64,000 nt of DNA from Methanoregula boonei 6A8. Lineage in GTDB: Archaea; Halobacteriota; Methanomicrobia; Methanomicrobiales; Methanospirillaceae. Numbering within the stretch: the first letter of the stretch is position 1; each line of letters opens with the position of its first letter. Positions 1-64,000 of this stretch are shown in pieces. Location of the stretch: assembly GCF_000017625.1 (NCBI RefSeq), contig NC_009712.1, forward strand, positions 124,001 through 188,000. Direction: 5' to 3'. The position numbers were made by a program, and so were the translations under genes. The notes below the pieces were generated by a model, which made no database searches, had not been told where the DNA came from, and worked only from the letters and a program-made list of their open reading frames with translations.

Positions 1-266
1 GTCAGCGCACCGCTCCCCACCTTCAGTGAGGTTTCCGTGTATGGTACCGTTTTGTACGCAATGCTCTTGAGATCGTTTTGCAGGACGATCATATTCTTTT
101 CCATGATCTGTTCGTCCGAACTGACCTGCTGCTGGACGAGCATCGGGTACCCGTACATCGTCACCATCCCGATCCCGGCAATGATAATGCCAAAAACAAT
201 GATAAACCCGATCGCTTCAGATACTGCACGATTCGAGTCGTGCGTTCGTTTCCTTTTCTGCTGCAT
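1..266 (-). CDS. Pilin-like secreted protein (partial, runs off left edge)
   Basis: The 88 visible residues begin at an ATG at 266 and remain open to the window edge, so the C-terminus is missing. A short basic N-terminus containing RAVSEAIG leads into one hydrophobic helix (about residues 19-38). This is the usual layout of archaeal type IV pilin-like or pseudopilin proteins, which are cleaved before the helix by a prepilin peptidase. It is the last visible gene of a minus-strand operon and follows the previous stop by 4 bases. Family membership is inferred from the N-terminus alone; the exact role is unknown. Confidence 0.75.
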   Translation of the reverse strand, partial: MQQKRKRTHDSNRAVSEAIGFIIVFGIIIAGIGMVTMYGYPMLVQQQVSSDEQIMEKNMIVLQNDLKSIAYKTVPYTETSLKVGSGAL

Positions 267-270
267 CGTT

Positions 271-726
271 CTAGAACCCCTCTGAATCATAACTTATCTG
301 GTTTATTCCATTGCCCGTTGTGTTCCCGCTCACATTCCGTGTGGAGCTGATTCCGGCAAGACTGATGTTGCTGGAGATCGTGCCCTGTGAAACAAGAACA
401 AATTGATCCGCAGGTGTGGATCCTGTATAGATCTCCACGAAATAGTTTTGTCCTCCCACATCGTCTGGCAGGTTAAACGAACTGGTGATGTTCCCGGTAT
501 CGGGTGCAATAGCATACAAATCGACTATACGGGTAGATACCCCGTTGCCGATATCCGTAAATGCATTGTACTGCAGGGTTTCCTCCGGTCCCTGCATGAA
601 ATTGGCATTCACCGAAAGAAGCACCACGACAAAAAGGATCACCACAATCGTGGTGATCATAACGTACTCGATGAGGGCACTTACGCCGGCCTCTGTCTGG
701 TTGTTACGATGACACCCAGGTTTCAT
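271..726 (-). CDS. Pilin-like protein
   Basis: A 151-residue protein with a short basic N-terminus containing GVSALIEYVM and a hydrophobic helix at about residues 18-42. The rest is a Ser/Thr/Asn-rich beta-type region with N-glycosylation-like sequons (for example NVSGNTTG). This resembles a class III signal peptide followed by a secreted pilin domain. It overlaps the upstream gene by 23 bases, so translational coupling is likely. A later start would remove part of the cleavage region, so the ATG at 726 is preferred. Probably a minor pilin or surface-fibre subunit; no specific function recognised. Confidence 0.75.
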   Translation of the reverse strand: MKPGCHRNNQTEAGVSALIEYVMITTIVVILFVVVLLSVNANFMQGPEETLQYNAFTDIGNGVSTRIVDLYAIAPDTGNITSSFNLPDDVGGQNYFVEIYTGSTPADQFVLVSQGTISSNISLAGISSTRNVSGNTTGNGINQISYDSEGF

Positions 727-1093
727 TGTATGCAGTCACTCCGTTGTTGTAGTGGATGTTTACATAAGTGTGCGAATCAGCAGGAGGATTGGGCGGTGTA
801 ATCTGATAGGAGATCACCGCCTCCTTCCTGCTTAGTTCTATTACCCTGGTATCGTTCAGGATCACCGCAGTCTGGCTCGCAGATATGTTGCCGGTTGAGT
901 TCAGAATTGCTGCATCAATGATGACGCTCCTTACGTCACGGATATCATTTTTCGGGAAGTCGAGCACGCTCTCGGCAGTTGTCTGTCCGACCACGGTGGA
1001 CTGGTTGAGTACCATGGCAAGGAAGAACAGGCTGAAGCTCACAACAAATCCCATCATTACGATCCACTGCGCATCATCCTTTAGTCCCGCCAT
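704..1093 (-). CDS. Membrane-anchored pilin-like protein
   Basis: A 129-residue protein with an N-terminal hydrophobic segment (about residues 10-30, starting near WIVMMGFVVSF) and a soluble C-terminal domain carrying NST-type sequons. It overlaps both neighbours (13 bases with the gene before it, 23 with the one after), as expected for a tightly coupled operon. The single-helix anchor plus exported domain matches minor pilin-like proteins encoded in archaeal adhesion-pilus loci. I do not recognise a named family beyond that. Confidence 0.7.
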   Translation of the reverse strand: MAGLKDDAQWIVMMGFVVSFSLFFLAMVLNQSTVVGQTTAESVLDFPKNDIRDVRSVIIDAAILNSTGNISASQTAVILNDTRVIELSRKEAVISYQITPPNPPADSHTYVNIHYNNGVTAYNETWVSS

Positions 1094-1581
1094 AAAAGCA
1101 CCTCCACAAGCACCGCCCGGGGTGTACCGCTCCCCCCCGGGAACTGCTTATTGGCAATCACCAATTCGGTCACCCGGACCGGGTGTTCGACTCCGCTCAG
1201 GTTCCTGTTGAACGCAAAGGGAGGGAGGGTTACGGTGGTTTTATTGAGGATATCATAATAGGTGACTGACGCAGTATAATGGAGGTTGTCCGCCTTCGAT
1301 CCTGTCTTGTTATTTACATAATCCAAAAACACCGTGTTAAACGTGTTCCCCTCGTTATTCTCCACTATCTGCTGGAGCTGGCTTTCCGAGGTCCCGTTTG
1401 CCGGGGTGTTCATCATCTGCAGGGCATCAGTCCCGGTCTGTTCGAGCTGCATATCGCTGATATGGCTGTCCCCCGGGGTGTACACAGATGTTGCCCCCAG
1501 GACAAGATAGGTCGTAAAGAGCATAATCATACCGGCAGCGATCCCTTCGATCGTGTAGAGCTGACCCCGATCATTTACCAT
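1081..1581 (-). CDS. Pilin-like protein with RGQ N-terminus
   Basis: A 166-residue protein beginning MVNDRGQLYTIEGIAAG and followed by a hydrophobic helix to about residue 32. The RGQxYTIE(G/A) start followed by a helix is typical of an archaeal family of pilin-like proteins of unknown role found in pilus gene clusters. The remainder is an extracytoplasmic domain with no obvious catalytic motif. It overlaps the upstream 389-residue gene by 7 bases. Operon context suggests a structural or assembly role in a surface filament. Confidence 0.72.
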   Translation of the reverse strand: MVNDRGQLYTIEGIAAGMIMLFTTYLVLGATSVYTPGDSHISDMQLEQTGTDALQMMNTPANGTSESQLQQIVENNEGNTFNTVFLDYVNNKTGSKADNLHYTASVTYYDILNKTTVTLPPFAFNRNLSGVEHPVRVTELVIANKQFPGGSGTPRAVLVEVLLWRD

Positions 1582-2744
1582 ACTGCCACCTCCATGACCC
1601 CATTCTGCAGGTAGGGCTGGGTGATGTTGGGATTTGTGTAATTGTACTGGAATGCACCGTAGGGTGCGACCTGCGTTGTGTTGAGGTACCGGTCCGGCTG
1701 GGGATTTCCTGTTGTGACGTTCGTCAAAGAAAATTGCATTGTGACATTCAGCAGGGTGCTTGAATCGCCCTGTCCCAGGAAGCTGAGCAGGCCCGGCGGG
1801 ATAAAGAGAGTGGCATTGTTAGTTACCGGCTGGGGCAATGTGGTAACAGGTGTGCCATCAATGAACAGTTCGAACTGGCTGGGATTTGTTGCATTCAGGA
1901 CCGGGCCTTCAAATGGTGACTGGCCGGTACCCAGTGGAGCTAAAGAGACCGATCTATACACAGAGATGCTCGACAGATTCACCCTTGTATTATTATCCTG
2001 CGGAAGACTTCCCAAACCCGTGAGGTTGACAAGCACCCCTTCACCTCCCGTGATCTGGCCTGTACCTGATGGGGAGAGCGGGTTGATCTGGTATGCCGGG
2101 TTGTTGTTTGCAGGACCATTATCGAGGAGATCTGCGTAATTGAAATACAGCGAGAATGCCTGGATGGTAGCATTTCCCGCCTGACTCCCGGTTAGCGCGT
2201 ATTGTGCCAGAGGAGATGGACATGATAATAAATTACAGTTCGAGAAATCGAGTGTGGCGTTACTATGTTCTTTTACCTTGATCACCCGGCGGCTGTAGCC
2301 ATAATCTTCGGGAAGGACATCTCCCACAGACTGCGTCACATTCGATCCTGCCATCTGAAGCGAGATATTGAACAGGTATGGATAGTCCCCGAAGACTGCC
2401 CGGGACTGGTAATCCTGTGGATAAACAAATTCTGTGGTACAGAAAAACCGGTTTATTTTTTCATACGAAAGAATATTCGGAGTGTCTTTTGAAAGTGCAA
2501 GCCCGAACCTTAGGATCTGGCTGTCGGCAACGCTCGGAGATTCCCATGAGGGATTGTAGGGCATGCCGGGGTCTTCGGTAAGGACGACACCGGTCCGGTA
2601 CGCAACTGCATCGTAATCAATGGAACTGCTCTGGAGTCCGATAAAAAGGCCCGGGATCAGGGTTGCCACGTAGATGAACGTGATCATAAAGATAGTGAAA
2701 CCGGCCAGGAAATCGATGGAAAGGTTTCCGGCATCATCAGCCAT
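1575..2744 (-). CDS. Large pilin-like exported protein
   Basis: A 389-residue protein starting MADDAGNLSIDFLAGFTIFM, with a hydrophobic segment to about residue 37 and then a long secreted region rich in Asn, Ser, Thr and Pro with many N-x-S/T sequons. The helix-first layout is shared with the three downstream genes, while the ectodomain is much larger, as for a major or tip adhesin-like subunit. It overlaps the lipoprotein gene upstream by 8 bases and the next gene by 7. Specific binding target unknown. Confidence 0.72.
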   Translation of the reverse strand: MADDAGNLSIDFLAGFTIFMITFIYVATLIPGLFIGLQSSSIDYDAVAYRTGVVLTEDPGMPYNPSWESPSVADSQILRFGLALSKDTPNILSYEKINRFFCTTEFVYPQDYQSRAVFGDYPYLFNISLQMAGSNVTQSVGDVLPEDYGYSRRVIKVKEHSNATLDFSNCNLLSCPSPLAQYALTGSQAGNATIQAFSLYFNYADLLDNGPANNNPAYQINPLSPSGTGQITGGEGVLVNLTGLGSLPQDNNTRVNLSSISVYRSVSLAPLGTGQSPFEGPVLNATNPSQFELFIDGTPVTTLPQPVTNNATLFIPPGLLSFLGQGDSSTLLNVTMQFSLTNVTTGNPQPDRYLNTTQVAPYGAFQYNYTNPNITQPYLQNGVMEVAVW

Positions 2745-3315
2745 GGGTGGAACTCAACTCTCCTGTTGTCGCATTGATGGTAATTCCTAGGCTGGATGAT
2801 GAGGGTCCGGTGATCGTATATTCCCCGTTCATCAGCTGTAATGTCGCCATCCCGTCGGTTAAATCCACGGCTCCGGCTCCCGATGAGGAATCAGCGATTT
2901 TAAGAGCATCTGTCAGGGACAGACCCCCGACAGGTACGTCTCCCTGGATCGGCAAACCGGGCGGCATAGCTACGGTGGAAACTCCGTTTTTATCATAGAC
3001 CTGCATCGATGAAGTATTCCCTTCATGCACCCCGAAGATCCAGCGTTCCGCTTTCCCTGAACTGTCAACGTGTTCTCCCCGAAGATAAAAAAACGACTGG
3101 TTTGCCTGGAGCGCAGCGGACTCTGCCTCTTCAAGGGTGAACCGTTCTACCTGGCTGCCGTTGGCAATTGCCACCGCTGAAAAGCCCCCCGTTGCCACGG
3201 TAGCGTTTTCTGTTGCCGGGGTCTGGTTGGACTGCCCCGAAGTACATGCAGCACAGAAGAGGAGCAGAACAAGCAGTCCGGCAGCGGTGCCGGAAAGGAA
3301 GGGAATACGCATCAT
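2737..3315 (-). CDS. Predicted lipoprotein
   Basis: About 192 residues. The N-terminus has a positive start, a Leu-rich core (GLLVLLLF) and a lipobox-like CAAC followed by a Ser/Asn/Gln-rich linker, so it should be exported and lipid-anchored. The C-terminal half contains two short repeats of an alpha-beta pattern ending in INATTGEL, reminiscent of PepSY-type folds; this is a weak resemblance. Possible starts are GTG 3321, ATG 3315 and ATG 3312; 3315 is chosen because it lies about 36 bases from a good TATA-like box. First gene of the pilin operon, so it may be a surface sensor or assembly factor. Confidence 0.72.
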   Translation of the reverse strand: MMRIPFLSGTAAGLLVLLLFCAACTSGQSNQTPATENATVATGGFSAVAIANGSQVERFTLEEAESAALQANQSFFYLRGEHVDSSGKAERWIFGVHEGNTSSMQVYDKNGVSTVAMPPGLPIQGDVPVGGLSLTDALKIADSSSGAGAVDLTDGMATLQLMNGEYTITGPSSSSLGITINATTGELSSTHG

Positions 3316-3345
3316 TTTCACTAAAGGGCTATAGTCGGTTGAACG

Positions 3346-3357
3346 GATATAAATATT
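3346..3357 (-). promoter_or_regulatory. TATA-like box of the pilin operon
   Basis: On the minus strand the AT-rich stretch reads AATATTTATATC and lies 31 or more bases upstream of the first candidate start codons, the normal archaeal spacing for a transcript with a very short or absent leader. No Shine-Dalgarno sequence precedes the gene, which fits leaderless initiation. Confidence 0.5.
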
Positions 3358-3426
3358 GTTTTTATTCGTCCCTTCTGAATAGAGAATGCCTTAATTGCGG
3401 AAATACGGGGAGGATCCTCTCTCCTG

Positions 3427-4299
3427 TTACGGCACGATCTTTGCAATCGGGATCTCCAGGATGTCTTCAGCCCCGCAGGCCTTGAGCTTCGGGATCAGGC
3501 CATTGACCGCATTTTTCTGCACGACCGTCTGGACGCTATAGTAGTCGATGCCATGGAGCCGGCTGATGGTCGGTTTTTTCATGGCCGGGAGTGCGGTAAC
3601 AATCTTCTCGAGCGCTGCGGTCGGCACGTTCATGGAGAGGAGCACCCGGTGCCGGGCATCGAGCACGCCAAAGAGCAGGGTTTTGATCTCTTCGATCTCG
3701 CGCCTTTTTTCGGGATCCGCCCACGCTGCCCGGTTGGCTATGATCACCGTGTGCGACTCCATGATCTGCCCGATGATCTTGAGCCCGTTTTTCCGGAGTG
3801 TTGTGCCTGTCTCGGTCAGGTCCACGACCACATCCATAAGGTCAGGCACCTTTGCCTCTGATGCCCCGTACGAGTGGAAGAGCTGGACCGGGATCTTCTT
3901 TTCCTCGAAGTACTGTTTTGTGAGCTCCGGGTACTCGGTGGTCACCCGGCTGCCGGGCCGAATCTGTGCGGCATTCTCTATGGGCTCGTCGCGGTGGACG
4001 GCGATCACGATCTTCACGTTCCCTTCGCCGGTCTTGCTGTACGTGAGGGCGGCGACCTCCACGACATCAGCGCCGGTTTCCCGGACCCAGTCAAGGCCGG
4101 AGATGCCCAGGTCGAAATAACCCTTGTCCACGTAGGTTGGGATCTCCTGCGGGCGCAGGATCTTTATCTTACCTATCCGGTGGTCGGCAATTGCCGGGTT
4201 GTAGTCGCGGTCAGTGCGCCTGACTTCAAGGTCGGCCTCCTTGAAGAGCTGGAGAGTCTGCTCTTCAAGGCTGCCCTTGGGAAGTGCGAGGGTGATCAT
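3427..4299 (-). CDS. hisG: ATP phosphoribosyltransferase, long form
   Basis: Catalyses the first step of histidine synthesis, joining ATP and PRPP to phosphoribosyl-ATP. The 290-residue length matches the long HisG that works without HisZ. The N-terminal part has the expected start LALPKGSLEEQT and the PRPP-binding region TETGTTLRKNGL near residues 162-173. The last 75 or so residues form the PII-like regulatory domain that binds histidine in this form (KKPTISRLHG onwards). It lies 69 bases downstream of the DUF1015 gene on the same strand and may share its transcript. No other his genes are in the window. Confidence 0.95.
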   Translation of the reverse strand: MITLALPKGSLEEQTLQLFKEADLEVRRTDRDYNPAIADHRIGKIKILRPQEIPTYVDKGYFDLGISGLDWVRETGADVVEVAALTYSKTGEGNVKIVIAVHRDEPIENAAQIRPGSRVTTEYPELTKQYFEEKKIPVQLFHSYGASEAKVPDLMDVVVDLTETGTTLRKNGLKIIGQIMESHTVIIANRAAWADPEKRREIEEIKTLLFGVLDARHRVLLSMNVPTAALEKIVTALPAMKKPTISRLHGIDYYSVQTVVQKNAVNGLIPKLKACGAEDILEIPIAKIVP

Positions 4300-4368
4300 T
4301 ACCTACACCCTTGAGCCTGCAAAAACAATAAATGTTTCAGGTCTGCCCCTGCCCACATGCGCGTATTT

Positions 4369-5634
4369 TCACGCAAACGAGTGGATAACAAGACCCGAAA
4401 GGAGTTTTGGTTCAAACCATGTGGACTTGGGGGGCATGACACCGCTGGCATCGGCTATGGAGAGCACGGTTGCAACCCGGACCGGCTGCATGGCAAGCGC
4501 GAGCCGGTAGGTACCGGCATCCACAAGTTTTTCGAGATCGGCTACTGGCCGGGCACCGCCGAGGTACTGGAGCCGGGCATCGCCCCGGGGATCGGTGATG
4601 CCGAGCATTCCTTCAAGTACGAGCTTCTGGAGCACCGCTACATCGAGAATATCGAGCGGGCCGGCGTTTGGATCAATGGGCCGGGCGCACTCGTACCATT
4701 TCCCGTCAAGGTACAGGTGCATGACGTGGAATTTTTCCGGGTGGGTGATATGCGGCGGGATGTTGAACCCGCTCCCGTCCACGGTGCCGTACGGGGCGAC
4801 CTTGTACAGTTTCCCAAGGCCCGCAAGGAACGTCTCCGTGGTATAGGAACCGAGATCGGTCAGGAGCCGGCTGTACCCGTGGATCTTCACCCGCTCGTAC
4901 GAGAAGAGCACGCCCATGAACCGCCCGACCTCGCCATCAGCCGGCTTTCCTGCCGCCCGCAGCCGGTCGGCAAGGTTGACTGCAGCCTTGGCACGGTGGT
5001 GGCCGTCAGCAATGTACAGGGAGGGGATGTCCCGGAACCGGCGTTCGATCTCATCGAGTGCCTCCGGATCGGTGACCGCATAGATCTGGTGGATGCCACC
5101 CTGCGGAGTGTGGGCCTCTGCATCCGGATTTTTTCTTGTGGCAACCAGCGATTCGATGAACGAAAAAAGCGTTCCGGGATCGCGGTACAGGAGCACCACC
5201 GGGCCGTCATGAGCCTGGACGGCCTCGATATGCCGGGTCCGGTCCTCTTCCTTGTCGTACCGGGTCAGCTCGTGGCGCCGGATCCGGTTGGCGCGGTAGT
5301 CCTCGGTATCCAGGGCGCAGAAGATGCCCACGAAGGTGTCGTTGTCCTGCCGGATCCGATACACGTACATTGCGGGCTGTCTGTCCTTTACCAGTCGGCC
5401 GTTTGAAAGAAGGGCAGAGAAATTCTCCCGAGCCCGTTCGTACACCTGATCATCGTGAGGTGAAAGGCCGGGAAGCTCTGCATCGGACCGGCTCACGGTA
5501 AGAAAGCTCTTCGGGTTTTGTGCAATGATCGCCCGCGCCTCGTCTGCGGTTACGACATCGTACGGGACGGCTGCAATAGACTGTGCCTCGCCCGGTGCGG
5601 GACGCACCCCGGCAAAACGATAGACGCTGACCAT
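4369..5634 (-). CDS. DUF1015 family protein
   Basis: A 421-residue cytosolic protein of the DUF1015 family. It has the typical start VYRFAGVRPAPG, the AAVPYDVV segment and the central IADGHHRAKAA motif near residue 220, whose histidines suggest a metal or phosphate site. The ATG at 5634 is chosen because homologues begin just before this block; an in-frame start 45 bases upstream adds residues with no family match. The biochemical role is not established to my knowledge. A GGCGCC inverted repeat sits in the short leader before this start. Confidence 0.85.
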   Translation of the reverse strand: MVSVYRFAGVRPAPGEAQSIAAVPYDVVTADEARAIIAQNPKSFLTVSRSDAELPGLSPHDDQVYERARENFSALLSNGRLVKDRQPAMYVYRIRQDNDTFVGIFCALDTEDYRANRIRRHELTRYDKEEDRTRHIEAVQAHDGPVVLLYRDPGTLFSFIESLVATRKNPDAEAHTPQGGIHQIYAVTDPEALDEIERRFRDIPSLYIADGHHRAKAAVNLADRLRAAGKPADGEVGRFMGVLFSYERVKIHGYSRLLTDLGSYTTETFLAGLGKLYKVAPYGTVDGSGFNIPPHITHPEKFHVMHLYLDGKWYECARPIDPNAGPLDILDVAVLQKLVLEGMLGITDPRGDARLQYLGGARPVADLEKLVDAGTYRLALAMQPVRVATVLSIADASGVMPPKSTWFEPKLLSGLVIHSFA

Positions 5635-5644
5635 GGTACCAACC

Positions 5645-5666
5645 GGCGCCTGCAAAAATAGGCGCC
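5645..5666 (-). promoter_or_regulatory. Inverted repeat in leader of DUF1015 gene
   Basis: Two GGCGCC hexamers (5645-5650 and 5661-5666) separated by 10 bases can pair as a GC-only stem ending about 10 bases upstream of the 5634 start. It would lie in the 5' leader if transcription starts from the TATA-like box at 5695-5701. Possible translational control; the pairing is seen, the function is inferred. Confidence 0.35.
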
Positions 5667-5694
5667 TTTTCTGGTACATTTGGGTGCAGTCCCA

Positions 5695-5701
5695 TATATA
5701 A
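5695..5701. promoter_or_regulatory. TATA-like box between DUF1015 gene and rimI
   Basis: The heptamer TATATAA lies in the gap between the divergent DUF1015 (start 5634) and rimI (start 5770) genes. The TATATA core is symmetrical and could serve either strand. Distance fits a short leader for the minus-strand gene and a longer leader for rimI. Confidence 0.4.
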
Positions 5702-5769
5702 CCGGGGACACTGTCCCCGTGTATGTGCCTTACCGCGTGCGCAATGCTTATCGGAGCGCGGGGTAACTG

Positions 5770-6288
5770 ATGATATCACACGAACAGGACCCGGTGCCCA
5801 TGATCCGATCCCTTCCCGGCGCGTTTTCCCCCACGACCCCGCTTATCCGGCCGGCCACCCCGGCCGATGTCCCGACAATTGTTGCCATCGAAAAAGATGC
5901 GTTTGCCGACCCGTGGGATGCAGAGATCTTTACCGAGGCCCTTTCCTATTATCCCACGACCTATCTTGTTGCTGAAGTGGAAGGGACAGTAGCCGGATTC
6001 ATTGTCGGGGCATTAGAGGATACCGGGGAAAATATCTACGGCCACATCTGTAATTTTGCAGTTGCCGCTCCTTTCCGGAGCCGGGGGATCGGCCGGCAGC
6101 TTGTGCTCCGGCTCGAGAACCAGTTTGCGCTGGAACGTGCCACCGGGGCACAACTGGAGGTCCGGGAGTCCAATGCCCCGGCCCAGCGGTTCTACCGCCG
6201 GCTCGGGTACCAGCATGTCTTCTACGTGGGCGGCTATTACGCAAACGGCGAAGACGCCTTTGTAATGATGAAGTGGTTCCGGTTTTAA
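5770..6288 (+). CDS. rimI: Ribosomal-protein-alanine N-acetyltransferase / N-terminal acetyltransferase
   Basis: A GNAT-fold acetyltransferase of 172 residues. The acetyl-CoA pyrophosphate loop FRSRGIGRQL is at about residues 98-107, followed by the conserved NAPAQRFYRRLGY segment and a final hydrophobic strand. In archaea this family acetylates protein N-termini (Ard1/NatA-like) and is annotated rimI. A start at 5800 (MIRSLPG) is equally possible because the first 28 residues lie outside the fold. It converges on hmgA with only 12 bases between stops. Confidence 0.88.
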   Translation: MISHEQDPVPMIRSLPGAFSPTTPLIRPATPADVPTIVAIEKDAFADPWDAEIFTEALSYYPTTYLVAEVEGTVAGFIVGALEDTGENIYGHICNFAVAAPFRSRGIGRQLVLRLENQFALERATGAQLEVRESNAPAQRFYRRLGYQHVFYVGGYYANGEDAFVMMKWFRF

Positions 6289-6302
6289 AAAAAAAGTTTT
6301 TT
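6287..6302. terminator. Bidirectional A/T-tract terminator
   Basis: A run of nine A (6287-6295) followed by a run of T (6297-6302) lies between the converging stops of rimI and hmgA. On the minus strand the A-run becomes a T-tract, so the short gap can end transcription both ways; archaeal polymerase terminates on T-tracts. Confidence 0.5.
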
Positions 6303-7581
6303 AGCGCTTTACGCCCCGGCCCAGTTCCTGGTGGGCACGGGCGAGGTGCTGGGCAGCCAAAGCCCCAATCAGGGAGAGTTCCCCGGCAAGAACACCGGCT
6401 GCGATGATCTCCGCCAGTTTCCTTGCATTGGCTCCCGCGGGCGATCCGCCGCCGGCCACTCCTAAGATCTTCAGGCACTCCTGCTGTGTATCCACACTCG
6501 TCCCGCCACCGACAGTACCGACCGGGAGCGAGGGGAGCGTGACTGCAACGTACACCCCGGATTCCGTGGCATCGATCGTGGTCATGCAGGTGCTGCCGTC
6601 AATGGCATGGGCCGCGTCCTGCCCGCAGGCAATAAACATCGCGGCAACAACATTGGCTGCGTGGGCATTGAATCCCATTGCGCCCGCCCGTGCCGAGCCG
6701 ACGAGGTTTTTGCGGTAATTTACCTCGACCATCGTGGCCGCATCGGTCTTGAGGATCTTTGCTATCTGCTCATGGGAAAGGGCAACTCCCGCGACAACGC
6801 TGCGTCCCCGGCCCATGATCCCGTTGATTGCGGCCGGCTTCTTGTCGGAGCACATGTTCCCCGAGAGTGCAATCAGCCGGGCGCCTGTGGCCTGCGCTAT
6901 TTCATCGGCAATTTTTGCGCCTGCGATGGTGACCATGTTCATGCCCATCGCGTCCTTGGTGTCAAATTCGAGCCGGATAAATACGCTCGTGCCCGTGACA
7001 AAGGTGACAAGGCCGGTCATTTTCCCGTGGTTGGTGGTCGTCGCGGCAATCGCGGCGAGATCATCGAAGTGGGCTTCTGCCCAGTCTGCGATCTCCTTTG
7101 CGTGCCCGACACTCTTTGCCGCAAAGACCGGCGCCCGGGTCATGCCATCGTGCAGGATGCGCACCTCGGCGCCGCCGGCTTTTGTGATCGCTCCTGCCCC
7201 GCGGTTCACCGAGGCGATGAGTGCTCCCTCGGTGGTCGCAAGGGGCAGCCAGAACAGACCTTTCGCGTACTCGCCGTTAATGGCCAGAGGCCCGGCAACG
7301 CCGACAGGTACCTGCACGGTGCCGATCATGTTCTCACAGTTCCGGGTGGATGCCCGGTCCACATCGATCGAGAAGATCCCGATGTTTTCGAGTGTGGTTC
7401 CGGTCTCCTCCTCAATGAACTCCCGGCGCACCCTGACAGCATCAACCGGGGGGAGCTGCTTTTCGAGTTCGTAGAGCCGGACCGAGCCGTCCCTCAGCTT
7501 ATTCTTTATCTCCGCTTCCTTTCCGTGATCCGGGCCGTCCCCTGCCCGGGCCGGATCGCGGTGACCCTCATCACCAGCCAT
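6301..7581 (-). CDS. hmgA: 3-hydroxy-3-methylglutaryl-CoA reductase (NADPH), class I
   Basis: Reduces HMG-CoA to mevalonate for archaeal isoprenoid lipids. The 426-residue soluble enzyme has the class I landmarks: MIGTVQVPVGVAGPL, the catalytic glutamate in ATTEGALIAS, the DAMGMNM segment, the catalytic lysine in SGNMCSDKKPAAIN, and the late histidine in LARAHQ. There is no N-terminal membrane domain, as usual for archaea. The ATG at 7581 is preferred over an in-frame GTG 15 bases upstream. Divergent from trm5 with 48 bases between. The HMG-CoA synthase operon lies 19 kb away in the same window. Confidence 0.95.
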   Translation of the reverse strand: MAGDEGHRDPARAGDGPDHGKEAEIKNKLRDGSVRLYELEKQLPPVDAVRVRREFIEEETGTTLENIGIFSIDVDRASTRNCENMIGTVQVPVGVAGPLAINGEYAKGLFWLPLATTEGALIASVNRGAGAITKAGGAEVRILHDGMTRAPVFAAKSVGHAKEIADWAEAHFDDLAAIAATTTNHGKMTGLVTFVTGTSVFIRLEFDTKDAMGMNMVTIAGAKIADEIAQATGARLIALSGNMCSDKKPAAINGIMGRGRSVVAGVALSHEQIAKILKTDAATMVEVNYRKNLVGSARAGAMGFNAHAANVVAAMFIACGQDAAHAIDGSTCMTTIDATESGVYVAVTLPSLPVGTVGGGTSVDTQQECLKILGVAGGGSPAGANARKLAEIIAAGVLAGELSLIGALAAQHLARAHQELGRGVKR

Positions 7582-7629
7582 GAATACCTGTTGCACCTAA
7601 CCTATTATCAAGTGCAGTGGTGGCGCGCG

Positions 7630-8541
7630 ATGACGGCTGAGCAGTGGGGTGTGCGGGTTCCGGTAAAATCCGGTGAGGGGACACGGCAGGCCCTCCTCCG
7701 CGAAGGGGCGCTCGACTGTACGCTTAAGGTGCTCCGCGATGGCGGCGATCTAATTTTCCCGGTGAACGCAGAGCGGGAAGACACAGGAAGGTTTACGTTC
7801 GAGGAGCAGCCGGGGCGGGAAGAGCTTCCCCGGCACGAGCTCGTAGGCGGGATCGCGATATTGCAGGAGAACGATCCTGCCGGTGCCGCCCGGATCCTTT
7901 CTGCCCGGCCATCTCTTCATACCGTTCTCTTTCCCACCAGTGAGGTTACCGGTGAGTTCCGGACCCGCACGTACGCGGTGCTCGCCGGGAATGATACGAC
8001 CCGGACCGAGGTGGTGGAGCACGGGCATTGTTTCGCCGTTGATCTTGCCGGGGCCTACTTCTCCGCCCGGCTCTCGACCGAGCGCCAGCGCATTGCAGAA
8101 AAGATGGGGAGGAACGAGCTCGTGCTCGATATGTTTGCCGGGGTCGGCCCGTTTGCAATCACGCTTGCCCCCCATGCCGCGCTCGTGGTGGCGGCGGATC
8201 TCAATCCCCGGGCGGTCGCGCTCCTCATGGAAAATATACGGAACAGCCGGGCCACCAACGTCCTCCCCCTTCTCTTCGATGCCCGGCGGCTGGATGCGAT
8301 CCTGCCGTGGAAATTCGATCGGATCATCATGAACCTCCCGCTTGCCGGCACGGAATTTTTACCGGAAGCGTTCCGGCTCATCCGGCCCGGGGGCACGATC
8401 CATTTCTATTCCCTTGTCTCGTGCGAAAAAGAGCACCTCGACCGGATCCGCGAGCTGGGCGGCGCTGAGGTGACCGAACGGGTAGTGCGGTCGTATTCTG
8501 CGGAGAAATGGCACGCGGTGTACGATATCGCGGCACGGTAA
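7630..8541 (+). CDS. trm5: Trm5-type tRNA (guanine-37-N1) methyltransferase
   Basis: Class I SAM methyltransferase of 303 residues, related to Trm5/Taw2, which modify G37 of tRNA. Visible are the SAM-binding motif LDMFAGVGPFAI near residues 171-182, the acidic AADLNPRA, and the catalytic-loop motif IIMNLP near residue 235. The C-terminus VRSY..KWH..YDIA is typical of the family. The frame is open far upstream over hmgA on the other strand, but the family match starts at the ATG at 7630. Taw2 (wyosine synthesis) is the main alternative. Confidence 0.85.
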   Translation: MTAEQWGVRVPVKSGEGTRQALLREGALDCTLKVLRDGGDLIFPVNAEREDTGRFTFEEQPGREELPRHELVGGIAILQENDPAGAARILSARPSLHTVLFPTSEVTGEFRTRTYAVLAGNDTTRTEVVEHGHCFAVDLAGAYFSARLSTERQRIAEKMGRNELVLDMFAGVGPFAITLAPHAALVVAADLNPRAVALLMENIRNSRATNVLPLLFDARRLDAILPWKFDRIIMNLPLAGTEFLPEAFRLIRPGGTIHFYSLVSCEKEHLDRIRELGGAEVTERVVRSYSAEKWHAVYDIAAR

Positions 8542-8634
8542 TGGCTGGCATCTCTTCCGTGAACTATTCTCGTTTTTAACCACCTGCCTACAATACATAT
8601 CTCTATCTCCTGATGGCCCAATGAGGAGTACGAC

Positions 8635-8808
8635 TTGGCGGGACGCAGCATGACCAGCGCTCTTTTAGAATGGTTCAGGGGAAGAAACAGGGAGGACCGG
8701 GGTTCGTATGATTTTACCGAGTCTCACCCGGTATGGAAGACCTGGTGGTTCTGGGGCGTTATTGTGGCCGCATGCATTTTTATTGTCTGGTTTTTCCGGG
8801 CTGCATAG
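8635..8808 (+). CDS. Trp-rich single-pass membrane microprotein
   Basis: A 57-residue ORF if started at TTG 8635, which has GAGGAG 6 bases upstream; starting at ATG 8650 gives 52 residues. A charged N-terminal half ends in a helix with five Trp (VWKTWWFWGVIVAACIFIV) and a final Arg. No family recognised. The clean hydrophobic helix and good ribosome site support coding. It lies downstream of trm5 after about 90 bases. Confidence 0.55.
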   Translation: MAGRSMTSALLEWFRGRNREDRGSYDFTESHPVWKTWWFWGVIVAACIFIVWFFRAA

Positions 8809-8947
8809 GGAAGATATCCGGTTTTTTTATGGAAGTCTGGCATCCCGGACGCCCGGGGGCTGGCCCGTGTTACTAAAAAAAATTGCATTATGCAATAAAA
8901 TGGGCCGGTACCGGGAAAATACCCGAAAAAAATGCACCTGAAAAAAA

Positions 8948-9241
8948 TTATGCACGTATTGTACGCTGTACGCCGGTATCGGTTATCTCGTAGGTGATAT
9001 CCCGCTTTTCCTTTTTTAACTGCCTGAGATCGGTCATTATTTCCTGTAACTGGTACTCCCGGTCCCGCGTTGCAATCGAATACGGTTTGTCCGGCTGGTG
9101 ATTTTCCGGGGTGATGGCAAGGAGTTCGCACGAATTGCGCTGCCGGGTAATTTTAAATTCAGAAATTTTGCTGAGATCTATTGATAAGGAGTCGCCGGTG
9201 TGAAACACCCCGACATGCCTGAATTTTACCAGTACGCTCAT
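8948..9241 (-). CDS. Hypothetical protein
   Basis: About 97 residues from the ATG at 9241. It reads as a soluble alpha/beta protein with a basic coiled C-terminal stretch (DLRQLKKEKRD) and an early segment SLSIDLSKISEFKITRQ. The frame stays open upstream to 9505 but that part has a skewed composition (Gly, His, Asn, Pro), so the short form is preferred. No known domain is recognised. Isolated gene, converging with the Trp-rich microprotein. Confidence 0.5.
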   Translation of the reverse strand: MSVLVKFRHVGVFHTGDSLSIDLSKISEFKITRQRNSCELLAITPENHQPDKPYSIATRDREYQLQEIMTDLRQLKKEKRDITYEITDTGVQRTIRA

Positions 9242-9663
9242 ATGGATCCCCAGCCGGCCCGGTCTCCATTTCCTGTATGCTGCATGCTTAAATCGTCCCT
9301 CATTCCCTTTGGCATGCAGCCCATGCCCTTTGGCCCAGGGGTAGAACGGACCGCTGTTCCCACGGTTTTTGTGGGGGTAATGCTGCTGCTCAGGGTATCC
9401 CTGCCCCGGTTCCCTGGTATTTCCTGTTTTAAGATAATAATTGGCTTCATGCCAAGCTGTGACATTTTCTTCCTCGTTTTTTTTAATTTCCCCGCCGGTC
9501 TCCACTCAATTATGGAAACCGGCCCGGCCTGTGCCGGTTATTACAGGGGCCGCACCTGGATCGTTTCGATCATGACAGAAAAGTAGGATATACGGAATGA
9601 TGCCGCCCTTTCATGATCGGTCGCGGGGCGCCACCAGCTGGTGACAGCTGATCCGTTATGCAT

Positions 9664-9849
9664 TCATCGCTCTGCTGTGATGAGGGGTAATTGGTCTGTG
9701 AGCTCATAGAGATATCTGTCAGGGTCCGGCGGCGGATCCCGGTCGGGGGACATATGGCAGGCTGCCCGTGCCGGGGCTTCCCTCACCACAAGCAGCCCGG
9801 AATCCTTCCGGTATCGGCGTTCAATACATACCTTCAACATGTCAGCCAT
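9664..9849 (-). CDS. Possible small protein
   Basis: A 61-codon ORF ending at 9664. An Arg-rich N-terminal helix is followed by a Pro/Asp-rich segment and a Leu-rich tail. No family match, no clear ribosome site, and the frame extends into the divergent aIF1A gene. It could be spurious. Confidence 0.28.
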   Translation of the reverse strand: MADMLKVCIERRYRKDSGLLVVREAPARAACHMSPDRDPPPDPDRYLYELTDQLPLITAER

Positions 9850-9873
9850 CACGTGTAGAACGTAGTTGGTTGA

Positions 9874-10215
9874 ATGGTTGGTTTTCACAGGAAAGATGAT
9901 ACAGGTGCAGCAGATCCGAATGCATTAAACCCGGATGGTACTCCGGTCTGCCGCGTTCGCCTGCCCAAAAAATGGAACAACGAACAGTTTGCCCGTGCTG
10001 AAACAATGCAGGGGGCAAACCATATCCGTGTCCAGTGCATGGACGGGGTCTCCCGCATGGGCAGGATTAAGGGAAAAATGAAAAAACGGCAGTGGATCCG
10101 GGAAGGCGACACCATCCTTATCGTGCCCTGGAGTTTTCAGGATGACAAGTGCGATATTATTTACCGGTATCTCAAGCCTCAGACCGATTGGCTGAGGAAG
10201 AACCGGTACATTTAA
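9874..10215 (+). CDS. eif1A: Translation initiation factor aIF1A
   Basis: A 113-residue OB-fold factor that binds the A site of the small ribosomal subunit and helps start-codon selection. Strong family marks: RVRLPKKWN, GANHIRVQCMDGVSRMGRIKGK and the WIREGDTILIVPWSFQDDK block near residues 74-92, ending in a C-terminal helix. Length is normal for archaeal aIF1A. Monocistronic by position. Confidence 0.96.
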   Translation: MVGFHRKDDTGAADPNALNPDGTPVCRVRLPKKWNNEQFARAETMQGANHIRVQCMDGVSRMGRIKGKMKKRQWIREGDTILIVPWSFQDDKCDIIYRYLKPQTDWLRKNRYI

Positions 10216-10432
10216 CCTGTTATTTCTTTTTTGTCTGTTTCCTTGGGGTCCGGGAGCTTTGCCGGACAGGTGGATACATGACGGTGCATGATGGTGCGGG
10301 TCAGGACCTCGGGCAAACGATTACACTTCCTTAAAGTTCAGGTCGGGAAGGAAGGCCGTTTCCTCAACCGATCTGTACTGAGGGGAGCCGCATGCCCCGG
10401 AACAGAACCCCTCAAGGTACATCGGGACCGGG
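10216..10432. other. Intergenic, no clear gene
   Basis: Stretch between aIF1A and the trm5-like tail fragment. Short open frames exist but show no recognisable family; a segment at 10288-10335 is faintly similar in translation to the Trm5 N-terminus (VRVRTSGK), not enough to call. Confidence 0.4.
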
Positions 10433-10495
10433 GTGCGATCGTACTTGCCGGGGAAGTGGCACGTTTTGTATGATATTGCGGCCGGGCGGGACTGA
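10433..10495 (+). pseudogene. Relic of a Trm5/Taw2-like 3' end
   Basis: Translates to VRSYLPGKWHVLYDIAAGRD and a stop. The intact trm5 in this window ends VRSYSAEKWHAVYDIAAR. The match covers the family's C-terminal signature (RSY, KWH, YDIAA) and is visible at the DNA level as well. No start or methyltransferase core precedes it, so it is a fragment of a lost paralogue or a partial duplication. Confidence 0.55.
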
Positions 10496-10500
10496 ATGGT

Positions 10501-10953
10501 TTACTCCGGTACCCGAGCGTTTGGCGGGTTATATTCTCTCTGTTGCCTGAGTCCCCCTTTCCTGAGGAGAAAGTACCCGGCGCAGAGTGCAATGATGATC
10601 GCAGCGATCCCGAACATATCCATGGGATCCGTGTTCACGGTGTCGAGAAGGATTACACTTCTTGCAATTGCGATGATGGCGATCATGATTACCACCTCAA
10701 CGTGGATCACCTTCTCGTTGATATATGCCACGACCGTTGCCAGCAGCTCGACACCGATCAGTACCAGAAGGAAGTACCCAAAGATGCCTAAAAGCTCGCT
10801 GTTTTCCAGGAGCAGCGGGGAATTGACAAAGAGCGCCTCGTACACAATGTAGATTAATTCTCCAAGCGAGCAGGCAACAATGATCGCAAAGAGTGTGATG
10901 AGGATGTAGTACACGATGGTCTCAAATTTTTTTAAGATTGTGGTCGCGTCCAT
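10501..10953 (-). CDS. PsiE-like phosphate-starvation-inducible membrane protein
   Basis: A 150-residue protein with four predicted membrane helices (IVYYILITLFAIIVACSL, the FGYFLLVLIGVELLATVV region, VVIMIAIIAIARSVILL and the AAIIIALCAGYFLL region). The IGVELLATVVAYI and HVEVVIMIAIIAIAR segments are typical of the PsiE family, whose molecular role is unknown. The ATG at 10953 starts just before the first helix; an upstream in-frame extension lacks family similarity. Divergent from the MarR regulator, so the operator between them may act on both. Confidence 0.8.
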   Translation of the reverse strand: MDATTILKKFETIVYYILITLFAIIVACSLGELIYIVYEALFVNSPLLLENSELLGIFGYFLLVLIGVELLATVVAYINEKVIHVEVVIMIAIIAIARSVILLDTVNTDPMDMFGIAAIIIALCAGYFLLRKGGLRQQREYNPPNARVPE

Positions 10954-11056
10954 AGCAAAATGTGTCCGAGCCGTGGATAAATAATCTCCGGGAAAAATTC
11001 CCGGGGTATTAGCGATATTGTCTACCCGGCCGTTGACCCGATCCGTACCTTTATAA

Positions 11057-11080
11057 TTAGGCATCCCCTAACTAATTAGG
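11057..11080. promoter_or_regulatory. Putative MarR operator (marR/psiE gap)
   Basis: Contains TTAGGCATCCCCTAA (11057-11071) and, overlapping it, CCTAACTAATTAGG (11067-11080), both inverted repeats. The half-site CCTAACTAA recurs, in the opposite orientation, upstream of lon at 11526-11534. It lies directly before the marR start at 11089, so autoregulation is likely. Confidence 0.5.
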
Positions 11081-11088
11081 ATCGATCT

Positions 11089-11508
11089 ATGGTGGACCTG
11101 CAGGAGCAGCTCTTCGAAGAGCTTGCAAAGCTCTCCCGGATGCGGGATGAATGCTCCTGCAGCATCTTCTCCGAGTGCGGGCTTTCGGAAATAACCGTTA
11201 GGCAGATCGCCTACCTCAGGACGATCGATGAGCAGGGGGATGTGACCTTCACGCGCCTTGCAGAGATCACCAACACCTCCAAGCCCACGGTCACCGAGAT
11301 GGTCAACCGGTTTGTCCGGATGGAGTGCGCGTGCCGGGCGCCATGTCCCGATGACGGGAGGATCAGCTACATCCACCTGACCGAGAAAGGAAAACAAATC
11401 GCAAGGGCAGAAAAAGCCGCCCTGCGCCGGCTGATCGAACGGATGGTCGAGACGCTTGACCAGGATGAACTGGATCTCCTGGTGGAGATCTTAAGGAAAG
11501 TCCGGTAA
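11089..11508 (+). CDS. MarR family transcriptional regulator
   Basis: A 139-residue winged-helix dimer-type regulator. The helix-turn-helix region TFTRLAEITNTSKPTVTEMV lies near residues 52-71, followed by a beta-wing with DDGRISYIHLTEKG, the MarR signature. N-terminal cysteines (ECSCSIFSECG, near residues 23-33) and others at about 84 and 88 (CACRAPC) are unusual and could bind metal or sense redox. It sits directly upstream of lon, and both genes have the same TTAGTTAGG-type motif in front of them, so it probably represses itself and lon. Confidence 0.88.
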   Translation: MVDLQEQLFEELAKLSRMRDECSCSIFSECGLSEITVRQIAYLRTIDEQGDVTFTRLAEITNTSKPTVTEMVNRFVRMECACRAPCPDDGRISYIHLTEKGKQIARAEKAALRRLIERMVETLDQDELDLLVEILRKVR

Positions 11509-11525
11509 TTTTTTTCGCCGGGCAA

Positions 11526-11548
11526 TTAGTTAGGTAAAATCAAACTAA
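11526..11548. promoter_or_regulatory. Putative MarR operator upstream of lon
   Basis: TTAGTTAGG at 11526-11534 and AAACTAA at 11542-11548 form an interrupted inverted repeat (TTAGTT / AACTAA) just before the lon start at 11563. The first half equals the reverse complement of CCTAACTAA in front of marR. Confidence 0.5.
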
Positions 11549-11562
11549 ATAACGGAGCAACA

Positions 11563-13947
11563 ATGCAGCAGGAAAGCAACGAAGACACCGCAGAAAAACT
11601 GGTTATACCCCTCTTTGAGATCGTGACGTACCCCGGGAGCCGGACAAAATTCCCGGTGGACCCGGTGACCGGAGGGTACCTTGTCGCCTCCCTTGCACAG
11701 GGAAACGAAGTGTTTGCCATCGGCCTCACGGTAAAAAGCGGAATCCGCCTGGCGGATCTCACCCCCGACTCGTTCTACGGGATCGGGAACCTTCTCCAGA
11801 TCACTCACGTCGAACCGGCAGACCATGGCTACCTGGTCAGCGCCGAAGCCGAACACCGGGTAAAGGCAGTTGCCCTTGCCGGGAAGGACGGCCACTTTAC
11901 CGCCCGGTGCGAAACCGTGCCGGATGCGGAGGACCTCACAGCCGACCTGCAGGAGAGGATACTTTCCGATATCAAGAGCACGATCTTCGAGATCAGCCAC
12001 CGCTTCTCCGGCTCCGGGCAGTTCACCCGGCCCATCGAACGGATGGAATCGGTAGACCGGATCATGGGATTTGTGATGCCGTTTCTGCCGGCAAACCTTG
12101 CCGAGAAGCAGGCGCTCCTTGAGATCTCGTCGAAGAAGGAACGGTACATCGGTTTTCTCGATCTCCTTATCAGGACCCGCGAGACTATCCGGATCCGGAT
12201 GGAGATGGCCGAGAAGGTCTCCGAGCGCGTGGGAAAATCCAACCGCGAGGCCATGCTCCGCGAGCAGCTTAAGGTGATCCAGGAGGAGCTGGGAGAAGGC
12301 GGGGAAGGGGCCGGCGATGCCGGGTACCGCGGGCGTGTCGAGGCCTCAAAGATGCCGGAGGATATCCGGAAAAAAGCCCTTGCTGAGGTGCACAAACTCG
12401 AGGCCGGCGGGCCCCAGAACCACGAGAGCACCGTGATCCGGAACTACCTCGACCTCCTGCTCGACCTTCCCTGGGTGACCGAGGAGAAAAAGAACATCGA
12501 TATCGCGGAGGCCCGGCGCGTGCTCGACAGCCACCACAACGGGCTTGAGAAGGTAAAGGAACGGATCGTCCAGCACCTTGCAGTCATGAAACTCCGGCAG
12601 GAGAAACAGGGCTCGATCCTCCTCTTTGCCGGCCCGCCCGGCACAGGGAAAACAAGCCTGGGCAAAAGTATTGCAGAAGCGCTCGGGCGAAAGTACGTCC
12701 GGGTGAGCCTTGGCGGCGTCCGCGACGAGGCCGAGATCCGCGGGCACCGCAGGACATATGTCGGGGCGCTGCCCGGGCGGATCATCCAGGGCATCAAGAG
12801 GGCAGGGACGAAAAACCCGGTCTTTATCCTGGACGAGATCGACAAGCTTGCCACCTCCTATGCGGGCGACCCGGCAAGCGCACTTCTCGAGGTTCTGGAC
12901 CCGGAGCAGAACAGCTCGTTCTCGGACCACTACCTTGAGGTGCCCTATGATCTCTCGGATGTACTCTTCATTGCAACGGCAAACTCCCTTGCCACGATTC
13001 CGGCACCCCTGCTCGACCGGATGGAACTCATCGAGATATCAGGTTATACGAAAAACGAGAAGTTTGCCATTGCAAAGGACCACCTGATTCCGGAGATCTT
13101 AAAAGAGCACGGCCTTGACACGGATAAGCTCCGGATCGAGGATGCCGCCCTGCGGGAGGTAATCGAGAAGTACACCCGGGAGGCCGGGGTCCGGTGGCTC
13201 AAGAAGCAGCTTGCTATGATCGCCCGGCATGTCTCTGAGAAGATAGTCTCCGGCACTGCAGAGCTGCCGTTTGTGGTCACGCCGGATAAGGTCTTTTCGA
13301 TTCTCGGGAAAGAACAGATCCGCCAGGAGGTGGCCAAAAAAGAGCCGGTGCCCGGCGTGGTGACGGGCCTAGCCTGGACTCCGGTGGGGGGGGAGATCCT
13401 CTTTATCGAGGGGACGTTCATGCCCGGGACCGGCAAGCTCACCCTCACGGGACAGCTCGGCGACGTGATGAAGGAGTCGGCTACGATCTCATCCAGCCTG
13501 ATCCGATCCCGGCTTGCGGGCAGTGGGAAGGGTTTCAACTTTATCGCAAGCGACATCCACATCCATGTGCCCTCGGGGGCGACCCCCAAGGACGGCCCGT
13601 CTGCCGGTATCACCATCTTTACGGCTCTTGCCTCGCTTATCACGGGAAAGACCGTGGACCCGGAGCTTGCGATGACCGGCGAGATCACACTCTCCGGAGC
13701 GGTGCTGCCGGTGGGCGGGATCAAGGAGAAGGTGCTTGCAGCCCACCGGGCAGGGATCAAAAAGATCCTCCTGCCCAAGGAGAACGAGCGCGATCTGCCC
13801 GATGTCCCTGAAGATGTCCGGGCCGAACTGGCCTTTGTGCCGGTCGGGAATGTGGAGGAGGTTCTCAAAGAGGCACTTGGGATCGAGCTTCCCCGCATTG
13901 TTGCCGTGCCGGCCGGGACCGGCCTTGTACCGGTCCAGAACGCCTGA
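11563..13947 (+). CDS. lon: ATP-dependent protease Lon, bacterial LonA type
   Basis: A 794-residue soluble protease degrading damaged and regulatory proteins. Order: N-terminal substrate-binding LAN domain (about 10-200), coiled region, AAA+ module with Walker A GPPGTGKTS at 357-365 and Walker B FILDEIDK, then the protease domain with catalytic Ser680 in KDGPSAG and Lys721 in GGIKEK. Archaea usually carry membrane-bound LonB; this one has no membrane segment and matches bacterial LonA in length and layout, suggesting old transfer from bacteria. Expressed from the promoter next to the marR-type operator. Confidence 0.96.
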   Translation: MQQESNEDTAEKLVIPLFEIVTYPGSRTKFPVDPVTGGYLVASLAQGNEVFAIGLTVKSGIRLADLTPDSFYGIGNLLQITHVEPADHGYLVSAEAEHRVKAVALAGKDGHFTARCETVPDAEDLTADLQERILSDIKSTIFEISHRFSGSGQFTRPIERMESVDRIMGFVMPFLPANLAEKQALLEISSKKERYIGFLDLLIRTRETIRIRMEMAEKVSERVGKSNREAMLREQLKVIQEELGEGGEGAGDAGYRGRVEASKMPEDIRKKALAEVHKLEAGGPQNHESTVIRNYLDLLLDLPWVTEEKKNIDIAEARRVLDSHHNGLEKVKERIVQHLAVMKLRQEKQGSILLFAGPPGTGKTSLGKSIAEALGRKYVRVSLGGVRDEAEIRGHRRTYVGALPGRIIQGIKRAGTKNPVFILDEIDKLATSYAGDPASALLEVLDPEQNSSFSDHYLEVPYDLSDVLFIATANSLATIPAPLLDRMELIEISGYTKNEKFAIAKDHLIPEILKEHGLDTDKLRIEDAALREVIEKYTREAGVRWLKKQLAMIARHVSEKIVSGTAELPFVVTPDKVFSILGKEQIRQEVAKKEPVPGVVTGLAWTPVGGEILFIEGTFMPGTGKLTLTGQLGDVMKESATISSSLIRSRLAGSGKGFNFIASDIHIHVPSGATPKDGPSAGITIFTALASLITGKTVDPELAMTGEITLSGAVLPVGGIKEKVLAAHRAGIKKILLPKENERDLPDVPEDVRAELAFVPVGNVEEVLKEALGIELPRIVAVPAGTGLVPVQNA

Positions 13948-14021
13948 TCGGGTAGGGGAGACCGGCAATAATTGTCCCTACCACAATCTCTATTTTTGCC
14001 GGGTCCCATACATTGGGAAGC

Positions 14022-14189
14022 ATGGTTCACCATATACTCCCTGCCTGTCCCGTCTGCCAGCGGGAGGATACCGTTGTTGTCCATGAGGATCTGGGCTCTG
14101 ACGGCCATTTCTGCATGTGCGCAGGTCCCGATGGCTGCGGCTCGACCTTTGTCATGAACCCTGACGGGTCGCTCTCCGATATTTTCTAA
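14022..14189 (+). CDS. Zinc-ribbon microprotein
   Basis: A 55-residue ORF with two cysteine pairs: CPVC near residues 9-12 and CMC/C near residues 35-43 (FCMCAGPDGCGSTF). The spacing suggests a single zinc ribbon with short beta strands. No family recognised. It lies about 75 bases after lon in the same direction and could be co-transcribed. The regular cysteine layout supports coding despite its small size. Confidence 0.6.
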   Translation: MVHHILPACPVCQREDTVVVHEDLGSDGHFCMCAGPDGCGSTFVMNPDGSLSDIF

Positions 14190-14303
14190 AAAGTATTCCG
14201 GGCCGGCACTTCAGCTGTTTTGGCTTTTTTCCCTTCCCTTTCCTTTTCTTCCGGCAGAACCGCTGCACGGTACAATTGCATGTTTTTTCCCGGAATTCAT
14301 CCA

Positions 14304-14315
14304 AATTATTTAAAT
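14304..14315 (+). promoter_or_regulatory. TATA-like box of the leader/decarboxylase transcript
   Basis: AATTATTTAAAT lies 25-36 bases upstream of the leader ORF start at 14340, so transcription would begin just before or at that ORF and run through a roughly 65-base leader before the decarboxylase start. Confidence 0.45.
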
Positions 14316-14339
14316 GGGAGGATATCAAAGGAAGCAAAT

Positions 14340-14408
14340 ATGCGCAGGAAACCGGATTATCCGAAGAGACTGCTGCAGTTTTTGAGACTGCAGAGGAGTA
14401 CACGATGA
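14340..14408 (+). CDS. Arg/Lys-rich leader peptide ORF
   Basis: A 22-codon ORF with six Arg and two Lys (starts MRRKPDYPKR). It has AAAGGAAG about 6 bases upstream of its ATG. Its TGA overlaps the ATG of the Orn/Lys/Arg decarboxylase as ATGA (14405-14408). Composition and position fit a regulatory leader peptide coupling translation of the decarboxylase to the supply of charged arginyl-tRNA or to arginine itself. The alternative is that the decarboxylase frame, also open here (…AQETGLSEETAAV…), begins further upstream; no ATG or GTG supports that before 14405. Confidence 0.5.
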   Translation: MRRKPDYPKRLLQFLRLQRSTR

Positions 14409-16714
14409 GTTCCCCAGAGCGGCTTGTTGTTGCGGTCATAGATGACGAGATCCATAAGGATACCCCTCATGGCAGGGCGATCAAACGGATTATCCGCGAC
14501 CTTGAAAAATATGAGATTTTTGTTGCCGATATTGCCTCGCCTGAGGATGCACGAACCGCGTATTCCAACCTCCCCTCGGTCAACTGCATCCTCATCGACT
14601 GGAACCTGGGTAACCGGGAGAAGGAGGCACAGCAGGACACGCTCAAACTGATCCGGCAGATCCGCTGCATCAACGAAGATCTCCCGATCTTCCTCATGGC
14701 AGAGCCCACAAGCGAGCCACCGATCGGGATCACGGTGGATGTACTCAAGGAGATTAACGAGTACCTCTACGTGATGGAGGACACCTCCGAGTTTATCGCC
14801 GGGCGTATCTCGGCTGCAGCAAAGCGGTACCAGGACCGGCTGCTGCCGCCGTTTTTCGGGGAACTCGTGAAGTTCTCCAAGGATTTCGAGTATTCCTGGC
14901 ACACGCCGGGCCATGCCGGTGGGACAGCGTTCCGCAAGACGCCCGCCGGGCGGCGGTTTTTCGAATTCTTCGGCGAACAGCTCTTCCGGTCCGATCTCTC
15001 CATCTCGGTCGGGGAGCTTGGCTCGCTTCTCGACCACTCCGGGCCGGTGGGCGAAGCCGAACGGTACGCCGCAAAGGTCTTCGGGGCCGACATGTCCTAT
15101 TTTGTGACAAACGGTACTTCAACGGCAAACAAGATCGTCTTTTTTGGCCGGGTTACCGAGAACGATGTTGTCCTTGTGGACCGGAACTGCCACAAATCGG
15201 CCGAGCATGCGCTCACCATGACTCACTCTGTCGCCGTGTACATGGTCCCGACCAGGAACCGGTACGGGATCATCGGCCCGATCCCGCCCTCCGATATGAC
15301 ACCGGCAGCTATCAGGAAAAAGATCGCTGCCTGCCCCTTAGCAAAAAACCTTCCCGACAAAACCCCGGTCCACGCGATTGTCACCAACTCGACCTATGAC
15401 GGCCTCTGCTACCATGCGGTGGAAGTGGAAAAGGAACTGGGAAAAAGCGTTGACAGCATCCATTTCGATGAGGCATGGTACGGCTATGCCCGGTTCAACC
15501 CGCTCTACCGCGACCGGTTTGCCATGCGGGACGGGGCAAAGGACAAGAAAGGCCCGACCGTCTTTGCCACCCAGTCAACCCACAAACTGCTCGCCGCGCT
15601 CTCGCAGGCGTCCATGGTCCATGTAAGAAACGGCCGTGTCCCGATCGAGCATGCCCGGTTCAACGAGGGGTTCATGATGCACAGCTCCACGTCCCCGCTC
15701 TACACGATCATCGCATCGCTGGACGTGTCCACCAAGATGATGGACGGGGCATCAGGAAGGCTGCTCACGACCGAGTCAATCGAGGAAGCAATCCGGTTCC
15801 GCCGCACGATGGCAAGAATCGAAAAGGAGATCGGGACCGGCAAGACCAGGACCGACTGGTGGTTCCCCATGTGGCAGCCGGACACCGTCACGGATCCGAA
15901 AACCAAAAAGAAGATCGCGTTTGCCACGGCACCCCTGGAGACCCTGCGGGATAACCCCTCGTGCTGGGTGCTGCACCCGAAGGATGCATGGCATGGCTTT
16001 GAGGACCTGCCCGACAACTACTGCATGCTCGATCCCATCAAGGTGACCGTGCTCACGCCCGGCGTCAAAGAGGATGGATCGCTTGCTGCATGGGGCATCC
16101 CGGCAGCCATTGTTGTCAAGTTTTTGGACACCCGGGGCATCATCAATGAGAAGTCCGGGGATTACTCGATCCTCTTCCTCTTCTCGATGGGGATCACGAA
16201 AGGCAAGTGGGGTACCCTTATTACCGAGCTCTTCGAGTTCAAACGCCGTTACGATGAGAACGCCCCGCTTGACGAGGTCTTCCCTGACCTTGTGGCACAG
16301 TGGCCGGATCGGTACGGCGGCATGACCCTGCCGGAGCTTGCGGCCCAGATGCACGCGTTCAAGCGCGACCACAACATGTGTGGATTGCTCCAGAAAGCGT
16401 TCTCGGCCCTTCCGGAGCCGGTGATCACGTACGCGGAATCCTACAAGAGACTCGTGCGGGACGAGGTAGAGCAGATACCGGTTGCGCAGGCGGCAAACCG
16501 CATCGTGGCAACAGGTATCGTGCCCTACCCGCCGGGCATCCCGCTGCTTGCACCTGGCGAGAAGACCGGGCCAAAGACCGGCCCGGTGCTCCAGTACCTG
16601 CTCTCGCTGCAGGATTTTGACCGGCGCTTCCCCGGCTTTGAGCACGACACCCACGGGATCGAGAGCATCAAAGGTGAATACAGGATGATCTGTGTAAAGG
16701 AGAAGAAACGATGA
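14405..16714 (+). CDS. PLP-dependent Orn/Lys/Arg decarboxylase, probably arginine
   Basis: A 769-residue fold-type I decarboxylase of the AdiA/CadA/SpeC family, turning a basic amino acid into a polyamine precursor and CO2 while consuming a proton. Order: N-terminal receiver-like wing domain (about 1-130), PLP core with Asp355 in HFDEAWYGY and the PLP lysine Lys394 in STHKLL, then the C-terminal domain. Length equals bacterial AdiA. GAGGAG precedes the ATG at 14405. The antiporter gene overlaps its stop by ATGA. Arginine is favoured by the antiporter and the Arg-rich leader, but lysine or ornithine cannot be excluded from sequence alone. Confidence 0.9.
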   Translation: MSSPERLVVAVIDDEIHKDTPHGRAIKRIIRDLEKYEIFVADIASPEDARTAYSNLPSVNCILIDWNLGNREKEAQQDTLKLIRQIRCINEDLPIFLMAEPTSEPPIGITVDVLKEINEYLYVMEDTSEFIAGRISAAAKRYQDRLLPPFFGELVKFSKDFEYSWHTPGHAGGTAFRKTPAGRRFFEFFGEQLFRSDLSISVGELGSLLDHSGPVGEAERYAAKVFGADMSYFVTNGTSTANKIVFFGRVTENDVVLVDRNCHKSAEHALTMTHSVAVYMVPTRNRYGIIGPIPPSDMTPAAIRKKIAACPLAKNLPDKTPVHAIVTNSTYDGLCYHAVEVEKELGKSVDSIHFDEAWYGYARFNPLYRDRFAMRDGAKDKKGPTVFATQSTHKLLAALSQASMVHVRNGRVPIEHARFNEGFMMHSSTSPLYTIIASLDVSTKMMDGASGRLLTTESIEEAIRFRRTMARIEKEIGTGKTRTDWWFPMWQPDTVTDPKTKKKIAFATAPLETLRDNPSCWVLHPKDAWHGFEDLPDNYCMLDPIKVTVLTPGVKEDGSLAAWGIPAAIVVKFLDTRGIINEKSGDYSILFLFSMGITKGKWGTLITELFEFKRRYDENAPLDEVFPDLVAQWPDRYGGMTLPELAAQMHAFKRDHNMCGLLQKAFSALPEPVITYAESYKRLVRDEVEQIPVAQAANRIVATGIVPYPPGIPLLAPGEKTGPKTGPVLQYLLSLQDFDRRFPGFEHDTHGIESIKGEYRMICVKEKKR

Positions 16715-18135
16715 GCGACGACGCACCGGTAGTAAACAAAAAGGTGCTCGGCGTTTTTGCGCTTGCCATGATCAACGTGGCGGCCGTGCTGAGCATCAGG
16801 AATTTCCCGTCCATGGCAATCTACGGGTGGTCGTGTATCGGCTGGTACATCCTTGGGACTATCCTGTTTTTGATCCCCATCTCCCTTGCGGGGGCAGAAC
16901 TGGCAACCGGCTGGCCCGAAGGCGGCGGTGTGTACGCGTGGGTCAAGCAGGCATTCGGCGAGAAAGGGGGATTTACCGCCCTTTTCTGCGAATGGTCCAA
17001 CAACCTTGTCTGGTTCCCGACCGTGCTCTCGTTTACCGCATCCACGCTCGCGTTTGCACTCACCCCGAACCTGGCGAGCAACCCCTGGTTCATGTTTTCC
17101 GTTATGATGATCGTGTTCTGGGGCACCACGGCCATTGCGTACTTCGGTGAGGAGGCATCCGCAAAATTCTCCAACGTGGGTGTGATCCTGGGGAGCATCG
17201 TCCCTTCGCTCCTCATCATCATCCTTGGCCTCTGGTGGCTGGGTTCGGGCCAGGCTATTGTCCTGCCGCACTTTTCATTTGGCCAGGTCGTACCGACGAT
17301 CAATCTCTCCACGCTTCCGTTCTTTGCCACAGTCGTTCTCCTCTTTGCCGGCATGGAGATGGCCGGGTTCCATGCGCTTGAGACAAGAAATCCCCAGCGG
17401 GACTACCCCAAGGCCATGGCGCTCTCGGCCGTGATCATTGTGATTTGCACGGTCCTTGCAACGCTTGCCATTGCGATTGTTATTCCGGCAAGCCAGCTCA
17501 ACCTCGCCTCCGGGGTCATGCAGGCGATCCAGTACTTCTTTGACGCGTCCGGGATCGCATGGCTTGTCGGCCCCATGGCGCTTCTGATCACGCTGGGCGG
17601 TGTCGTGAATCTTGCTTCCTGGCTTATTGGCCCGGCAAAGGGTCTTGGGATCGTTGCAGAAGAGGGCAACATGCCCCCGATCTTTGACCGGACCAACAAG
17701 TACGGCGCACCGGTTGCGGTGCTCGTCATCCAGGCGCTGATCGGCTCGGTGGTCTCGCTTCTCTATGTCTTTTTGCCTTCGGTCAACCAGGCGTACTGGA
17801 TCCTTTCGGCAATGACGGTCGAACTGCTCTGTATCGTGTACATCCTCGTCTTTGCCGCGCTCATCAAGCTGCGGTACAGCCAGCCGGATACGCCCCGGCC
17901 CTTTAAGATCCCGGGCGGGAAGACCGGCATCTGGATTGTCGGGGGACTGGGGCTGTTTGGCACGACCTTTGCCTTTATTGTCGGGCTCATGCCACCGTCA
18001 TTTTTCACCAGCTGGGTCACCTATGTCTCCGCGGTGCTGCTGGGAACGTTCCTCTTAGCCGTGCCCCCGCTTGTCTTTTTAAAATTCAAGCATCCGGGCT
18101 GGTCCAAAAAAACCCAGGGAGGTTCAAACCCATGA
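16711..18135 (+). CDS. APC-family amino acid antiporter (AdiC/GadC-like)
   Basis: A 474-residue membrane protein with about twelve helices of the amino acid-polyamine-organocation superfamily. The GPAKGLGIVAEEGNMPP segment near residues 308-324 is typical of GadC-like glutamate/GABA-type antiporters, and the first helix region FALAMINVAAV is the substrate-binding start. It overlaps the decarboxylase by four bases, so the pair should act together: import of the amino acid and export of its decarboxylation product. Such pairs give acid resistance in bacteria. The substrate is inferred from the partner gene. Confidence 0.88.
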   Translation: MSDDAPVVNKKVLGVFALAMINVAAVLSIRNFPSMAIYGWSCIGWYILGTILFLIPISLAGAELATGWPEGGGVYAWVKQAFGEKGGFTALFCEWSNNLVWFPTVLSFTASTLAFALTPNLASNPWFMFSVMMIVFWGTTAIAYFGEEASAKFSNVGVILGSIVPSLLIIILGLWWLGSGQAIVLPHFSFGQVVPTINLSTLPFFATVVLLFAGMEMAGFHALETRNPQRDYPKAMALSAVIIVICTVLATLAIAIVIPASQLNLASGVMQAIQYFFDASGIAWLVGPMALLITLGGVVNLASWLIGPAKGLGIVAEEGNMPPIFDRTNKYGAPVAVLVIQALIGSVVSLLYVFLPSVNQAYWILSAMTVELLCIVYILVFAALIKLRYSQPDTPRPFKIPGGKTGIWIVGGLGLFGTTFAFIVGLMPPSFFTSWVTYVSAVLLGTFLLAVPPLVFLKFKHPGWSKKTQGGSNP

Positions 18136-18175
18136 CTTCACGTGTGAAAGGAAAGGCTGTATCAGGAGGATGCGT

Positions 18176-18637
18176 ATGACCCTGAGCAAAAACGGCGAGA
18201 TCGCCCTTGCGGTATTCCTTGTGGTGGTGTTTATTCTGCCCTTCGCATTCCTAGGCCTGCTCTACAGCGAAGCCCCGTACTTCACGGTAACCGGAGAACC
18301 GGTAAAAGAAGCAGCCGATGCCGCGGGTATCTCGATCGTGAGCGTCCAAGGTACGCTCTGGAACATGACCGGTGCCCTTGGCGGGAAGTCCTATACCCTC
18401 ACCGATCCCGAGGGTGATACCGCGATCATCGCAACGCAGGCTTTCGACAGCGCAGATTCCCGCGATGCCGCGGTCCGGCTCTACTATGCCCATGCACCGG
18501 GCAAGGGGAGAACTGTGGGCAGCCTGATCGTGGTCGGCCAGTACGTTGTGTATGCAACACCGGCCAACAGCCCGATCTTTGCAAAACTTGCCCCGGCACT
18601 CCAGCAGGCGGCAAAAGCTGCGGGTGTGCAGCTCTAG
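18176..18637 (+). CDS. Membrane-anchored hypothetical protein
   Basis: A 153-residue protein with one N-terminal hydrophobic helix (IALAVFLVVVFILPFAFLGLL) and an exported alpha/beta domain ending with a helical tail. Start at ATG 18176, six bases after AGGAGG; the ATG at 18170 would touch the ribosome site. It follows the antiporter by 40 bases and may belong to the same operon. No catalytic motif seen and no family recognised. Confidence 0.75.
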   Translation: MTLSKNGEIALAVFLVVVFILPFAFLGLLYSEAPYFTVTGEPVKEAADAAGISIVSVQGTLWNMTGALGGKSYTLTDPEGDTAIIATQAFDSADSRDAAVRLYYAHAPGKGRTVGSLIVVGQYVVYATPANSPIFAKLAPALQQAAKAAGVQL

Positions 18638-18655
18638 TGTGCCCGGCAGGATCTC

Positions 18656-18664
18656 TTTTTTTTT
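18656..18664 (+). terminator. T-tract terminator
   Basis: Nine T in a row follow the stop at 18637 and precede a GC-rich stretch; it would end the decarboxylase-antiporter transcript. Confidence 0.45.
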
Positions 18665-18680
18665 GCCGGCCCCGGCCCGG

Positions 18681-19331
18681 TTAATCGCTGAGGAATCTCC
18701 CGAGATCGTACCGGGTATAACAGAGGGCAAAGCCGAGGATGATGTACCCGACAAGGACTGCTGAGATGACGGTCCCTTCCCTTAAACCCTCGATGGTCCC
18801 AAACGCTGCAAACGAGATGACGGCGGCGCCTGCCACAAGAGAGGTGTCGAACATAACCTTGATGATCCCAAAACGTTTGTGCGTCTTTTCCGCAATGGCC
18901 CGCACGAGGCCTTCGCCCGGGTTCAAAATGACATTTGCCGTGATCTGCAAAAAAATCCCAAGGGCAAGGACGGCGGAACCTAGGAATACGATGGCGATCT
19001 GTTCCGGGTAGATCCCCGGCTGGACGCCGGCAGAAAGGAACATACCCACATCGACAAAAGTGCCAAGGAGCAGGGCTATGAGGATCTGGAAGTACTGGGG
19101 CCGGGGAAAATCCTTTCCTATGATTGCGATCTCGGCGATAAAGAAGATCAGGGTGATAAGGAAGGTGAACTCGCCAAACGTGAGCGGGAAGGCAAGGCTG
19201 AGCACGTAGGGGACGCTTGAGATGGGAGAGGTCCCAAGGGTCGAGCGGACGACAAGGCTTATTCCAAGGCCCATGAGAAAAAGGCCGCAAAGAAGGATAA
19301 TGCAGCGCTTTGCGAGTCCGGCAGATGACAT
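18681..19331 (-). CDS. YczE/YitT-like integral membrane protein
   Basis: A 216-residue protein with about five hydrophobic helices. The segment LGTSPISSVPYVLS near residues 32-45 and the late NPGEGLVRAIAEKTHKRFG near residues 137-155 are typical of the YczE/YyaS/YitT-like family, whose substrate is unknown. The N-terminus MSSAGLAKRCIILLCG gives a normal cytoplasmic start. It converges with the preceding operon and diverges from the alpha/beta hydrolase. Confidence 0.82.
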   Translation of the reverse strand: MSSAGLAKRCIILLCGLFLMGLGISLVVRSTLGTSPISSVPYVLSLAFPLTFGEFTFLITLIFFIAEIAIIGKDFPRPQYFQILIALLLGTFVDVGMFLSAGVQPGIYPEQIAIVFLGSAVLALGIFLQITANVILNPGEGLVRAIAEKTHKRFGIIKVMFDTSLVAGAAVISFAAFGTIEGLREGTVISAVLVGYIILGFALCYTRYDLGRFLSD

Positions 19332-19429
19332 TGCAGCTCAGATATTTTTCATCCGATCCCCATTAAGGGTAGTGGCCAAAAAGGCCGGTGCAGGAATGCT
19401 CTATTATCTCCGGTAGCAAAGATCGTTCA

Positions 19430-20230
19430 ATGGCCCTGCCCCCTCCGGAGACCTGCACAATTGGCGATGTGACACTTGCGTACCGCACGTACGGGACCGG
19501 TTTTCCGCTTGTTCTCATCAACGGCCTTGCCTCCGCGATGGACACCTGGAACCCGCCGGTTCTCGATGCCCTGGCCCGGCACTTCCGGGTGATCGTGTTT
19601 GACCACCGGGGCACGGGGTACTCGGGCGCTTCTGCGGAATCGTTTTCGATCCCGCTCTTTAGCCGGGACACGGCCGGTCTGATGGAACACCTGGGGATCA
19701 CCCGGGCCCATGTGCTTGGCTTTTCCATGGGGACGTGCATTGCGCAGGAACTGGAACTCGCGTTCCCGGAAAAAGTGGATCGGCTCGTACTGGTTTCCGG
19801 GGACTGCGGGGGGACCGAAGCGGTGCGGACTGACCCGGACGTTTTTGCCCGGCTCATTGACCGGAGCGGGACAATTGACGATGTTGTGAACCGCATGCTC
19901 CCTCTTCTCTTCCCGTCTTTTTGGCTCGCCACCCACGATCCGTTCCGGTACTGCCCGGCCGTGGAGGAGATCACAAGCGATGAAAACGCTGCACGGCAGC
20001 TTGCAGCATTCCTGTCATGGCCCGGTACGTTTTCGCGGCTCGAAAACATCCGGTCGCGGACGCTCGTGATCACCGGGGATGCAGATGCGGTGGTTCCGTG
20101 CGAAAACTCGCGTCTGCTTGCCGGAAAAATCCCGGGTGCAAAACTTGTGGAGTTTCCGGGCGCCGGTCACGGGCTGATGTACCAATGCCCGGACCGGTTT
20201 GGTGAGACCGTGCTTGATTTCCTATATTGA
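19430..20230 (+). CDS. Alpha/beta hydrolase
   Basis: A 266-residue alpha/beta-hydrolase fold protein. The nucleophile elbow GFSMGTC is near residues 98-104, with the oxyanion-side FDHRGTGYS upstream, the acid in TGDADAVVP near residue 220 and the catalytic His in GAGHGL near residue 247. Substrate unknown; family members include esterases and haloperoxidase-like enzymes. ATG 19430 is preferred over an in-frame GTG 42 bases earlier, because the fold starts soon after. No obvious operon partner. Confidence 0.85.
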   Translation: MALPPPETCTIGDVTLAYRTYGTGFPLVLINGLASAMDTWNPPVLDALARHFRVIVFDHRGTGYSGASAESFSIPLFSRDTAGLMEHLGITRAHVLGFSMGTCIAQELELAFPEKVDRLVLVSGDCGGTEAVRTDPDVFARLIDRSGTIDDVVNRMLPLLFPSFWLATHDPFRYCPAVEEITSDENAARQLAAFLSWPGTFSRLENIRSRTLVITGDADAVVPCENSRLLAGKIPGAKLVEFPGAGHGLMYQCPDRFGETVLDFLY

Positions 20231-20286
20231 GGCATCCGGTTTTTTTGGACGGCGCTGACAATTAGCGGTAGAGACAAAAAGAAGGA

Positions 20287-20847
20287 TTACGATGCCAGCA
20301 GGTCCTTTGCTGCGATGATGGCGATGAGAACCGTGGCAAAAACAAGCGCAACCGAACCATAATAGGCCTGCCACCATGACAGCGAGGTAAACGGTCCTCC
20401 AAGGCACATCACATATCCGGCAAATGCGATCACCGCAATAACCGATTGTTTGATCCTCTGGTTCCGGATAATGGCCTGCCAGTCCGCAATCGCTTTTTTT
20501 ACACTCTCTTTTCCTTCCAGCATTGCGGCAATAGGAATCTCGGAGCCGGCGGTTATCTGGTAGGTCAGGATGAATGCCAGGATCAGCAGCGCGACAAAAC
20601 TTGCCATCCAGACCGTTTCCGGAACCGGCGTGACCGCACGGAACACCGAATCAAGGAATGTGTATCCGACAACGATTGTGACGGGAATGTACTTCAGGAG
20701 TGCATTCATCAGGTCGTCTTTTTTGTCCGAATCAGTTGTCTGAGTTACCGGTGTGGCTAAACTTCTGAGTTCGGTGTCGGCATTGAGTGCCGCGATCAGT
20801 TTGTTTTGTGCATCGATCTCTGCACTGGATATAACCCGTAATGTCAT
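20287..20847 (-). CDS. Four-helix membrane protein
   Basis: A 186-residue protein with a soluble N-terminal part of about 50 residues and four hydrophobic helices (near residues 55-75, 80-100, 135-155 and 160-183). A charged loop between helices 2 and 3 carries LEGKESVKKAIADWQAI. The ATG at 20847 has GGTGGAG upstream. No known family is recognised; a structural membrane role is all that can be said. Confidence 0.7.
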   Translation of the reverse strand: MTLRVISSAEIDAQNKLIAALNADTELRSLATPVTQTTDSDKKDDLMNALLKYIPVTIVVGYTFLDSVFRAVTPVPETVWMASFVALLILAFILTYQITAGSEIPIAAMLEGKESVKKAIADWQAIIRNQRIKQSVIAVIAFAGYVMCLGGPFTSLSWWQAYYGSVALVFATVLIAIIAAKDLLAS

Positions 20848-20931
20848 CTCCACCCACCCTTGGATTTTAACAATGAATACCGTCTGGCATATGATATAGT
20901 TACCGGGGTATTCCTGCAATCCTGCCCCCCA

Positions 20932-20942
20932 AATCCGGGCCC
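20932..20942 (-). repeat. Dispersed GGGCCCGGATT motif, copy 1
   Basis: On the minus strand the 11-mer GGGCCCGGATT is followed by TGGGGGGCAGG. The same core occurs at 23844, 25144 and 49714, each time outside genes. Confidence 0.5.
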
Positions 20943-21053
20943 GATACGGGCAGGCAGAGCAGGGCAACGGCGGCGATAATAAAAAACGCAGTGAAATTTT
21001 TCATGGGCGTAACCTGACTGCTCTTTTTATATCTTTTAAAAAGTGGATAGACA

Positions 21054-21080
21054 CGGCGTTAAGTGAAATTTTTTTGCGGT
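21054..21080 (-). repeat. Flanking direct repeat, left copy
   Basis: A 27-base sequence beginning CGGCGTTAAGTGAAATT and ending TTGCGGT lies just past the stop of the large surface-protein gene; a near-identical copy lies before its start at 23673-23700. Confidence 0.6.
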
Positions 21081-21145
21081 AAAGCTGAGGCTGGGACCGG
21101 GTTGTACTCCCGCCGCAGATCTGATAAAAAATAAGGATGTCCAGT

Positions 21146-23641
21146 TCAGGCTGCCCATCCGGCATATTTCAGCGCATGGTGGGTATCATCGAAGTATGCG
21201 ATACAGGGGTGGCCGGCAGGGTCGAGGGCAAGCGATGAGAACTGTCCCACCTTTCCGTCATTGTCGATCGTCCGCTTGATCCAAGTGTCCCCGATCTTTG
21301 TGGCGTACCGGAGTTCGTGGTTGGATGCGTCGTAGTAACTGATGTGGGGATTGTTATTTGCATCGATTGCAAGCGATGAGAACTCGCCGACATCGTTGAC
21401 GTGGTCCACGGTCTCCGTCACCCAGCCGATGCCATTCCACCACGATGAGTACATATGGTCTTTTTTTGAAGCATCATAGTAACTGACATGCGGGAATCCC
21501 TTTGAGTCAAAAGCAAGCGAAGGTGTGAACCCGGTGGATTCCAGCAAGCCGCCGCCGTTATTCACTGTTGTTACGTCCCAGCCGGTGCCGGTATTTTCTG
21601 CGTACCTCAGGCTGGCATATGATTTTCCGTTAGTGTAGGCCACATGAGGGAAGCCGCCGTCGTCGAACTTCAGGGATGAGCCATACCCGGTGTCCCCGAG
21701 AAAGCCTCCGATGTCAATTTCAAAGGTCTCCCAGTTCGTGCCGCTCCGGGTTGCGTATTTCAGGGTTGCGTACGACTGGCCGTCATTATAGGTGATATGC
21801 GGGACACCATTTTTGTCAAAGGCAAGGGACGAGTCCTGTCCTGCATCGCCGGCCAATCCCCACGCGACCGTATCTGTCTCCCAGTTCATGCCGTTCTTTG
21901 TTGCAAACATCAGGTTCCCGAAATGGTAGCCGTCGCCGAAACTGATCGCGGGGTTCCCGGTTTTGTCAAAGGCAAGGGAGGTCGAATACGTTCCTGCCGA
22001 ATTTGCGACGGTCCCGGATTCCCAGCCGGTACCATTCCAGGAAGAATAGCGGATCCGTCCGTTCCCGGCATCGTACGAGCTGATGTGCGGTGTCCCGGCC
22101 GGGTCAAAGGCAAGGGAGGTGTACAGGCCGGTACCGTACCGGCTGCTGGAGTTGTCCACGAATGCAATCTTCCAGTTCCCGGGCAGGACCGGGAGCAGGA
22201 GAGTAAATGTTGTTGTGGGGATATCGGGTGGGATGGGAGCTGTTGTCGTGTACCGGACGGTCAGCTGCTGCGGGCCTTCTTTATCTGCCTCAAAGAGCCA
22301 GGTCTGGATCGTGCTGTTGCCAAGCGTTTCGTTTTTTGTATCTTTGATGACCAGGCCGCCGGCACCGGTGAGGTCCGGCACCCATGCTGCATTTTTGTCA
22401 GCGCTGGTGTTGGCCGGAAGCGCAATAGCGATCCGGTCGTGCAGGGCCACTGGCAGGGTCTTCCCATTTTCGGCATAGCCGGCCCGCTCCTGGTATGTCC
22501 ATGCTACCGAGTCCCAGCTGATCTCATCCCACCATTTCATACAAACACCCAGCTTGTAGATCTCGTACGCAAGCAGGATCAGGATGACAAGGCCGGTCAG
22601 GATGCCTGCGGCATAAAATACATCCCTATCAATCTCATAATCCTTCACTCTAATCAGTCCTGAACCCGTCTTTCCGTGTCTATAAATATTGATCCCTAAG
22701 TCATATTCCATATCCATTATCACCCTGTACTCTCCGAAGTAAAACGTGTCTCCATCGGCCAAGGTACCCGATGAGATAAGGACGGCGAGATCAATGATGA
22801 GGACTACGATGAGCAGGGAAACGGACACCCAGTTCCAGAAGCAGGAACCGTTCCGGTCAATGGTCGATGCGGCCGCCGTCCGGGCAGTCCCGGCGTGGGA
22901 AGCGCCAGACTGCAGGGGGAATTCTGGGCTGACCGAGTAATGCCGGTCGCCGATTGCATTTCCGTCGGCGTCCAATTGCTGGATCGCCATCACGTAGATT
23001 TCGCTCCCGGTGGTCTGGTTGGCAAACGTGTAATAGGTCACGTCCCGGTACGACCGGATCGTATCGGTGGAGGCGGAAATAAATCCTGCAGCGGCAAGTG
23101 TATCTTTCTGCGAGCTGTTGAGGGAGAGGAAATCGTCGGACGTGAGCGTTGTCTCATACAGGTGGACCTCGCTTTCGGAAGTAAAAACAAAGCCCTCGCT
23201 GCTCAGGTTGGCTGTGATGGCGTCCGGCAGGTCACCTGAAGATCCGGCCCCGTCTGTTGCTGCCTGCAGGGTAGCACTCTGCTTTCCCTGGGCTGTAGCG
23301 GAATTTTCTGTGCGGGGATCTGCGACACTGAGCGAGACAGTGCCGATCTGATGGAGCTGGGTTGCGGGTGCTGCTGCCGCCGAGCTCATACGGTTTGTGG
23401 CCGGGTGAACATTTGTTCCACGGTTCTGCGTAACCTCCCGGATTTCCGTGACCGGGACTTTTTTCCCTTCAAAGCCGGGGACAGACGAGAGATCCCCGGC
23501 GCTGCATCCCGCACAGTCGGTCGTCATTTTATTGACGGAGTCGGCTGCCATAGCCGGGTGGACCGAGACGGAGAGCAGGAACAGGACCGCAACTGCAAGA
23601 CTTATGCTCGAAAATATATGCCGATGACCCAAGATAACCAA
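21146..23641 (-). CDS. Large surface protein with beta-propeller-like repeats
   Basis: An 831-residue protein. It starts with a signal peptide (about 1-32, ending PAMAADS), then a secreted region, two hydrophobic helices (near 262-290 and 335-360) and a C-terminal region from about 490 on. That region holds seven repeats of about 48-52 residues with the pattern SLAFD..G.PHISYYD and a W about 20 residues later, as in a seven-bladed propeller. Location across the membrane with the repeats outside is inferred. Ligand or carbohydrate binding is possible; no enzyme motif seen. Single gene, flanked by direct repeats. Confidence 0.75.
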   Translation of the reverse strand: MVILGHRHIFSSISLAVAVLFLLSVSVHPAMAADSVNKMTTDCAGCSAGDLSSVPGFEGKKVPVTEIREVTQNRGTNVHPATNRMSSAAAAPATQLHQIGTVSLSVADPRTENSATAQGKQSATLQAATDGAGSSGDLPDAITANLSSEGFVFTSESEVHLYETTLTSDDFLSLNSSQKDTLAAAGFISASTDTIRSYRDVTYYTFANQTTGSEIYVMAIQQLDADGNAIGDRHYSVSPEFPLQSGASHAGTARTAAASTIDRNGSCFWNWVSVSLLIVVLIIDLAVLISSGTLADGDTFYFGEYRVIMDMEYDLGINIYRHGKTGSGLIRVKDYEIDRDVFYAAGILTGLVILILLAYEIYKLGVCMKWWDEISWDSVAWTYQERAGYAENGKTLPVALHDRIAIALPANTSADKNAAWVPDLTGAGGLVIKDTKNETLGNSTIQTWLFEADKEGPQQLTVRYTTTAPIPPDIPTTTFTLLLPVLPGNWKIAFVDNSSSRYGTGLYTSLAFDPAGTPHISSYDAGNGRIRYSSWNGTGWESGTVANSAGTYSTSLAFDKTGNPAISFGDGYHFGNLMFATKNGMNWETDTVAWGLAGDAGQDSSLAFDKNGVPHITYNDGQSYATLKYATRSGTNWETFEIDIGGFLGDTGYGSSLKFDDGGFPHVAYTNGKSYASLRYAENTGTGWDVTTVNNGGGLLESTGFTPSLAFDSKGFPHVSYYDASKKDHMYSSWWNGIGWVTETVDHVNDVGEFSSLAIDANNNPHISYYDASNHELRYATKIGDTWIKRTIDNDGKVGQFSSLALDPAGHPCIAYFDDTHHALKYAGWAA

Positions 23642-23672
23642 TAGTGATTATTTGTAAAGTTCGGGATAAACG

Positions 23673-23700
23673 CGGCGTTGAGTGAAATTTTTTTTGCGGT
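23673..23700 (-). repeat. Flanking direct repeat, right copy
   Basis: CGGCGTTGAGTGAAATT followed by a T-run and GCGGT; differs from the left copy (21054-21080) by one substitution and one extra T. Confidence 0.6.
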
Positions 23701-24118
23701 GATTATGGCCGGCGCCGGGAAAGCAGGAGCGGCTGGCTGGAAAGTAACCGCCCGGTTTTTATCGGGACTATGGTGCCTTCACTGAAGTGAGACAGGGCCG
23801 GTTACCCCCGTTTTGGGATGCTGAATCTCGTCCCTGCCCCAATAATCCGGGCCCTATATGGCCTCCGATTCTTGGGATCCCGGGCCGGAAACGCCCGTAA
23901 AACGCCCGGATTTGAGGTACCCGGAAATATTCGTTATAATAGCCCCGATTGCAAAAATACGCGATTAAAACCCTCAAAAAAGACCCCCAAGATCTGGGTG
24001 AGTTTTCATTTTGACATACCAATGGTCGATTTTCCTGAGAAACGGGGTGGAAAGGGCCTCTATGGCCCGCCAATGAGAACGGCCTTATTTTTGCGTATTT
24101 TTGATAAATAACCTCAAT
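23701..24118. other. Intergenic region with repeat fragments
   Basis: No gene seen. It holds one GGGCCCGGATT core on the minus strand (23844-23854) and the string AAAATACGCGATTA (around 23954-23967), which is also present at 49616-49629. Confidence 0.45.
23844..23854 (-). repeat. Dispersed GGGCCCGGATT motif, copy 2
   Basis: Minus-strand GGGCCCGGATT, followed by ATTGGGGCAGG, similar to the surroundings of copy 1. Confidence 0.5.
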
Positions 24119-24396
24119 TTACAGGTATTTTTCTTCGGGAGACCTAAAAATAGTGACGGTGGTTCTTATTCTGCCTGGACCGCGACAAATGTTGCGGATG
24201 AATGGAATTTTTTGGACCGGCATGCCGTATTCGAGAAGCCCCCGGATGTGCATCTCGATTGCTTCATGCATCCGCTCTTTTTGTTTCCTCACGAGTCTTT
24301 CCCGTTGCGACGCAAGCCCCGGGAGATCCGGGGAATATGCCGAATAATTTTTTTTCCTGCCTTTTCAATGACGATCAGGAACCTGTGCAGCGTCAT
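24119..24396 (-). pseudogene. Decayed HicB-family antitoxin
   Basis: From an ATG at 24396 the reading starts MTLHRFLIVIEKAG, a typical HicB start, then breaks. The expected next pieces are all present but in different frames: NYSAYSPDLPG, then CVATGKTREET, then KERMHEAIEMHIRGLLEYG. At least two frameshifts, one at an A8 run (minus strand, near 24350), disrupt it, so no functional protein results. It lies 7 bases past the stop of hicA, in the same direction, as a leftover second antitoxin. Confidence 0.75.
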
Positions 24397-24402
24397 AATG
24401 GA

Positions 24403-24633
24403 TCAGATGCACCGGTAAAAGTCCTCGATATCGATTTTTGCCAGTTTGAGTACGCCCCGCAGAGTTCCCGGCTTTACTTCATCATGCAGCGGGACAACAG
24501 TCCCGGTTTTTCCGTCAGCGGTTATTTTCGAGAGCCGCACATGGCTGCCGGATCTTCCTGAAATAGTAAAACCAAATTTATTGCAGAGAACCCTGATGAC
24601 TTCGTCACCGGAGACCGGCTTATGATGTGGCAA
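24403..24633 (-). CDS. hicA: HicA-type mRNA interferase toxin
   Basis: About 76 residues of the HicA (YcfA-like) double-stranded-RNA-binding-fold toxin, which cleaves mRNA. The fold marks are SGDEVIRVLCNKFGF, then GRSGSHVRLSK with the catalytic His, and the final VKPGTLRGVLKLAKI. There is no ATG; TTG 24633 or TTG 24648 can serve, both inside the end of hicB, giving tight coupling (14-29 bases overlap). The gene pair order antitoxin-first is the reverse of many hicAB loci. Confidence 0.85.
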   Translation of the reverse strand: MPHHKPVSGDEVIRVLCNKFGFTISGRSGSHVRLSKITADGKTGTVVPLHDEVKPGTLRGVLKLAKIDIEDFYRCI

Positions 24634-24832
24634 CCGACGACACCTCAAAGGTGGTCAGGATTGCACGCTTCTTTTTGGTCTGGGGGAATTCCTCCAGGTA
24701 CAACTCGGTCGCTTCTTTAAGATTGCTGACCGCCTCGTCAAAAGTTTTTCCCTGGCTGACCGTACCCACCTCAGGGCATTCCGCCACGTACATATCGTCT
24801 TCCTTGTGGAGTACGGCAGTATAAGTTGACAT
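24620..24832 (-). CDS. hicB: HicB-type antitoxin
   Basis: A 70-residue protein of the HicB/UPF0150 fold: MSTYTAVLHKEDDMYVAECPE, then GTVSQGKTFDEAVSNLKEAT, the usual partial RNase H-like antitoxin. It lacks a long C-terminal DNA-binding domain, so repression of its own promoter would need another protein or is absent. Its stop overlaps the toxin gene start. Confidence 0.88.
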   Translation of the reverse strand: MSTYTAVLHKEDDMYVAECPEVGTVSQGKTFDEAVSNLKEATELYLEEFPQTKKKRAILTTFEVSSVATS

Positions 24833-25270
24833 GATCTTCCGTTATGTTTCATTGGGTCGTCCTGTTCTAAAATCTTTGTTGGGGCAAACCGGTTTTGGTT
24901 CGAATCGTGGAAAGAATATCAATAGTTGCGACACTGTCGCGATAATCCCGACCCCCAAAACAGGCCTTTATTTCATTTCCACGTGCCGGAGGCCCTATGA
25001 GGAGGAGATCGGCCGTCCAAATGCTGCTAATTATTACCTCACTTTCTCCGGCGAGAAACATCGGTTTTTGGGCCGAATTATTCCCTCATTTTGGGCAATA
25101 ATTCCCCTCTGGCACCAGGTGGGGGGTAATCCGGGGCTGATACGGGCCCGGATTAGGGGTGCCGGACCGTGGGTCTCGGGCTGGCCGGGATTGTCCCGTC
25201 GGGCAGGGTGTTGGGGAGATGGGCGGCCGGGGGGAGGGTGCGAAGACGGTACTGCAACTTTCGACAATAA
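24833..25270. other. Intergenic region between hicB and Mrr-type gene
   Basis: No gene supported. It contains the promoter side of hicB, the third GGGCCCGGATT copy (25144-25154) and GC-rich low-complexity sequence up to the sharply AT-rich nuclease gene at 25271. Confidence 0.45.
25144..25154 (+). repeat. Dispersed GGGCCCGGATT motif, copy 3
   Basis: Plus-strand GGGCCCGGATT followed by AGGGGTGCC, preceded by TGATAC, similar to copy 1 read on its strand. Confidence 0.5.
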
Positions 25271-26455
25271 ATGGATAATTATATCGTATTCATCATCAAT
25301 GATTCAATCTGGAAAAATATGCAAACGGATTCTGAAAGTGTCATTTTATTAAATAAATACGAAATGGAGAAGTCTCATCATCATAGGACCCTTCTTCATT
25401 TGGAGAAAATAAAAATTGAGACAACACAATTGATCAAAAGGAGAGAATCTGATTTAGACATATTATCTCAAGAGATCAACGCAAAAAATGGCCAACTGAT
25501 TGATAAGGAATTGAGCCTGCTAAAACCTCTAAAATCCGTGGGTAATTATTTTGAGACTAAAAAGATCAAAAATGAAATTTTACATTTAATCCCTAACAAA
25601 GAAAATATCCATAAGGATATAAAAAAATTACAAATCCAATTAAATGAAACTGATGAAGAAATTCGAATTCTATCAAAAGAAATTGCTGATATTGTAGTTG
25701 CAATATCCTTAATTCAAACTCAAAAAAACAAAGGTTTCGAATTATTTGATAATAATTGGGTTCCGATTGAAGATCTACAGAAATTACGCGAAATAAAAAT
25801 TGGACTTGCGAAAAACTTTGAAAACATCTCTCCCTTTGACTTTGAATATTTTGTTGCAATGCTATTGCGAGAAATGGGGTATACAACTGAAGTGACAAAG
25901 AAAACAGGCGATTATGGAATTGATATAATTGCAAAAAAGGGAAAACAGATTGTAGCTGTTCAATGCAAAAGACATAATGAAAAAAATCTTATTGGAAATG
26001 TGTTGATACAACAACTCCTTGGGAGTATGCATTTTATCAATGCCAGTCATTGTATCTTTATAACAACTTCCCATTTCACAAAAAATGCTATAACTCAATC
26101 TCAGAATTCACCTATTGAATTATGGGATAAAGATACGTTTCATAATTTAGTTAGGAAATATCTTTTAAATTGCAATATTGATCAAATTTTTGATGCTATT
26201 CAAAAAGATAAACAGAGGCAAAAAGAGCAAATAGAACACGAAAAAAATGCAATAATTGAGAAAAAAGCTGAAAAAAAGTTACTCCTTGAGAAACGGAAGC
26301 AGGAGAAAACAGCAAAAAGGGAAATAAAAAAGCTAAATGACGACGCCAAGAAGATTTGTCCTCGGTGTGGGGGGAAAAAATGGAAGAGTAGAAAATATTG
26401 CTCAAAATGTAAACAAGAAATAAAATCCGAAAGAAGATACGATAATTGTTGGTAG
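25271..26455 (+). CDS. Mrr-type restriction endonuclease with coiled coil and zinc ribbon
   Basis: A 394-residue protein. The first ~170 residues form coiled coil, then an Mrr_cat PD-(D/E)XK domain: FDFEYFVAMLLREMGY, the Asp in GDYGIDIIAKK near residue 220 and the QCK of VAVQCKRH near residue 235. A Lys/Glu-rich helix follows and the C-terminus is a zinc ribbon (CPRCGG..CSKC). Such enzymes cut modified or foreign DNA; no methylase gene adjoins it. Base composition is strikingly AT-rich against its neighbours, with AAA/ATT codons, indicating recent transfer. ATG 25319 is a possible alternative start. Confidence 0.85.
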   Translation: MDNYIVFIINDSIWKNMQTDSESVILLNKYEMEKSHHHRTLLHLEKIKIETTQLIKRRESDLDILSQEINAKNGQLIDKELSLLKPLKSVGNYFETKKIKNEILHLIPNKENIHKDIKKLQIQLNETDEEIRILSKEIADIVVAISLIQTQKNKGFELFDNNWVPIEDLQKLREIKIGLAKNFENISPFDFEYFVAMLLREMGYTTEVTKKTGDYGIDIIAKKGKQIVAVQCKRHNEKNLIGNVLIQQLLGSMHFINASHCIFITTSHFTKNAITQSQNSPIELWDKDTFHNLVRKYLLNCNIDQIFDAIQKDKQRQKEQIEHEKNAIIEKKAEKKLLLEKRKQEKTAKREIKKLNDDAKKICPRCGGKKWKSRKYCSKCKQEIKSERRYDNCW

Positions 26456-26495
26456 CATTCCCTAACTTTTTAGAACCCTAAAAAAGAAGTAAAAA

Positions 26496-26888
26496 TCATT
26501 CCACCGGCACAAACTTCGTCCCATAGTGGATAATCCCGCTCTCGCCATCGGTGGCGATCCTGCGGAATACGCTCTTGACCTTCATGCCGATCTTCGCCTT
26601 TGCCGGGTCCATCACAATCTGGGTGGTGATCTGCGGGCCTTCGTCCAGCTTCACAATCGCGAGCACGTACGGGGTGAGCATCGAATACTGCTCGGCCGCC
26701 GTGTGGATCACGGTGAAGGTGACAACCGTTCCTTCGCCTTTGAACTTATGCTCGACAATCTTTCCTGCCCGGCGGCAGTCGGGGCAGAAGGAGCGTGGCG
26801 GGAAAAAGTGCCTGCCGCACTTCTCGCATTTTGTTCCCACCATGTTGTAGCGCTGGGGCAGGTGCCGCCAGAACCGTGCAACCGTCAT
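26496..26888 (-). CDS. DUF35 OB-fold/zinc-ribbon subunit of thiolase-HMGCS complex
   Basis: A 130-residue protein with a rubredoxin-like zinc ribbon (CEKCG..CPDC, near residues 21-38) followed by an OB fold with GEGTVVTFTVIH. In methanogenic archaea this protein bridges acetoacetyl-CoA thiolase and HMG-CoA synthase in a three-protein complex that channels acetoacetyl-CoA. Here it directly follows those two genes (2-base gap), supporting that role. Confidence 0.92.
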   Translation of the reverse strand: MTVARFWRHLPQRYNMVGTKCEKCGRHFFPPRSFCPDCRRAGKIVEHKFKGEGTVVTFTVIHTAAEQYSMLTPYVLAIVKLDEGPQITTQIVMDPAKAKIGMKVKSVFRRIATDGESGIIHYGTKFVPVE

Positions 26889-26890
26889 AA

Positions 26891-28057
26891 TCAGACCCTC
26901 CCGAGGATGTGAACGGCAACTGTTGCACCCGTCCCGCCCACGTTGTGCGTCATGCCGATCTTTGCGTTCTCGACCTGGCGTTTTCCTGCGTCGCCGCGGA
27001 GCTGCTGGACGATCTCGTACACCTGCTTGATGCCCGTTGCACCAACCGGGTGGCCGCAGGCCTTGAGGCCGCCGCTCGTGTTCACCGGGATTTTCCCGCC
27101 AAGAGCCGTCTCTCCGTCAGCGGTGAACTTGCCGGCCGTTCCCTTCTTGCAGAACCCGAGATCCTCGATTGCGCAGATCTCTGCAATCGAGAAGCAGTCG
27201 TGCACCTCGACCATGTTGATGTCCTTGTTGGTCAGGTGCGCCATCTTGAATGCACGCTGGCCTGCGGCAACTGTCGCGTCCAGGGTCGAGATGTCGCGCC
27301 GGTCGTGCAGCGCGATCGAGTCGCTTGCCTGTGCGGTTGCGAGCACCTTGATCGGCGTATCCGTGAACTCCTTTGCCCGGTCGAGCGGTGCGACAATCAC
27401 TGCCGCCGCCCCGTCCGTCACCGGCGAGCAGTCAAAGAGCCGGAGGGGCTCTGCAACCATCGTGGACTTCATTACGGTGTCAAGCGTGATCTCGTTTGGG
27501 AACTGTGCGATGGGATTCCGTGCCCCGTTGTAGTGGTTCTTCACTGCAACCTGCGCCAGCTGCTCGCGGGTCATGCCGTACTTGTGGATGTAGTCGTTTG
27601 CGATCATCGCGTACAGGCCCGGGAACGTTGCGCCCATGAAGCCTTCCCATTCACGGTCGGCAGCGCCGGTCAGCGTATCGGTGCTCTCGTCCGAACCGAC
27701 ATCGGTCATCTTCTCGACGCCGGCCGCGACAACGATATCCTCCATCCCGCTTGCGACCGCGATGACTGCCTGCCGGAATGCAAGGCCGCCCGATGCGCAG
27801 GCCGCCTCGACACGGGTCGAAGGGATGTGCCGGGTTGCCATGCCCGCATAGTCGGCAATCAGGGCACCGATGTGCTCCTGCCCGATGAACCGGCCCGCGC
27901 TCATGTTACCAACGTACATCGCATCGATCTTCTCGCCCGAGAGCTGTGCATCTTCAAGGGCGAGCGTCCCAGCCTCGACAAAGATGTCACGGAAGGAACT
28001 CTCCCATTTCTCGCCGAACTTCGTGCACCCGATCCCGATAACTGCTACGTCTCTCAT
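26891..28057 (-). CDS. Acetoacetyl-CoA thiolase (archaeal type)
   Basis: Condenses two acetyl-CoA to acetoacetyl-CoA for the mevalonate pathway. The 388-residue thiolase fold has the active cysteine in EAACASGG near residue 85, the HDCFSIAEI segment near residue 290 and the C-terminal CGHPVGATG. The archaeal form lacks the second cysteine of classical thiolases and works in complex with HMG-CoA synthase through the DUF35 subunit. It overlaps the synthase gene by four bases. Confidence 0.93.
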
Positions 28058-29106
28058 GATTGCATCACGATCTTTCCCTTGTGTTTTGCATACCGTGCAT
28101 AGTCCAGGTAGATGGGGTCTTTTAAGAGCTGCATTACGCCAGGGGCAGCATCGCGGTGGAAGTCTTTTGAAGCAATTGCCTCAGTCACCGTGATATCAAA
28201 CGCGTCGCTCCCTGCGCCGGACCCAAACGAGCAGACAAAGATCCGGTCGCCGGGTTTTGCGATATCAAGCGTTGCTGCAAGGCCGATGGGCGATGCGCCC
28301 GAGTAGGTGTTCCCAAGCCACGGGACAACAAGGCCGGGCTTGATCTGTTCTGAGGTAAAGCCGAGGTCCTTTGCCACCTTCTGCGGGAACTTCGCGTTTG
28401 GCTGGTGGAAGACCGCGTAGGTGTAGTCTTTGGGCGAAGTGCTGCACTGCTCAAAGAGGAGCGTGCTTGCGCCTTTGACGTGCTTGAAGTAGCCCGGGTC
28501 GCCCGTGAACCGGCCGCCATGCCGGGGGTAGTCCTGGCCCTCGCGGCGCCAGAAGTCCGGTGTGTCCGTGGTAAACGAGCAGGTGTGGTTGAGCGTTGCG
28601 ATCGGGTTGTCGTTCCCGATGATATACGCTGCCCCGCCGGCCGCTGCCGTATATTCGAGGGCATCGCTTGGCGCACCCTGCGAGACATCGGCGCCGATGG
28701 CAAGCCCGTACGGGATCATGCCGCTTTTCACGAGGCCCATGCAGGTCTGGATGCCGGCGGTTCCCGCCTTGCAGGCAAACTCGAAATCGGCTGCCGTCAT
28801 CACGGGCGTTGCACCGATCGCTTCCCCTACCGTGCAGGCCGTGGGTTTCACCGCGTACGGGTGAGACTCGCTGCCCACGTACACGGCCCCGATCTTTGCG
28901 GGGTCAACGTGGCGCCGCTTTAAGGCATTCCGTGCTGCCTCGACCGCAATCGTTGCGGCATCCTCATCGAGATCGGGGACGGACTTTTCAAAAACGCCCA
29001 GTCCCCCGGTAATATCTGCGGCATTTGCGCCCCAGACTTTGGTGATCTCCTCAACCTTGATCCGGTATCTCGGAATATACGCACCGTATGTAATGATGCC
29101 TACCAT
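28054..29106 (-). CDS. hmgS: Hydroxymethylglutaryl-CoA synthase
   Basis: Joins acetyl-CoA with acetoacetyl-CoA to HMG-CoA. The 350-residue enzyme shows the general-base region [14 protein letters not shown], the catalytic Cys in FACKAGT near residue 111, the His in [11 protein letters not shown] near residue 234 and GNTYSGASP near residue 266. Length and sequence are those of archaeal HMGCS. It is followed by thiolase and DUF35 and preceded by an HTH regulator that overlaps its start by seven bases. Confidence 0.95.
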
Positions 29107-29810
29107 TCTTTCTCCCTCAGTGTACTCACGATTTGGTCAATCTCCATCTCTGTGCAGAGCACCGTGATGTGGTCCCGGTCCGCCATCTTTGCTACAAACG
29201 GGTGGACGTTTTCGGCACTGATCCCCTGGAGGATCACGGACCGCGGCTTGAAAGCCGTGACCCGGATCGCAACCATCGGCGACTTGCCGGTCGAGACGTG
29301 CGTAAAGATGAGCGCCCGTTCCGTGCTCCAGCCATAGATGCGGTTGAACTCCTCAGCCGAGAGCTGGAGGATCGCATTGAGGCTGTTTACCACGGTATAG
29401 CCAAAGATGGTCTGGTCCATTGACCCGCAGAGCAGCGAACACCCGATCGCATCGGTCAATTCTTTCAATGCAACCGGGTTCGTATACTCGTGGATGTCAA
29501 GGATCACGTCATCGGCAACGCCACTAAAGAGCATGGAGGAAAATTTGTGAATGTGTCTGCCGTCCGATTCCTCATCGATGGTGAGGATCGTGTCGACAAT
29601 CTTGCCGACCACGGCGGTTCCGGGGCTCTTTCTCCTGCCGCTCTCGTAATCGCTGATCACGGAGGGTGATACCCCCAGGCGGTCCGAAAGGACGCCCGGC
29701 GGTATCTCGAAGTTCTGGCGCCACTTTTTGAGCGCAAGCCCCGGTGAGTCCGACAGCGTAATCTCGCCCGCCATCTTCTCGGCGAGCTGGTTTCGCAGAC
29801 CGGATTTCAT
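29100..29810 (-). CDS. XRE-type HTH regulator of the mevalonate operon
   Basis: A 236-residue cytosolic protein with an N-terminal helix-turn-helix ([20 protein letters not shown] near residues 38-57) and a C-terminal sensor-like domain rich in beta strands ([19 protein letters not shown]). Position as first gene of the HMGCS-thiolase-DUF35 operon, overlapping the next gene by seven bases, makes it the probable regulator of isoprenoid precursor synthesis, perhaps sensing a pathway intermediate. The ligand is not known from sequence. Confidence 0.85.
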
Positions 29811-29832
29811 GCTCAGTTAGATCAACCCTGCC

Positions 29833-29848
29833 CGTTAAATACCTAACG
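29833..29848. promoter_or_regulatory. Possible operator of the mevalonate-operon regulator
   Basis: CGTTA (29833-29837) and TAACG (29844-29848) form an inverted repeat with a six-base spacer, about 25 bases upstream of the regulator start at 29810. It would overlap the expected core promoter on the minus strand, fitting autoregulation. Confidence 0.35.
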
Positions 29849-29913
29849 AATCAACGTTCGACAAAAAGCGAATCTTCGGCGTTAAACCCACAAAAATGCG
29901 CAGGAAAGCAATC

Positions 29914-29922
29914 CATATATAG
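29914..29922 (+). promoter_or_regulatory. TATA-like box of ribK
   Basis: CATATATAG lies with its centre 28 bases before the ribK ATG at 29946, so the transcript is probably leaderless; no ribosome site precedes that ATG. Confidence 0.5.
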
Positions 29923-29945
29923 GATGCATCTCAATTTTGATAAGC

Positions 29946-30614
29946 ATGGTGCTTGCCGAAGATCTCGAATGCCTCAAGGCGCTCGCCCTCATGGGCGGGA
30001 TGCGGGAACCGGTCTTCATCTCCTCGCAGACACTCGGCGAGGTACTTGAGACCAGCCCCCAGACCGCATCCCGGCGCCTCAAGGCACTTGAGGGCCAGCG
30101 GCTGATCTCCCGGACCTTAAACCCGGACGGCCAGCACATTACCGTGACAAAAGAGGGCGAGGACGGACTCCGGCGCGAGTACGCGGAGTACTGCCGGCTC
30201 TTTGCACACGAAGGCGGCCACTACACTCTTCCCGGGATCGTGATCAGCGGACTTGGCGAGGGCAGGTACTACATGAGCCTGGAGCCGTACAAGAAACAGT
30301 TCCTCCGGCATCTCGGCTTTGAGCCGTACCCGGGTACGCTCAACCTCCGCCTCTCCGGGTCCGACATCCCGACCAGGAAGAAGATCGATTCCCTGACCTG
30401 GATCCCGATCCACGGCTTTTCGGCCGAGGGCCGGACATTCGGGGAGGTGCGGTGCATGCCCTGCCGGATCAATGATATCCCCTGCGGGATCGTGGTGCCC
30501 GGCCGCAGCCATTACCCGGAGGATATCGTGGAAGTGATCGCGCCCGTGGGACTGCGGGATGCTCTTGGAGTAAAAGAAAACGACCGGGTGAATGTCGAGG
30601 TGGCTTATGATTGA
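29946..30614 (+). CDS. ribK: CTP-dependent riboflavin kinase with HTH domain
   Basis: Phosphorylates riboflavin to FMN using CTP, an archaeal speciality. The 222-residue protein has an N-terminal winged helix (SQTLGEVLETSPQTASRRLK, near residues 27-46), then the RibK domain with GLGEGRYYMSLEPYK, the nucleotide-loop YPGTLNLRL near residues 125-133 and a final VEVIAPVGLRDALGV. The HTH suggests it may also regulate transcription in response to flavin, as proposed for such fusions. It overlaps ribB by eight bases. Confidence 0.93.
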   Translation: MVLAEDLECLKALALMGGMREPVFISSQTLGEVLETSPQTASRRLKALEGQRLISRTLNPDGQHITVTKEGEDGLRREYAEYCRLFAHEGGHYTLPGIVISGLGEGRYYMSLEPYKKQFLRHLGFEPYPGTLNLRLSGSDIPTRKKIDSLTWIPIHGFSAEGRTFGEVRCMPCRINDIPCGIVVPGRSHYPEDIVEVIAPVGLRDALGVKENDRVNVEVAYD

Positions 30615-31284
30615 CGATGCAATAACGGCGCTGCGTGAAGGAAAGATGATCCTTCTGTACGATTTCGATGACCGGGAAGGGGAGACGGATTTTGCGATCC
30701 GGTCCGATGCGGTAACGCCGAAGGACATCCTCCGGATGAGAAAAGATGGCGGCGGGCTGATCTGTACCGCGATCGACCCGGTGGCGGCAGAGCGGCTGGG
30801 TCTGCCGTTTGCAAGCGATGCGCTCAAAAACACGCAGATCGCCGAACAGGAAGGTGAGATCCCGTACGACCGTAAAAACCATTCATCGTTCTCGCTCTGG
30901 GTCAACCACAAGAACACGTTTACCGGGATAACGGACCGGGACCGGGCGCTCACCATTACTGCAGTGGCCGAGCAGGTAAAAAAATCGCTCAACGGAGGCG
31001 GGGCGCACTTTTCCGAGCACTTCCGCACCCCGGGTCACTGTGCCCTCCTGCGTGCGGCCGACGACCTGCTCGACCAGCGCCACGGGCAGACTGAACTCTC
31101 GGTAGCCCTCGCCCGGATGGCCGGGGTCACCCCCTCTATTACCATCTGCGAGATGCTGGACGACGAGTCCGGTTACGCACTCCCCAAAACCCGCGCAAAA
31201 GCATATGCAAAGAAGCACGACCTTGTCTTTGTCGAAGGACGAGAGGTGCTCGACCGCTGGGAATCGGCAAAGAAGCAGAAATAA
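30607..31284 (+). CDS. ribB: 3,4-dihydroxy-2-butanone 4-phosphate synthase
   Basis: Converts ribulose 5-phosphate to the four-carbon precursor of riboflavin. The 225-residue enzyme has the metal and acid-base motif DDREGETDFAI near residues 20-30, the ITDRDRALTI loop near residue 105 and FRTPGHCALL near residue 138. ATG 30607 lies in the ribK end, so the two flavin genes are coupled. No GTP cyclohydrolase fusion is present. Confidence 0.94.
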   Translation: MIDDAITALREGKMILLYDFDDREGETDFAIRSDAVTPKDILRMRKDGGGLICTAIDPVAAERLGLPFASDALKNTQIAEQEGEIPYDRKNHSSFSLWVNHKNTFTGITDRDRALTITAVAEQVKKSLNGGGAHFSEHFRTPGHCALLRAADDLLDQRHGQTELSVALARMAGVTPSITICEMLDDESGYALPKTRAKAYAKKHDLVFVEGREVLDRWESAKKQK

Positions 31285-31445
31285 CCGCCCCTCTCCTTTC
31301 TCCGGCTTTTCTTCTTTTTCGTCTCCGGCCAGCGGAGAATTTTTGTGAGCATACGTACTCCCCTCCTGGGATCTCTAAAGGATAGGAATCTTTTTGTAGC
31401 ATCGTACTCTTTCACTAGATTATCCCTCCGATCCGGGAAACGAAC

Positions 31446-34400
31446 ATGATCTCCGTAGTCTGTGTTGACGACGAACCGGATCTCCTAGAAATAGCCCGGC
31501 TTTTCCTGGAACGCTCCGGTGAAATCGACGCCATGTCTTTTGTTTCTGCACAGGAAGCGCTGGACTCTCCCGCGATACTATCCTGCGATATCGTTGTCTC
31601 CGATTACCAGATGCCGGGTATGGATGGGATCGCATTCTTAAAAGAGGTCAGGATGCGGTTTGGAGATCTCCCGTTCATCCTCTTCACCGGCCGGGGCCGG
31701 GAGGAGATCGTGATTGAGGCGATCAACAATGGTGCGGACTTTTACCTCCAGAAAGGCGGGGATCCGACCGCCCAGTTTGCCGAGCTCCTGCATAAGATCC
31801 GGCAGGCCGTGCGCAGGAAAGAGGCCGAACGCTCGCAGCACGAATCGGAGCAGCGTCTTGCGAATATCATTGATTTCCTTCCTGATGCAATTCTTGCGGT
31901 TGATCGGACCGGCCGCGTAATTGCGTGGAACCGTACCAACGAGAATATTACCGGGGTTCCGGCATCCGGGATTCTGGGGAAAGGGGACTACGAGTACGCC
32001 CTGTCAACGTACGGGGAGCGGCGACCCTTCCTCCTTGACATGATCTATGAGCCTGATGAGAAGATCCTGAAATACTATACTAATATCGTGCATGATGGCG
32101 GCGCGATCAGCGCAGAGACCAGTCTCGCAGCTCCAAAAGGCAGACGGATCGACATCATGGCAAAGGCAAGCCCCCTCTATAACCAGAAAGGGGAGGTCAC
32201 CGGTGCTATCGAGGTCATACGGGATATTACGGCCCTAAAAAAGATCGAGCAGGACCTCAGGGCAGCATACGAACGGGTCACGCTGACGGAAGAAGAGCTG
32301 CGGACCCAGTACGAGGAGCTCAGGCAGACCAACGAACAGCTCTCGGCCACGGAGGAGGAACTCACCTGCCAGGTGAATAAGCTGGCCCATAGCGAACAGG
32401 TACTCCGGGTAAACGAGGAGCGGCTGGCCATGGCACAGGCTGTCGGCCGGACCGGCAGCTGGGAGTACCGGTTAGATACCGGCACGATCTGGGGCTCTGC
32501 AGAAGGCCTCCGCATCTTCGGCTATCCGGCAACAGCCCGGGATCTCCCGATAGAAGATATCGAATCCTGCATCCCGGAACGGGAGCGGGTCCACCAGGCC
32601 CTCGTGGACCTGATCGCCTCCGGGAAGGACTATGATCTCGAATATACTATCCGTCCTGCAGATGGATCGGGCCCGAAAGTGATCCACTCTGTTGCCCGGC
32701 TCGAAAGGGATGCCCGGGGCATTCCGGTGCGGGTCATCGGTGTCATCCAGGACACCACCGAGCGCAGGAAGGCCTATGAGGACATCGCGTTCAAGAATAC
32801 CCTGCTTGCCACCCAACAGGAGACTGCTCCCGATGGTATCCTGATCGTGGATGAAACCGGGAAGATCCTCAGTTACAACCGGAAATTTGCTGAGCTCTGG
32901 AAGATCCCCCAGGAACTCATCGAGCAGGGTCGTGATGTACTGCTGCTTCAGCAGGTTAATGGCCAGCTGGTCGATCCTGAAAAATTCCTTGCCCGGGTCC
33001 GGTACCTGTACGAGCATAATGATGAGAAGAGTTTCGAGGAATTGTCCCTTCGTGACGGACGGATACTGGAGCGCTTTTCATCGCCGGTATTCGGGGAGAA
33101 TAAAAAATACTATGGGCGGATATGGTACTTCCGGGATATCACCGGACGCCGGAATGCCGACAAAGCAGTACTGGAATCTGAAAAGAAATTTGCTACGGTC
33201 TTTAAAAGCAGCCCGATTGCGCTCACGCTCGTTTCGGCAACTGACGGGACATTTTTCGATGTCAATGATGCATTCCTCAAGGATACCGGTTATACCCGGG
33301 AGGAGGTAATCGGGAAAACTGCAGAGGATCTGAGGCTGTTTTCCGACGCCCGGGAGCGCGAGAATCTGATCTCCGTGCTACAGACCGGAAAGTCTGTTTA
33401 CGGGATGGATCTGCAGTGCCGGGGAAAATCCGGGGAGATACGGACCTGCCGGTTCACCTCTCAGCTCCTCACGATTGACAACAAAGCGTTCCGTCTTTTT
33501 ACATCGGAAGATATTACGGAACGTAAGCACTCCGAAGAGGCACGAAGGGAGAGCGAGAAGAGGTTCCGGGATCTCGTGGAAACCCTGCCTGATATTGTCT
33601 GGGAGATCGATCTGCAGGGGAAAATCCGGTACATCAGCCCTACGGTCGAAAGGGTCATGGGTTATACACCGGAGGAACTCGAAGGCGGTCTGACCTCTGA
33701 CCTGGTTGCAGAGCAGAGAAGGGATTTTGCCCGCCGTGAGCTGGGAAAGTACATTTCTAACGACAGTCCCCTTGTCCCCTTCGAAATTCCTGCCCGCCAC
33801 TGCGACGGGCATGAAATGATGGTAGAGATCCGTGCATCACGGGTCAAAGACAGCGAAGGGAAGGTAACCGGATTTCGGGGGGTGACCACCGATGTCACCC
33901 GGCGCTGGAAATCCGAAGAGGCGCTCCGGCGTGCAAACCGCCAGCTCACCCTCCTTGGCAGCGTTACCCGGCACGATGTCCTCAACCGGATTACGGTACT
34001 TTTAGGTTATCTTGCCATTGTCAAGAGGAAGTGCACGGATCCCGGCCAGGAGGCGTACCTGCAAAAGATGGAGTCTGCCATAGATCTGTTAAGGGCTCAG
34101 ATGGAGTTTACCCGGATTTACCAGGATGTCGGATCCCACGAACCGCGGTGGATCGAACTCGAAGCGGTGATACCCCGGGACCAGGTTCCGGAAATGGTCT
34201 CCCTGGTTCCGGATGTACAGGGATTCCGGGTATATGCAGACGCGATGTTCGAGAAAGTGTTTGCCAACCTCCTCGACAACTCGATCCGGCACGGGGGACA
34301 TGTGACAGAGATCCGGGTAACGTGCCACCCGGAGGGTACGGCTTTGGTGATTGCCTGGGAAGACAATGGTGTTGGTGTCAGGGCCGGCAAAAAGGAGCAG

Positions 34401-34565
34401 ATATTCCGGCAGGGCGTGGGATCAAACACCGGCCTTGGCCTCTTTTTGATCCGGGAGATCCTTGCCCTGACCGGCATCGAAATCCGGGAGACCGGCGAAC
34501 CCGGCAGCGGCGCCAGGTTTGAGATCGTGGTGCCGGAAGGCTTGTACCTGCCAGCCCGCACCTGA
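31446..34565 (+). CDS. Hybrid sensor histidine kinase: receiver, multiple PAS, kinase core
   Basis: A 1039-residue cytosolic kinase. It starts with a receiver domain (1-120; acidic pocket D8/D9, phospho-acceptor Asp53, Thr81, Lys103), then five PAS/PAC units (about 140-265, 340-455, 460-580, 590-705, 710-830) with a coiled coil at 265-335. The dimerisation helix has the acceptor His843 in TRHDVLNRI, and the ATPase has NLLDNSIRHG near 940, DNGVGV near 975 and GLGLFLI near 1000. No transmembrane segment is seen, so it senses internal signals. A receiver placed first suggests it is the target of another kinase. Confidence 0.93.
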   Translation: MISVVCVDDEPDLLEIARLFLERSGEIDAMSFVSAQEALDSPAILSCDIVVSDYQMPGMDGIAFLKEVRMRFGDLPFILFTGRGREEIVIEAINNGADFYLQKGGDPTAQFAELLHKIRQAVRRKEAERSQHESEQRLANIIDFLPDAILAVDRTGRVIAWNRTNENITGVPASGILGKGDYEYALSTYGERRPFLLDMIYEPDEKILKYYTNIVHDGGAISAETSLAAPKGRRIDIMAKASPLYNQKGEVTGAIEVIRDITALKKIEQDLRAAYERVTLTEEELRTQYEELRQTNEQLSATEEELTCQVNKLAHSEQVLRVNEERLAMAQAVGRTGSWEYRLDTGTIWGSAEGLRIFGYPATARDLPIEDIESCIPERERVHQALVDLIASGKDYDLEYTIRPADGSGPKVIHSVARLERDARGIPVRVIGVIQDTTERRKAYEDIAFKNTLLATQQETAPDGILIVDETGKILSYNRKFAELWKIPQELIEQGRDVLLLQQVNGQLVDPEKFLARVRYLYEHNDEKSFEELSLRDGRILERFSSPVFGENKKYYGRIWYFRDITGRRNADKAVLESEKKFATVFKSSPIALTLVSATDGTFFDVNDAFLKDTGYTREEVIGKTAEDLRLFSDARERENLISVLQTGKSVYGMDLQCRGKSGEIRTCRFTSQLLTIDNKAFRLFTSEDITERKHSEEARRESEKRFRDLVETLPDIVWEIDLQGKIRYISPTVERVMGYTPEELEGGLTSDLVAEQRRDFARRELGKYISNDSPLVPFEIPARHCDGHEMMVEIRASRVKDSEGKVTGFRGVTTDVTRRWKSEEALRRANRQLTLLGSVTRHDVLNRITVLLGYLAIVKRKCTDPGQEAYLQKMESAIDLLRAQMEFTRIYQDVGSHEPRWIELEAVIPRDQVPEMVSLVPDVQGFRVYADAMFEKVFANLLDNSIRHGGHVTEIRVTCHPEGTALVIAWEDNGVGVRAGKKEQIFRQGVGSNTGLGLFLIREILALTGIEIRETGEPGSGARFEIVVPEGLYLPART

Positions 34566-34644
34566 TGGGTGACGGCGTATCCCGCCCATCCACACTTTTT
34601 TCATCACCACTAAATAGCGTCCCTGCCAATAGATCCGGCAGATT

Positions 34645-35844
34645 ATGCAGGTTCCCGCACGCGAACTTACTTCCCGGCTTGCCCGGTTCCGGGCAGAGAT
34701 GGACCTCCGCTCGCCCGGCTGGTCGCTTGCCGCCATCACCGAAAGGATCAACCTGTACTATTTTACCGGCACCATCCAGGATGGCCTGCTCCTTATTCCC
34801 CGGGGTGGCGATGCCGTGTTCTGGGTGCGGAAAAGCTTCGAGCGGGCGCAGTGCGAATCGCTCTTTCCTGATATCCGGCCCATGAAGAGTTACCGGGACG
34901 CAGCCGCGGCAACCCGCCCGGTACAAGGGCCGGCGTACCTGGAGCTCGATTCTGTTACGCTCGCACAGTACGGGCGGATGCAGAAACATTTTGCCTTTTC
35001 CGCCCCCCCGCTCGCGCTTGATGCGCAGGTGGCCGCAGTCCGGGCAGTAAAAAGCCAGTACGAGCTTTCTCTCATGGAAAAGGCCGGGAAGATCCACCGG
35101 CACGTGTTTGAGGATTGCATCCCGGATCTCCTGGTCGAAGGCATGGATGAGATTGAATTTGGCACCCGGCTCTATTCGCTCATGATGCAGGAGGGCCACC
35201 AGGGAATTGTCCGGTTCCGGATGTTTAACGAGATGCTTCTTGGCCAGGTTGGTTTTGGGGTAAGCACGATCACGCCCACGTGTGTGGATACACCCGGGGG
35301 GATCTCCGGGCTCCACCCTGCCATCCCGCTGATGGGAAACCGGGAGAAAAAACTTAACAAAGGCGATCTCGTGGTGGTTGATACCGGCTGCGGGGTCGAA
35401 GGCTACCATACCGACAAGACCATGAACTATATGTTCGGGAAGGCGATTCCCGACGCGGCCATCAAGGTTCACGAGAAGTGTGTTGCGGTGCAGGATGAGG
35501 TGGCGTCAATGTTGAAACCGGGTGCTGTACCTTCAGAGATCTATGCCACGGTGGTGGCCGGCCTCTCCCCGGAATTTAAGGACGGGTTCATGGGATTTGG
35601 ACAGAACACCGTGAAGTTCCTTGGCCACGGCATCGGGCTTGAGATTGACGAGAGCCCGGTCATTGCGCCGGGTTTTGACGAACCCCTGCAGGAAGGGATG
35701 GTTTTTGCAATCGAGCCAAAGAAAGGAATTGCCGGCCTTGGCCTGGTCGGGATCGAGAACACTTTTGTTGTGACCCCGCAGGGTGGCCGGTCCCTGACCG
35801 GCAACAACCGCGGATTAATCCCGGTCGGATTTTTGACCGGGTAA
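34645..35844 (+). CDS. M24 family metallopeptidase (Xaa-Pro aminopeptidase-like)
   Basis: A 399-residue pita-bread-fold enzyme. An N-terminal creatinase-like domain (about 1-135) is followed by the M24 domain, with the dinuclear metal ligands Asp in VVVDTGCG, Asp in YHTDKT, His in LGHGIGLE, Glu in AIEPKKG and Glu in GIENTF. It would remove an N-terminal residue before proline, acting in peptide turnover; proline dipeptidase is an alternative. Starts 80 bases after the kinase gene, so it is probably a separate transcript. Confidence 0.9.
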   Translation: MQVPARELTSRLARFRAEMDLRSPGWSLAAITERINLYYFTGTIQDGLLLIPRGGDAVFWVRKSFERAQCESLFPDIRPMKSYRDAAAATRPVQGPAYLELDSVTLAQYGRMQKHFAFSAPPLALDAQVAAVRAVKSQYELSLMEKAGKIHRHVFEDCIPDLLVEGMDEIEFGTRLYSLMMQEGHQGIVRFRMFNEMLLGQVGFGVSTITPTCVDTPGGISGLHPAIPLMGNREKKLNKGDLVVVDTGCGVEGYHTDKTMNYMFGKAIPDAAIKVHEKCVAVQDEVASMLKPGAVPSEIYATVVAGLSPEFKDGFMGFGQNTVKFLGHGIGLEIDESPVIAPGFDEPLQEGMVFAIEPKKGIAGLGLVGIENTFVVTPQGGRSLTGNNRGLIPVGFLTG

Positions 35845-35869
35845 AAAAGATCGGGCTCCGATCACACAA

Positions 35870-36802
35870 TTACGTGCTCTGCCAGCGCAGGCAGTATTTT
35901 TGGATCCGGTCAAAGAAGAACATCAGTACGATCACGACCACGGCAATAAGGATGATGCCGGCAATCACCTTGTCGTAGTTGGCAAAGTCGTGGTTGTACT
36001 GGATGTACCACCCCAGGCCGGAGGTTGCTGCAATCATCTCTGCCACGGTCAGGGTGATAAACGACATGATAAGTGCAATGAATGCCCCGGAGAAGATCGA
36101 GGGCAGTGCTCCGGGGAAGAGCACTTTTCGTAGGATATCCCGCTCCGAGAGGCCCAGGGTCTTTGCCGAGTTTATCAGTCTCCGGTCAATGGAGAATACC
36201 CCATAGACCGAGCCCACAAGGATCGGCCAGAACGCACCAATGAAGATAAGGAAGATCGATGATGTGGCAAATGTGGGGAGGAGCACGATCGTATACGGGA
36301 GGTACGCGGTCGGGGGAATGGGCGAGACCGCCTTTGCGATGGGGTAGGCCACGTCAAAGAGCCGTTTTTTCCACCCGAGGTACAGCCCGATCGGTATCGC
36401 GGTTGCTAGGGCAAGGGCGTACCCGGCGCCAAGGAGCGCAAGTGAGTTTACAAGCCCTGTAAGCATCAGGGAGTAATCTGCCCCAAATACCGCAAAGACC
36501 TTGGCCGGCCCGGGAAAGAGCAGGGGATCGAGCAGCACGAGTTTCCCGAATGCTATTTCCCAGATCAGGAGCCCGGTGCTCACCACCAGAAAGAGATCGC
36601 CCACAGTCACGGCCTTTTCCGGGTACACGAAGAGTCCCGCGACAAAGGCAGCGAGCAGGAAAACAATCACTCCGACAAAGACGATATTGCTGGAGATTGC
36701 CTGCTGCGGTGCATCGGGGACGAGGGTGGCGAGCGCAAGTGTTGCGACAAGCAGCACGACCGCTGCTGTACCGGTCGGTGTGAGACGGAGGGGCAGGCTC
36801 AT
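35870..36802 (-). CDS. ABC transporter permease, NitT/TauT type
   Basis: A 310-residue permease with about seven or eight helices and the BPD permease signature EAA-like loop near SAKTLGLSERDILRKVLFPGALP (residues 215-237, in two parts). It resembles SsuC/TauC-like permeases of nitrate, sulfonate, taurine or pyrimidine-precursor importers. It overlaps the ATPase gene by four bases. Together with the binding protein at 40070-41173 it should form an importer; the substrate is not readable from the sequence. Confidence 0.9.
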   Translation of the reverse strand: MSLPLRLTPTGTAAVVLLVATLALATLVPDAPQQAISSNIVFVGVIVFLLAAFVAGLFVYPEKAVTVGDLFLVVSTGLLIWEIAFGKLVLLDPLLFPGPAKVFAVFGADYSLMLTGLVNSLALLGAGYALALATAIPIGLYLGWKKRLFDVAYPIAKAVSPIPPTAYLPYTIVLLPTFATSSIFLIFIGAFWPILVGSVYGVFSIDRRLINSAKTLGLSERDILRKVLFPGALPSIFSGAFIALIMSFITLTVAEMIAATSGLGWYIQYNHDFANYDKVIAGIILIAVVVIVLMFFFDRIQKYCLRWQST

Positions 36803-37626
36803 GCCGGTGTCCCCCCGGCAACCGGCTCTTCGAGCTGGCGATCGAGGTCATCAAGCATCTCGCAGTAGAGTACCGAGAGAAGATGGGACTTGAGCGCAAG
36901 GTACTCGGGCTGTGCCCCCAGTGTCTTCCTGCACCGCGGGCGTTCAAACGGGATCTCGATCACTTCCTTGATCCTGCCCGGGGAAGGAGACATGATCGCG
37001 ATCCGGTCCGAGAGGAGTAATGCTTCATCCACGTCATGGGTGACAAAGAGCACGGTCTTCCTCTTCTCCCCCCGGGTCCAGAGCCGGAGCAAAAGATCCT
37101 GCATATAGATCCGGTTGAGGGAATCAAGGGCCCCGAAGGGCTCATCCATCAAAAACACCTTCGGGTCTAAGGAGAACATCCGCGCGATCGAGATCCGCTG
37201 CCTCATCCCGCCGGACAGGGTGTTGGGGTACGCGTTGCGGAATTTTTCCAGGCCGACCAGTTTCAGGAACCGCTCTGCCTCGGCATCGAACGAATCCGGA
37301 TCCCTTTTCCCGTTGGCGTGCTCAATGGCAAACCGGAGGTTCTCAAACGCGGTCATCCAGGGAAAGAGCGAGTAGTCCTGGAACACGGTTCCCCGGTCTG
37401 TCCCGGGCCCGGTCACCGGCTGGTCATCGATGAGGACTCGGCCGGTGGTCGGGGCCCGCAGCCCCGAGACAACGTCGATGATCGTGCTCTTGCCACAGCC
37501 CGAGGGCCCGATAAGCGAGATAAACTCACCCTCCCGGATGTGCAGGCAGACCTTGTTGAGCGCCTCGTGGTTGCTGCCGTTGAGGCCGAACACCATGCTG
37601 ATATCCTGCAGTTCGATTGTTGCCAT
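36799..37626 (-). CDS. ABC transporter ATPase, NitT/TauT type
   Basis: A 275-residue ATPase energising the permease next to it. Walker A is GPSGCGKST near residues 40-48, the Q-loop VFQDYSLFPWM near residue 81, the signature LSGGMRQR near residue 136, Walker B VFLMDEPFGALD and the H-loop VTHDVDEA. ATG 37626 has GGAGG upstream; a longer frame adds residues outside the family. The leader of about 250-280 bases is unusual. A copy of this gene's 5' end survives at 39924-40013. Confidence 0.93.
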   Translation of the reverse strand: MATIELQDISMVFGLNGSNHEALNKVCLHIREGEFISLIGPSGCGKSTIIDVVSGLRAPTTGRVLIDDQPVTGPGTDRGTVFQDYSLFPWMTAFENLRFAIEHANGKRDPDSFDAEAERFLKLVGLEKFRNAYPNTLSGGMRQRISIARMFSLDPKVFLMDEPFGALDSLNRIYMQDLLLRLWTRGEKRKTVLFVTHDVDEALLLSDRIAIMSPSPGRIKEVIEIPFERPRCRKTLGAQPEYLALKSHLLSVLYCEMLDDLDRQLEEPVAGGTPA

Positions 37627-38067
37627 AAAACCTCCTTTGCATCGCTGGCCCGGAAAAACACGATTCTTTTTAGGAAATGCAGGTACTGGCGTACACACGG
37701 AGTCCTGTTCCCGTAACAACAGTAACCTGTTTTTGTCGGGTCTTTTTGGGGACCGGAAATATCATTTTCCCCGGTCATTCCCTTCTGGTCTTCCGGTCGT
37801 TTTTCTCCCCCCCCCCCTTCGCAGAGGGAGGCAGGTGGTCCGAAAACACGTCCCTGCAGTTGCCGGCCGGCTTGTATTACAGATATAAATCGCAAAAAAA
37901 CAAATTTATACGCTGATAATTGAGCAATCCTTGGCGCGATTCTTCATTTTCCGGGAATTTGAGGCAAAATTTGCCCCTTTGTGCAGAGCACGGCGTTAAG
38001 ATATCCGGCACTTCATGCAAAATGTCCCTGCTATTCATAAGGGATCTGGCAGGCCGGAAAAACAGTA
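37627..38067. other. Long leader/intergenic region with C11 tract and hairpin
   Basis: No gene seen. On the minus strand a TATA-like box (TATAAATT, about 37903-37910) could start a transcript with a 5' leader of some 250 bases before the ATPase ATG. The leader includes a run of eleven C on the plus strand (about 37807-37817) and an inverted repeat GACCGG...CCGGTC (37751-37776). A regulatory RNA or simple slippage tract is possible; I do not recognise a known riboswitch. Confidence 0.4.
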
Positions 38068-38733
38068 TCAGGGGGTCTTTTCTGTCAGACCGCCCCGCTC
38101 CATCCGCAACACTCTGGAAGCATATGCGGCAAGGTCGGGATTATGCGTCACCATCACAATCGTTGTCCCGGCCGCATGGATCCCGGCAAAGAGTTCCATG
38201 ATCTCCCTTTCTGTTTCAACATCCAGATCTGCTGTGGGTTCATCGGCAAGGATCAGCGCCGGCTGGTTTACGAGCGCCCGGGCGATGGCAACCCGTTTGA
38301 GCTCCCCTCCCGAGAGGTATGCCGGGGAGGCATCCTCTTTCCCGGAAAGGCCCACCCGGTCAAGCAGAGCGCGGGCGGCATCCGCATTGGCCGGGTGCCC
38401 CGCGAGGGACTGGGGGAGGGTGACATTCTCAAGAGCCGACAGCGCAGATAACAGACCCGGGAACTGGAAGACAAATCCTATTGTCTTTGACCTGAACGCG
38501 GAGGATTCGTCATCGTCCATCTGGCTGATCTCCCGGCCGTTAATCTTCACGCTCCCGGCAGTGGGCCGGGTAAGGCCCCCGAGAATGTTTAAGAGCGTGG
38601 TCTTCCCTGAACCCGAACGGCCGGTGATGAGGACAAATTCTCCCTTCTCGCTGGAAAATGAAAGACCGTCAAAGAGCCGGAACTCCTTACGGCCGGCAGG
38701 GTAGGTCTTTACAAGGCCGGATACCTCGATCAT
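38068..38733 (-). CDS. ABC transporter ATPase, LolD/MacB type
   Basis: A 221-residue ATPase: Walker A GRSGSGKTT near residues 38-46, Q-loop FVFQFPGLLSALSALENV, signature LSGGELKR, Walker B LILADEPTADLD and the His of MVTHNPD. The layout is that of LolD/MacB/FtsE-like ATPases that drive mechanotransmission rather than import. It overlaps the FtsX-like permease gene by four bases, with which it forms one module. Confidence 0.92.
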   Translation of the reverse strand: MIEVSGLVKTYPAGRKEFRLFDGLSFSSEKGEFVLITGRSGSGKTTLLNILGGLTRPTAGSVKINGREISQMDDDESSAFRSKTIGFVFQFPGLLSALSALENVTLPQSLAGHPANADAARALLDRVGLSGKEDASPAYLSGGELKRVAIARALVNQPALILADEPTADLDVETEREIMELFAGIHAAGTTIVMVTHNPDLAAYASRVLRMERGGLTEKTP

Positions 38734-39917
38734 AATTCACCACTCCTCATTGCCAGATAGGGTTCTGTCCGTGCCGCATGGAGCGCCGGGATGACTGCAG
38801 CAGCAACCCCGATTGCCGCAGTCACGATAATCGTTGTCAGGGCGAGCGTGGCAAATTCCCCGGTTGCCGGGAGAGCAAGGGGGATCCCAAGGGAGGATGC
38901 GATGTACTGTTCAGAGAGCAGGAGCCCCCCCAGTGAGGCAAGGACACCAGTGATCCCCCCGGCAAGTGCCAGCACCAGGGACTCCCCGAGGATGAGGGAG
39001 AAGATCCTCTTTTTTGTTGCCCCGAGAGCACGAAGGATTCCGATCTCCCGCATACGCTCGTTTGCCGCCATCAGCGAGATAATTGCGATCAGGGGTAGCG
39101 ATACAAGGATGGCAACCAGCGCCGCGAGATCCAGCAGTTTCACTGTCGCGTCCAGCTGTGTGGCAACCGTGCTTACCAGAGACTGCGGGGTGAGTACTTT
39201 GACACCGGGAACCTGTTCGGTGATCCTTTCAGCCACCAGTGCTGCCTGTGACGGGTCCTGCACCTTTACGAGTACTACCGAGATATCGTTGTCGGGAAGG
39301 GCGAACATCTCCTCTGCGTAAAACTCTGACAGGTGTGCCATCATCCGTGCGTCATCCTCCCGGATAAAGACAGAGAAATCGACGCCGGTCCCGGTCGGTT
39401 CGAGCCGGCCGGCCACAACGTACGGCTGGCCGTAGTAGTAATTCGTTGACCCGATATCCCCGGCAAGACCGCTCCCGAGGATGACCTCGCCATGTCCAAG
39501 CGGCTTTTGCTGATGCTCAGAAAGCCAGGGCGTGATCGTGAAGTCCCGGTCAGGATCGAACGCGATTATCTGGACAAGCGGGGAATCGTGGTTATCCGGA
39601 TTGGTGCCGAAATAAGACTGCGGGGCTGCCTGTGCCACGCCACTCACGTTACTGACCTCGTCAAGGACGGACCGGTCAAAGAAGAAGGTGGAGGGCTCCC
39701 CGCGCAGGAGGACATCCTCGCTCTCCGAGGTGTACTGTGCTGGGACAACAACGAGGTCAGCGCCGAGCCGGGAGAGTTCCTGGTGGATGCTGCCGGTAGC
39801 CCCCGCCATCAGCACGTGGCCCAGGAAGATGCTTGCGGCGATGAATGCAAAACAGACAAAGAGCGCGCCGTTCCTCACGGGGCGGTAGGCTATATTCTTT
39901 CCAATCAGTCGTATCAT
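38730..39917 (-). CDS. FtsX-like permease (MacB/LolE type)
   Basis: A 395-residue membrane protein with one N-terminal helix, a periplasmic-type domain of about 230 residues and three C-terminal helices with the conserved cytoplasmic loop EIGILRALGATKKRIF near residues 295-310. It should extract or translocate a lipid, lipoprotein or peptide at the outer face together with the ATPase downstream. Its ATG lies just seven bases downstream of the stop of an ABC-ATPase relic. Confidence 0.9.
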   Translation of the reverse strand: MIRLIGKNIAYRPVRNGALFVCFAFIAASIFLGHVLMAGATGSIHQELSRLGADLVVVPAQYTSESEDVLLRGEPSTFFFDRSVLDEVSNVSGVAQAAPQSYFGTNPDNHDSPLVQIIAFDPDRDFTITPWLSEHQQKPLGHGEVILGSGLAGDIGSTNYYYGQPYVVAGRLEPTGTGVDFSVFIREDDARMMAHLSEFYAEEMFALPDNDISVVLVKVQDPSQAALVAERITEQVPGVKVLTPQSLVSTVATQLDATVKLLDLAALVAILVSLPLIAIISLMAANERMREIGILRALGATKKRIFSLILGESLVLALAGGITGVLASLGGLLLSEQYIASSLGIPLALPATGEFATLALTTIIVTAAIGVAAAVIPALHAARTEPYLAMRSGEL

Positions 39918-39923
39918 TGTGAG

Positions 39924-40013
39924 TCAGCCCGGGAAGACCCTGTTGAGCGCTCCGTGGCTGCTGCCATTGAGGCCAAACACACTCCCGATATTCTGCAATT
40001 CGATCGTTGCCTT
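39924..40013 (-). pseudogene. Relic of an ABC ATPase 5' end
   Basis: On the minus strand it translates to ATIELQNIGSVFGLNGSSHG.. then ALNRV and a stop. The intact ATPase at 37626 begins ATIELQDISMVFGLNGSNHE.. then ALNKV. The relic lost its start (ATG is AAG at 40011-40013) and ends after about 29 codons, before Walker A. It sits between the binding-protein gene and the inserted FtsX/LolD module, exactly where the ATPase gene would be expected. Confidence 0.75.
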
Positions 40014-40069
40014 CCACACATTTTTGGTTCACCTTACTGCGACCGTAAAAAAAAGAGTATTCTTTCGTT

Positions 40070-41173
40070 TTATCCATCCTGAGTCTGGTATATGGCTTCC
40101 TGTTGTGCATAGAACGGATCAGACGGGTTTTCTTTGGCGAGTTCATCCAGTGCCTGTTTATATACCGATGTGTCGACGTGATCATCAATATTAACCGTCG
40201 TATTGATGTAGTTCATGTTTTTCATCATCGCGTAGACATTGTCAATAGCGTGGAGATTGGGATCCGGAGAGTTGTAGGTCTCATTGTCGGTCATGGCATC
40301 CTGCAGAACCGATCTGTTCACCGGGACGTATTTTCCAACGATATCAACGGATGCATTCGGATTTTGTTTCAGCCACTCATACGACTCGATGAGTGCTCTT
40401 TCGAATTTGACATACGTGTCGCGGTTGGCATTAAGGTTGTCTGTCAGCACCGCGATACGGCAGCAGGGGTGATTTGGATAGAAATCCCCGGTATAAAGAA
40501 CCACGGTGAATCCCTCGGTTTCAGACTGCTCCATGTAGGGTGTCCAGACCATCCCGGCATCAGCTTTACCGGACTTGACTGCGTCAAGAACGAGTTGCGG
40601 GTTTGCAAGTTCTACGATCGTAACGTCCGTTGTTAAGTTGAGACCCGCCTTGGTTAAGGCATCACGGAAATGAATATCACCAGTTGATGCCCTGACCGTT
40701 GCGATGGTCTTACCTTTAAACACTGTCAGATCGCTGAACTTTGTAAGGTTCTGATACTGGTCGGCCTTGTCCGATGTAACAACAAGGCCTGCGGCATCGC
40801 CGTCAAGACCCCCGATGATCGTCTCGTTATACCCTTTCGAGATATAGATCAGCGGCACGAGACCAAAGCCACCTACATCGATCTTCTTTGAAATAATGGC
40901 ATTTGTTCCCTCAGCACTGTTCTGGAACTGGACGAGATTGACATTCAGCCCCTCTTTTTCAAAGTACCCCTTTTCCTGAGCAATAAAGATAATCGCGTGA
41001 CCGTTGTTGGGCAGGTATCCCACGTTGAGTGGCTGGAGTTGTTGCTGTGCAGGAGAGGAGGATACAACAGGGGTGTTTGCCGTGTTCGATCCGCTAAAGG
41101 CATAGAATGCCACCACCGCAACGGCGATGATCACAACAGCTGCAATGATATACGTGTACTCTTTCTTTACCAT
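40070..41173 (-). CDS. ABC transporter substrate-binding protein, NitT/TauT type
   Basis: A 367-residue protein with a hydrophobic N-terminal segment (TYIIAAVVIIAVAVVAFYAF) acting as signal anchor, a Ser/Thr/Gln linker, then an NMT1/SsuA-like binding fold beginning LNVGYLPNNGHAIIF and FEKEGLNVNLVQFQNSAEG. It delivers a small anionic or aromatic substrate to the permease; the ligand is not identifiable here. The start ATG 41173 is chosen because the anchor begins there. Its cognate ATPase and permease lie 3.5 kb further on, beyond the inserted LolDE-type module. Confidence 0.88.
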   Translation of the reverse strand: MVKKEYTYIIAAVVIIAVAVVAFYAFSGSNTANTPVVSSSPAQQQLQPLNVGYLPNNGHAIIFIAQEKGYFEKEGLNVNLVQFQNSAEGTNAIISKKIDVGGFGLVPLIYISKGYNETIIGGLDGDAAGLVVTSDKADQYQNLTKFSDLTVFKGKTIATVRASTGDIHFRDALTKAGLNLTTDVTIVELANPQLVLDAVKSGKADAGMVWTPYMEQSETEGFTVVLYTGDFYPNHPCCRIAVLTDNLNANRDTYVKFERALIESYEWLKQNPNASVDIVGKYVPVNRSVLQDAMTDNETYNSPDPNLHAIDNVYAMMKNMNYINTTVNIDDHVDTSVYKQALDELAKENPSDPFYAQQEAIYQTQDG

Positions 41174-41504
41174 GTTAGTTACTCTCTCTGGCCCCCGGCC
41201 CGGTGGGTGGCGGTGCGAAAAAGGCACACACCTTCCTGTGGTATGCTTTTTTCGAAAGTCGGATATTGTCCCGCCCCCTTTTGTCCCGCGCTCTTTTTTT
41301 ACCTAAAGAGCCTCTTCTAAAGGGGTGAAAACTCCCGCAACAGGCCGCACACCGGGTATTTCAGCCGTCCAAGTTTTTTGAGGGAAAATAATAAAAACAC
41401 GGATGTAGAAGCCAAACCTGCCGAAGAGATCCAAATACCGGAAAATCGCGGCAATACTTTCTCAAATATTTTGGATTATATCATTTTGAGAAGACTTTTT
41501 AGAT

Positions 41505-42707
41505 GTGGCAAGGATCATCTCATCAGCAACCCCTCCCCGACCGGGTACTTCCCGTACCCCGGTGCGGCCGCTTTCTGTTTCCCGTGCTGACAGATTTACT
41601 GAGTCCGTCATCCGCGAGATGACCCGGCTCTCCCTGCAGTACGGTGCGGTTAACCTTGCACAAGGATTCCCGGACTTTCCCTGCCCGGATGAACTCAAAG
41701 CCGCTGCGTGCCAGGCCATCAACGCTGACATCAACCAGTACGCAATCACCTGGGGGGCACCCGAGCTCCGCGAGGAACTCTCCCGCCGGGTGAAAGCCTA
41801 CAACGGTATGGAGTTTGATCCGGCAACCGGTGTCACGGTCACCTGCGGCTCGACCGAGGCAATGCTTGCCTCGCTCATGGCGGTGATCCGGCCCGGCGAG
41901 GAAGTGGTGGTGCCCGAACCGTTCTACGAGAACTACGGCCCCGACACGATCCTCTCCGGCGCCGTGCCCCGGTATGTCTCCCTTGGCGACGATTTCTCGA
42001 TCGACGAGGAGGCATGGAAGGAGGCATTCAGCAAAAAGACCCGCGCAGTCGTGATCAACACGCCCAACAACCCGACGGGGAAAGTCTTCTCGAAAAAGGA
42101 ACTCTCGTTTATTGCCGACCTCTGTGTTGAGAACAACGCGATCGCGATCACCGATGAGATCTACGAGCATATCCTGTACGACAGGAAAAAACACGTTTCA
42201 ATCGGCTCTCTCCCCGAAATGCAGGACCGGACGATCACCCTCGGGAGCTTCTCCAAGACCTACAGTGTGACCGGCTGGCGGGTCGGGTACGCGCTTGCCC
42301 ACCCCGAACTTACCGGGCGGATCCGCAAGATCCACGATTTCTTGACCGTGGGCGCCCCGGCACCGCTCCAGCAGGCCTGTGCCGCTGCACTGCGCCTGCC
42401 CGAATCCTATTACCGGGAGCTTGCCGAAAGTTACGACAGAAAACGCCGGATCCTCTTTGCGGGCCTCAAAAAAGCCGGGTTCTCCTGCACGCTCCCTGAG
42501 GGGGCGTACTACATCTTCACTGACATCTCCGAATTCGGGAAGACCGATGTGGAGTTTGCCCGTCACCTTGTGCAGACTGCCGGGGTTGCCGCAGTCCCGG
42601 GAAGCTCGTTCTACCACACCGGTGGAGAAACAAAACTCCGGTTTACGTTCTCGAAAAAAGACGAGACCCTGCAGGAGGCCTGCAGGCGCCTCGAAACGAT
42701 CGCATAA
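41505..42707 (+). CDS. PLP-dependent aminotransferase, class I/II
   Basis: A 400-residue fold-type I aminotransferase. The family block YGAVNLAQGFPDFPCP is near residues 46-61, the substrate-arginine region NTPNNPTGKVFS near 187, Asp in AITDEIYEH near 213, and the PLP lysine Lys251 in SFSKTYSVTGWRVGYA. This subgroup includes kynurenine/aromatic and aspartate-type transaminases. There is no in-frame ATG before residue 39; GTG 41505 is used. It is 18 bases from the CoA ligase gene, so its likely partner is an aromatic 2-oxo acid. Confidence 0.87.
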   Translation: MARIISSATPPRPGTSRTPVRPLSVSRADRFTESVIREMTRLSLQYGAVNLAQGFPDFPCPDELKAAACQAINADINQYAITWGAPELREELSRRVKAYNGMEFDPATGVTVTCGSTEAMLASLMAVIRPGEEVVVPEPFYENYGPDTILSGAVPRYVSLGDDFSIDEEAWKEAFSKKTRAVVINTPNNPTGKVFSKKELSFIADLCVENNAIAITDEIYEHILYDRKKHVSIGSLPEMQDRTITLGSFSKTYSVTGWRVGYALAHPELTGRIRKIHDFLTVGAPAPLQQACAAALRLPESYYRELAESYDRKRRILFAGLKKAGFSCTLPEGAYYIFTDISEFGKTDVEFARHLVQTAGVAAVPGSSFYHTGGETKLRFTFSKKDETLQEACRRLETIA

Positions 42708-42725
42708 CAACAACATGGTGCTCTC

Positions 42726-44027
42726 ATGACTGAAAAAAAATACTGGGACAAGGAAATAGAGACCATGCCCCGTGACAAGCTGGAGAAATACCAGCTCAGG
42801 CTGCTCAAGAATGAAATTGCCTTTGCCCGCAAGGGATCGGCATTTTACAAGAAATACCTCCCGGATATCACCCTCAAATCGATCGACGATATCCAAAAAC
42901 TCCCGTTTGTGACCAAGCAGATCATCCGGGAGCGCCAGCAGGCAAAAGAGCCCTTTGGTGACATGGTTGCGGTCCCGGAAGAAGAGATCGTGTACATCTC
43001 TGCATCGAGCGGCTCGACCGGTGTCCCGACCGCTTCGCCGTTTACCGCACAGGACTTCGATGACTTCATCGACTGCCAGGCCCGGCTCTTCTGGAGAAGC
43101 GGGATGCGCCCGAAGGACCGGTACATCCATGCCCTGAACTTCTCGCTTTTCATTGGCGGGCCGTGCGTGCTTGGCGCACAGAGACTGGGGGCACTTGCCA
43201 TCCACGCGGGCTCGATCCCCTCGGAACGCCTGCTCAACTTTGTCAGGCAGTTCAAGCCCAACTGGACCTGGACTACGCCGTCCTATGCGTGGTACCTGGG
43301 TGAGACCGCAAAAAATGCCGACCTCAACCCGGCAAAGGACTTGAGCCTGCGCAATTTCATCTGCTCGGGCGAGCCCGGCGGCGGGATCAAGGAGACCCGG
43401 GAGAACATCGAGGCGCTCTGGGGCGCAAACCTGTACGAATATTATGGCCTCTCGGATATCTTTGGGGCCTGCGCCGGGTCGTGCACGGAGAAGTCCGGGA
43501 TCCATATCGAAGAGGATCACATGATAGTCGAGGTCCTTGACCTCAAGACCGGGGAGCCGGTCGGGGAAGGGGAGCGTGGCGAGATGGTGCTCACCACCTT
43601 AAAGAAGCGCGCCCGCCCGCTCATCCGGTTCCGGACCGGGGATATCGTCACGTACACTGACGAGAAATGCAACTGCGGCCGGACCCACAAGCGCCTGTCC
43701 GGTGTCCACGGGAGGACCGATGACATGCTCATCATCAAAGGTGTGAATGTCTTCCCCAGCGACGTCGAGGCAGTGGTCCGGAGCCTGGACTTTTTGACCG
43801 GCGAGTACCGCCTGATCGTTGACCGTGAGAAACACCTCGATACTCTCGCCATCGAAGTCGAGAACACGAAAAAGACGATCCCCGAGGTCCAGGATATCCT
43901 TGCTACCGCAATTAAGGCCCGGCTCGGTGTGAAGGCTGATATCATCGTCCACAAGCCCGGCACGCTCCCCCGCGAGACCCACAAGGCAAAGAGGATTATC
44001 GACAAGAGAACCAAGGTCTGGGGATAA
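42726..44027 (+). CDS. Phenylacetate-CoA ligase-like AMP-forming ligase
   Basis: A 433-residue adenylate-forming enzyme of the PaaK family, activating an aryl acid with ATP and CoA. Visible are the P-loop-like SASSGSTGVPT near residues 93-103, the adenine site YEYYGLSD near 238, the RTGD motif in FRTGDI near 304 and the C-terminal lid with GRTDDMLIIKGVNVFPSD near 331-348. Substrate could be phenylacetate, indoleacetate or 4-hydroxyphenylacetate. Neighbours (aminotransferase and 2-oxoacid oxidoreductase) support an aryl-acid assimilation role. Confidence 0.92.
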   Translation: MTEKKYWDKEIETMPRDKLEKYQLRLLKNEIAFARKGSAFYKKYLPDITLKSIDDIQKLPFVTKQIIRERQQAKEPFGDMVAVPEEEIVYISASSGSTGVPTASPFTAQDFDDFIDCQARLFWRSGMRPKDRYIHALNFSLFIGGPCVLGAQRLGALAIHAGSIPSERLLNFVRQFKPNWTWTTPSYAWYLGETAKNADLNPAKDLSLRNFICSGEPGGGIKETRENIEALWGANLYEYYGLSDIFGACAGSCTEKSGIHIEEDHMIVEVLDLKTGEPVGEGERGEMVLTTLKKRARPLIRFRTGDIVTYTDEKCNCGRTHKRLSGVHGRTDDMLIIKGVNVFPSDVEAVVRSLDFLTGEYRLIVDREKHLDTLAIEVENTKKTIPEVQDILATAIKARLGVKADIIVHKPGTLPRETHKAKRIIDKRTKVWG

Positions 44028-44090
44028 TCCCCATGCTTCTCCCGGGCCGGGAGAACTGCCGGTGCCGGCCCGGGGAGAAAAATCCCGGTC

Positions 44091-44099
44091 TTTTTTTTT
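44091..44099 (+). terminator. T-tract terminator
   Basis: Nine T after a GC-rich stretch follow the CoA-ligase stop (44027). A weak inverted repeat of GCCGG elements precedes it. It may separate the ligase transcript from the oxidoreductase operon. Confidence 0.4.
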
Positions 44100-44166
44100 A
44101 GGATCCGCAGGAGCGCGGACCTGACAAAGACACCCCGGGCGCCGGTATCATTCTTCCAGAACGGAT

Positions 44167-45054
44167 GTGGTTGTGATCGCAGAAATTCCCAGCACCGAAT
44201 ATGTCCTCAACTGCACCTCGGCCTGCGCCGGGTGCGGTGACTCGCTCGCCCTGCGGTACGTGCTCAAGGCGGCAGGTCCGGACACGATCCTTGTGATGCC
44301 GGCCGGCTGCACGGCCGCGTTCCAGGGTGTGTACCCGAAGACCGCGTATGCTCTCCCGGTGGTAAACATCGCCTTTGCGGCCGCCGCCGCATCCGCATCG
44401 GGCCTCTCAACGTTTTTGCGGGCGAAAGGAAAGAAGACAAAAGTCGTGGTCTATGCCGGGGATGGTGCAACGCTTGATATCGGGCTCTCGGCAGTCTCGG
44501 GCGCGTTCGAGCGCCGGACCGATTTTTTGTATGTCTGCTACGACAACGAGGCCTACGGGAATACCGGCATGCAGCGCTCGGGGGCAACGCCCATTGGGGC
44601 AAAGACTACGACGACACCTGCGGGAAAGCCTGAGATAAAAAAGGACATCGATACGATCATCGCTGCCCACGAGCCGCCGTACCAGGCAACTGCCTGTGCC
44701 GCATACCCGCAGGACCTGTTCAGGAAAGTACAAAAAGCCCTCACCTTTGAAGGCCCGACGTTTGTCCACATCCTTACCCCCTGCCCGCCCGGCTGGCGGT
44801 ACTCTGCGGAAAAGACCGTGGAGCTGGGAAAACTTGCGGTAAAATCCGGTATTTGGGCGCTCTACGAACGCGAGAACGGGAAACTTGTGATCAGTGCCCC
44901 CACAAAGGCCGCGATGAAAAAGCCGGTCCCGCTCGAAGAGTATCTCGCGCCCCAGGGGCGCTTTAAGGGGATCGATTCGGCCACGGTGGCGCTGCTCAAA
45001 GGCCGGATTGCAGAAAACTTCCGGCGGCTCGCCGCTGAGGAGGCGGGATCGTGA
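44167..45054 (+). CDS. 2-oxoacid:ferredoxin oxidoreductase, beta subunit
   Basis: A 295-residue TPP-binding subunit. It has the cluster cysteines in CAGCGDS, then the TPP motif GDGATLDIG near residues 99-107 ending in DNEAYGNTGMQ, and a further cysteine in TPCPPGW. This subunit carries TPP and the proximal 4Fe-4S cluster. GTG 44167 (or 44173) starts the frame; no ATG fits. It is the first gene of a beta-alpha-gamma-delta operon. Substrate could be pyruvate, 2-oxoisovalerate or aryl pyruvate; the CoA-ligase neighbour favours aryl pyruvate. Confidence 0.9.
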   Translation: MVVIAEIPSTEYVLNCTSACAGCGDSLALRYVLKAAGPDTILVMPAGCTAAFQGVYPKTAYALPVVNIAFAAAAASASGLSTFLRAKGKKTKVVVYAGDGATLDIGLSAVSGAFERRTDFLYVCYDNEAYGNTGMQRSGATPIGAKTTTTPAGKPEIKKDIDTIIAAHEPPYQATACAAYPQDLFRKVQKALTFEGPTFVHILTPCPPGWRYSAEKTVELGKLAVKSGIWALYERENGKLVISAPTKAAMKKPVPLEEYLAPQGRFKGIDSATVALLKGRIAENFRRLAAEEAGS

Positions 45055-46163
45055 GAAAGATCTCCACGGGGAACAAGGCCGTTGCCGAGGCAGTGGCCCT
45101 TGCCCGGCCCGATGTCGTGGCTGCCTACCCGATCACGCCCCAGTCAGATATTGTCGAGACGATCGCGGAGTTTGTTGCTGCCGGGAAACTCGACACGAAA
45201 TATATCCCGGTTGAAAGCGAGCATTCTTCGATGGCTGCCTGCATTGGGGCAGGCATTGCAGGGGCGAGGACGTTTACCGCGACAAGCTCGCACGGCCTCA
45301 CCTATATGCACGAGATGACCAACTGGGCGGCCGGGGCCCGGCTCCCGGTGGTGATGGCAAACGTCAACCGATCGCTTGCCCCCGGCTGGAACATCTGGGT
45401 CGAACACTCCGATGCGATCCAGGAGCGCGATACCGGCTGGCTCCAGATCTGGGTCTCAACGGTGCAGGAGGCCTATGACACCACGCTTATGGCATTCCGG
45501 ATCGCCGAGCACAACGATGTCCTCCTGCCGGTGATGATAAACCTTGACGGATTTACCCTCTCGCATATCATGCAGCCGCTCGACACGGTCGAGCCCGGGG
45601 ATTTTATCCCGCCCATCCACCTGCCCGACCCGGTAGATCCGGCGCATCCGGCAGGGTACGGCACAATCGCCGGCCCGGCCGACCAGTTCCGGTTCCGGTA
45701 CAAAATGGAGCAGGCAATGCAGGATGCAAAGGCTGTGATCGCAGAGACGGAGCAGGACTTTGCCCGGCGTTTTGGCCGGACGTATAGTGCAGCCGAGGAG
45801 TACCGGGCCGGCGATGCGGATGTGGTTGTTGTGGCCCTTGGCACACTCGGGAAGGAGGCGGAGGTGGCAGTCGATATTCTGCGGGACGAGGGGATAAAAG
45901 CTGGGTCCGTACGGCCCCGCTGGTTCCGACCGTTCCCGGATCTCGACCTTGCCGGAAAGGAGCTTGTGGTCATTGACCGCGATTATTCGTTTGGGTTTGG
46001 CGGGGTGCTGGCTCATGAGATCCGGTCCAAATACCTCACCAAAGTCTTTTCCGTGATCGCCGGCCTCGGCGGACAGGAGGTCACGTACGATGATATCGCG
46101 GAGTTTGTCCGGAAGCGCCGGATCGGGGAAGAGTTCTGGTTTGGGGTGAGCGATCATGTTTGA
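45051..46163 (+). CDS. 2-oxoacid:ferredoxin oxidoreductase, alpha subunit
   Basis: A 370-residue subunit with the domain-I and II folds of the family: STGNKAVAEAVALA, the YPITPQSDIVE block near residues 26-36, VESEHSSMAACIGA and the TSSHGLTYMHE segment near 78-88 that form part of the active site. GTG 45051 is preceded by GAGGAGGC and overlaps the beta stop by GTGA. The C-terminal domain ends GFGGVLAHEI. It builds a heterotetramer with the neighbouring three genes. Confidence 0.9.
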   Translation: MRKISTGNKAVAEAVALARPDVVAAYPITPQSDIVETIAEFVAAGKLDTKYIPVESEHSSMAACIGAGIAGARTFTATSSHGLTYMHEMTNWAAGARLPVVMANVNRSLAPGWNIWVEHSDAIQERDTGWLQIWVSTVQEAYDTTLMAFRIAEHNDVLLPVMINLDGFTLSHIMQPLDTVEPGDFIPPIHLPDPVDPAHPAGYGTIAGPADQFRFRYKMEQAMQDAKAVIAETEQDFARRFGRTYSAAEEYRAGDADVVVVALGTLGKEAEVAVDILRDEGIKAGSVRPRWFRPFPDLDLAGKELVVIDRDYSFGFGGVLAHEIRSKYLTKVFSVIAGLGGQEVTYDDIAEFVRKRRIGEEFWFGVSDHV

Positions 46164-46683
46164 GGTCCGGATCCATTCACGGGGCGGGCAGGGAGGAGTG
46201 ACCGCGGCAAAACTGTTGGCCGGTGCCGCGCTTCATGACGGGAAGTACGCAACCGCCTGCCCGTTCTATGGCGCCGAGCGCCGGGGAGCACCGGTGGTCT
46301 CGTTTGTCCGGATCGACGACCGTCCGATCAAAATTTACAGCCAGATCCGGGAGCCGGACCTTGTTGTTGTCCTCGATGCGAGCGTGATGGAGACGGTCGA
46401 TGTCCTGCACGGGTTAAAGACCGGTGGCAGGGTCTTTGTCAACAGCGCCCACCCACGGGAATTTGCCGGTTACCGTGCGGCCCATGCCGATCTCACCGGT
46501 ATTGCACTCAAAGAGAGCCTTGTAGTCGCGGGGAGCCCGATCCTCAACACCCCGGTGATTGGGGCACTTGCAAAAGCCGGTATCGTGTCGCCGGGCTCGG
46601 CCACAGCGGCGATACGGGAGATGTTTTCCGATGAAAGGAATGTGCGTGCGGCCGAGGCCGCGTACCGGGAGATGAGCGCATGA
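46156..46683 (+). CDS. 2-oxoacid:ferredoxin oxidoreductase, gamma subunit
   Basis: A 175-residue subunit of the CoA-binding gamma type: EVRIHSRGGQGGVTAAKLLA at the start, then YGAERRGAPVVSFVRID and VVVLDAS near residue 77. Length is standard. It overlaps the alpha gene by eight bases and delta by four, showing tight coupling. Confidence 0.92.
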   Translation: MFEVRIHSRGGQGGVTAAKLLAGAALHDGKYATACPFYGAERRGAPVVSFVRIDDRPIKIYSQIREPDLVVVLDASVMETVDVLHGLKTGGRVFVNSAHPREFAGYRAAHADLTGIALKESLVVAGSPILNTPVIGALAKAGIVSPGSATAAIREMFSDERNVRAAEAAYREMSA

Positions 46684-46937
46684 GCCCGTACCGGAATGAA
46701 CATGTTGCCATCAGCAGGCCGGTGGCCGGGTCTGCCGGCCATACCGGGGCATGGCGGGTCTTCAAGCCGGTTGTCAATAGGGAGAACTGCAACGGATGCG
46801 GGATCTGTGCGCTCTATTGCCCGGATGCCGTTATCGGGGAGGATCTCGTCATCGATCTTGCGTTCTGCAAGGGCTGCGGGATCTGTGCAAACGAGTGCCC
46901 AAAAAAAGCGATCGCGATGGTCCGGGAAGAGAAGTAA
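46680..46937 (+). CDS. 2-oxoacid:ferredoxin oxidoreductase, delta (ferredoxin) subunit
   Basis: An 85-residue protein with two 4Fe-4S motifs, CNGCGICALYCP and CKGCGICANECP, passing electrons to external ferredoxin. It closes the operon; its ATG overlaps the gamma stop. Confidence 0.93.
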   Translation: MSPYRNEHVAISRPVAGSAGHTGAWRVFKPVVNRENCNGCGICALYCPDAVIGEDLVIDLAFCKGCGICANECPKKAIAMVREEK

Positions 46938-47003
46938 TTTTTTGGCCGGGAGGCTTGGCTCATAACCGCGCCTTATTTATCTGCCCGTGCGCCATCGCTC
47001 CTC

Positions 47004-47714
47004 ATGATCGGCATCTCGACCTACTGCCTCATCGAGGAGCCGCTTTCTGTAGCGCTGGACCGGCTGACTGCCCTGACCGATCTCATCGAGGTGATGGACG
47101 AGGGTCCCCATTTCGTGGACAGCACGGAGCCCTTCGAGAGCTATACCGCGGACTTTATCCTCCACGCCCCGTACCACGGCATGAACATTGCCTGCCTTTT
47201 TGAGAGTGTGCGCCGGGCAAGCGTGGACGTGATGACCGCCTGCTTTGCCCAGGCAGCAGAGATCGATGCCGCCGTTGTCCTCCACCCGGGGTATTTTGCC
47301 TGGGCGCAGGAACGGGAGCAGGCTGCAGCGCAGTTTGCCAAATCCCTTGCCGAACTCTGTGCAGCAGCATGCGAATATTCGGTCTCCTTCTCGTTTGAGA
47401 ACATGGGGAACATGGACTTCTTTAACCTGCGGACGCCGGCAGACCTTGCGCTCATCGGGGACTGCGGCTTTACGCTTGACGTCGGGCACGCAAACCTCAA
47501 CGGTTGCCTGCCCGGGTTCCTTGATACACACTTCTCGCACCTGCACCTCCACGACAATGACGGGCGGCGGGACACCCACAGCCCGGTGGGAGAAGGGACG
47601 ATCGCTTTTCCTGCGGTGATTGCCGCGATGCGCCAGAAGAAAGCGACCGCAATAGTCGAAGTGAAGAGTTACCCGGGAGCGATCGCGAGCTTGAAACTGC
47701 TCGAAACGATGTGA
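47004..47714 (+). CDS. Sugar phosphate isomerase/epimerase-like TIM barrel
   Basis: A 236-residue protein of the xylose-isomerase-like/AP endonuclease 2 fold. Metal ligands fit H-P-G in LHPGYFAW, Glu in FSFENMGN near residue 131, Asp and His in TLDVGHANL near 157-161, HLHDND near 181 and Glu in IVEVKS near 222. It may isomerise a sugar or act as an endonuclease-IV-like hydrolase; substrate unknown. It starts 66 bases after the ferredoxin-oxidoreductase operon and could be co-transcribed. Confidence 0.85.
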   Translation: MIGISTYCLIEEPLSVALDRLTALTDLIEVMDEGPHFVDSTEPFESYTADFILHAPYHGMNIACLFESVRRASVDVMTACFAQAAEIDAAVVLHPGYFAWAQEREQAAAQFAKSLAELCAAACEYSVSFSFENMGNMDFFNLRTPADLALIGDCGFTLDVGHANLNGCLPGFLDTHFSHLHLHDNDGRRDTHSPVGEGTIAFPAVIAAMRQKKATAIVEVKSYPGAIASLKLLETM

Positions 47715-47860
47715 GAAGATCCGTGCAACAGGGGTTGCAAAAAAAAGAGGTCCTCCTGCAGGGGTCGGTGTTTGCAGGAAGAACGCCGGGTCGTGGGGTT
47801 GTGTGTCGGTGGTTGATCCGGAGGAAGTGCGGATAAATCCGGATTTTTATGGGGGGCGGC

Positions 47861-47868
47861 TATATATT
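47861..47868 (+). promoter_or_regulatory. TATA-like box
   Basis: TATATATT lies 25-32 bases before the ATG at 47893, giving a nearly leaderless transcript. Confidence 0.45.
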
Positions 47869-47892
47869 TCCTTCAGGAGAGAACTTAGGTAA

Positions 47893-48405
47893 ATGGCACA
47901 GAAGACCTGTCCTTACTGCGGTGCACCTGTTGACCCGAACCGGAGTGCCTGTCCGAATTGCCGGAAAGTCCTTGCGGCAAAGAGTCCCATGACGCCGTAT
48001 ATCGTCGTCGGCGTACTGATCGTTGTGATTGTTGTAATTGTTGCGGTCCTGCTCATAAACCCGGTACAGGGGCCGGGTCCGGGGACGTCAATTGTACCGT
48101 CAGTCACCGTACAGCCGACAAGTGCAGATGCATCATCCATCCCGCCACAACCAACATGTTTCGTTGATATCACGCCCAGCAGAGCGTCGTCATCCGCAAT
48201 TCAGCTCCAGGTAATAAGTACCACCTGTGGCTCAGGTGATATCACAGCGCTTCAGGTCTCGATCAACGGGGTCAACAAAGGGACACTCGGTACCAGCCCG
48301 GGCGCCAGTGCCACGTTTGCCGCGCCCTCTTCGAGCAGCATTGTGGTGACGGCGAAATTTGCAAACGGTGCGGAGTCTGTTGTGTACCAGAACCCGGCAC
48401 TCTGA
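47893..48405 (+). CDS. Zinc-ribbon membrane protein with exported tail
   Basis: A 170-residue protein: an N-terminal zinc ribbon (CPYCG..CPNC, near residues 6-23), one hydrophobic helix (IVVGVLIVVIVVIVAVLLI), a Ser/Thr/Pro linker and a C-terminal beta-sandwich-like domain. It would be anchored with the ribbon in the cytoplasm. Similar layouts occur in many methanogen hypothetical proteins; no function is known. Confidence 0.75.
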   Translation: MAQKTCPYCGAPVDPNRSACPNCRKVLAAKSPMTPYIVVGVLIVVIVVIVAVLLINPVQGPGPGTSIVPSVTVQPTSADASSIPPQPTCFVDITPSRASSSAIQLQVISTTCGSGDITALQVSINGVNKGTLGTSPGASATFAAPSSSSIVVTAKFANGAESVVYQNPAL

Positions 48406-48463
48406 CACTTCTGCACTCTTTGGTCTCCATGCGGACCCCGGCCGGGTCCGGATTTTTTTACGG

Positions 48464-49303
48464 TTAAACAGGTTTCCTGCCCCGGACCAGGTAACCGGTG
48501 TAGCCGGAGGCAAACGTTCCGCGCCGGGCGTTCCGGGCGAGATCCTCTTTTATTTCGTGCACTTCGCCAGCGTTCAGGAGTCCCGCTGCATTCATCCGGT
48601 CAAGCAGCGCAGGGATGTCAAAGACCTTCTCCGCGATCTCAGGGTCGGTGAGCGCAAGGGCTCGCGGCTCAGCGACGACATCCGTGAGCCCGGCATCAGA
48701 AAAGAGAGTGGCGAGATCCTTTCCCACCCGGCCCGATGCAAAACTGTCGCTCCAGAACCGGGTAAGTGCGGCTGCAGCGTGCCGGTTGTCCAGGGAGAGA
48801 GTGAGCGTGTCCCAGTCATTGTCAAAGGCAACGAGCGTCCCGCCCGGCTCAAGGACCCGCACGAGCTCCTGTACCACCCGGCCCGGGTTATGGAGGTGCT
48901 GGAGGACACGATCGATCCGGCATGCAGCAAACGTACTCTTCCGGAACGGGACGGACAGGAGGTCGCCCCGGACAAGGCAGCACCGGGCCCGGTGATCAGC
49001 GATCCGTTCTGCGGCGGTTGCAAGGAGCCGGGCGCTCGCGTCAAGGCCAATGAGCCTCGAATCCGGGGAGAGGAGCCCGGCAAGGGCCAATAGATCGTTT
49101 CCTGCACCGCAGCCGGCGTCAAGGACAAGGCCGGGGCGGGTACCGGCAAGGATCCGGAAACTCTCGTCTTTTACGCGCCTGAAGAATGGGATACCGGCAA
49201 TCAGATCGAGGCAGCGGGTGCAGGCCGGGGTATCTGTCGATCCGTCCACGTCGCGAAAACCGGTGGCGAGGTACTGCTGCGGAGGCGGGGGAGGTGCGGT
49301 CAT
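48464..49303 (-). CDS. SAM-dependent methyltransferase
   Basis: A 279-residue class I methyltransferase of the UbiE/type 11 group: SAM motif VLDAGCGAGNDLLALA near residues 59-74, acidic LIGLDASARLL, RGDLLSVPF and the post-motif RVLEPGGTLVAFD near 147-159. An N-terminal segment holds a Cys pair (CTRC), which is unusual. Substrate not predictable. Monocistronic, convergent with the zinc-ribbon protein. Confidence 0.88.
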   Translation of the reverse strand: MTAPPPPPQQYLATGFRDVDGSTDTPACTRCLDLIAGIPFFRRVKDESFRILAGTRPGLVLDAGCGAGNDLLALAGLLSPDSRLIGLDASARLLATAAERIADHRARCCLVRGDLLSVPFRKSTFAACRIDRVLQHLHNPGRVVQELVRVLEPGGTLVAFDNDWDTLTLSLDNRHAAAALTRFWSDSFASGRVGKDLATLFSDAGLTDVVAEPRALALTDPEIAEKVFDIPALLDRMNAAGLLNAGEVHEIKEDLARNARRGTFASGYTGYLVRGRKPV

Positions 49304-49552
49304 ACGAATGGCTCAACAGGTTGTTGGGCGGGAGAAAATGTAGGTTTTACGCTGACCGGGGGATGTGCCCGTAGCCGCACCTGCCAGTCCCGCCCGGCCT
49401 CCCCCCGGGGGAACCGGGGAATTCGTGATTTCGCCATTATACAATCCCCGATCTGCTTGAAAACCCCGAATAGGGGTTTTCCGGGAAACGGCCCGCAATG
49501 CCCTTCCGGCAGCCGATCCGGGCACCGGACGACCAATCCAGTGTGTCATTTT

Positions 49553-49665
49553 TCGCGGCCAAAGAAAGCCCGCTATATTGCAGGTTTAAACGGCCTTTAA
49601 TTCGGGTATTTTTTGAAAATACGCGATTATATCGGGATTTTCTATGGGCGTGGACAGCATTTCCT
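49553..49665 (+). repeat. Dispersed ~110-base repeat, copy A
   Basis: Contains TATTGCAGGTTTAAAC at 49576-49591 and GGCGTGGACAGCATTTCC ending at 49664, 70 bases apart. The copy at 61706-61815 has the same two blocks with the same spacing. Both copies read in one frame as a matching peptide (YCRFK....AWT.FP). Confidence 0.65.
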
Positions 49666-49713
49666 GTGGAGATACGATCCGGAATCCGGAAGAGGGGAAT
49701 CGGGGTCTGAATT

Positions 49714-49724
49714 GGGCCCGGATT
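49714..49724 (+). repeat. Dispersed GGGCCCGGATT motif, copy 4
   Basis: Plus-strand GGGCCCGGATT followed by GGGACG, in the same intergenic stretch as repeat copy A. Confidence 0.5.
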
Positions 49725-49859
49725 GGGACGAAAAAAGGTAGGTATTTTTTGGGAAATAGATATGCGAGGGTGCCCCCCCTGTGGGGTTTGCTCGGCCGCC
49801 TTGTCGGGGCCTCGCTTGGCGAGAGAGCAACAATGAGCCCTTCAATTCCACTATACGGA

Positions 49860-50762
49860 TTATCCTGAAATTGCCGTGAAATGTATGAAACGGCGAAACA
49901 ATTCCGGAATTAATGTGTGATAATCCACATATTCTGGATTGAGATAGAATCGAGTGGGTCTTGGTCTTTTCAGTACTTTATAAATCAAATCTCTATTATA
50001 GCGAGTTCTGTCTAGTATTCCAATGAAATAATCGGGGAATTCGTATTCTGAGTATATCCTGCTCAAATCGAGTGAACCGAGGACTTCTGAAAGTCCCATT
50101 GAGTAAGTCTTATCGAGAATAATTAATGTCGGAGAATTGTATCGTGGTTCAAACGGCTTGAAGTGATGACTGTATTCCTTGTATATCTTATTAAAGGTGT
50201 CATTTCTTTCACTGTCTTCAAAGAATCTCATTTTTGGTTTTTCTTCAAACATTAACTCTTCGTCTAATGGAAGACGGGGAGATACTACTTCAATAAAAAT
50301 ATCATGGCCACTTTGATTTATTTTAAAATCCGCCTTTGTCGAATTCTTCAAATTTGGGATTATATCTGGATCGATCAGGGGATCGTACCCACACTCTCTA
50401 AGATTATCATAAATTTCAATTTCAAGATAATGTGAAAAAAATGCGCCGACCAATTGTTGTCCAAAGGATTTTGTGCAATATTCAGGATATTTCGTCAACA
50501 AGCTTTCTAAAAAAGATAATTGACACGAGAATTGTTTGGATTCTCCAGAACCCAGAAGAACTTCATAGATTTTCGATTCGGAAATTTCATGTTTTCTTGA
50601 TTTAGGGATCTCTCCTTTGAATTGATCAAAATGTAATTTCGATCTGGGTGTACATTGTGGAATTATTTTTTCCAAATGGGGATATTTCTTTAATGCCTCA
50701 TTGATTACTGTCACAATTGGATCTTGGATTTCATCCAATGAGTGCTTTTTAGAGGAATCCAT
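49860..50762 (-). CDS. Nuclease-like hypothetical protein, AT-rich
   Basis: A 300-residue protein. A central segment, KADFKINQSGHDIFIEVVSP (near residues 143-162), has the D...(I/V)(E)V pattern of a PD-(D/E)XK nuclease core, with lysines nearby. The rest is helical and lacks known domains. Its AT-rich composition contrasts with the GC-rich RPA genes directly upstream; its ATG lies 9 bases after the rpa-associated gene stop on the same strand, so it is probably transcribed with them. Likely acquired; nuclease activity is an inference. Confidence 0.62.
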   Translation of the reverse strand: MDSSKKHSLDEIQDPIVTVINEALKKYPHLEKIIPQCTPRSKLHFDQFKGEIPKSRKHEISESKIYEVLLGSGESKQFSCQLSFLESLLTKYPEYCTKSFGQQLVGAFFSHYLEIEIYDNLRECGYDPLIDPDIIPNLKNSTKADFKINQSGHDIFIEVVSPRLPLDEELMFEEKPKMRFFEDSERNDTFNKIYKEYSHHFKPFEPRYNSPTLIILDKTYSMGLSEVLGSLDLSRIYSEYEFPDYFIGILDRTRYNRDLIYKVLKRPRPTRFYLNPEYVDYHTLIPELFRRFIHFTAISG

Positions 50763-50771
50763 AAAAAAATT

Positions 50772-51374
50772 TTACATCTTAATCTGAGCCAGCGCATCAA
50801 ACACATTCTTCCGGTACACTGCCGGGTCGAGCATGGGGTACTGCTCCTTTGCCTTTGTAATGTCCGGGCTGGTGCCGGTGGCAAGCGCGTCGAGCCGGTC
50901 GAGCGTCCGGGCCGCGGTGTCCAGCACCCAGAGGTCGCGGGTCTCCTTTTCCACGACCGTGATTGATTCTACCCGGACTGAGACAAGGTACGACCCGTCC
51001 GGCTTCTGGTACAGGTTGGGCTTTCCCGTAACCGAGACAAAGGCCGGTGTCTCGATCTTTGCGAGCTGCTGCATTGCCTCGGGCTGGTAGCTCCCCGCCA
51101 TCACAAAGAACGTGCCGGTCGGGTCGATAACCCGGCCGCGGTAAAAGACGTTCTGCTCGCCCTGCCGGCTTTTCTCGGTCAGCGTCCCGGAGATAAAGAT
51201 CCGGTTGGAGCGCTCACCCGTGGGGAGAAGGACAAAGGTCGGGCTCTTCTCGTCCTCGCCATCCTTGAACTGGTACCGGCACTCGCGCAGCTCGCTTGCA
51301 AAGACCCGGCGGGCCGGCTCGCGCTCGAAGCTGGCATCGCGGCGCCCTCCCATCTCCGGAGCAGTCGAACTCAT
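50772..51374 (-). CDS. RPA-associated protein
   Basis: A 200-residue protein of the family found next to archaeal RPA genes (COG3390-like), with one OB-type fold: ELRECRYQFKDGED at the start, RIFISGTLTEKSRQG and the FYRGRVIDPTGTFFVMAGSY segment near residues 77-96. It binds single-stranded DNA together with the RPA subunit encoded just upstream (four-base ATGA overlap) during replication and repair. Confidence 0.88.
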   Translation of the reverse strand: MSSTAPEMGGRRDASFEREPARRVFASELRECRYQFKDGEDEKSPTFVLLPTGERSNRIFISGTLTEKSRQGEQNVFYRGRVIDPTGTFFVMAGSYQPEAMQQLAKIETPAFVSVTGKPNLYQKPDGSYLVSVRVESITVVEKETRDLWVLDTAARTLDRLDALATGTSPDITKAKEQYPMLDPAVYRKNVFDALAQIKM

Positions 51375-52621
51375 GAGGCACCCCCGGCGCGGTTGAGGAG
51401 CTTTGCATGCTCCCCGCTCTCAAAGTGCATCTTCTCACAGGTGTTTACGAGCAGCCGGTTCTCGATCTCCCGGCCCTTGCACACCACGTACCGTCCCAGC
51501 ACGCGGTCGCGCATCTGCAAAAAGACCTCGTCCATCCCGAGCGGGTTGTTCTCTGCGATCTCCTTTGCCTGGTCGAGTGTCATGCCGGTCAGTGGTTCCA
51601 CCACGTCACGCTTGAGGAGGATGTTGTGCGTCTTTTCGCCATCATCCAGCCATCCCTTGATCCGGAGGTCGTACTCGAACCGGGGCTGGATCTCGTGGAT
51701 CGGACAGTAGTTTTGCCGGGAGAGGGCACGGTTGCAGCCCGGGACCGGGCAGCGCTTAATGATCCCCGAGCCGGGCGCAATGTGGACAAGTGCCCCGCGG
51801 ACCTCGGTGTCGCCACCGGTGACGGTGGCAATATCGCCTTCCTCCTGCATGATGGCCGCGCCCGTGATGTTGAGCGAGAGCCGTTCGTTGAACTCGTCGG
51901 CCTGCGCATAGAAGATCGAGTATACCGCGCCCACGGCAAGTTTCTCCTTTCCCTGCTCCTTCCAGATGATGAACTTCACCGTGCCGGTCTCGTCACCTAT
52001 AAGGCCGGACTGGAGCATCCGGTCGTGGGTTGTGTCCCATTCCTGGACCACTTTCGCGCGGACGCTCCCGATGCCGGGGTGCAGGTCTTTTATGGCACAG
52101 GGTGCGGGGATGAGCGGGTCGGTCCGGTCAATTGCGGTGATCGTGGTCCCCGAATGCACCTTGAGATTGGGGATATTCTTGTACTCGTCTACCACGGCCG
52201 AGTCGAGGCGGTACCACGCGCCTTCGTCCATCTTTGGCGCATTGGACTTGGCCCAGACCACAAATCGGATTGCGCCCGATTCGTCGGCGAGGATCCCACT
52301 CTGGGCTATTGCCGGCGATGCGGGCGCGGAAAGGGAGACCACTTTGCCTTCGATGGTCACCCAGTCCCCGGGCCGGGCATCGGCGATCTTCTTCTCGCTT
52401 GTCGCCCCGCCAGCCGGGCCGGGAGTTCCTGGCACTCCCGCAGGGGTGATGTTGAACTCCTTATTCAGTTCGTTTGTCACGCTGCGCTCTGCTTCGGCCG
52501 GCTGGACACCGAACTCCTCGACAAGCCTGCGCAGCTTGCCTTCGATCTTCTGGCGGTCAATCTCGTGGCCGGTTTTTGCATACTTTCGGGAGATTCTCTC
52601 GGTTGCTTCGGAATAATCCAT
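51371..52621 (-). CDS. rpa: Single-stranded DNA-binding protein RPA, large subunit
   Basis: A 416-residue replication protein A. After a helical N-terminus come at least two OB folds (WVTIEGKVVSLSAP near residue 86; SVRAKVVQEWD near residue 186) and a zinc-ribbon-like C..C..CPIH segment near residues 305-325 inside a further OB region. It coats single-stranded DNA. First gene of the RPA operon; ATG 52621. The arrangement is that of euryarchaeal RPA with a C-terminal zinc finger. Confidence 0.92.
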   Translation of the reverse strand: MDYSEATERISRKYAKTGHEIDRQKIEGKLRRLVEEFGVQPAEAERSVTNELNKEFNITPAGVPGTPGPAGGATSEKKIADARPGDWVTIEGKVVSLSAPASPAIAQSGILADESGAIRFVVWAKSNAPKMDEGAWYRLDSAVVDEYKNIPNLKVHSGTTITAIDRTDPLIPAPCAIKDLHPGIGSVRAKVVQEWDTTHDRMLQSGLIGDETGTVKFIIWKEQGKEKLAVGAVYSIFYAQADEFNERLSLNITGAAIMQEEGDIATVTGGDTEVRGALVHIAPGSGIIKRCPVPGCNRALSRQNYCPIHEIQPRFEYDLRIKGWLDDGEKTHNILLKRDVVEPLTGMTLDQAKEIAENNPLGMDEVFLQMRDRVLGRYVVCKGREIENRLLVNTCEKMHFESGEHAKLLNRAGGAS

Positions 52622-52770
52622 TTCTTACATCTCCAAGGGTAGATCGGAATTCATCTGTACTATATATCTGGTAGCGTGCGCTGTGAAAGTAAAGAGGCTT
52701 ACCGAAATGTTACTAATTATCTCGCCGCGATGGTGAGGTTTATGAGCCGGTGCGGGGACTTTAGTATACT

Positions 52771-52965
52771 ATGGCTGATTTAACCGCAGACTCTACGATC
52801 TACGATCTTCTCCAGGCAAAACCCGAAGCGACCGAAGCCCTCTTCAAGTTCGGCATGGGCTGCGTGGGCTGTGCAATCGCCCGCGGCGAGACCATCCGCG
52901 AGGCTGCAGAGGCTCACGGCATTCCTCTTGCTGAGCTCTTAAACGCGCTTGGGATCAAGGAATAA
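52771..52965 (+). CDS. DUF1858 domain protein
   Basis: A 64-residue protein of the DUF1858 family. The only striking feature is the CVGC pair in FGMGCVGCAIARGETI near residues 27-42, which may bind metal or act as a redox thiol pair; TIYDLL at the start and AHGIPLAELLNAL at the end complete the family pattern. Often linked to hybrid-cluster or iron-sulfur repair proteins; role unproven. A TTTATGAG-like box precedes it at about 52738. Confidence 0.88.
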   Translation: MADLTADSTIYDLLQAKPEATEALFKFGMGCVGCAIARGETIREAAEAHGIPLAELLNALGIKE

Positions 52966-53845
52966 TCTTCTTTTTCTGTTGTTTTTGGTACTGCACCAGC
53001 TCGTCGAGCGGGGCATCGGGATAGCGTTTGAGGTAGTCCGCGACCGCCGGCTCATGGATAAGGGTGCAGCGCGAGCAGCTCCAGACCTTCCCTCCGGAGG
53101 AACTCACAGACCAGTCGCCGAGCGCCTCGTTTTTGCACGGGTAGAACGGGCAGTAGCAGAAGTCGCAGCGCTGCCCGGGAAAATGGCAGGGGTAATAGGG
53201 GCAGTTGACCGGCGACCACTCCACCCAGTGCCCCCCCTCTAACCGGCTGTAAATAAAAAAGGCCGGTTCCTCGTTTTCCGCCCCACGTTCGTACCGGCGC
53301 AGGGCCTCGGGCACACCTTTGAGCACGGCTTCCCGCAGTCTCTGGCCGGGTTCCGTGATCCGCCCGGCGTACCGGTGCAGTTTTTCCCCTTCGCACGCGG
53401 CGATCACGGCATCGGTGGGAGTTCCCGAATCCCGGCCGGCCGCGATCAGGGCCTCGGCCTTTGCCTCGGTGGCAACCAGAATCATTTCGAGCAGCGCTGA
53501 ATCCTCCATCCCCTCGCTGCTGTATACGATGATATTGATGGTCCCGGCCTCCTGCGGGGGATGCTCCCGGATGCCGGCGGTCACAAAGACCGTGACAAAA
53601 TCGTACTGGAGCACGCAGAGGTGCCGGAGGGGAACGGCAGTAAGGAGGCCGAAAACACAAGGGCCGATACCGGCCGCAGCAGCGACCAGTTCGATCTCTT
53701 TTTTGGGGCTGTCGTGGCTCCAGTCGGCAGGCACCGTGTGGTTGAACAGGGTGGTGACATCCCGGATCCCTCCATCAATACCGGTACTCGCGGCGCGGAA
53801 TGCACCGCGGACAAAAAGGGTTGAGTTCTTGGTATAATATCTCAT
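52955..53845 (-). CDS. cbiZ: Adenosylcobinamide amidohydrolase with Cys-rich domain
   Basis: A 296-residue protein. The first ~215 residues are CbiZ, which cleaves cobinamide to cobyric acid for salvage of corrinoids (marks: RGAFRAASTGIDGGI near residues 13-27 and INIIVYSSEGM near 103). The C-terminal ~80 residues form a cysteine-rich module with CPYYPCHFPGQRCDFCYC and a later CSRC. Methanogens need corrinoid for methyl transfer. It overlaps the next minus-strand gene by four bases and the DUF1858 gene's 3' end by 11 bases on the other strand. Confidence 0.9.
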   Translation of the reverse strand: MRYYTKNSTLFVRGAFRAASTGIDGGIRDVTTLFNHTVPADWSHDSPKKEIELVAAAAGIGPCVFGLLTAVPLRHLCVLQYDFVTVFVTAGIREHPPQEAGTINIIVYSSEGMEDSALLEMILVATEAKAEALIAAGRDSGTPTDAVIAACEGEKLHRYAGRITEPGQRLREAVLKGVPEALRRYERGAENEEPAFFIYSRLEGGHWVEWSPVNCPYYPCHFPGQRCDFCYCPFYPCKNEALGDWSVSSSGGKVWSCSRCTLIHEPAVADYLKRYPDAPLDELVQYQKQQKKKIIP

Positions 53846-54204
53846 GCCACGGAGTAGCGCATCCGGTCCTTGAGTTCCTGCTGTTTGCCGGAGTTCCAGC
53901 CGGAAACGTCCTGCAGGTACCCGGTCACGCGGCTGATCTGGACAACGTCATGGGATCCGCACTCGGGACAGACGGGCTTGCCGCAGAGCGGGCAGTACTC
54001 GATCCCGGAGATCATCTCGTGGGAGCAGTGGCAGTTGTCCAGCGGGCACATGATCTCTAACTTTGTCTCGCCGCAATTCGGGCAGGGGTTCTGGTCCACG
54101 ATGAGGTGGCAGGTGTGGCACTTGTATTTTCGCTCGGATTCGGGGATATCTTCGAGCTTTTTGTATTTTTCCGCGGTTGTCCTTTGCTCCGTGCTCCAAT
54201 CCAT
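53842..54204 (-). CDS. Stand-alone anaerobic ribonucleotide reductase C-terminal-like protein
   Basis: A 120-residue protein with three CxxC pairs (CHTC, CPNC, CPLC) and a final block PECGSHDVVQISRVTGYLQD then VSGWNSGKQQEL. That block matches the C-terminal glycyl-radical region of anaerobic NrdD (CxxC zinc site, SRVTGYL, then the Gly loop), but the catalytic body is missing. It may be a companion to NrdD or a zinc protein that reuses the module. It overlaps cbiZ by four bases. Confidence 0.78.
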   Translation of the reverse strand: MDWSTEQRTTAEKYKKLEDIPESERKYKCHTCHLIVDQNPCPNCGETKLEIMCPLDNCHCSHEMISGIEYCPLCGKPVCPECGSHDVVQISRVTGYLQDVSGWNSGKQQELKDRMRYSVA

Positions 54205-54319
54205 ACTACTACATTGCAGAATTGCTTAATAAACTTTCAGGCCGTGCACTGAAGGTATTATCGCATTTAAATAGCAGGTCGGGGCGCAGGAAGGGATCGG
54301 GTCGCAAAAAAGCGGTATT

Positions 54320-54967
54320 TTATCGTTTCTGTCGCCTGCGGGCAGCTGCATAGGACTGCGCGGCAGCGGCCGGATCCGGGGCATCGTAGATGGACCGGCC
54401 CACGATGATGCCGTCTACGAGTTCAGCGATGGAGTCCACGCTCCCGCCCTGCGTCCCAACCCCCGGGGAGAGGATCTTCTTGTCGCCCACAAATCCCCGC
54501 AGGACCGCTACCCGGTCCGGCCGGGTGGCCGGCGCAATGATCCCGTCTGCACCTGCGATCACGGCATTTGCGGCAATCTGTTCCGCGATCCCGCCCGAGA
54601 AAAACTCTTTTCCCCCGGGGTGGCTCATCTCGGCTACCACGTAGCATTCGCCGTGGTGAGTCCGGGCCGAGGCAACACAGGCCTTGACCGAGTCCATGCC
54701 GCAAAAACCCTGGCAGATAATTGCCGAGAAACCGGCGAGAAAGACCTGGTCGCAGATGAGCTGGTTTGTGTTGGGGATGTCGGCCACCTTGAAATCGGCG
54801 ATCAGCGGAAGGCCGGTCTTTTTCAAGTCACCTGCAATGGAGAGGCCGGCCGCGAGCGCAAGCGGATAGCCGACCTTGATCGCATCGATGTGCGGGGCAC
54901 AGGCTTCGGCAATTGCGAGCGCCTTTTTCTTTTCTGTTACGTCCAGCGCAAGGATCAGATCAGGCAT
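54320..54967 (-). CDS. pyrF: Orotidine 5'-phosphate decarboxylase
   Basis: A 215-residue TIM barrel that makes UMP. Starts LILALDVTEKKKAL; the active-site block LIADFKVADIPN near residues 56-67 holds the catalytic Asp-Lys-x-x-Asp, and SPGVGTQGG near 165 and GRSIYDAPDP form the phosphate site. ATG 54967 overlaps the deoxyhypusine synthase gene by eight bases. Length is typical for archaea. Confidence 0.95.
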   Translation of the reverse strand: MPDLILALDVTEKKKALAIAEACAPHIDAIKVGYPLALAAGLSIAGDLKKTGLPLIADFKVADIPNTNQLICDQVFLAGFSAIICQGFCGMDSVKACVASARTHHGECYVVAEMSHPGGKEFFSGGIAEQIAANAVIAGADGIIAPATRPDRVAVLRGFVGDKKILSPGVGTQGGSVDSIAELVDGIIVGRSIYDAPDPAAAAQSYAAARRRQKR

Positions 54968-55898
54968 GGGATAACCGCTCCATGACCGCCGCCACAAGGA
55001 CCGGCAGGGTGATCGTGGCATCGCCGTACACCGTCACGGCCTGCGCCTCTTCGGTGATCTTGCCCCACGACTTGGCCTCATCAAGCGTTGCGCCCGAGAG
55101 ACCGCCGAGATCCGGCCGGTCGCCGGTCAGCTGGACCGCGTAAGAAAAGCCATTCGGGGTCATGAGCATGCTCTGGAGGATGAAGTTTTTGGGCACGCCG
55201 CCGCCAACAATAAAAGCCCCGGCCTTTTTTGCGGTAAAGCAGGTGTCCAGGAGCGCCGGCATATCGGCAAAAGCATCCACGGTCACCTTGTTTGTCTGCG
55301 AAAAGAGCCAGTACTGGAGTCCGACCATCGAGTCCTGCACGGCCGGGCAGTATACCGGGATACCCTTCTTTGCCGCTGTGGCAAGGATGCCGGTTTTCAG
55401 GTGCAAGCCGATATGGTGCAGCAGGCCGGAGATGGAAACGGTACTCCTGGGTTCGAGTTTGCCGTACACCCCTTGCATGAACTCCTCGAAGTGCTCAAAG
55501 GCCTCGTTGGGGAGATAGACATCGTAGATCCGGTTAATCTCGTCGTGCCGGAGCTCGATATCGCTGCAGAACGCGGTTCCGTGGAAGTGGTGGCAACCGA
55601 TTGCCTCGATGATGTCGTGGGTGAGATTTGCGCCGGTCGAAACCAGGATATCGATGTGGCCGTCCCTGATGAGATCGGAAACGATCCCTCCCATGCCGGC
55701 CGGGACCATAGCGCCGGCAAGCCCGAAGAATTTTGTCGTCTCCTTGTCTTTGAGCATCTGCTCGTAGATCCCTGCCGCGTGGCAGAGCGAGCCGCCGTTA
55801 TATGCGCCGGCCTTGCCCATTGCATTGACAAGCTCCCCGACCGTCATACCGGGCCGGATATGCATCTGGGAGACCGGTTCATCGCACTGGTGTTTCAT
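54960..55898 (-). CDS. dys: Deoxyhypusine synthase
   Basis: A 312-residue enzyme transferring the aminobutyl group of spermidine to a lysine of initiation factor aIF5A. It shows STGANLTHDIIEAIG near residues 89-103 (NAD site), YCPAVQDSMVG near 187 and the catalytic lysine in AKSWGKI near residue 280. First gene of a pair with pyrF. A polyamine donor links it loosely to the arginine decarboxylase system elsewhere in the window. Confidence 0.94.
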   Translation of the reverse strand: MKHQCDEPVSQMHIRPGMTVGELVNAMGKAGAYNGGSLCHAAGIYEQMLKDKETTKFFGLAGAMVPAGMGGIVSDLIRDGHIDILVSTGANLTHDIIEAIGCHHFHGTAFCSDIELRHDEINRIYDVYLPNEAFEHFEEFMQGVYGKLEPRSTVSISGLLHHIGLHLKTGILATAAKKGIPVYCPAVQDSMVGLQYWLFSQTNKVTVDAFADMPALLDTCFTAKKAGAFIVGGGVPKNFILQSMLMTPNGFSYAVQLTGDRPDLGGLSGATLDEAKSWGKITEEAQAVTVYGDATITLPVLVAAVMERLSHA

Positions 55899-56022
55899 TA
55901 TATTTTTTCATCCCCGTTTGCTGTCAGCAGTATTGGCGCTGCCGGCTCATAACACTGTTTGGAATGGCAGAATCTCCTTTTCTCTAGCAAGATATTTACC
56001 CAAAGAGGGTGGCCTTTTATCT

Positions 56023-56532
56023 ATGCAGGACGTGCGTTTAACGATCAAGAAGCGCGCATTCCCCAGCCACGGCCGGGTGCGCCTCAACGCCGCAATCCTC
56101 CCGGACCTTGGTGTCGCGGAAGGGGAGCATGTGGATCTGATTAACGAAGCCGCCAAAAAATCGGTAAGCGTCACCGTTATCGCCGACTCGATGGTCCCGG
56201 CCGGGCAGATCCGGGTAAGCGAAGAGGATCTCAAAAAGATCGGCCTTTCCGAGGGAAGCGAGGTCCTCGTCCGGAAATCGGTTGCCCTTAAGGAGAAGCT
56301 CTCCAAGGCTGCTGCCGAGGCAAATGCCTCGCTTGAAAAGGAGGCAAAAAAGATCGATGCGGCCGCAAAGAAAACCGCCGGCGATGTTTCGGCCGGGGCG
56401 GCATCAGCGGCAAAAACCATAAAAAAAGAGACCGATAAGGCTACAAAGAGCATAGGCAAGGCGGTCTCGAAAACCACAAAAGACGTAAAAAAAGCGGTAA
56501 AAAAGGCCACCGGGAAGGAGAATGACCTCTGA
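56023..56532 (+). CDS. Beta-barrel-like N-terminus with Ala/Lys tail
   Basis: A 169-residue protein. The first ~80 residues look like a small double-psi or AbrB/VAT-N-type beta-barrel (VRLTIKKRAFPSHGRVRLN, EGEHVDLINE, EGSEVLVRK). The C-terminal ~85 residues are rich in Ala and Lys with repeated KK(A/T)..K patterns, as in histone-H1-like or amphipathic tails. ATG 56023 starts the conserved part. It opens a cluster of small coiled-coil proteins; function unknown. DNA or membrane-surface binding through the tail is possible. Confidence 0.75.
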   Translation: MQDVRLTIKKRAFPSHGRVRLNAAILPDLGVAEGEHVDLINEAAKKSVSVTVIADSMVPAGQIRVSEEDLKKIGLSEGSEVLVRKSVALKEKLSKAAAEANASLEKEAKKIDAAAKKTAGDVSAGAASAAKTIKKETDKATKSIGKAVSKTTKDVKKAVKKATGKENDL

Positions 56533-56590
56533 TATGATCTCCCCCGCGCGTAGTAAACAAGGGCCGCGGCCGGGACAGGGGGCGTAGACC

Positions 56591-56998
56591 GTGGCTGATG
56601 TCACCGATGCTGCAGCCGCTGCGGTGAGCGGTGTCCCGGACATGGTGTATGTCGGGATCTTCATTATCCTTGGGCTTCTCGTGGTGTACCTTATCATCCG
56701 TGAGATCCGGATCATGCGGACCACCAACCGCTCTATCGAGCTCGAACTCGAACGTGACAAGCTCAAGCTCCTCCAGCAGCACGAGGCCCAAAAGAGCTTC
56801 CCGTTCACCCGCTTCTCCCCCGAGCAGACGGCCGCGATCCGGCAGGTGGAAGATGAGACCCAGGCTCTTGGGAACGACAACTATGCAAAGGAAAACCTCC
56901 TCGAAAAACGGTTGAGCCGGCTTGAAAATATCGCGAAATCAAAGAAACTCGACAACCTGCTCCATAACGTGGGCGAGCAGGAGAAGAAGGTGAAATAA
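56591..56998 (+). CDS. Membrane-anchored coiled-coil protein
   Basis: A 135-residue protein with one hydrophobic helix (MVYVGIFIILGLLVVYLII, residues 18-36) and a long charged coiled coil (about 38-135). Start GTG 56591 with AGGGGGC upstream. The Glu/Lys/Leu heptads and lack of other domains suggest a scaffold tethered to the membrane. It lies 58 bases from the previous gene and two bases before the next. Confidence 0.75.
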   Translation: MADVTDAAAAAVSGVPDMVYVGIFIILGLLVVYLIIREIRIMRTTNRSIELELERDKLKLLQQHEAQKSFPFTRFSPEQTAAIRQVEDETQALGNDNYAKENLLEKRLSRLENIAKSKKLDNLLHNVGEQEKKVK

Positions 56999-57000
56999 AC

Positions 57001-57315
57001 ATGTCGTTTATCAGCCAGGATGCCGAAATAAACCCGACCGGGAGCTCTTTTTTGGACCGGTTCGCCGAGATCCCCGGAGCGATCGAATCCCGGATCCCGA
57101 CGTTCGACAGATCGCTTGACGCCTATTTCGACCAGCACTTTGCGGCCATCATCGAGGAATGGGGGCTTGTCACCGAGGGAGACCTTCAGGGTCTCGAAGC
57201 CCGGCTCGCCCGGGTGACCGATGAGATCAGCAGCCTGTATGCGGGCAGAGCAGCACTTGAATCCCGGGTACAGCGGCTTGATAACCTGATCACCTCACTG
57301 GAGCGATCGAAATGA
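57001..57315 (+). CDS. Coiled-coil paralogue 1
   Basis: A 104-residue protein whose core (about residues 38-95) reads SLDAYFDQHFAAIIEEWGLV followed by TEGDLQGLEARLARVTDEI and a coiled tail. The same pattern (x..Y.D..F...(I/V)EEW.L.T...L) occurs in the two next genes, so all three are paralogues. It has no membrane helix. It overlaps the following gene by four bases. Confidence 0.75.
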   Translation: MSFISQDAEINPTGSSFLDRFAEIPGAIESRIPTFDRSLDAYFDQHFAAIIEEWGLVTEGDLQGLEARLARVTDEISSLYAGRAALESRVQRLDNLITSLERSK

Positions 57316-57533
57316 TTGGCATGGATTCATACCTGAATGCCTACGTGGACCGAAGGATGAAACTGATCGTGGACGAGTGGGACCTTTCCACCCGGGAGGA
57401 TCTCGGGGAATTTACCGGAAGGCTTGCGGCGCTCGAACAGGAGATCCCCCGGCTCAAAGCTTTTGAGAAGACCTCCTCGGATAAGCTTGCCGAACTCGAA
57501 AAGAGGGCGGCAAAACTCAAAGGAGGTGCATAA
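57312..57533 (+). CDS. Coiled-coil paralogue 2
   Basis: A 73-residue version of the paralogue core: SYLNAYVDRRMKLIVDEWDL followed by STREDLGEFTGRLAALEQEI and a short Lys/Glu coiled end. Lacks the N-terminal extension of paralogue 1 and the membrane helix of paralogue 3. ATG 57312 overlaps the previous stop as ATGA; one base separates its stop from the next ATG. Confidence 0.75.
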   Translation: MIGMDSYLNAYVDRRMKLIVDEWDLSTREDLGEFTGRLAALEQEIPRLKAFEKTSSDKLAELEKRAAKLKGGA

Positions 57534-57534
57534 G

Positions 57535-57891
57535 ATGGACCTCTTTACCTTCATCCTCCTTGTCCTTGTCCTCTGTGCCGTTCTCTTCCTCGTGTTTTAT
57601 TATTTCCGGGGGGCAAAAGGCAACATCTCCCTCACCCGCCCGGTAGAGAGCCGGGTGGACGAGTACCTTGACCGCCGGTTCCAGAGCATGGTAGAAGAGT
57701 GGCAGCTTGTTACCCGTTCCCGCCTCGGGCAGTTCCAGGACCGGCGTGTCCCGGAGATCGAGCAGAACGAGGCACGCATCGCCGAGCTGAAGAGCTACGA
57801 AACAGGGATGCAGACAACGCTTACCTCGCTGGAGGCGCGCCTTGACGTTCTGGAAAAAGAACTGGCCGGCAAAGGAAACGCCAAAAAATAA
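57535..57891 (+). CDS. Coiled-coil paralogue 3 with membrane anchor
   Basis: A 118-residue protein. A hydrophobic helix (about residues 4-23) precedes the shared core (about 36-75): SRVDEYLDRRFQSMVEEWQL followed by VTRSRLGQFQDRR and a coiled tail. ATG 57535 has AGGAGG 10 bases upstream. It adds a membrane anchor to the paralogue family. Its 3' end overlaps the next gene by 50 bases. Confidence 0.78.
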   Translation: MDLFTFILLVLVLCAVLFLVFYYFRGAKGNISLTRPVESRVDEYLDRRFQSMVEEWQLVTRSRLGQFQDRRVPEIEQNEARIAELKSYETGMQTTLTSLEARLDVLEKELAGKGNAKK

Positions 57892-58147
57892 GGGAGCTGC
57901 GGAGCGTCTCCGCGAGCTCAAAAAAGAGATCACGGTGATGCGCAAGCAGGGGGAGCCCCCGGTAAAGGACCCCCACAGCTTTGCGCAGTTCACCTGCGAT
58001 CTCTGCAACACCGCCCATCCGATAGCCGAGCTCAGGCAGTGCGTGCTCTGCGGGAGATGGGCCTGTAACGCGTGCTGGAAGGACGAGTACTATACCTGCC
58101 GGTCCTGCGCCGGCCTCATCAAAATCCACCAGCTCAAAGGGGAGTAA
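57842..58147 (+). CDS. Small zinc-binding protein
   Basis: A 101-residue protein with a basic helical start and a cysteine/histidine cluster: CDLCNTAHP, then CVLCGRWACNACWKDEYYTCRSC, fitting a B-box- or LIM-like double zinc site (quoted in parts). Start TTG 57842 has GGAGG six bases upstream, so the long overlap with the previous gene looks genuine; no ATG precedes the cysteines except at 57938, which would still keep them. Probably the last gene of the coiled-coil cluster. Confidence 0.65.
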   Translation: MTFWKKNWPAKETPKNKGAAERLRELKKEITVMRKQGEPPVKDPHSFAQFTCDLCNTAHPIAELRQCVLCGRWACNACWKDEYYTCRSCAGLIKIHQLKGE

Positions 58148-58232
58148 ACCCATTTTTTAGCCGGATTGCCGGTAACGGGTGCCGGCCTGCCCCAAGCCAT
58201 TTATCGGACCCGGCTCAACAGATCCGGTACTT

Positions 58233-58895
58233 ATGCTCCTCCCGTTCAATATTATCGATGTGGTACTCCATTTTGACAAGTACCTCCCGGTTATCCTCCA
58301 GCAGTACGGCCTGTGGACCTACGTGGTTCTGTTCCTGATCCTCTTTTTAGAGACCGGTATCGTAATCGCTCCTTTCCTGCCGGGCGATTCCATGCTTTTT
58401 GTTGCAGGGGCGCTTGCCGGCACCGGCCTTTTGGACATCCGCATCCTGCTTGCCACCTTGGTTATCGCGTGTGTACTCGGGGACACAGTCAACTACTGGA
58501 TCGGGTATACTTTCGAGATGAAGGTGCTGGAATGGAGATACTCGCTGGTCAAAAAGGAGCACCTCGAAGAGACCCACCGGTATTTCGAGAAGTACGGCGG
58601 TTTTACTATCGTCATTGCCCGGTTCATGCCCTTTATCCGGACCTTTGCCCCGTTTCTTGCCGGTGTCGGGAAGATGCGGTACTCGTGGTTTGTCGGGTAC
58701 AATATCCTTGGCGGGGTGCTCTGGGCTTCCCTGTTCCTGCTTACCGGCTATTTCGTGGGGAATCTCCCGATAGTCCAGGCAAACTTTGGGCTCATCACGT
58801 ACGCAATCATTGCGATCTCGCTTGTAGCGCTCGTTTCAGTTTTTGCAAAGATTTACCTGACGATGAAAAAGGAAAAAGGGAGCGGGAAGGCATAA
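58233..58895 (+). CDS. DedA/SNARE-associated family membrane protein
   Basis: A 220-residue membrane protein of the DedA family, involved in lipid scrambling or proton-coupled membrane homeostasis. It has the family marks FLETGIVIAPFLPGDSMLF near residues 37-55, GDTVNYWIG near 87 and the arginine-bearing FMPFIRTFAPFLAGVG near residue 130. It starts 86 bases after the zinc-binding protein gene and may have its own promoter. Confidence 0.9.
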   Translation: MLLPFNIIDVVLHFDKYLPVILQQYGLWTYVVLFLILFLETGIVIAPFLPGDSMLFVAGALAGTGLLDIRILLATLVIACVLGDTVNYWIGYTFEMKVLEWRYSLVKKEHLEETHRYFEKYGGFTIVIARFMPFIRTFAPFLAGVGKMRYSWFVGYNILGGVLWASLFLLTGYFVGNLPIVQANFGLITYAIIAISLVALVSVFAKIYLTMKKEKGSGKA

Positions 58896-58907
58896 GGCGA
58901 TTGGGTC

Positions 58908-59459
58908 TCATTCCCCGGTGACAACACGGATCGGCATCCGCGCAATCTTTTTGTAGATCGCGGCGGTCTCTTTCTGGGTCCAGCGGTCGAACACAAGCGA
59001 CTGGAACGGCTGCCAGATCACCACCCAGCACATGATCACGAGAACATTCTCGGCCACTTCGACAAACGGGTTGCCTTTGAACTGGGAGCAGATCGCGATC
59101 CCGATAAAGGAGGGAGCACAGACCGCAGCCGTAAGCCGGCACTCCCGCAGGCCCACCCGGACCGTAAGAGCGGTACTCTCTGCCATCTCGTCTGCCCGGC
59201 GCAGGAAGTGCTCCCTTATGGCAGAGACGATTGCCTCGCCCTGTCCCGGTGCCGGATCCGGCACCCGGATTTCAATCTGCCCGCAGAGCCGGGTACGCCA
59301 TCCCCGTGAAGCAGAAAGGACCGTGCGGAAGATCCGGTCTTCCGCCTTTTCGGAGAGATCCCGGTGTGCTCCCGGCGACGGGTCGTCGCTGTCGTAGATC
59401 TGGGCAACGGACTTGAAAGTGACCGTGCCGGTCCGTAGCGTTGTGGTGTCGTGTGCCAT
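58908..59459 (-). CDS. Hypothetical protein
   Basis: A 183-residue protein, start ATG 59459. The N-terminal ~110 residues are an alpha/beta region with Arg-rich helices (GEAIVSAIREHFLRRADEM), and a weakly hydrophobic part follows (AENVLVIMCWVVIWQPF near residues 137-153). The DRWTQKETAAIYKKI segment near 160 is a conserved-looking basic end. No family recognised. Convergent with dedA, divergent from the methylase-like gene. Confidence 0.6.
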   Translation of the reverse strand: MAHDTTTLRTGTVTFKSVAQIYDSDDPSPGAHRDLSEKAEDRIFRTVLSASRGWRTRLCGQIEIRVPDPAPGQGEAIVSAIREHFLRRADEMAESTALTVRVGLRECRLTAAVCAPSFIGIAICSQFKGNPFVEVAENVLVIMCWVVIWQPFQSLVFDRWTQKETAAIYKKIARMPIRVVTGE

Positions 59460-59593
59460 ACAAAAGATCCCGGTATTTCCGGGTTCTCTGTTGGTGCACG
59501 GCCAGCATAAAATATCCCGGTTACCGGATCTTTTTTCCGGTAGCGATCTCCCCCGGAAACATTCTTGCGCATGCTGCACCGAATACTACCATC

Positions 59594-61648
59594 ATGAGAC
59601 CTCCCGGCACCGGTGAGTTTGGCGAGACCGCGGTGCCGGTTTTGGCCGGGCCGGAGGCAGCGCTGTACAATGACCTCTGCACATGGCGGGAGCAGCTTGC
59701 CCGGAGCATTGCCCGTACTCATATCGGGATGCGGAGCAGCAGGATTGGGCAGGCTGCAAATCAGGTGCTCTTCTCGCTTCTTGCCCTTGCCATTGCGGAG
59801 GACCGGCACCTTGTCGATCCCGGGACAGTATGGACAATCGCGGAGACTGGTGACGGGGAATCATGTTTACCGGAGATTCTTTCAACCTTCGGAGATCTGT
59901 GGGCCGGCACAGATGGCACTGCGGGGACCGGCCGGAATCCGGAAGGAATTCCCGTAATTGATGATGCCCTGATCAGGGAGATCGCTGGCCGGCTTACGGG
60001 TGCGGACCGGCCCTACGATCTTTCGCAGATCCCGCTTGCATCCGTTGCCGCGATCCTCGACCGGTACCTCACCCGTACGGTCCGGCGATCTGCCGCCCAC
60101 CAGGCAATTGTGATCGACCGGCCGGAGACCGGGGCATGGCAGGTGGAGATCACCCCGGCGCTTGCGGACTATGCGGCCGGGCGTACGCTTGCCGCAGTCT
60201 GTGCCGGCCGGTCCCCTGACGATCCTCTCCCGCTCCGGGTAATTGATCCTGCCTGCGGGGCCGGTCGGATGCTCCTTGCTGCGTACCGGTACCTTCGTTC
60301 TCTCCCTGGCAATGATGAGCCGTCCGATCTTTTGCGGCACACGCTCCACGGCATCGATCCTGACCCTCATGCGGTTGCGGCGGCAAGGATGATGCTCGCC
60401 CTTGCGGCCTGTAGTGACAGAGACGGATCCGCGAATTCTCCAGAGTTTATCCCGGCATTCCGGGAATATCTGGCGATCCTGTCGGCCACGATCCAGTGCG
60501 GGAACGCACTTGTCGGTCCGACGATCGCAGATGATGAGTCATGGGCATTCTGTCCGGTCCGGGAGCGCCATGAGCTCCGGCCCTTCGCGTGGCAGGAGTA
60601 TTTTCCGGAAGTACTGCTACCCGGCGGATTCGATGCGGTGCTCTGCTGCCCGCCCGAATACCCGGTGCCGGCCCGGGAATGGCTACGGCAGTACTTCCAG
60701 CGCCACTATACCGTTTACGATCCCGGTGCCGGGCTCTCCGCGTACGTGGTTGAAAAAAGCCTTGCCATACTGCGGCCGTATGGTGTTGCCGGTATTGTTG
60801 GCAGCGACCGCTGGCTCCGCGCCCGGTCCGGTGCCCCGCTGCGCACGTTTCTCCTTGGGCGGCAACCGGAGGAGATCTTGACGGCCGGGAAAGACTCCTG
60901 TTTTCTTCTCATGGCAAATGCCCGTACCTTCCGGCCCTTCATTGTCCGGAATGCGGGACCGGCCCCGGCCGGTGCAGATGCAATCCGGGAGATCCCGGGC
61001 TTCCCGGTCGATCCGCGGGATCTTGCGGCCGGGGGCTGGGTGTTCCGCGATACCCGCGGGAAACGGCTGGTGGAAAAGATCTCCCGTGATACGACACCGC
61101 TTGGGGAGTACGTGCTCGGGGAGATCCGGTATGGTGCCGGTACCCGGCCGGTGCCCTCATCACATGGCGGTCGGGACCGGATTATCTTCTCCGCCTCTGC
61201 GGTTCCTCCGCGCTTTGAGCTTGCCGGGAACCGTGCCGCCCCCGGCCCGGGGACCGGGATCATCATGTCCGGGAGCCGGTACCTGCTCGGGCTGCTCAAT
61301 AGCCGGCTTGCAGAATTCCTGTTCCACAGCATTTGGGAAGAGACAGGAGATCCGGGTGACGTTGTTGCCCTTTTTCCGGTTGCGACCCCGGATTTCGATG
61401 ACCCGGTCCAGGCGGCCCGGCACGGGCGGTTGGAATCGCTCGTGACAGAGAGGCTCGCTCTTGCCCGGCACCGTACGCTTGCCCGGTCGCCCCGGGAACT
61501 CCAGGCCATCAATGCAGAGATGGTATCAACCGAAAAACAGATCGAGTCGCTGGTGTACGGGATTTACGGCCTTTCCATGGACGAGATCTCCTTTGTGGAA
61601 TCATCATTACCGTCGGAGAAACCCTTGTCTTCCGGAAAACGGTCATAG
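59594..61648 (+). CDS. Adenine-methylase-like protein with altered catalytic motif
   Basis: A 684-residue protein that resembles type IIG or BREX-like N6-adenine methylases: helical N-terminus, SAM motif VIDPACGAGRMLLAAYRYL near residues 215-233, then a target-side domain with the final-part TRD-like region. The catalytic NPPY motif is replaced by CPPE (context AVLCCPPEYP near residue 355), so Asn and Tyr are lost. Its GC-rich composition resembles that of the host genes. It may be a catalytically dead, repurposed or decaying relative; no nuclease domain or partner gene is next to it. Confidence 0.75.
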   Translation: MRPPGTGEFGETAVPVLAGPEAALYNDLCTWREQLARSIARTHIGMRSSRIGQAANQVLFSLLALAIAEDRHLVDPGTVWTIAETGDGESCLPEILSTFGDLWAGTDGTAGTGRNPEGIPVIDDALIREIAGRLTGADRPYDLSQIPLASVAAILDRYLTRTVRRSAAHQAIVIDRPETGAWQVEITPALADYAAGRTLAAVCAGRSPDDPLPLRVIDPACGAGRMLLAAYRYLRSLPGNDEPSDLLRHTLHGIDPDPHAVAAARMMLALAACSDRDGSANSPEFIPAFREYLAILSATIQCGNALVGPTIADDESWAFCPVRERHELRPFAWQEYFPEVLLPGGFDAVLCCPPEYPVPAREWLRQYFQRHYTVYDPGAGLSAYVVEKSLAILRPYGVAGIVGSDRWLRARSGAPLRTFLLGRQPEEILTAGKDSCFLLMANARTFRPFIVRNAGPAPAGADAIREIPGFPVDPRDLAAGGWVFRDTRGKRLVEKISRDTTPLGEYVLGEIRYGAGTRPVPSSHGGRDRIIFSASAVPPRFELAGNRAAPGPGTGIIMSGSRYLLGLLNSRLAEFLFHSIWEETGDPGDVVALFPVATPDFDDPVQAARHGRLESLVTERLALARHRTLARSPRELQAINAEMVSTEKQIESLVYGIYGLSMDEISFVESSLPSEKPLSSGKRS

Positions 61649-61913
61649 TGGCCTTTGGACAGCGTTTGTACCGGTAAACCGCCAATTGCACAGCCGGAAA
61701 AAACAGGGCCAAAAAAACGCCCCGGTATTGCAGGTTTAAACATGGCTTAAAATCCCTGTTTTTGAAAAACAAGAGAAATAATCAATATTTTTCATCGGCG
61801 TGGACACCATTTCCGTTCCAGCTGGAAATAGCGATCGCCTGTTTGGGAAATGGAGCATTTTACGGGGTTTTCTGAGGGTCGATCTTCCCCAAGTCCCTGG
61901 TCGGGATCCATTG
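61649..61913. other. Intergenic region with repeat copy B
   Basis: No gene supported. It contains copy B of the ~110-base repeat (61706-61815) between the methylase-like gene and the 3' end of tiaS. Confidence 0.45.
61706..61815 (+). repeat. Dispersed ~110-base repeat, copy B
   Basis: TATTGCAGGTTTAAAC at 61726-61741 and GGCGTGGACACCATTTCC ending at 61814, 70 bases apart exactly as in copy A (49553-49665). The intervening sequence is diverged but gap-free, and both copies stay open in the same frame. Confidence 0.65.
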
Positions 61914-63137
61914 TCACCTATCCGGCATACCCCGGCAGAGCGGTTTTGCCAGGTGTCTTCGTGCAGTCGGAGGCACCTCGTACCACCCGGTCCTGATTGT
62001 CCGGGGGATTTCCTGTTCCTCCGGCTCCAGTTCGTGTGCACCGCACCTGCGGCATTTGTATCCCTTGCCTTTCCCGTCGCTTGTCATTCTCTTTTTGCAC
62101 ACGGTACAGAACGGTGCCTTATGGCGCAGATCCCGTGCAAGAGAGAGGACGCAGATCTTTTCCAGGTTGATGCTCCCCTTTTTGTAACTGCCTGCCGCGA
62201 TGATCTCATCGCCCGGCACGAGAGCCCGGATTATTTCCCGGAAATTTTTCGTGGGCTCATATGCCATGCACCGGATCTCCGCTTCATTGTCCCGGATTGC
62301 AAACGAGACGTGCCCTCCTTCTCCGGTCACGGGCCGGCCAGTGACCACCCCCCGCACCCGGTACGAGAGCCCCTCGCGCAATGAGCCGCAGGTCCCGGGA
62401 ACGAGATGGGAATCGGTCCCCTGGTTGGTCACCCAGATCTGTTCGAGCGCCGGCTTCTCGGATTCGATGAGCGAGCGGCCCGTCATTACCCAGGCCGGGC
62501 TCTCGCCCCGGATCCCAAAAAGGACCGGGTCCGGTGTGTGCGGCACGCAGACCACGACCCGGTTTGCGAGATCCACGGTATCCCATGTGTGTGGGAAGGT
62601 TGCTTCCTCTGCGACAAAGAGGCTCTCGCGATCTACTTCCCGTGGGGTACCCCAGTGGGCCGGCTCACGGTACGCAAGGATCTCGTAGGTTTTGTCAGGA
62701 AGAACGCTTGCAACGGCAGCAGTTGCACCCACTAGACCTCGCCGGTTCTTCCAGCCCCGGTACCGGGCCCCTGACCGCTCCAGCAGCTCTGTGGCCTCTT
62801 CGATCTCGCAGAAGTCCGTAACCGCTTTCCGGTAGAATGCCGGATCGAGCCGCTCCCCCGCCACAACCACTCCGGGGTTGGTCTTGTCGCAGGAAAAGTC
62901 GGCAAGTTCTTCTACGATCCCGCACGCGAGCTCAAATCCCCGTGCCGGATCGCCATCCACATCGAGAGCGATTGCTGCGTTTCCCCGGGTCTTGAAGGTC
63001 ACGTTCGGATTAAGTCGGACCAGACGGGCCTCCCGGACCTTCATGTGCTCGCGGATCAGCCGCCGGGCAAGCACTGCGCCGAGGTAGGTGGTACACATTC
63101 CCGTGGGAGAGTCCGTGTCATCAATGCCGATCAGCAT
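61914..63137 (-). CDS. tiaS: tRNA(Ile2) 2-agmatinylcytidine synthetase
   Basis: A 407-residue archaeal enzyme that attaches agmatine to C34 of tRNA(Ile) CAU so that it reads AUA. Start MLIGIDDTDSPTGMCT; the ATP and kinase-like regions follow, with TRGNAAIALDVDG near residue 49, an OB fold (SYRVRGVVTGRPV near 270) and a C-terminal zinc ribbon (CTVCKKR..CRRCG). ATG 63137 fits the family start; a longer frame adds unrelated residues. Agmatine comes from arginine decarboxylation, which the gene at 14405 may provide. Confidence 0.93.
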   Translation of the reverse strand: MLIGIDDTDSPTGMCTTYLGAVLARRLIREHMKVREARLVRLNPNVTFKTRGNAAIALDVDGDPARGFELACGIVEELADFSCDKTNPGVVVAGERLDPAFYRKAVTDFCEIEEATELLERSGARYRGWKNRRGLVGATAAVASVLPDKTYEILAYREPAHWGTPREVDRESLFVAEEATFPHTWDTVDLANRVVVCVPHTPDPVLFGIRGESPAWVMTGRSLIESEKPALEQIWVTNQGTDSHLVPGTCGSLREGLSYRVRGVVTGRPVTGEGGHVSFAIRDNEAEIRCMAYEPTKNFREIIRALVPGDEIIAAGSYKKGSINLEKICVLSLARDLRHKAPFCTVCKKRMTSDGKGKGYKCRRCGAHELEPEEQEIPRTIRTGWYEVPPTARRHLAKPLCRGMPDR

Positions 63138-63140
63138 GTC

Positions 63141-63152
63141 TATATTAATATA
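63141..63152 (+). promoter_or_regulatory. Palindromic TATA-like box
   Basis: TATATTAATATA is a perfect palindrome. It starts 40 bases before the regulator ATG at 63181, good for a short or leaderless transcript there. For tiaS it lies only four bases from the start codon, too close to serve as its TATA box, so it more likely belongs to the regulator. Confidence 0.45.
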
Positions 63153-63180
63153 TGGGCACGCTCCATCCATTTGTAACTGC

Positions 63181-64000
63181 ATGTCCCAGGATCGCCAGCT
63201 CCAGCTGGTTACAAGCGTGATGATATCGGCCGGCTTTGAGGTATCGGAGAAGTTTACCCTCCGCCCACGAAGCTTCGACCTTATTGCCCGCAACAACGGG
63301 ACGCTTGTGGTCATCAAGGTCGTCACGCACATCGACTCGGTGAGCGAGGAGGCGGCCTTTGACCTGGACGTGATCGCAGCGCACTTGGGCGGCGTGCCCC
63401 TGATCGTGGGCGAACGCGCCCGCGAGGCAGAACTGGAACGCGGAGCGGTGTACGTCCGGTACGGCATCTATGCGATCAGCGTTTCAACCATGTATGATTA
63501 TTTCGTGGAGAAGATCCCACCGCTCGTATATGCCTCCCCCGGCGGGCTGTACGTGAATATCAACGGGGATGCCCTGCGGGAGCTGCGGGAGCGGCGCAGT
63601 ATGTCGCTTGGCGATCTCGGGCAGGTGCTCGGTGTTTCCCGGCGCACGATCAGCAAGTACGAGAGTGGGATGGGTACCACGCTCGAAGTCGCGATCCGGA
63701 TCGAGGAATATTTCAACACGGGCGTGGTTGAGTCCATCGATATCGCAAAGCGCGAGCCGGCAAAATCCGATTCCCCGACATCAAAAAAACCGCAGGGCCC
63801 GGGTGTCCCGTTCGGGTTCCTTGAAGAGCTCGGAATGCAGCTCCACACGCTCCGGGGCGCACCGTTCCAGGCGCTCCTCACGTTTGACCGGCACACGATC
63901 CTGACCGGCTATGGCCCGGCGCAGAAAGTGGTCAAGCGTGCCGCCCTGATCAGCAACCTCTCCCGGATCGCAAAAAAGCATGCGATGTGCGTTATCACCG
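63181..64000 (+). CDS. HTH-type transcriptional regulator (partial, runs off right edge)
   Basis: At least 273 residues, open to the window end. The N-terminal ~115 residues resemble a Holliday-junction-resolvase/nuclease-like fold of an archaeal regulator family (RSFDLIARNNGTLVVIKVVT). Then an XRE helix-turn-helix at about residues 130-185 (SLGDLGQVLGVSRRTISKYE), a Lys/Pro linker and a second domain (FGFLEELGMQLHTLRGAPFQ). Such proteins are widespread in methanogens; the target is unknown. The C-terminus lies outside the window. Confidence 0.85.
   Translation, partial: MSQDRQLQLVTSVMISAGFEVSEKFTLRPRSFDLIARNNGTLVVIKVVTHIDSVSEEAAFDLDVIAAHLGGVPLIVGERAREAELERGAVYVRYGIYAISVSTMYDYFVEKIPPLVYASPGGLYVNINGDALRELRERRSMSLGDLGQVLGVSRRTISKYESGMGTTLEVAIRIEEYFNTGVVESIDIAKREPAKSDSPTSKKPQGPGVPFGFLEELGMQLHTLRGAPFQALLTFDRHTILTGYGPAQKVVKRAALISNLSRIAKKHAMCVIT

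Follow-up and report, generated by a model that had tools for sequence, protein, structure and literature searches.

A short leader frame coupled to a decarboxylase start in Methanoregula boonei and its relatives: sequence evidence for retention of the frame while the peptide drifts

Introduction

What does a 22-codon reading frame do when it ends on the start codon of a basic amino acid decarboxylase gene? Such a frame lies in the window analyzed here, a stretch of 64,000 nucleotides from Methanoregula boonei 6A8 (NC_009712.1, positions 124,001 to 188,000), and the initial annotation read it as a leader peptide in which ribosomes slowed on Arg codons would link decarboxylase expression to arginine supply. 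We asked whether the layout exceeds chance, what is kept in it among orthologues, and which mode of control it would best fit.

Results

A leader frame, a decarboxylase and an antiporter overlap in series

The described elements are present. Translation returns a frame of 22 codons with 6 Arg and 2 Lys, its TGA (14406-14408) lies over the decarboxylase ATG (14405-14407) as ATGA, and a TATA-like box stands 24 nt 5' of the leader ATG. The features of the locus, all on the forward strand, are as follows.

14307..14315 (+), TATA-box-like element TATTTAAAT, probable operon promoter, invariant in the four-way alignment A1
14340..14408 (+), leader ORF of 22 codons, MRRKPDYPKRLLQFLRLQRSTR and stop, joined to the decarboxylase start by an ATGA overlap
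14393..14398 (+), GAGGAG within the leader ORF, where it makes up part of the Arg/Ser codons; Shine-Dalgarno-like site of the decarboxylase
14405..16714 (+), Orn/Lys/Arg decarboxylase, 769 aa (PF01276, E 6e-163; PF03711; PF03709)
16711..18135 (+), APC-family amino acid antiporter, GadC-like (PF13520; TIGR03813, 430 bits, below cutoff)

By its models the decarboxylase is nearest to the biodegradative arginine decarboxylases (AdiA type), the best NCBIfam match being NF011603, arginine decarboxylase, at 937 bits, which does not reach the cutoff of 1167. A second ATGA (16711-16714) joins the decarboxylase stop to the antiporter start, and this 4-base overlap recurs in most relatives in which an antiporter directly follows. 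For the antiporter, GadC-type (Glu or Gln/GABA) models are closest and AdiC is far (430 vs 59 bits). Upstream of the promoter, a Cys-rich 55-codon ORF at 14022-14189 (+) (MVHHILPACPVCQREDTVVVHEDLGSDGHFCMCAGPDGCGSTF...) resembles a small zinc-binding protein and has no Pfam match.

The decarboxylase start

In a rival reading the decarboxylase begins further upstream within its frame, where no stop intervenes back to TTG 14276 (KYAQETGLSEETAAVFETAEEYT-M), or is reached by a frameshift from the leader. In M. boonei this frame (frame 2) is open upstream and looks protein-like, and one relative, L068, has an in-frame upstream ATG. In most close relatives, however, this frame is broken not far upstream, in L002 it offers no start codon ahead of the ATG, and the conserved decarboxylase N-terminus begins M(N/S)PEE. 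An upstream start is thus highly improbable, and the assignment of the start to ATG 14405 stands, since relatives either interrupt the in-frame extension or do not conserve it. We also considered a longer N-terminus lost from the protein-like frame by a single-base deletion, which is ruled out by the lack of any such extension in relatives, and a programmed frameshift, for which no common slippery site was seen by eye and for which the overlap itself accounts for the layout. In L068, upstream of 3001, a short frame in frame with the decarboxylase (MKGHIADYPEEPPVDNSREKKK-M) is possibly an N-terminal extension.

Coupled leader frames recur above chance among orthologues

In M. boonei taken alone, the leader layout is near chance. 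Simple scripted gene calls over 324 kb (the window together with 13 stretches of 20 kb) gave 140 genes with at least 100 nt of free upstream space, 12 of which carry an ATG frame of 12-45 codons ending in ATGA or TGATG, where dinucleotide-model shuffles predict 9.2. These numbers favor the view that the ORF arose by chance in the promoter or 5' UTR of M. boonei and that the decarboxylase initiates independently from GAGGAG, as does the state of some close relatives, where the ORF is missing or broken in frame (L004, L007, L032, L045, L047, L065 and L068).

A strong excess of coupled frames across the relatives speaks against that view. Whole-genome and contig searches supplied 50 non-redundant upstream regions, which were aligned on the decarboxylase start. 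A stop-free run of at least 27 codons is present in 37 of them for the frame that overlaps the start, compared with 21 for the in-frame reading, 13 for the third frame and an expectation of 32%. In 30 of the 50 regions an ATG frame of 12-45 codons has its stop on the decarboxylase start (11.3 expected), and 18 have such a leader with a Shine-Dalgarno-like (SD-like) site (2.1 expected); since the sequences are related these counts are not fully independent, and the averages over 41 sequence clusters, 13.0 SD-led leaders against 1.7 expected, are the safer figures. Among more distant decarboxylases (from bacteria, Methanothrix, Methanoculleus-type and others), 5 of 46 have such an ORF and 1 has it with a ribosome site. 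The comparison supports recurrence above chance of a short leader ORF coupled to the decarboxylase start in orthologues, mostly of the same family, and in this respect the initial annotation is supported.

Frames of 24 codons in the Methanothrix sequences L108 and L112 were not counted as support, the corresponding frame in L114 being broken and the shared letters being promoter-like. In these three (L108:1500-1720, L112 and L114) the AT-rich DNA upstream (tctacaaagatttaataat...) is conserved, as is the ending gctgagtgtgat; a promoter is the probable explanation.

The frame is kept while the peptide drifts

The leaders fall into subgroups that can be aligned. Group A comprises M. boonei, L002 (the nearest relative, with a decarboxylase 87% identical), L003 and L031, with leaders of 22, 22, 20 and 20 codons that end in ATGA, ATGA, ATGA and TGATG. 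In the alignment of these four sequences (A1), on which frame retention in M. boonei's own subgroup is judged, the TATTTAAAT box and the leader ATG are invariant, while the DNA from ATG to stop is poorly conserved and its gaps, of 3 and 6 nt, are multiples of three. The start of L047 is similar to those of group A and its frame has its stop elsewhere than at the overlap; therefore, leader retention is not universal. The L047 contig is filed under a Bacteroidetes MAG and holds an 80% identical methanogen decarboxylase and antiporter, and is probably mis-binned.

Seven further related leaders (L006, L008-L012 and L076) have 29-30 codons and keep start, SD and stop. The six of 30 codons (group B: L006, L008-L012) align with no stop or frame-breaking indel, and L076 differs from them in length by one whole codon. 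In the other two frames, 6 and 5 of the same six leaders carry stops, and in a neutral star-tree simulation the lack of stops in the leader frame is moderately improbable (P = 0.038). Mismatches among the six are spread evenly over codon positions 1, 2 and 3 (137:132:128), and pairwise dN is about equal to dS (dN/dS near 1), whereas the first 50 decarboxylase codons of the same genomes change mostly at position 3 (dN 0.02-0.05, dS 0.30-0.71). Other leader subgroups show mismatches likewise even over codon positions, and among the leader codons only those nearest the start seem to be shared (M-S/N-R for group A, MSEP for group B). The L076 decarboxylase has an in-frame TAG at about codon 121 and a later frame change (G006), probably through misassembly or because the gene is broken.

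Because codon-position mismatches are even, leader dN/dS is near 1 and the frame is unbroken, the alignments indicate retention of the frame with its start, ribosome site and overlap, and drift of the leader peptide. The chance reading fits poorly with the persistence of start, frame and overlap in L001, L002, L003 and L031 despite length changes of 3 and 6 nt, and with the excess across relatives; we regard it as unlikely, though worth keeping in mind.

Arginine content of the leaders

The proposal of arginine sensing, in which ribosomes slowed on Arg codons alter access to the decarboxylase ribosome site, has some attractions: 6 of the 22 leader codons are Arg, some of them infrequent in M. 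boonei (AGA 2.3, CGA 1.7 and AGG 6.5 per 1000), the enzyme is nearest to arginine decarboxylase, and Arg codons operate in the orf34-speF leader of Salmonella (PMC6386406). The richness in Arg is nevertheless unremarkable, as shuffled open leaders contain 3.5 Arg, with a probability of 0.14 for at least 6, and part of the Arg content arises where the leader reads through the purine-rich ribosome site. Nor is it kept: the 25 leaders examined contain 0-6 Arg each and 64 in total against 65.7 expected from shuffled open frames, four have none (L006, L011, L126 and L130), and the L002 leader, from the nearest relative, has only 2. No excess or conserved run of Arg codons was found in the 25 leaders, and the peptide shows no purifying selection.

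The RNA gives a similar picture. Folding of the M. boonei leader region is nothing unusual (z -0.78), and the search for a supported alternative structure, a terminator-like site or an Rfam match at the locus returned none; the leader overlaps the gene directly. The part of the initial annotation that concerned control by arginine supply is thus supported by neither codons nor structure, and such sensing now seems very unlikely.

A probable promoter close to the leader start

The leader ATG lies 23-24 nt 3' of TATTTAAAT across M. boonei, L002, L003 and L031 (24 in M. boonei), and in L047 an AT-rich box of other sequence (ATTATAAATA) stands at a similar spacing to its leader start. Given the spacing of archaeal promoters, a TATA box in this position predicts that transcription begins only a few bases from the leader ATG, at about 14337 in M. 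boonei. The leader ORF is therefore probably leaderless in the M. boonei subgroup, with a transcript start that we infer from the promoter. The leader's supposed own ribosome site, AAAGGA at 14327-14332, is weak and not conserved among the relatives in alignment A1, and it lies at or 5' of the predicted transcript start, which makes a leaderless ORF more likely. Across M. boonei genes, TATA-to-start spacings were too noisy to reveal whether leaderless starts are prevalent.

Proposed ribosome hand-over and possible facilitated access

Taken with the direct contact of leader stop and downstream start (ATGA at 14405-14408; ATGA or TGATG in relatives), these observations make it fairly probable, in our judgment, that the leader is a peptide-neutral ORF that passes ribosomes to the decarboxylase start by termination-reinitiation. 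Ribosomes would begin at the 5'-proximal leader ATG, probably in leaderless fashion in the M. boonei subgroup and by SD-led initiation in many other subgroups, would read about 14-30 codons, and would stop at the TGA. Reinitiation could then occur at the overlapping decarboxylase ATG, aided by the SD inside the 3' end of the leader, and the second ATGA overlap may couple decarboxylase to antiporter, giving a chain from leader to decarboxylase to antiporter. Several observations weigh against this proposal: the ORF is absent or broken in the close relatives listed above, the M. boonei layout alone is near chance, the group B simulation gives a P of only 0.038, and the purine-rich site just 5' of the decarboxylase start, which is also found in most relatives, is on many decarboxylases a good SD that might initiate on its own.

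It is also conceivable, if rather unlikely as the main effect, that leader translation acts by opening mRNA folds in which the decarboxylase ribosome site would be masked. In most of the 25 loci the natural leader leaves the SD and AUG less exposed than a shuffled one does, and they become more accessible once the leader is cleared, though shortening of the RNA alone gives that result. The accessibility effects are small and not uniform, however, and M. boonei shows neither a significant fold nor an Rfam match. As a sub-mechanism, such facilitated access can coexist with ribosome hand-over.

Discussion

The proposed hand-over of ribosomes from leader to decarboxylase has close counterparts. 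Termination-reinitiation at such stop/start overlaps (reviewed in PMC12548453) has been shown experimentally for Haloferax volcanii gene pairs (Huber et al. 2019, PMC6728339), and the coupled pairs of that archaeon share with our locus the ATGA/TGATG overlap and an SD inside the upstream frame; there, however, the upstream partner is an ordinary gene, whereas here it is a frame of 14-30 codons with no conserved peptide. Short ORFs that serve only to deliver ribosomes have been discussed (PMC12548453) and built synthetically in bacteria (PMC13255528), where a "nonsense peptide" ORF works with a minimum of 8-10 codons and with a strong site immediately ahead of the target. These uORFs resemble the present leaders in being short, peptide-neutral and directly 5' of a target, and they promote its translation as the present leaders would; the synthetic ORF is bacterial, while ours are natural and archaeal, with a start that is probably leaderless in some members. 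In Methanosarcina mazei, 5' UTRs hold 10% of unannotated translated small ORFs (PMC11456600). In the literature searched, we found no description of a natural archaeal short coupled uORF in which frame rather than peptide is retained.

The enterobacterial orf34 (speFL)-speF-potE operon (PMC6386406) has the same order of leader ORF, basic amino acid decarboxylase and antiporter. It differs in that orf34 encodes a conserved peptide core with two Arg codons, while the leaders described here lack peptide conservation; in that orf34 starts at nt 32 and speF at nt 516 of the mRNA, in place of a direct overlap; and in its control by Rho and RNase G. The orf34 core HIRRT (DUF2618) is absent by inspection from all 25 leaders, whose peptides show no sign of purifying selection.

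Ribosome delivery has been proposed as the role of short coupled uORFs, and there are few natural cases in which evolution shows the uORF frame, not the peptide, to be kept. The decarboxylase locus and its relatives provide a clear comparative case, and a caution that the amino acid content of short leader ORFs should not be read as sensing. We raise more tentatively, as a doubtful but possible extension, that several Methanomicrobiales lineages keep a peptide-free "ribosome loading" ORF before an acid-resistance-type decarboxylase operon, with starts that switch between leaderless and SD-led, and that translation of decarboxylase and antiporter depends on initiation at the leader. If true, this would be a naturally selected, sequence-neutral translational gate in archaea, which might respond to conditions via leaderless versus SD initiation.

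Follow-up and report, generated by a model that had tools for sequence, protein, structure and literature searches.

The window analyzed here is a 64,000-nt stretch of the Methanoregula boonei 6A8 genome (contig NC_009712.1), and positions 56023 to 58147 within it constitute a single six-gene operon, all on the + strand. The first gene, CDCN (56023..56532), is predicted to encode a stand-alone double-psi beta barrel of the CDC48/p97-N type (residues ~1 to 88) followed by an Ala/Lys amphipathic tail, as judged from an AF2 model searched with Foldseek and VIA, Pfam profiles, and tail periodicity. The second, TMcc (56591..56998), has an N-terminal membrane segment leading into a predicted cytoplasmic helical part with an invariant R-h-x-x-h-E motif (alignment, hydropathy, and motif counts). 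Three EEW paralogues follow, recognized by alignment together with core comparison, hydropathy, motif counts, or branch support: E1 (57001..57315), with an N-terminal extension, core, and coiled coil; the E2 paralogue (57312..57533), the shortest of the three, which overlaps E1 by 4 nt; and E3 (57535..57891), which has an N-terminal membrane anchor, with neither E1 nor the E2 paralogue containing a membrane segment. The last gene encodes a zinc protein (~57842..58147) with an N-terminal helix and an eight-cysteine binuclear treble clef, assigned through the Prok-RING_2 profile (PF14445), its invariant cysteines, and a FYVE-like model; its TTG start was set by conservation and gives a 50-nt overlap with E3. 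Open reading frames are present at all six positions reported in the initial annotation. The further claim there, of overlaps or tiny gaps throughout, holds from 56591 onward but not for the first two genes, which are 58 nt apart in the window. The E1-E2, E2-E3, and E3-zinc junctions overlap or are separated by 5 nt or fewer in 35/35 loci, with starts chosen by alignment. Within the window, TMcc, E1, E2, E3, and CDCN do not score above any curated Pfam or NCBIfam cut-off.

The core Y.D..F...(I/V)(E/D)EW.L.T...L was found in all three paralogues, as first noted. When the coiled coils were cropped off and the 34-residue cores were compared profile to profile, HH probabilities were 98.1, 98.2, and 97.6% (E = 9e-14, 3e-14, and 3e-12), against 0.2 to 0.4% for three reversed and 0.1 to 10.2% for 30 column-shuffled control cores, and the resemblance is thus not simply one of generic coiled-coil composition, a concern raised at the outset. 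These comparisons support E1, E2, and E3 as true paralogues that likely arose by tandem triplication, and tree branch supports are 100/98 for E1 and 99/94 for E3. TMcc gave a probability of 2% with the E1 profile and 56% (E = 1e-4) with that of E3, with which it has a membrane segment in common.

The prediction that one EEW copy is membrane-anchored was confirmed, with a highest 19-residue hydropathy of at least 1.6 in 35/35 E3 sequences and in none of the 34 E1 or 34 E2 relatives; all 34 TMcc proteins also have such a segment. Net charge C-terminal of the segment is positive (mean of +2.3 in E3 and +2.1 in TMcc), and by the positive-inside rule the helical parts of both proteins would lie on the cytoplasmic side. 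The R-h-x-x-h-E trimer motif occurs in 27/34 E2 paralogues, 34/35 E3, and 34/34 TMcc sequences, compared with shuffled means of 1.0, 1.0, and 1.8, respectively, which ignore the shared descent of the sequences; only 3 of 34 E1 proteins have it. Hydrophobic periodicity is near the heptad value in E1 and the E2 paralogue, and the TMcc spectrum peaks at 114 degrees with no heptad peak. Overlapping genes, the near-heptad pattern of E1 and E2, and a trimer motif shared by E2, E3, and TMcc make hetero-oligomeric scaffolding, as proposed initially, plausible.

The first product, previously described only as a beta-barrel protein, can now be named by prediction as a double-psi barrel of the CDC48/p97-N type. 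Block-mean pLDDT of its AF2 model is 92 to 97 over residues 1 to 80, 84 over residues 81 to 90, and below 55 beyond, and the model matches CDC48/p97 N domains with a Foldseek E value of 4e-8 and, in VIA, with a Z score of 16.5 at an rmsd of 3.4 across 92 residues. Double-psi barrels are also present in unrelated proteins. Among 34 aligned relatives, CDC48_N was detected at E≤0.01 in 32 and Molydop_binding in 26; in the window protein Molydop_binding (1.2e-4) is slightly ahead of CDC48_N (1.7e-4), and both are under cut-off, with CDC48_N reaching 22.2 bits of the required 35.1. No CDC48_2 (Nc) or AAA domain was found in the window CDCN by Pfam, and the barrel is followed by a helix and the low-confidence tail. 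In most rows the match to the p97 N domain covers the Nn half only (p97 residues ~21 to 115). Classical adaptors use the groove between Nn and Nc, which would thus be absent from CDCN. The window tail has a 98-degree (11-residue) periodicity equaled in none of 200 shuffles. The same periodicity is seen in 20/34 CDCN tails, namely the longer ones, which are rich in Ala, Lys, Glu, and Gly; the 14 tails without significant periodicity are all 67 residues or shorter. Such a pattern suggests that the tail may bind lipid.

The zinc protein clearly belongs to Prok-RING_2 (130.4 bits; gathering cut-off, 22.4), with PF14445 matching at E≤0.01 in 36/36 aligned relatives and eight cysteines invariant in all 36 sequences (C-x2-C-x11-C-x2-C-x4-C-x2-C-x7-C-x2-C). 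Because this eight-ligand binuclear pattern is common to RING, FYVE, and PHD fingers, it is not decisive for a RING. Four residues separate ligands 4 and 5, and the first 19 VIA rows for the model are FYVE or FYVE-like, with Z scores of 5.9 to 3.9, all below 8; the best Foldseek E value is 0.14, with RINGs among the matches listed. The model thus leans weakly toward FYVE rather than RING fingers. FYVE domains recognize phosphoinositides through a basic R(R/K)HHCR motif, which is absent from the zinc protein, where the consensus is ELRQCxLCGRWAC. The Prok-RING_2 family is said to go back to a 2011 paper of Burroughs, Iyer, and Aravind. We caution that not every Prok-RING_2 protein should be taken as a ubiquitin ligase.

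The expectation of a conserved neighborhood across archaeal genomes was borne out, and gene order is not lost in relatives: of 70 archaeal loci from named genomes, 62 show the complete six-gene order, and the remaining eight begin at a contig end. Two loci with a gene split over two frames (CDCN in L077; TMcc and the zinc gene in L140) are scored as complete in this count. In the alignment set, which includes the window and overlaps the named genomes, order is kept in 35/37 loci, a count that leaves out four loci (L057, L058, L065, and L066) with weak zinc matches and no other operon gene. Across 199 genomes of the class, the zinc domain was found in 76, E3 in 75, and TMcc in 74, in nearly the same genomes; 74 have both the zinc protein and E3, with few exceptions. 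A separate genome scan demanded a single exact pattern and misses divergent copies. Since the order of the six genes is kept between genera and between families, it is very likely that they work together. Presence is patchy within the window organism's own genus, and some genomes have extra operon copies, which can keep the other five genes without the zinc gene. Elsewhere in the phylum, other families gave 13 weak, partial PF14445 matches above cut-off (22 to 32 bits); in one genome (G157) a weak zinc-finger match stands alone, with the other five genes not found on the 6,000 bases read. No constant outside neighbor was identified across genera, the three largest clusters being antisense open reading frames inside the operon. 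In several lineages the downstream same-strand genes encode membrane proteins, including DUF308 and VTT proteins and one M48 protease, counts for which there is no baseline.

Of 101 genomes in the Theionarchaea class, two have the operon as well, probably through transfer. The ten Theionarchaea stretches compared (of which L098 and L164 overlap) have tetranucleotide correlations of 0.87 to 0.97 among themselves, whereas values against the window are 0.42 to 0.56 and those against a locus of Methanospirillum type reach 0.75. The 16S gene of one of the two genomes (G508) is 78.9% identical to that of the window genome over 1,471 bases, and a 16S search of the other (G509) gave no match. Binning errors are unlikely for these two genomes given the tetranucleotide correlations and the G508 16S gene. 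In the operon tree with labels merged (the window, L111, and L102 into family f1, and the Methanogenium rows into f6, with L118 left out), we counted four family-label changes for f1, two for f6, and four over all groups, where the least possible is three; transfer inside the order is thus barely supported.

The six-gene architecture is fairly well supported; what the set does, perhaps the handling of membrane proteins, is inferred. The interpretation that we tentatively favor, although we hold it at somewhat below even chances, is that coiled coils build a scaffold at the membrane's inner face, from which a zinc finger and a module of the Cdc48-N type are displayed, and that its likeliest job would be to hand clients over to a protease or to an unfoldase of the Cdc48/VAT type. 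The six products would form a single complex at the inner face of the cytoplasmic membrane, with TMcc and E3 as anchors whose helical parts extend into the cytoplasm. E1 and the E2 paralogue would join E3 through the EEW core and coil in trimer-based, perhaps mixed, bundles, and the CDCN barrel would be displayed at the membrane, helped in many lineages by the 11-mer amphipathic tail and supplemented in some by a TrkA_C sensor domain. The zinc finger may act as a separable subunit binding peptide or protein, and membrane or envelope clients gathered in this way would pass to the unfoldase or protease. In favor of this reading, the window genome encodes two Cdc48 ATPases, each with N, CDC48_2, and AAA domains; against it, there is no ATPase or protease among the six genes, CDCN would be missing the groove between Nn and Nc, constant outside neighbors are lacking, 14/34 tails are without significant periodicity, few E1 proteins have the trimer motif, and TMcc has no heptad peak. 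A more specific and rather doubtful version is a prokaryotic docking station for unfolding of the Cdc48 type, in which an ATPase-free Cdc48 N module is tethered to the inner membrane through a synuclein-like helix and seated on a trimeric scaffold of three paralogous coiled coils with a separable treble-clef finger, operating in an ERAD-like manner without ubiquitin in at least two archaeal classes.

A different role, which we regard as possible although on balance unlikely, is that of a coat or remodeling complex of the synuclein, perilipin, or phasin type, in which the tail and coils stabilize patches of membrane during stress or around a lipid body. The 98-degree periodicity of 20/34 CDCN tails fits such a role, as do Pfam matches among the 34 CDCN proteins to Apolipoprotein (nine), ApoLp-III (four), and Senescence (two); the best match of the CDCN profile among PDB sequences is apolipoprotein A-IV, with alpha-synuclein lower, although no single A-IV stretch is significant. 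Phasin (PF05597) likewise matches 14/34 E1 relatives at E≤0.01 (best, 8e-5), but other coiled-coil families match E1 too, and the window E1 reaches only 15.2 bits against a cut-off of 28.8. Moreover, the membrane-spanning segments of E3 and TMcc suit a bilayer and not a monolayer-bounded granule, and no class III PHA synthase was found in any of six genomes searched, covering three of five operon-bearing genera, in a search in which only one control matched, below cut-off. Ion-transport regulation or nucleotide-signal sensing, with TrkA_C of CDCN binding a ligand and the scaffold relaying the signal to transporters, is improbable: TrkA_C is present in 7/34 CDCN proteins (best, 4e-12) and in that of a Theionarchaea locus (L108; 45.9 bits, cut-off 27), and DUF308 and VTT membrane genes adjoin the operon in some lineages, but the window CDCN and most of the 34 have no TrkA_C match, and a transporter was not found as a constant neighbor.

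We consider it highly improbable that the operon serves an archaeal ubiquitin-like system as an E3 ligase complex of the RING type. The Pfam label, the eight invariant cysteines, and two ThiF/E1-type genes in the window genome are compatible with one, whereas the spacing of ligands 4 and 5 leans toward FYVE, the top structural matches (low-scoring, with Z below 6) are of FYVE type, extra operon copies dispense with the zinc gene, and features of conjugation components were seen in none of the other five genes; a ubiquitin E2 (PF00179) was also not matched in the window genome, although 0/14 controls matched either. Least probable of all, and very doubtful, is a mobile accessory or anti-virus cassette. 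Patchiness within the genus, extra copies, and the two Theionarchaea genomes could be read in this way, but the operon tree has only one label change above the minimum, and E3 relatives were found neither in viral contigs nor in plasmids. One viral contig (L169) has a 24-residue zinc-finger match. There was no PHROGs match, and a PADLOC scan of the six proteins returned only weak matches of the CDCN tail half to ZorA models (best, 18.5 bits).

The six-gene set is common to many methane-making archaea and is little studied. The initial claim that no such system had been described stands insofar as no account of the six-gene set was found in the accessible parts of the literature, but the zinc family already has a name, and the operon neighborhood may have been sketched in the 2011 Prok-RING paper. 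What is new is the whole assembly, made of known folds, and it is less so if that paper describes the operon. Prok-RING_2 itself covers one subunit rather than the six-gene set and, although called RING, includes in this zinc protein a finger whose spacing and model lean toward FYVE. Phasins resemble E1 in the C-terminal part of their profile, but E1 is below cut-off, the synthase search (with its weak control) found no partner, and the operon has membrane anchors. The 11-mer helices of alpha-synuclein, perilipin, and apolipoproteins share the periodicity and composition of the longer CDCN tails, although we do not claim homology and short-tail lineages are without the periodicity. The N domains of p97, Cdc48, and VAT share the barrel fold (Z ~16) and profile similarity with CDCN, which, unlike the two Cdc48 ATPases of the window genome, stands alone as the Nn half, lacking CDC48_2 and AAA and bearing a tail plus, in some cases, TrkA_C. 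The proteins gp78, VIMP, and Derlin recruit p97 to the membrane during protein degradation at the ER. The archaeal set is similar in concept, as a membrane-anchored platform tied to a p97 N module, but it contains the N module as one of its own components, and no ubiquitin chain is shown. Should the Cdc48 link hold, the operon would represent an archaeal route for bringing an unfoldase module to the membrane without ubiquitin, and an evolutionary comparison for membrane-protein quality control in eukaryotes.

The six ORFs of the initial annotation are all found at the positions reported for them in the 2.54-Mb single-contig genome (window, C1:124001-188000). In order, they encode a stand-alone CDC48/p97-N-type barrel with a tail (CDCN, 56023-56532), an anchored coiled-coil protein (TMcc, 56591-56998), three paralogues (E1, 57001-57315; E2, 57312-57533; E3, 57535-57891), and a zinc protein of the Prok-RING_2 (PF14445) family (about 57842-58147, with the start placed by conservation of the N-terminus). 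Successive genes are spaced by 58 nt, 2 nt, a 4-nt overlap, 1 nt, and a 50-nt overlap. Scanning genome contigs with a pattern for the zinc protein gave 73 loci, three of them bacterial, with matches over 21 residues only and without any operon gene, and these were set aside. Gene order is conserved, with all six genes in order at 62 of the 70 remaining loci; at the other eight, the first gene seen starts no more than 115 bases from a contig end. Records carrying the locus are labelled Methanoregula, Methanolinea, Methanospirillum, Methanogenium, one Methanoculleus, Methanomicrobiales or Euryarchaeota only, and two Theionarchaea. In an alignment set of 37 loci (window included, from genomes partly overlapping those of the 70 loci), 35 are complete, and in all 35 the E1-E2, E2-E3, and E3-zinc junctions overlap or are ≤5 nt apart, with an overlap of exactly 4 nt at E1-E2 in 25 and at E2-E3 in 27; the same proximity is seen for TMcc-E1 in 24/35 and for CDCN-TMcc in 7/35.

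The genes also occur together. When 199 class genomes were searched for the zinc domain, E3, and TMcc, the zinc domain scored over cut-off in 76 (79 at E≤0.001), E3 was found in 75, and TMcc in 74, with the zinc domain and E3 together in 74. In G171 the contig is cut off after E2, which accounts for the absence of TMcc. G194 carries CDCN, TMcc, E1, and E2 before its contig runs out, G184 shows the zinc gene alone where a contig starts, and G157 has a single weak zinc match, alone. Near-complete genomes among the 199 also lack the operon, including two of the window's own genus (G053 and G070), and its distribution is thus patchy. Three genomes carry an extra CDCN-TMcc-E1-E2-E3 copy without the zinc gene (G108, G195, and G065; loci L144, L145, and L148), and in G115 E3 is not followed by a zinc gene in either of two cut copies (L146 and L147); the zinc search agrees, with 1, 2, 1, and 1 matches in G108, G195, G065, and G115, respectively. 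Because estimated contamination of G195 is 4%, its extra copy could derive from a foreign contig. The five-gene copies show that the zinc protein is the separable member of the operon.

The shared EEW core of the three paralogues holds up with the coil removed: the 34-residue cores match in profile comparison at 98.1, 98.2, and 97.6% probability (E values of 9e-14, 3e-14, and 3e-12), with reversed controls at ≤0.4% and 30 column-shuffled controls at ≤10.2%. Whole profiles match at 98.6% (E1/E2), 97.7% (E1/E3), and 98.4% (E2/E3). TMcc matches E1 at 2% and E3 at 56%, and we therefore keep it apart from the three paralogues. In a tree of 106 sequences, for which only 74 columns were kept, E1 (100/98) and E3 (99/94) each form one side of a branch, as does E2, unsupported (44/28); judged by this separation, the triplication is most likely older than the operon's spread.

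As to that spread, two Theionarchaea-labelled genomes bear the operon (L108, complete; L098, cut), the only two among 101 sampled genomes of that class, and sequence composition links the operon contigs to the remainder of each genome. The 16S gene of one is 78.9% identical to that of the window genome; the other yielded no 16S. The Theionarchaea rows adjoin Methanospirillum-type rows (83/78, not starred) in an operon tree of 42 loci and 651 columns. One class-to-class transfer would be the simplest account, not proven because the root of this tree was not inferred. Within the order, the tree has four family-label changes against a minimum possible of three, so losses would explain the patchy distribution roughly as well as transfer does.

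An AF2 model of CDCN forms a double-psi barrel over residues ~1-88 (block pLDDT 92-97 to residue 80 and 84 to residue 90), the remainder being of low confidence. Its top Foldseek match is a Cdc48-type ATPase (5e7p, E 4e-8), ahead of designed double-psi barrels and p97 N domains, and VIA aligns it with p97 N (3tiw) at Z 16.5, with an rmsd of 3.4 over 92 residues. By sequence, the window CDCN matches Molydop_binding (1.2e-4) and CDC48_N (1.7e-4), both under cut-off; across the family, CDC48_N is matched in 32/34 and Molydop_binding in 26/34. The window genome also encodes two true Cdc48 ATPases, in which CDC48_N is joined by CDC48_2 and AAA domains. TrkA_C is found in 7/34 CDCN proteins, namely the seven longer than 240 residues, and also in L108. 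We note that these longer proteins (L043, L045, L046, L047, L049, L050, L064, and L108:3702-4769) belong to loci that all fall on the same side of the operon tree when it is rooted at its midpoint, and that CDCN ends in Asp/Glu/Gly-Leu in 19/34 (19/27 of those <200 residues; window 56506-56529).

The zinc protein has eight cysteines invariant in 36 sequences, and its model is confident over residues 31-90. Foldseek with this model gave no match at E≤0.001; FYVE or FYVE-like fingers fill the first 19 VIA rows (Z 5.9-3.9), and Pfam additionally matches FYVE_2 in 16/36 and FYVE in 5/36. Because Z values under 8 are weak for so small a finger, we speak only of a FYVE-like model. FYVE domains carry a basic lipid-binding motif, which is missing from the zinc protein sequences.

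Beyond the six operon genes, no neighbor is constant across loci. In the window, a VTT/DedA-type membrane ORF (58179-58895) starts 31 nt beyond the zinc gene in the same orientation, and VTT proteins are also encoded downstream within 500 nt, same strand, in L042, L044, and L077. DUF308 membrane proteins lie ≤500 nt downstream, same strand, in three separate lineages (L109:6450-7019, L064:8548-9111, and L125:2979-3584), and an M48 (HtpX-like) membrane peptidase (L146:5265-6143) follows a cut zinc-less copy by about 210 nt on the same strand. Counted at these loci alone, these genes hint at envelope functions. Upstream in the Theionarchaea locus L108 (1005-2329) are a MinD/ParA-type gene and one that by eye looks roadblock-like, and another membrane coiled-coil gene lies immediately 3' of the zinc gene (6315-6791). 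Near the window operon, a 735-aa ORF (59441-61648) resembles by eye a restriction-modification-type DNA methyltransferase. Elsewhere in the window, two adjoining minus-strand ORFs (50772-52621) resemble by eye an archaeal RPA-type single-strand DNA-binding pair.

We favor a membrane platform that would present the Cdc48-N-type module and the zinc finger and, we infer, would handle membrane or envelope proteins. The predicted anchor on one paralogue is borne out in E3, which like TMcc has a single membrane segment at its N-terminus and net positive charge after it, such that the remainder of both should be cytoplasmic. Rival readings take the set as a ubiquitin-like ligase, a ligand sensor, a mobile cassette, or a lipid-surface coat. 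Apart from Prok-RING_2, no window subunit exceeds a curated threshold in Pfam or NCBIfam; PADLOC matches only ZorA, in the tail, and a PHROGs scan of the subunits gave nothing at E≤0.01. The Prok-RING families are reportedly from a 2011 paper, whose content lies outside the literature listings in which we found no description of the six-gene set, so an earlier sketch of this neighborhood is possible.

Mean hydrophobic spectra of E1 and E2 peak close to the heptad value, at 104 degrees; that of E3 peaks at 101, and that of TMcc at 114, unlike a plain heptad coil. The window CDCN tail peaks at 98 degrees (power 9.3 vs. a shuffled mean of 2.1; 0/200 as high), and 20/34 CDCN tails reach p≤0.005, with peaks at 96-99 degrees; the other 14 all have ≤67 residues beyond residue 85. 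This periodicity resembles that of the 11-mer helices known in synuclein, apolipoproteins, and perilipins, whose folding is lipid-dependent (PMC5889406).
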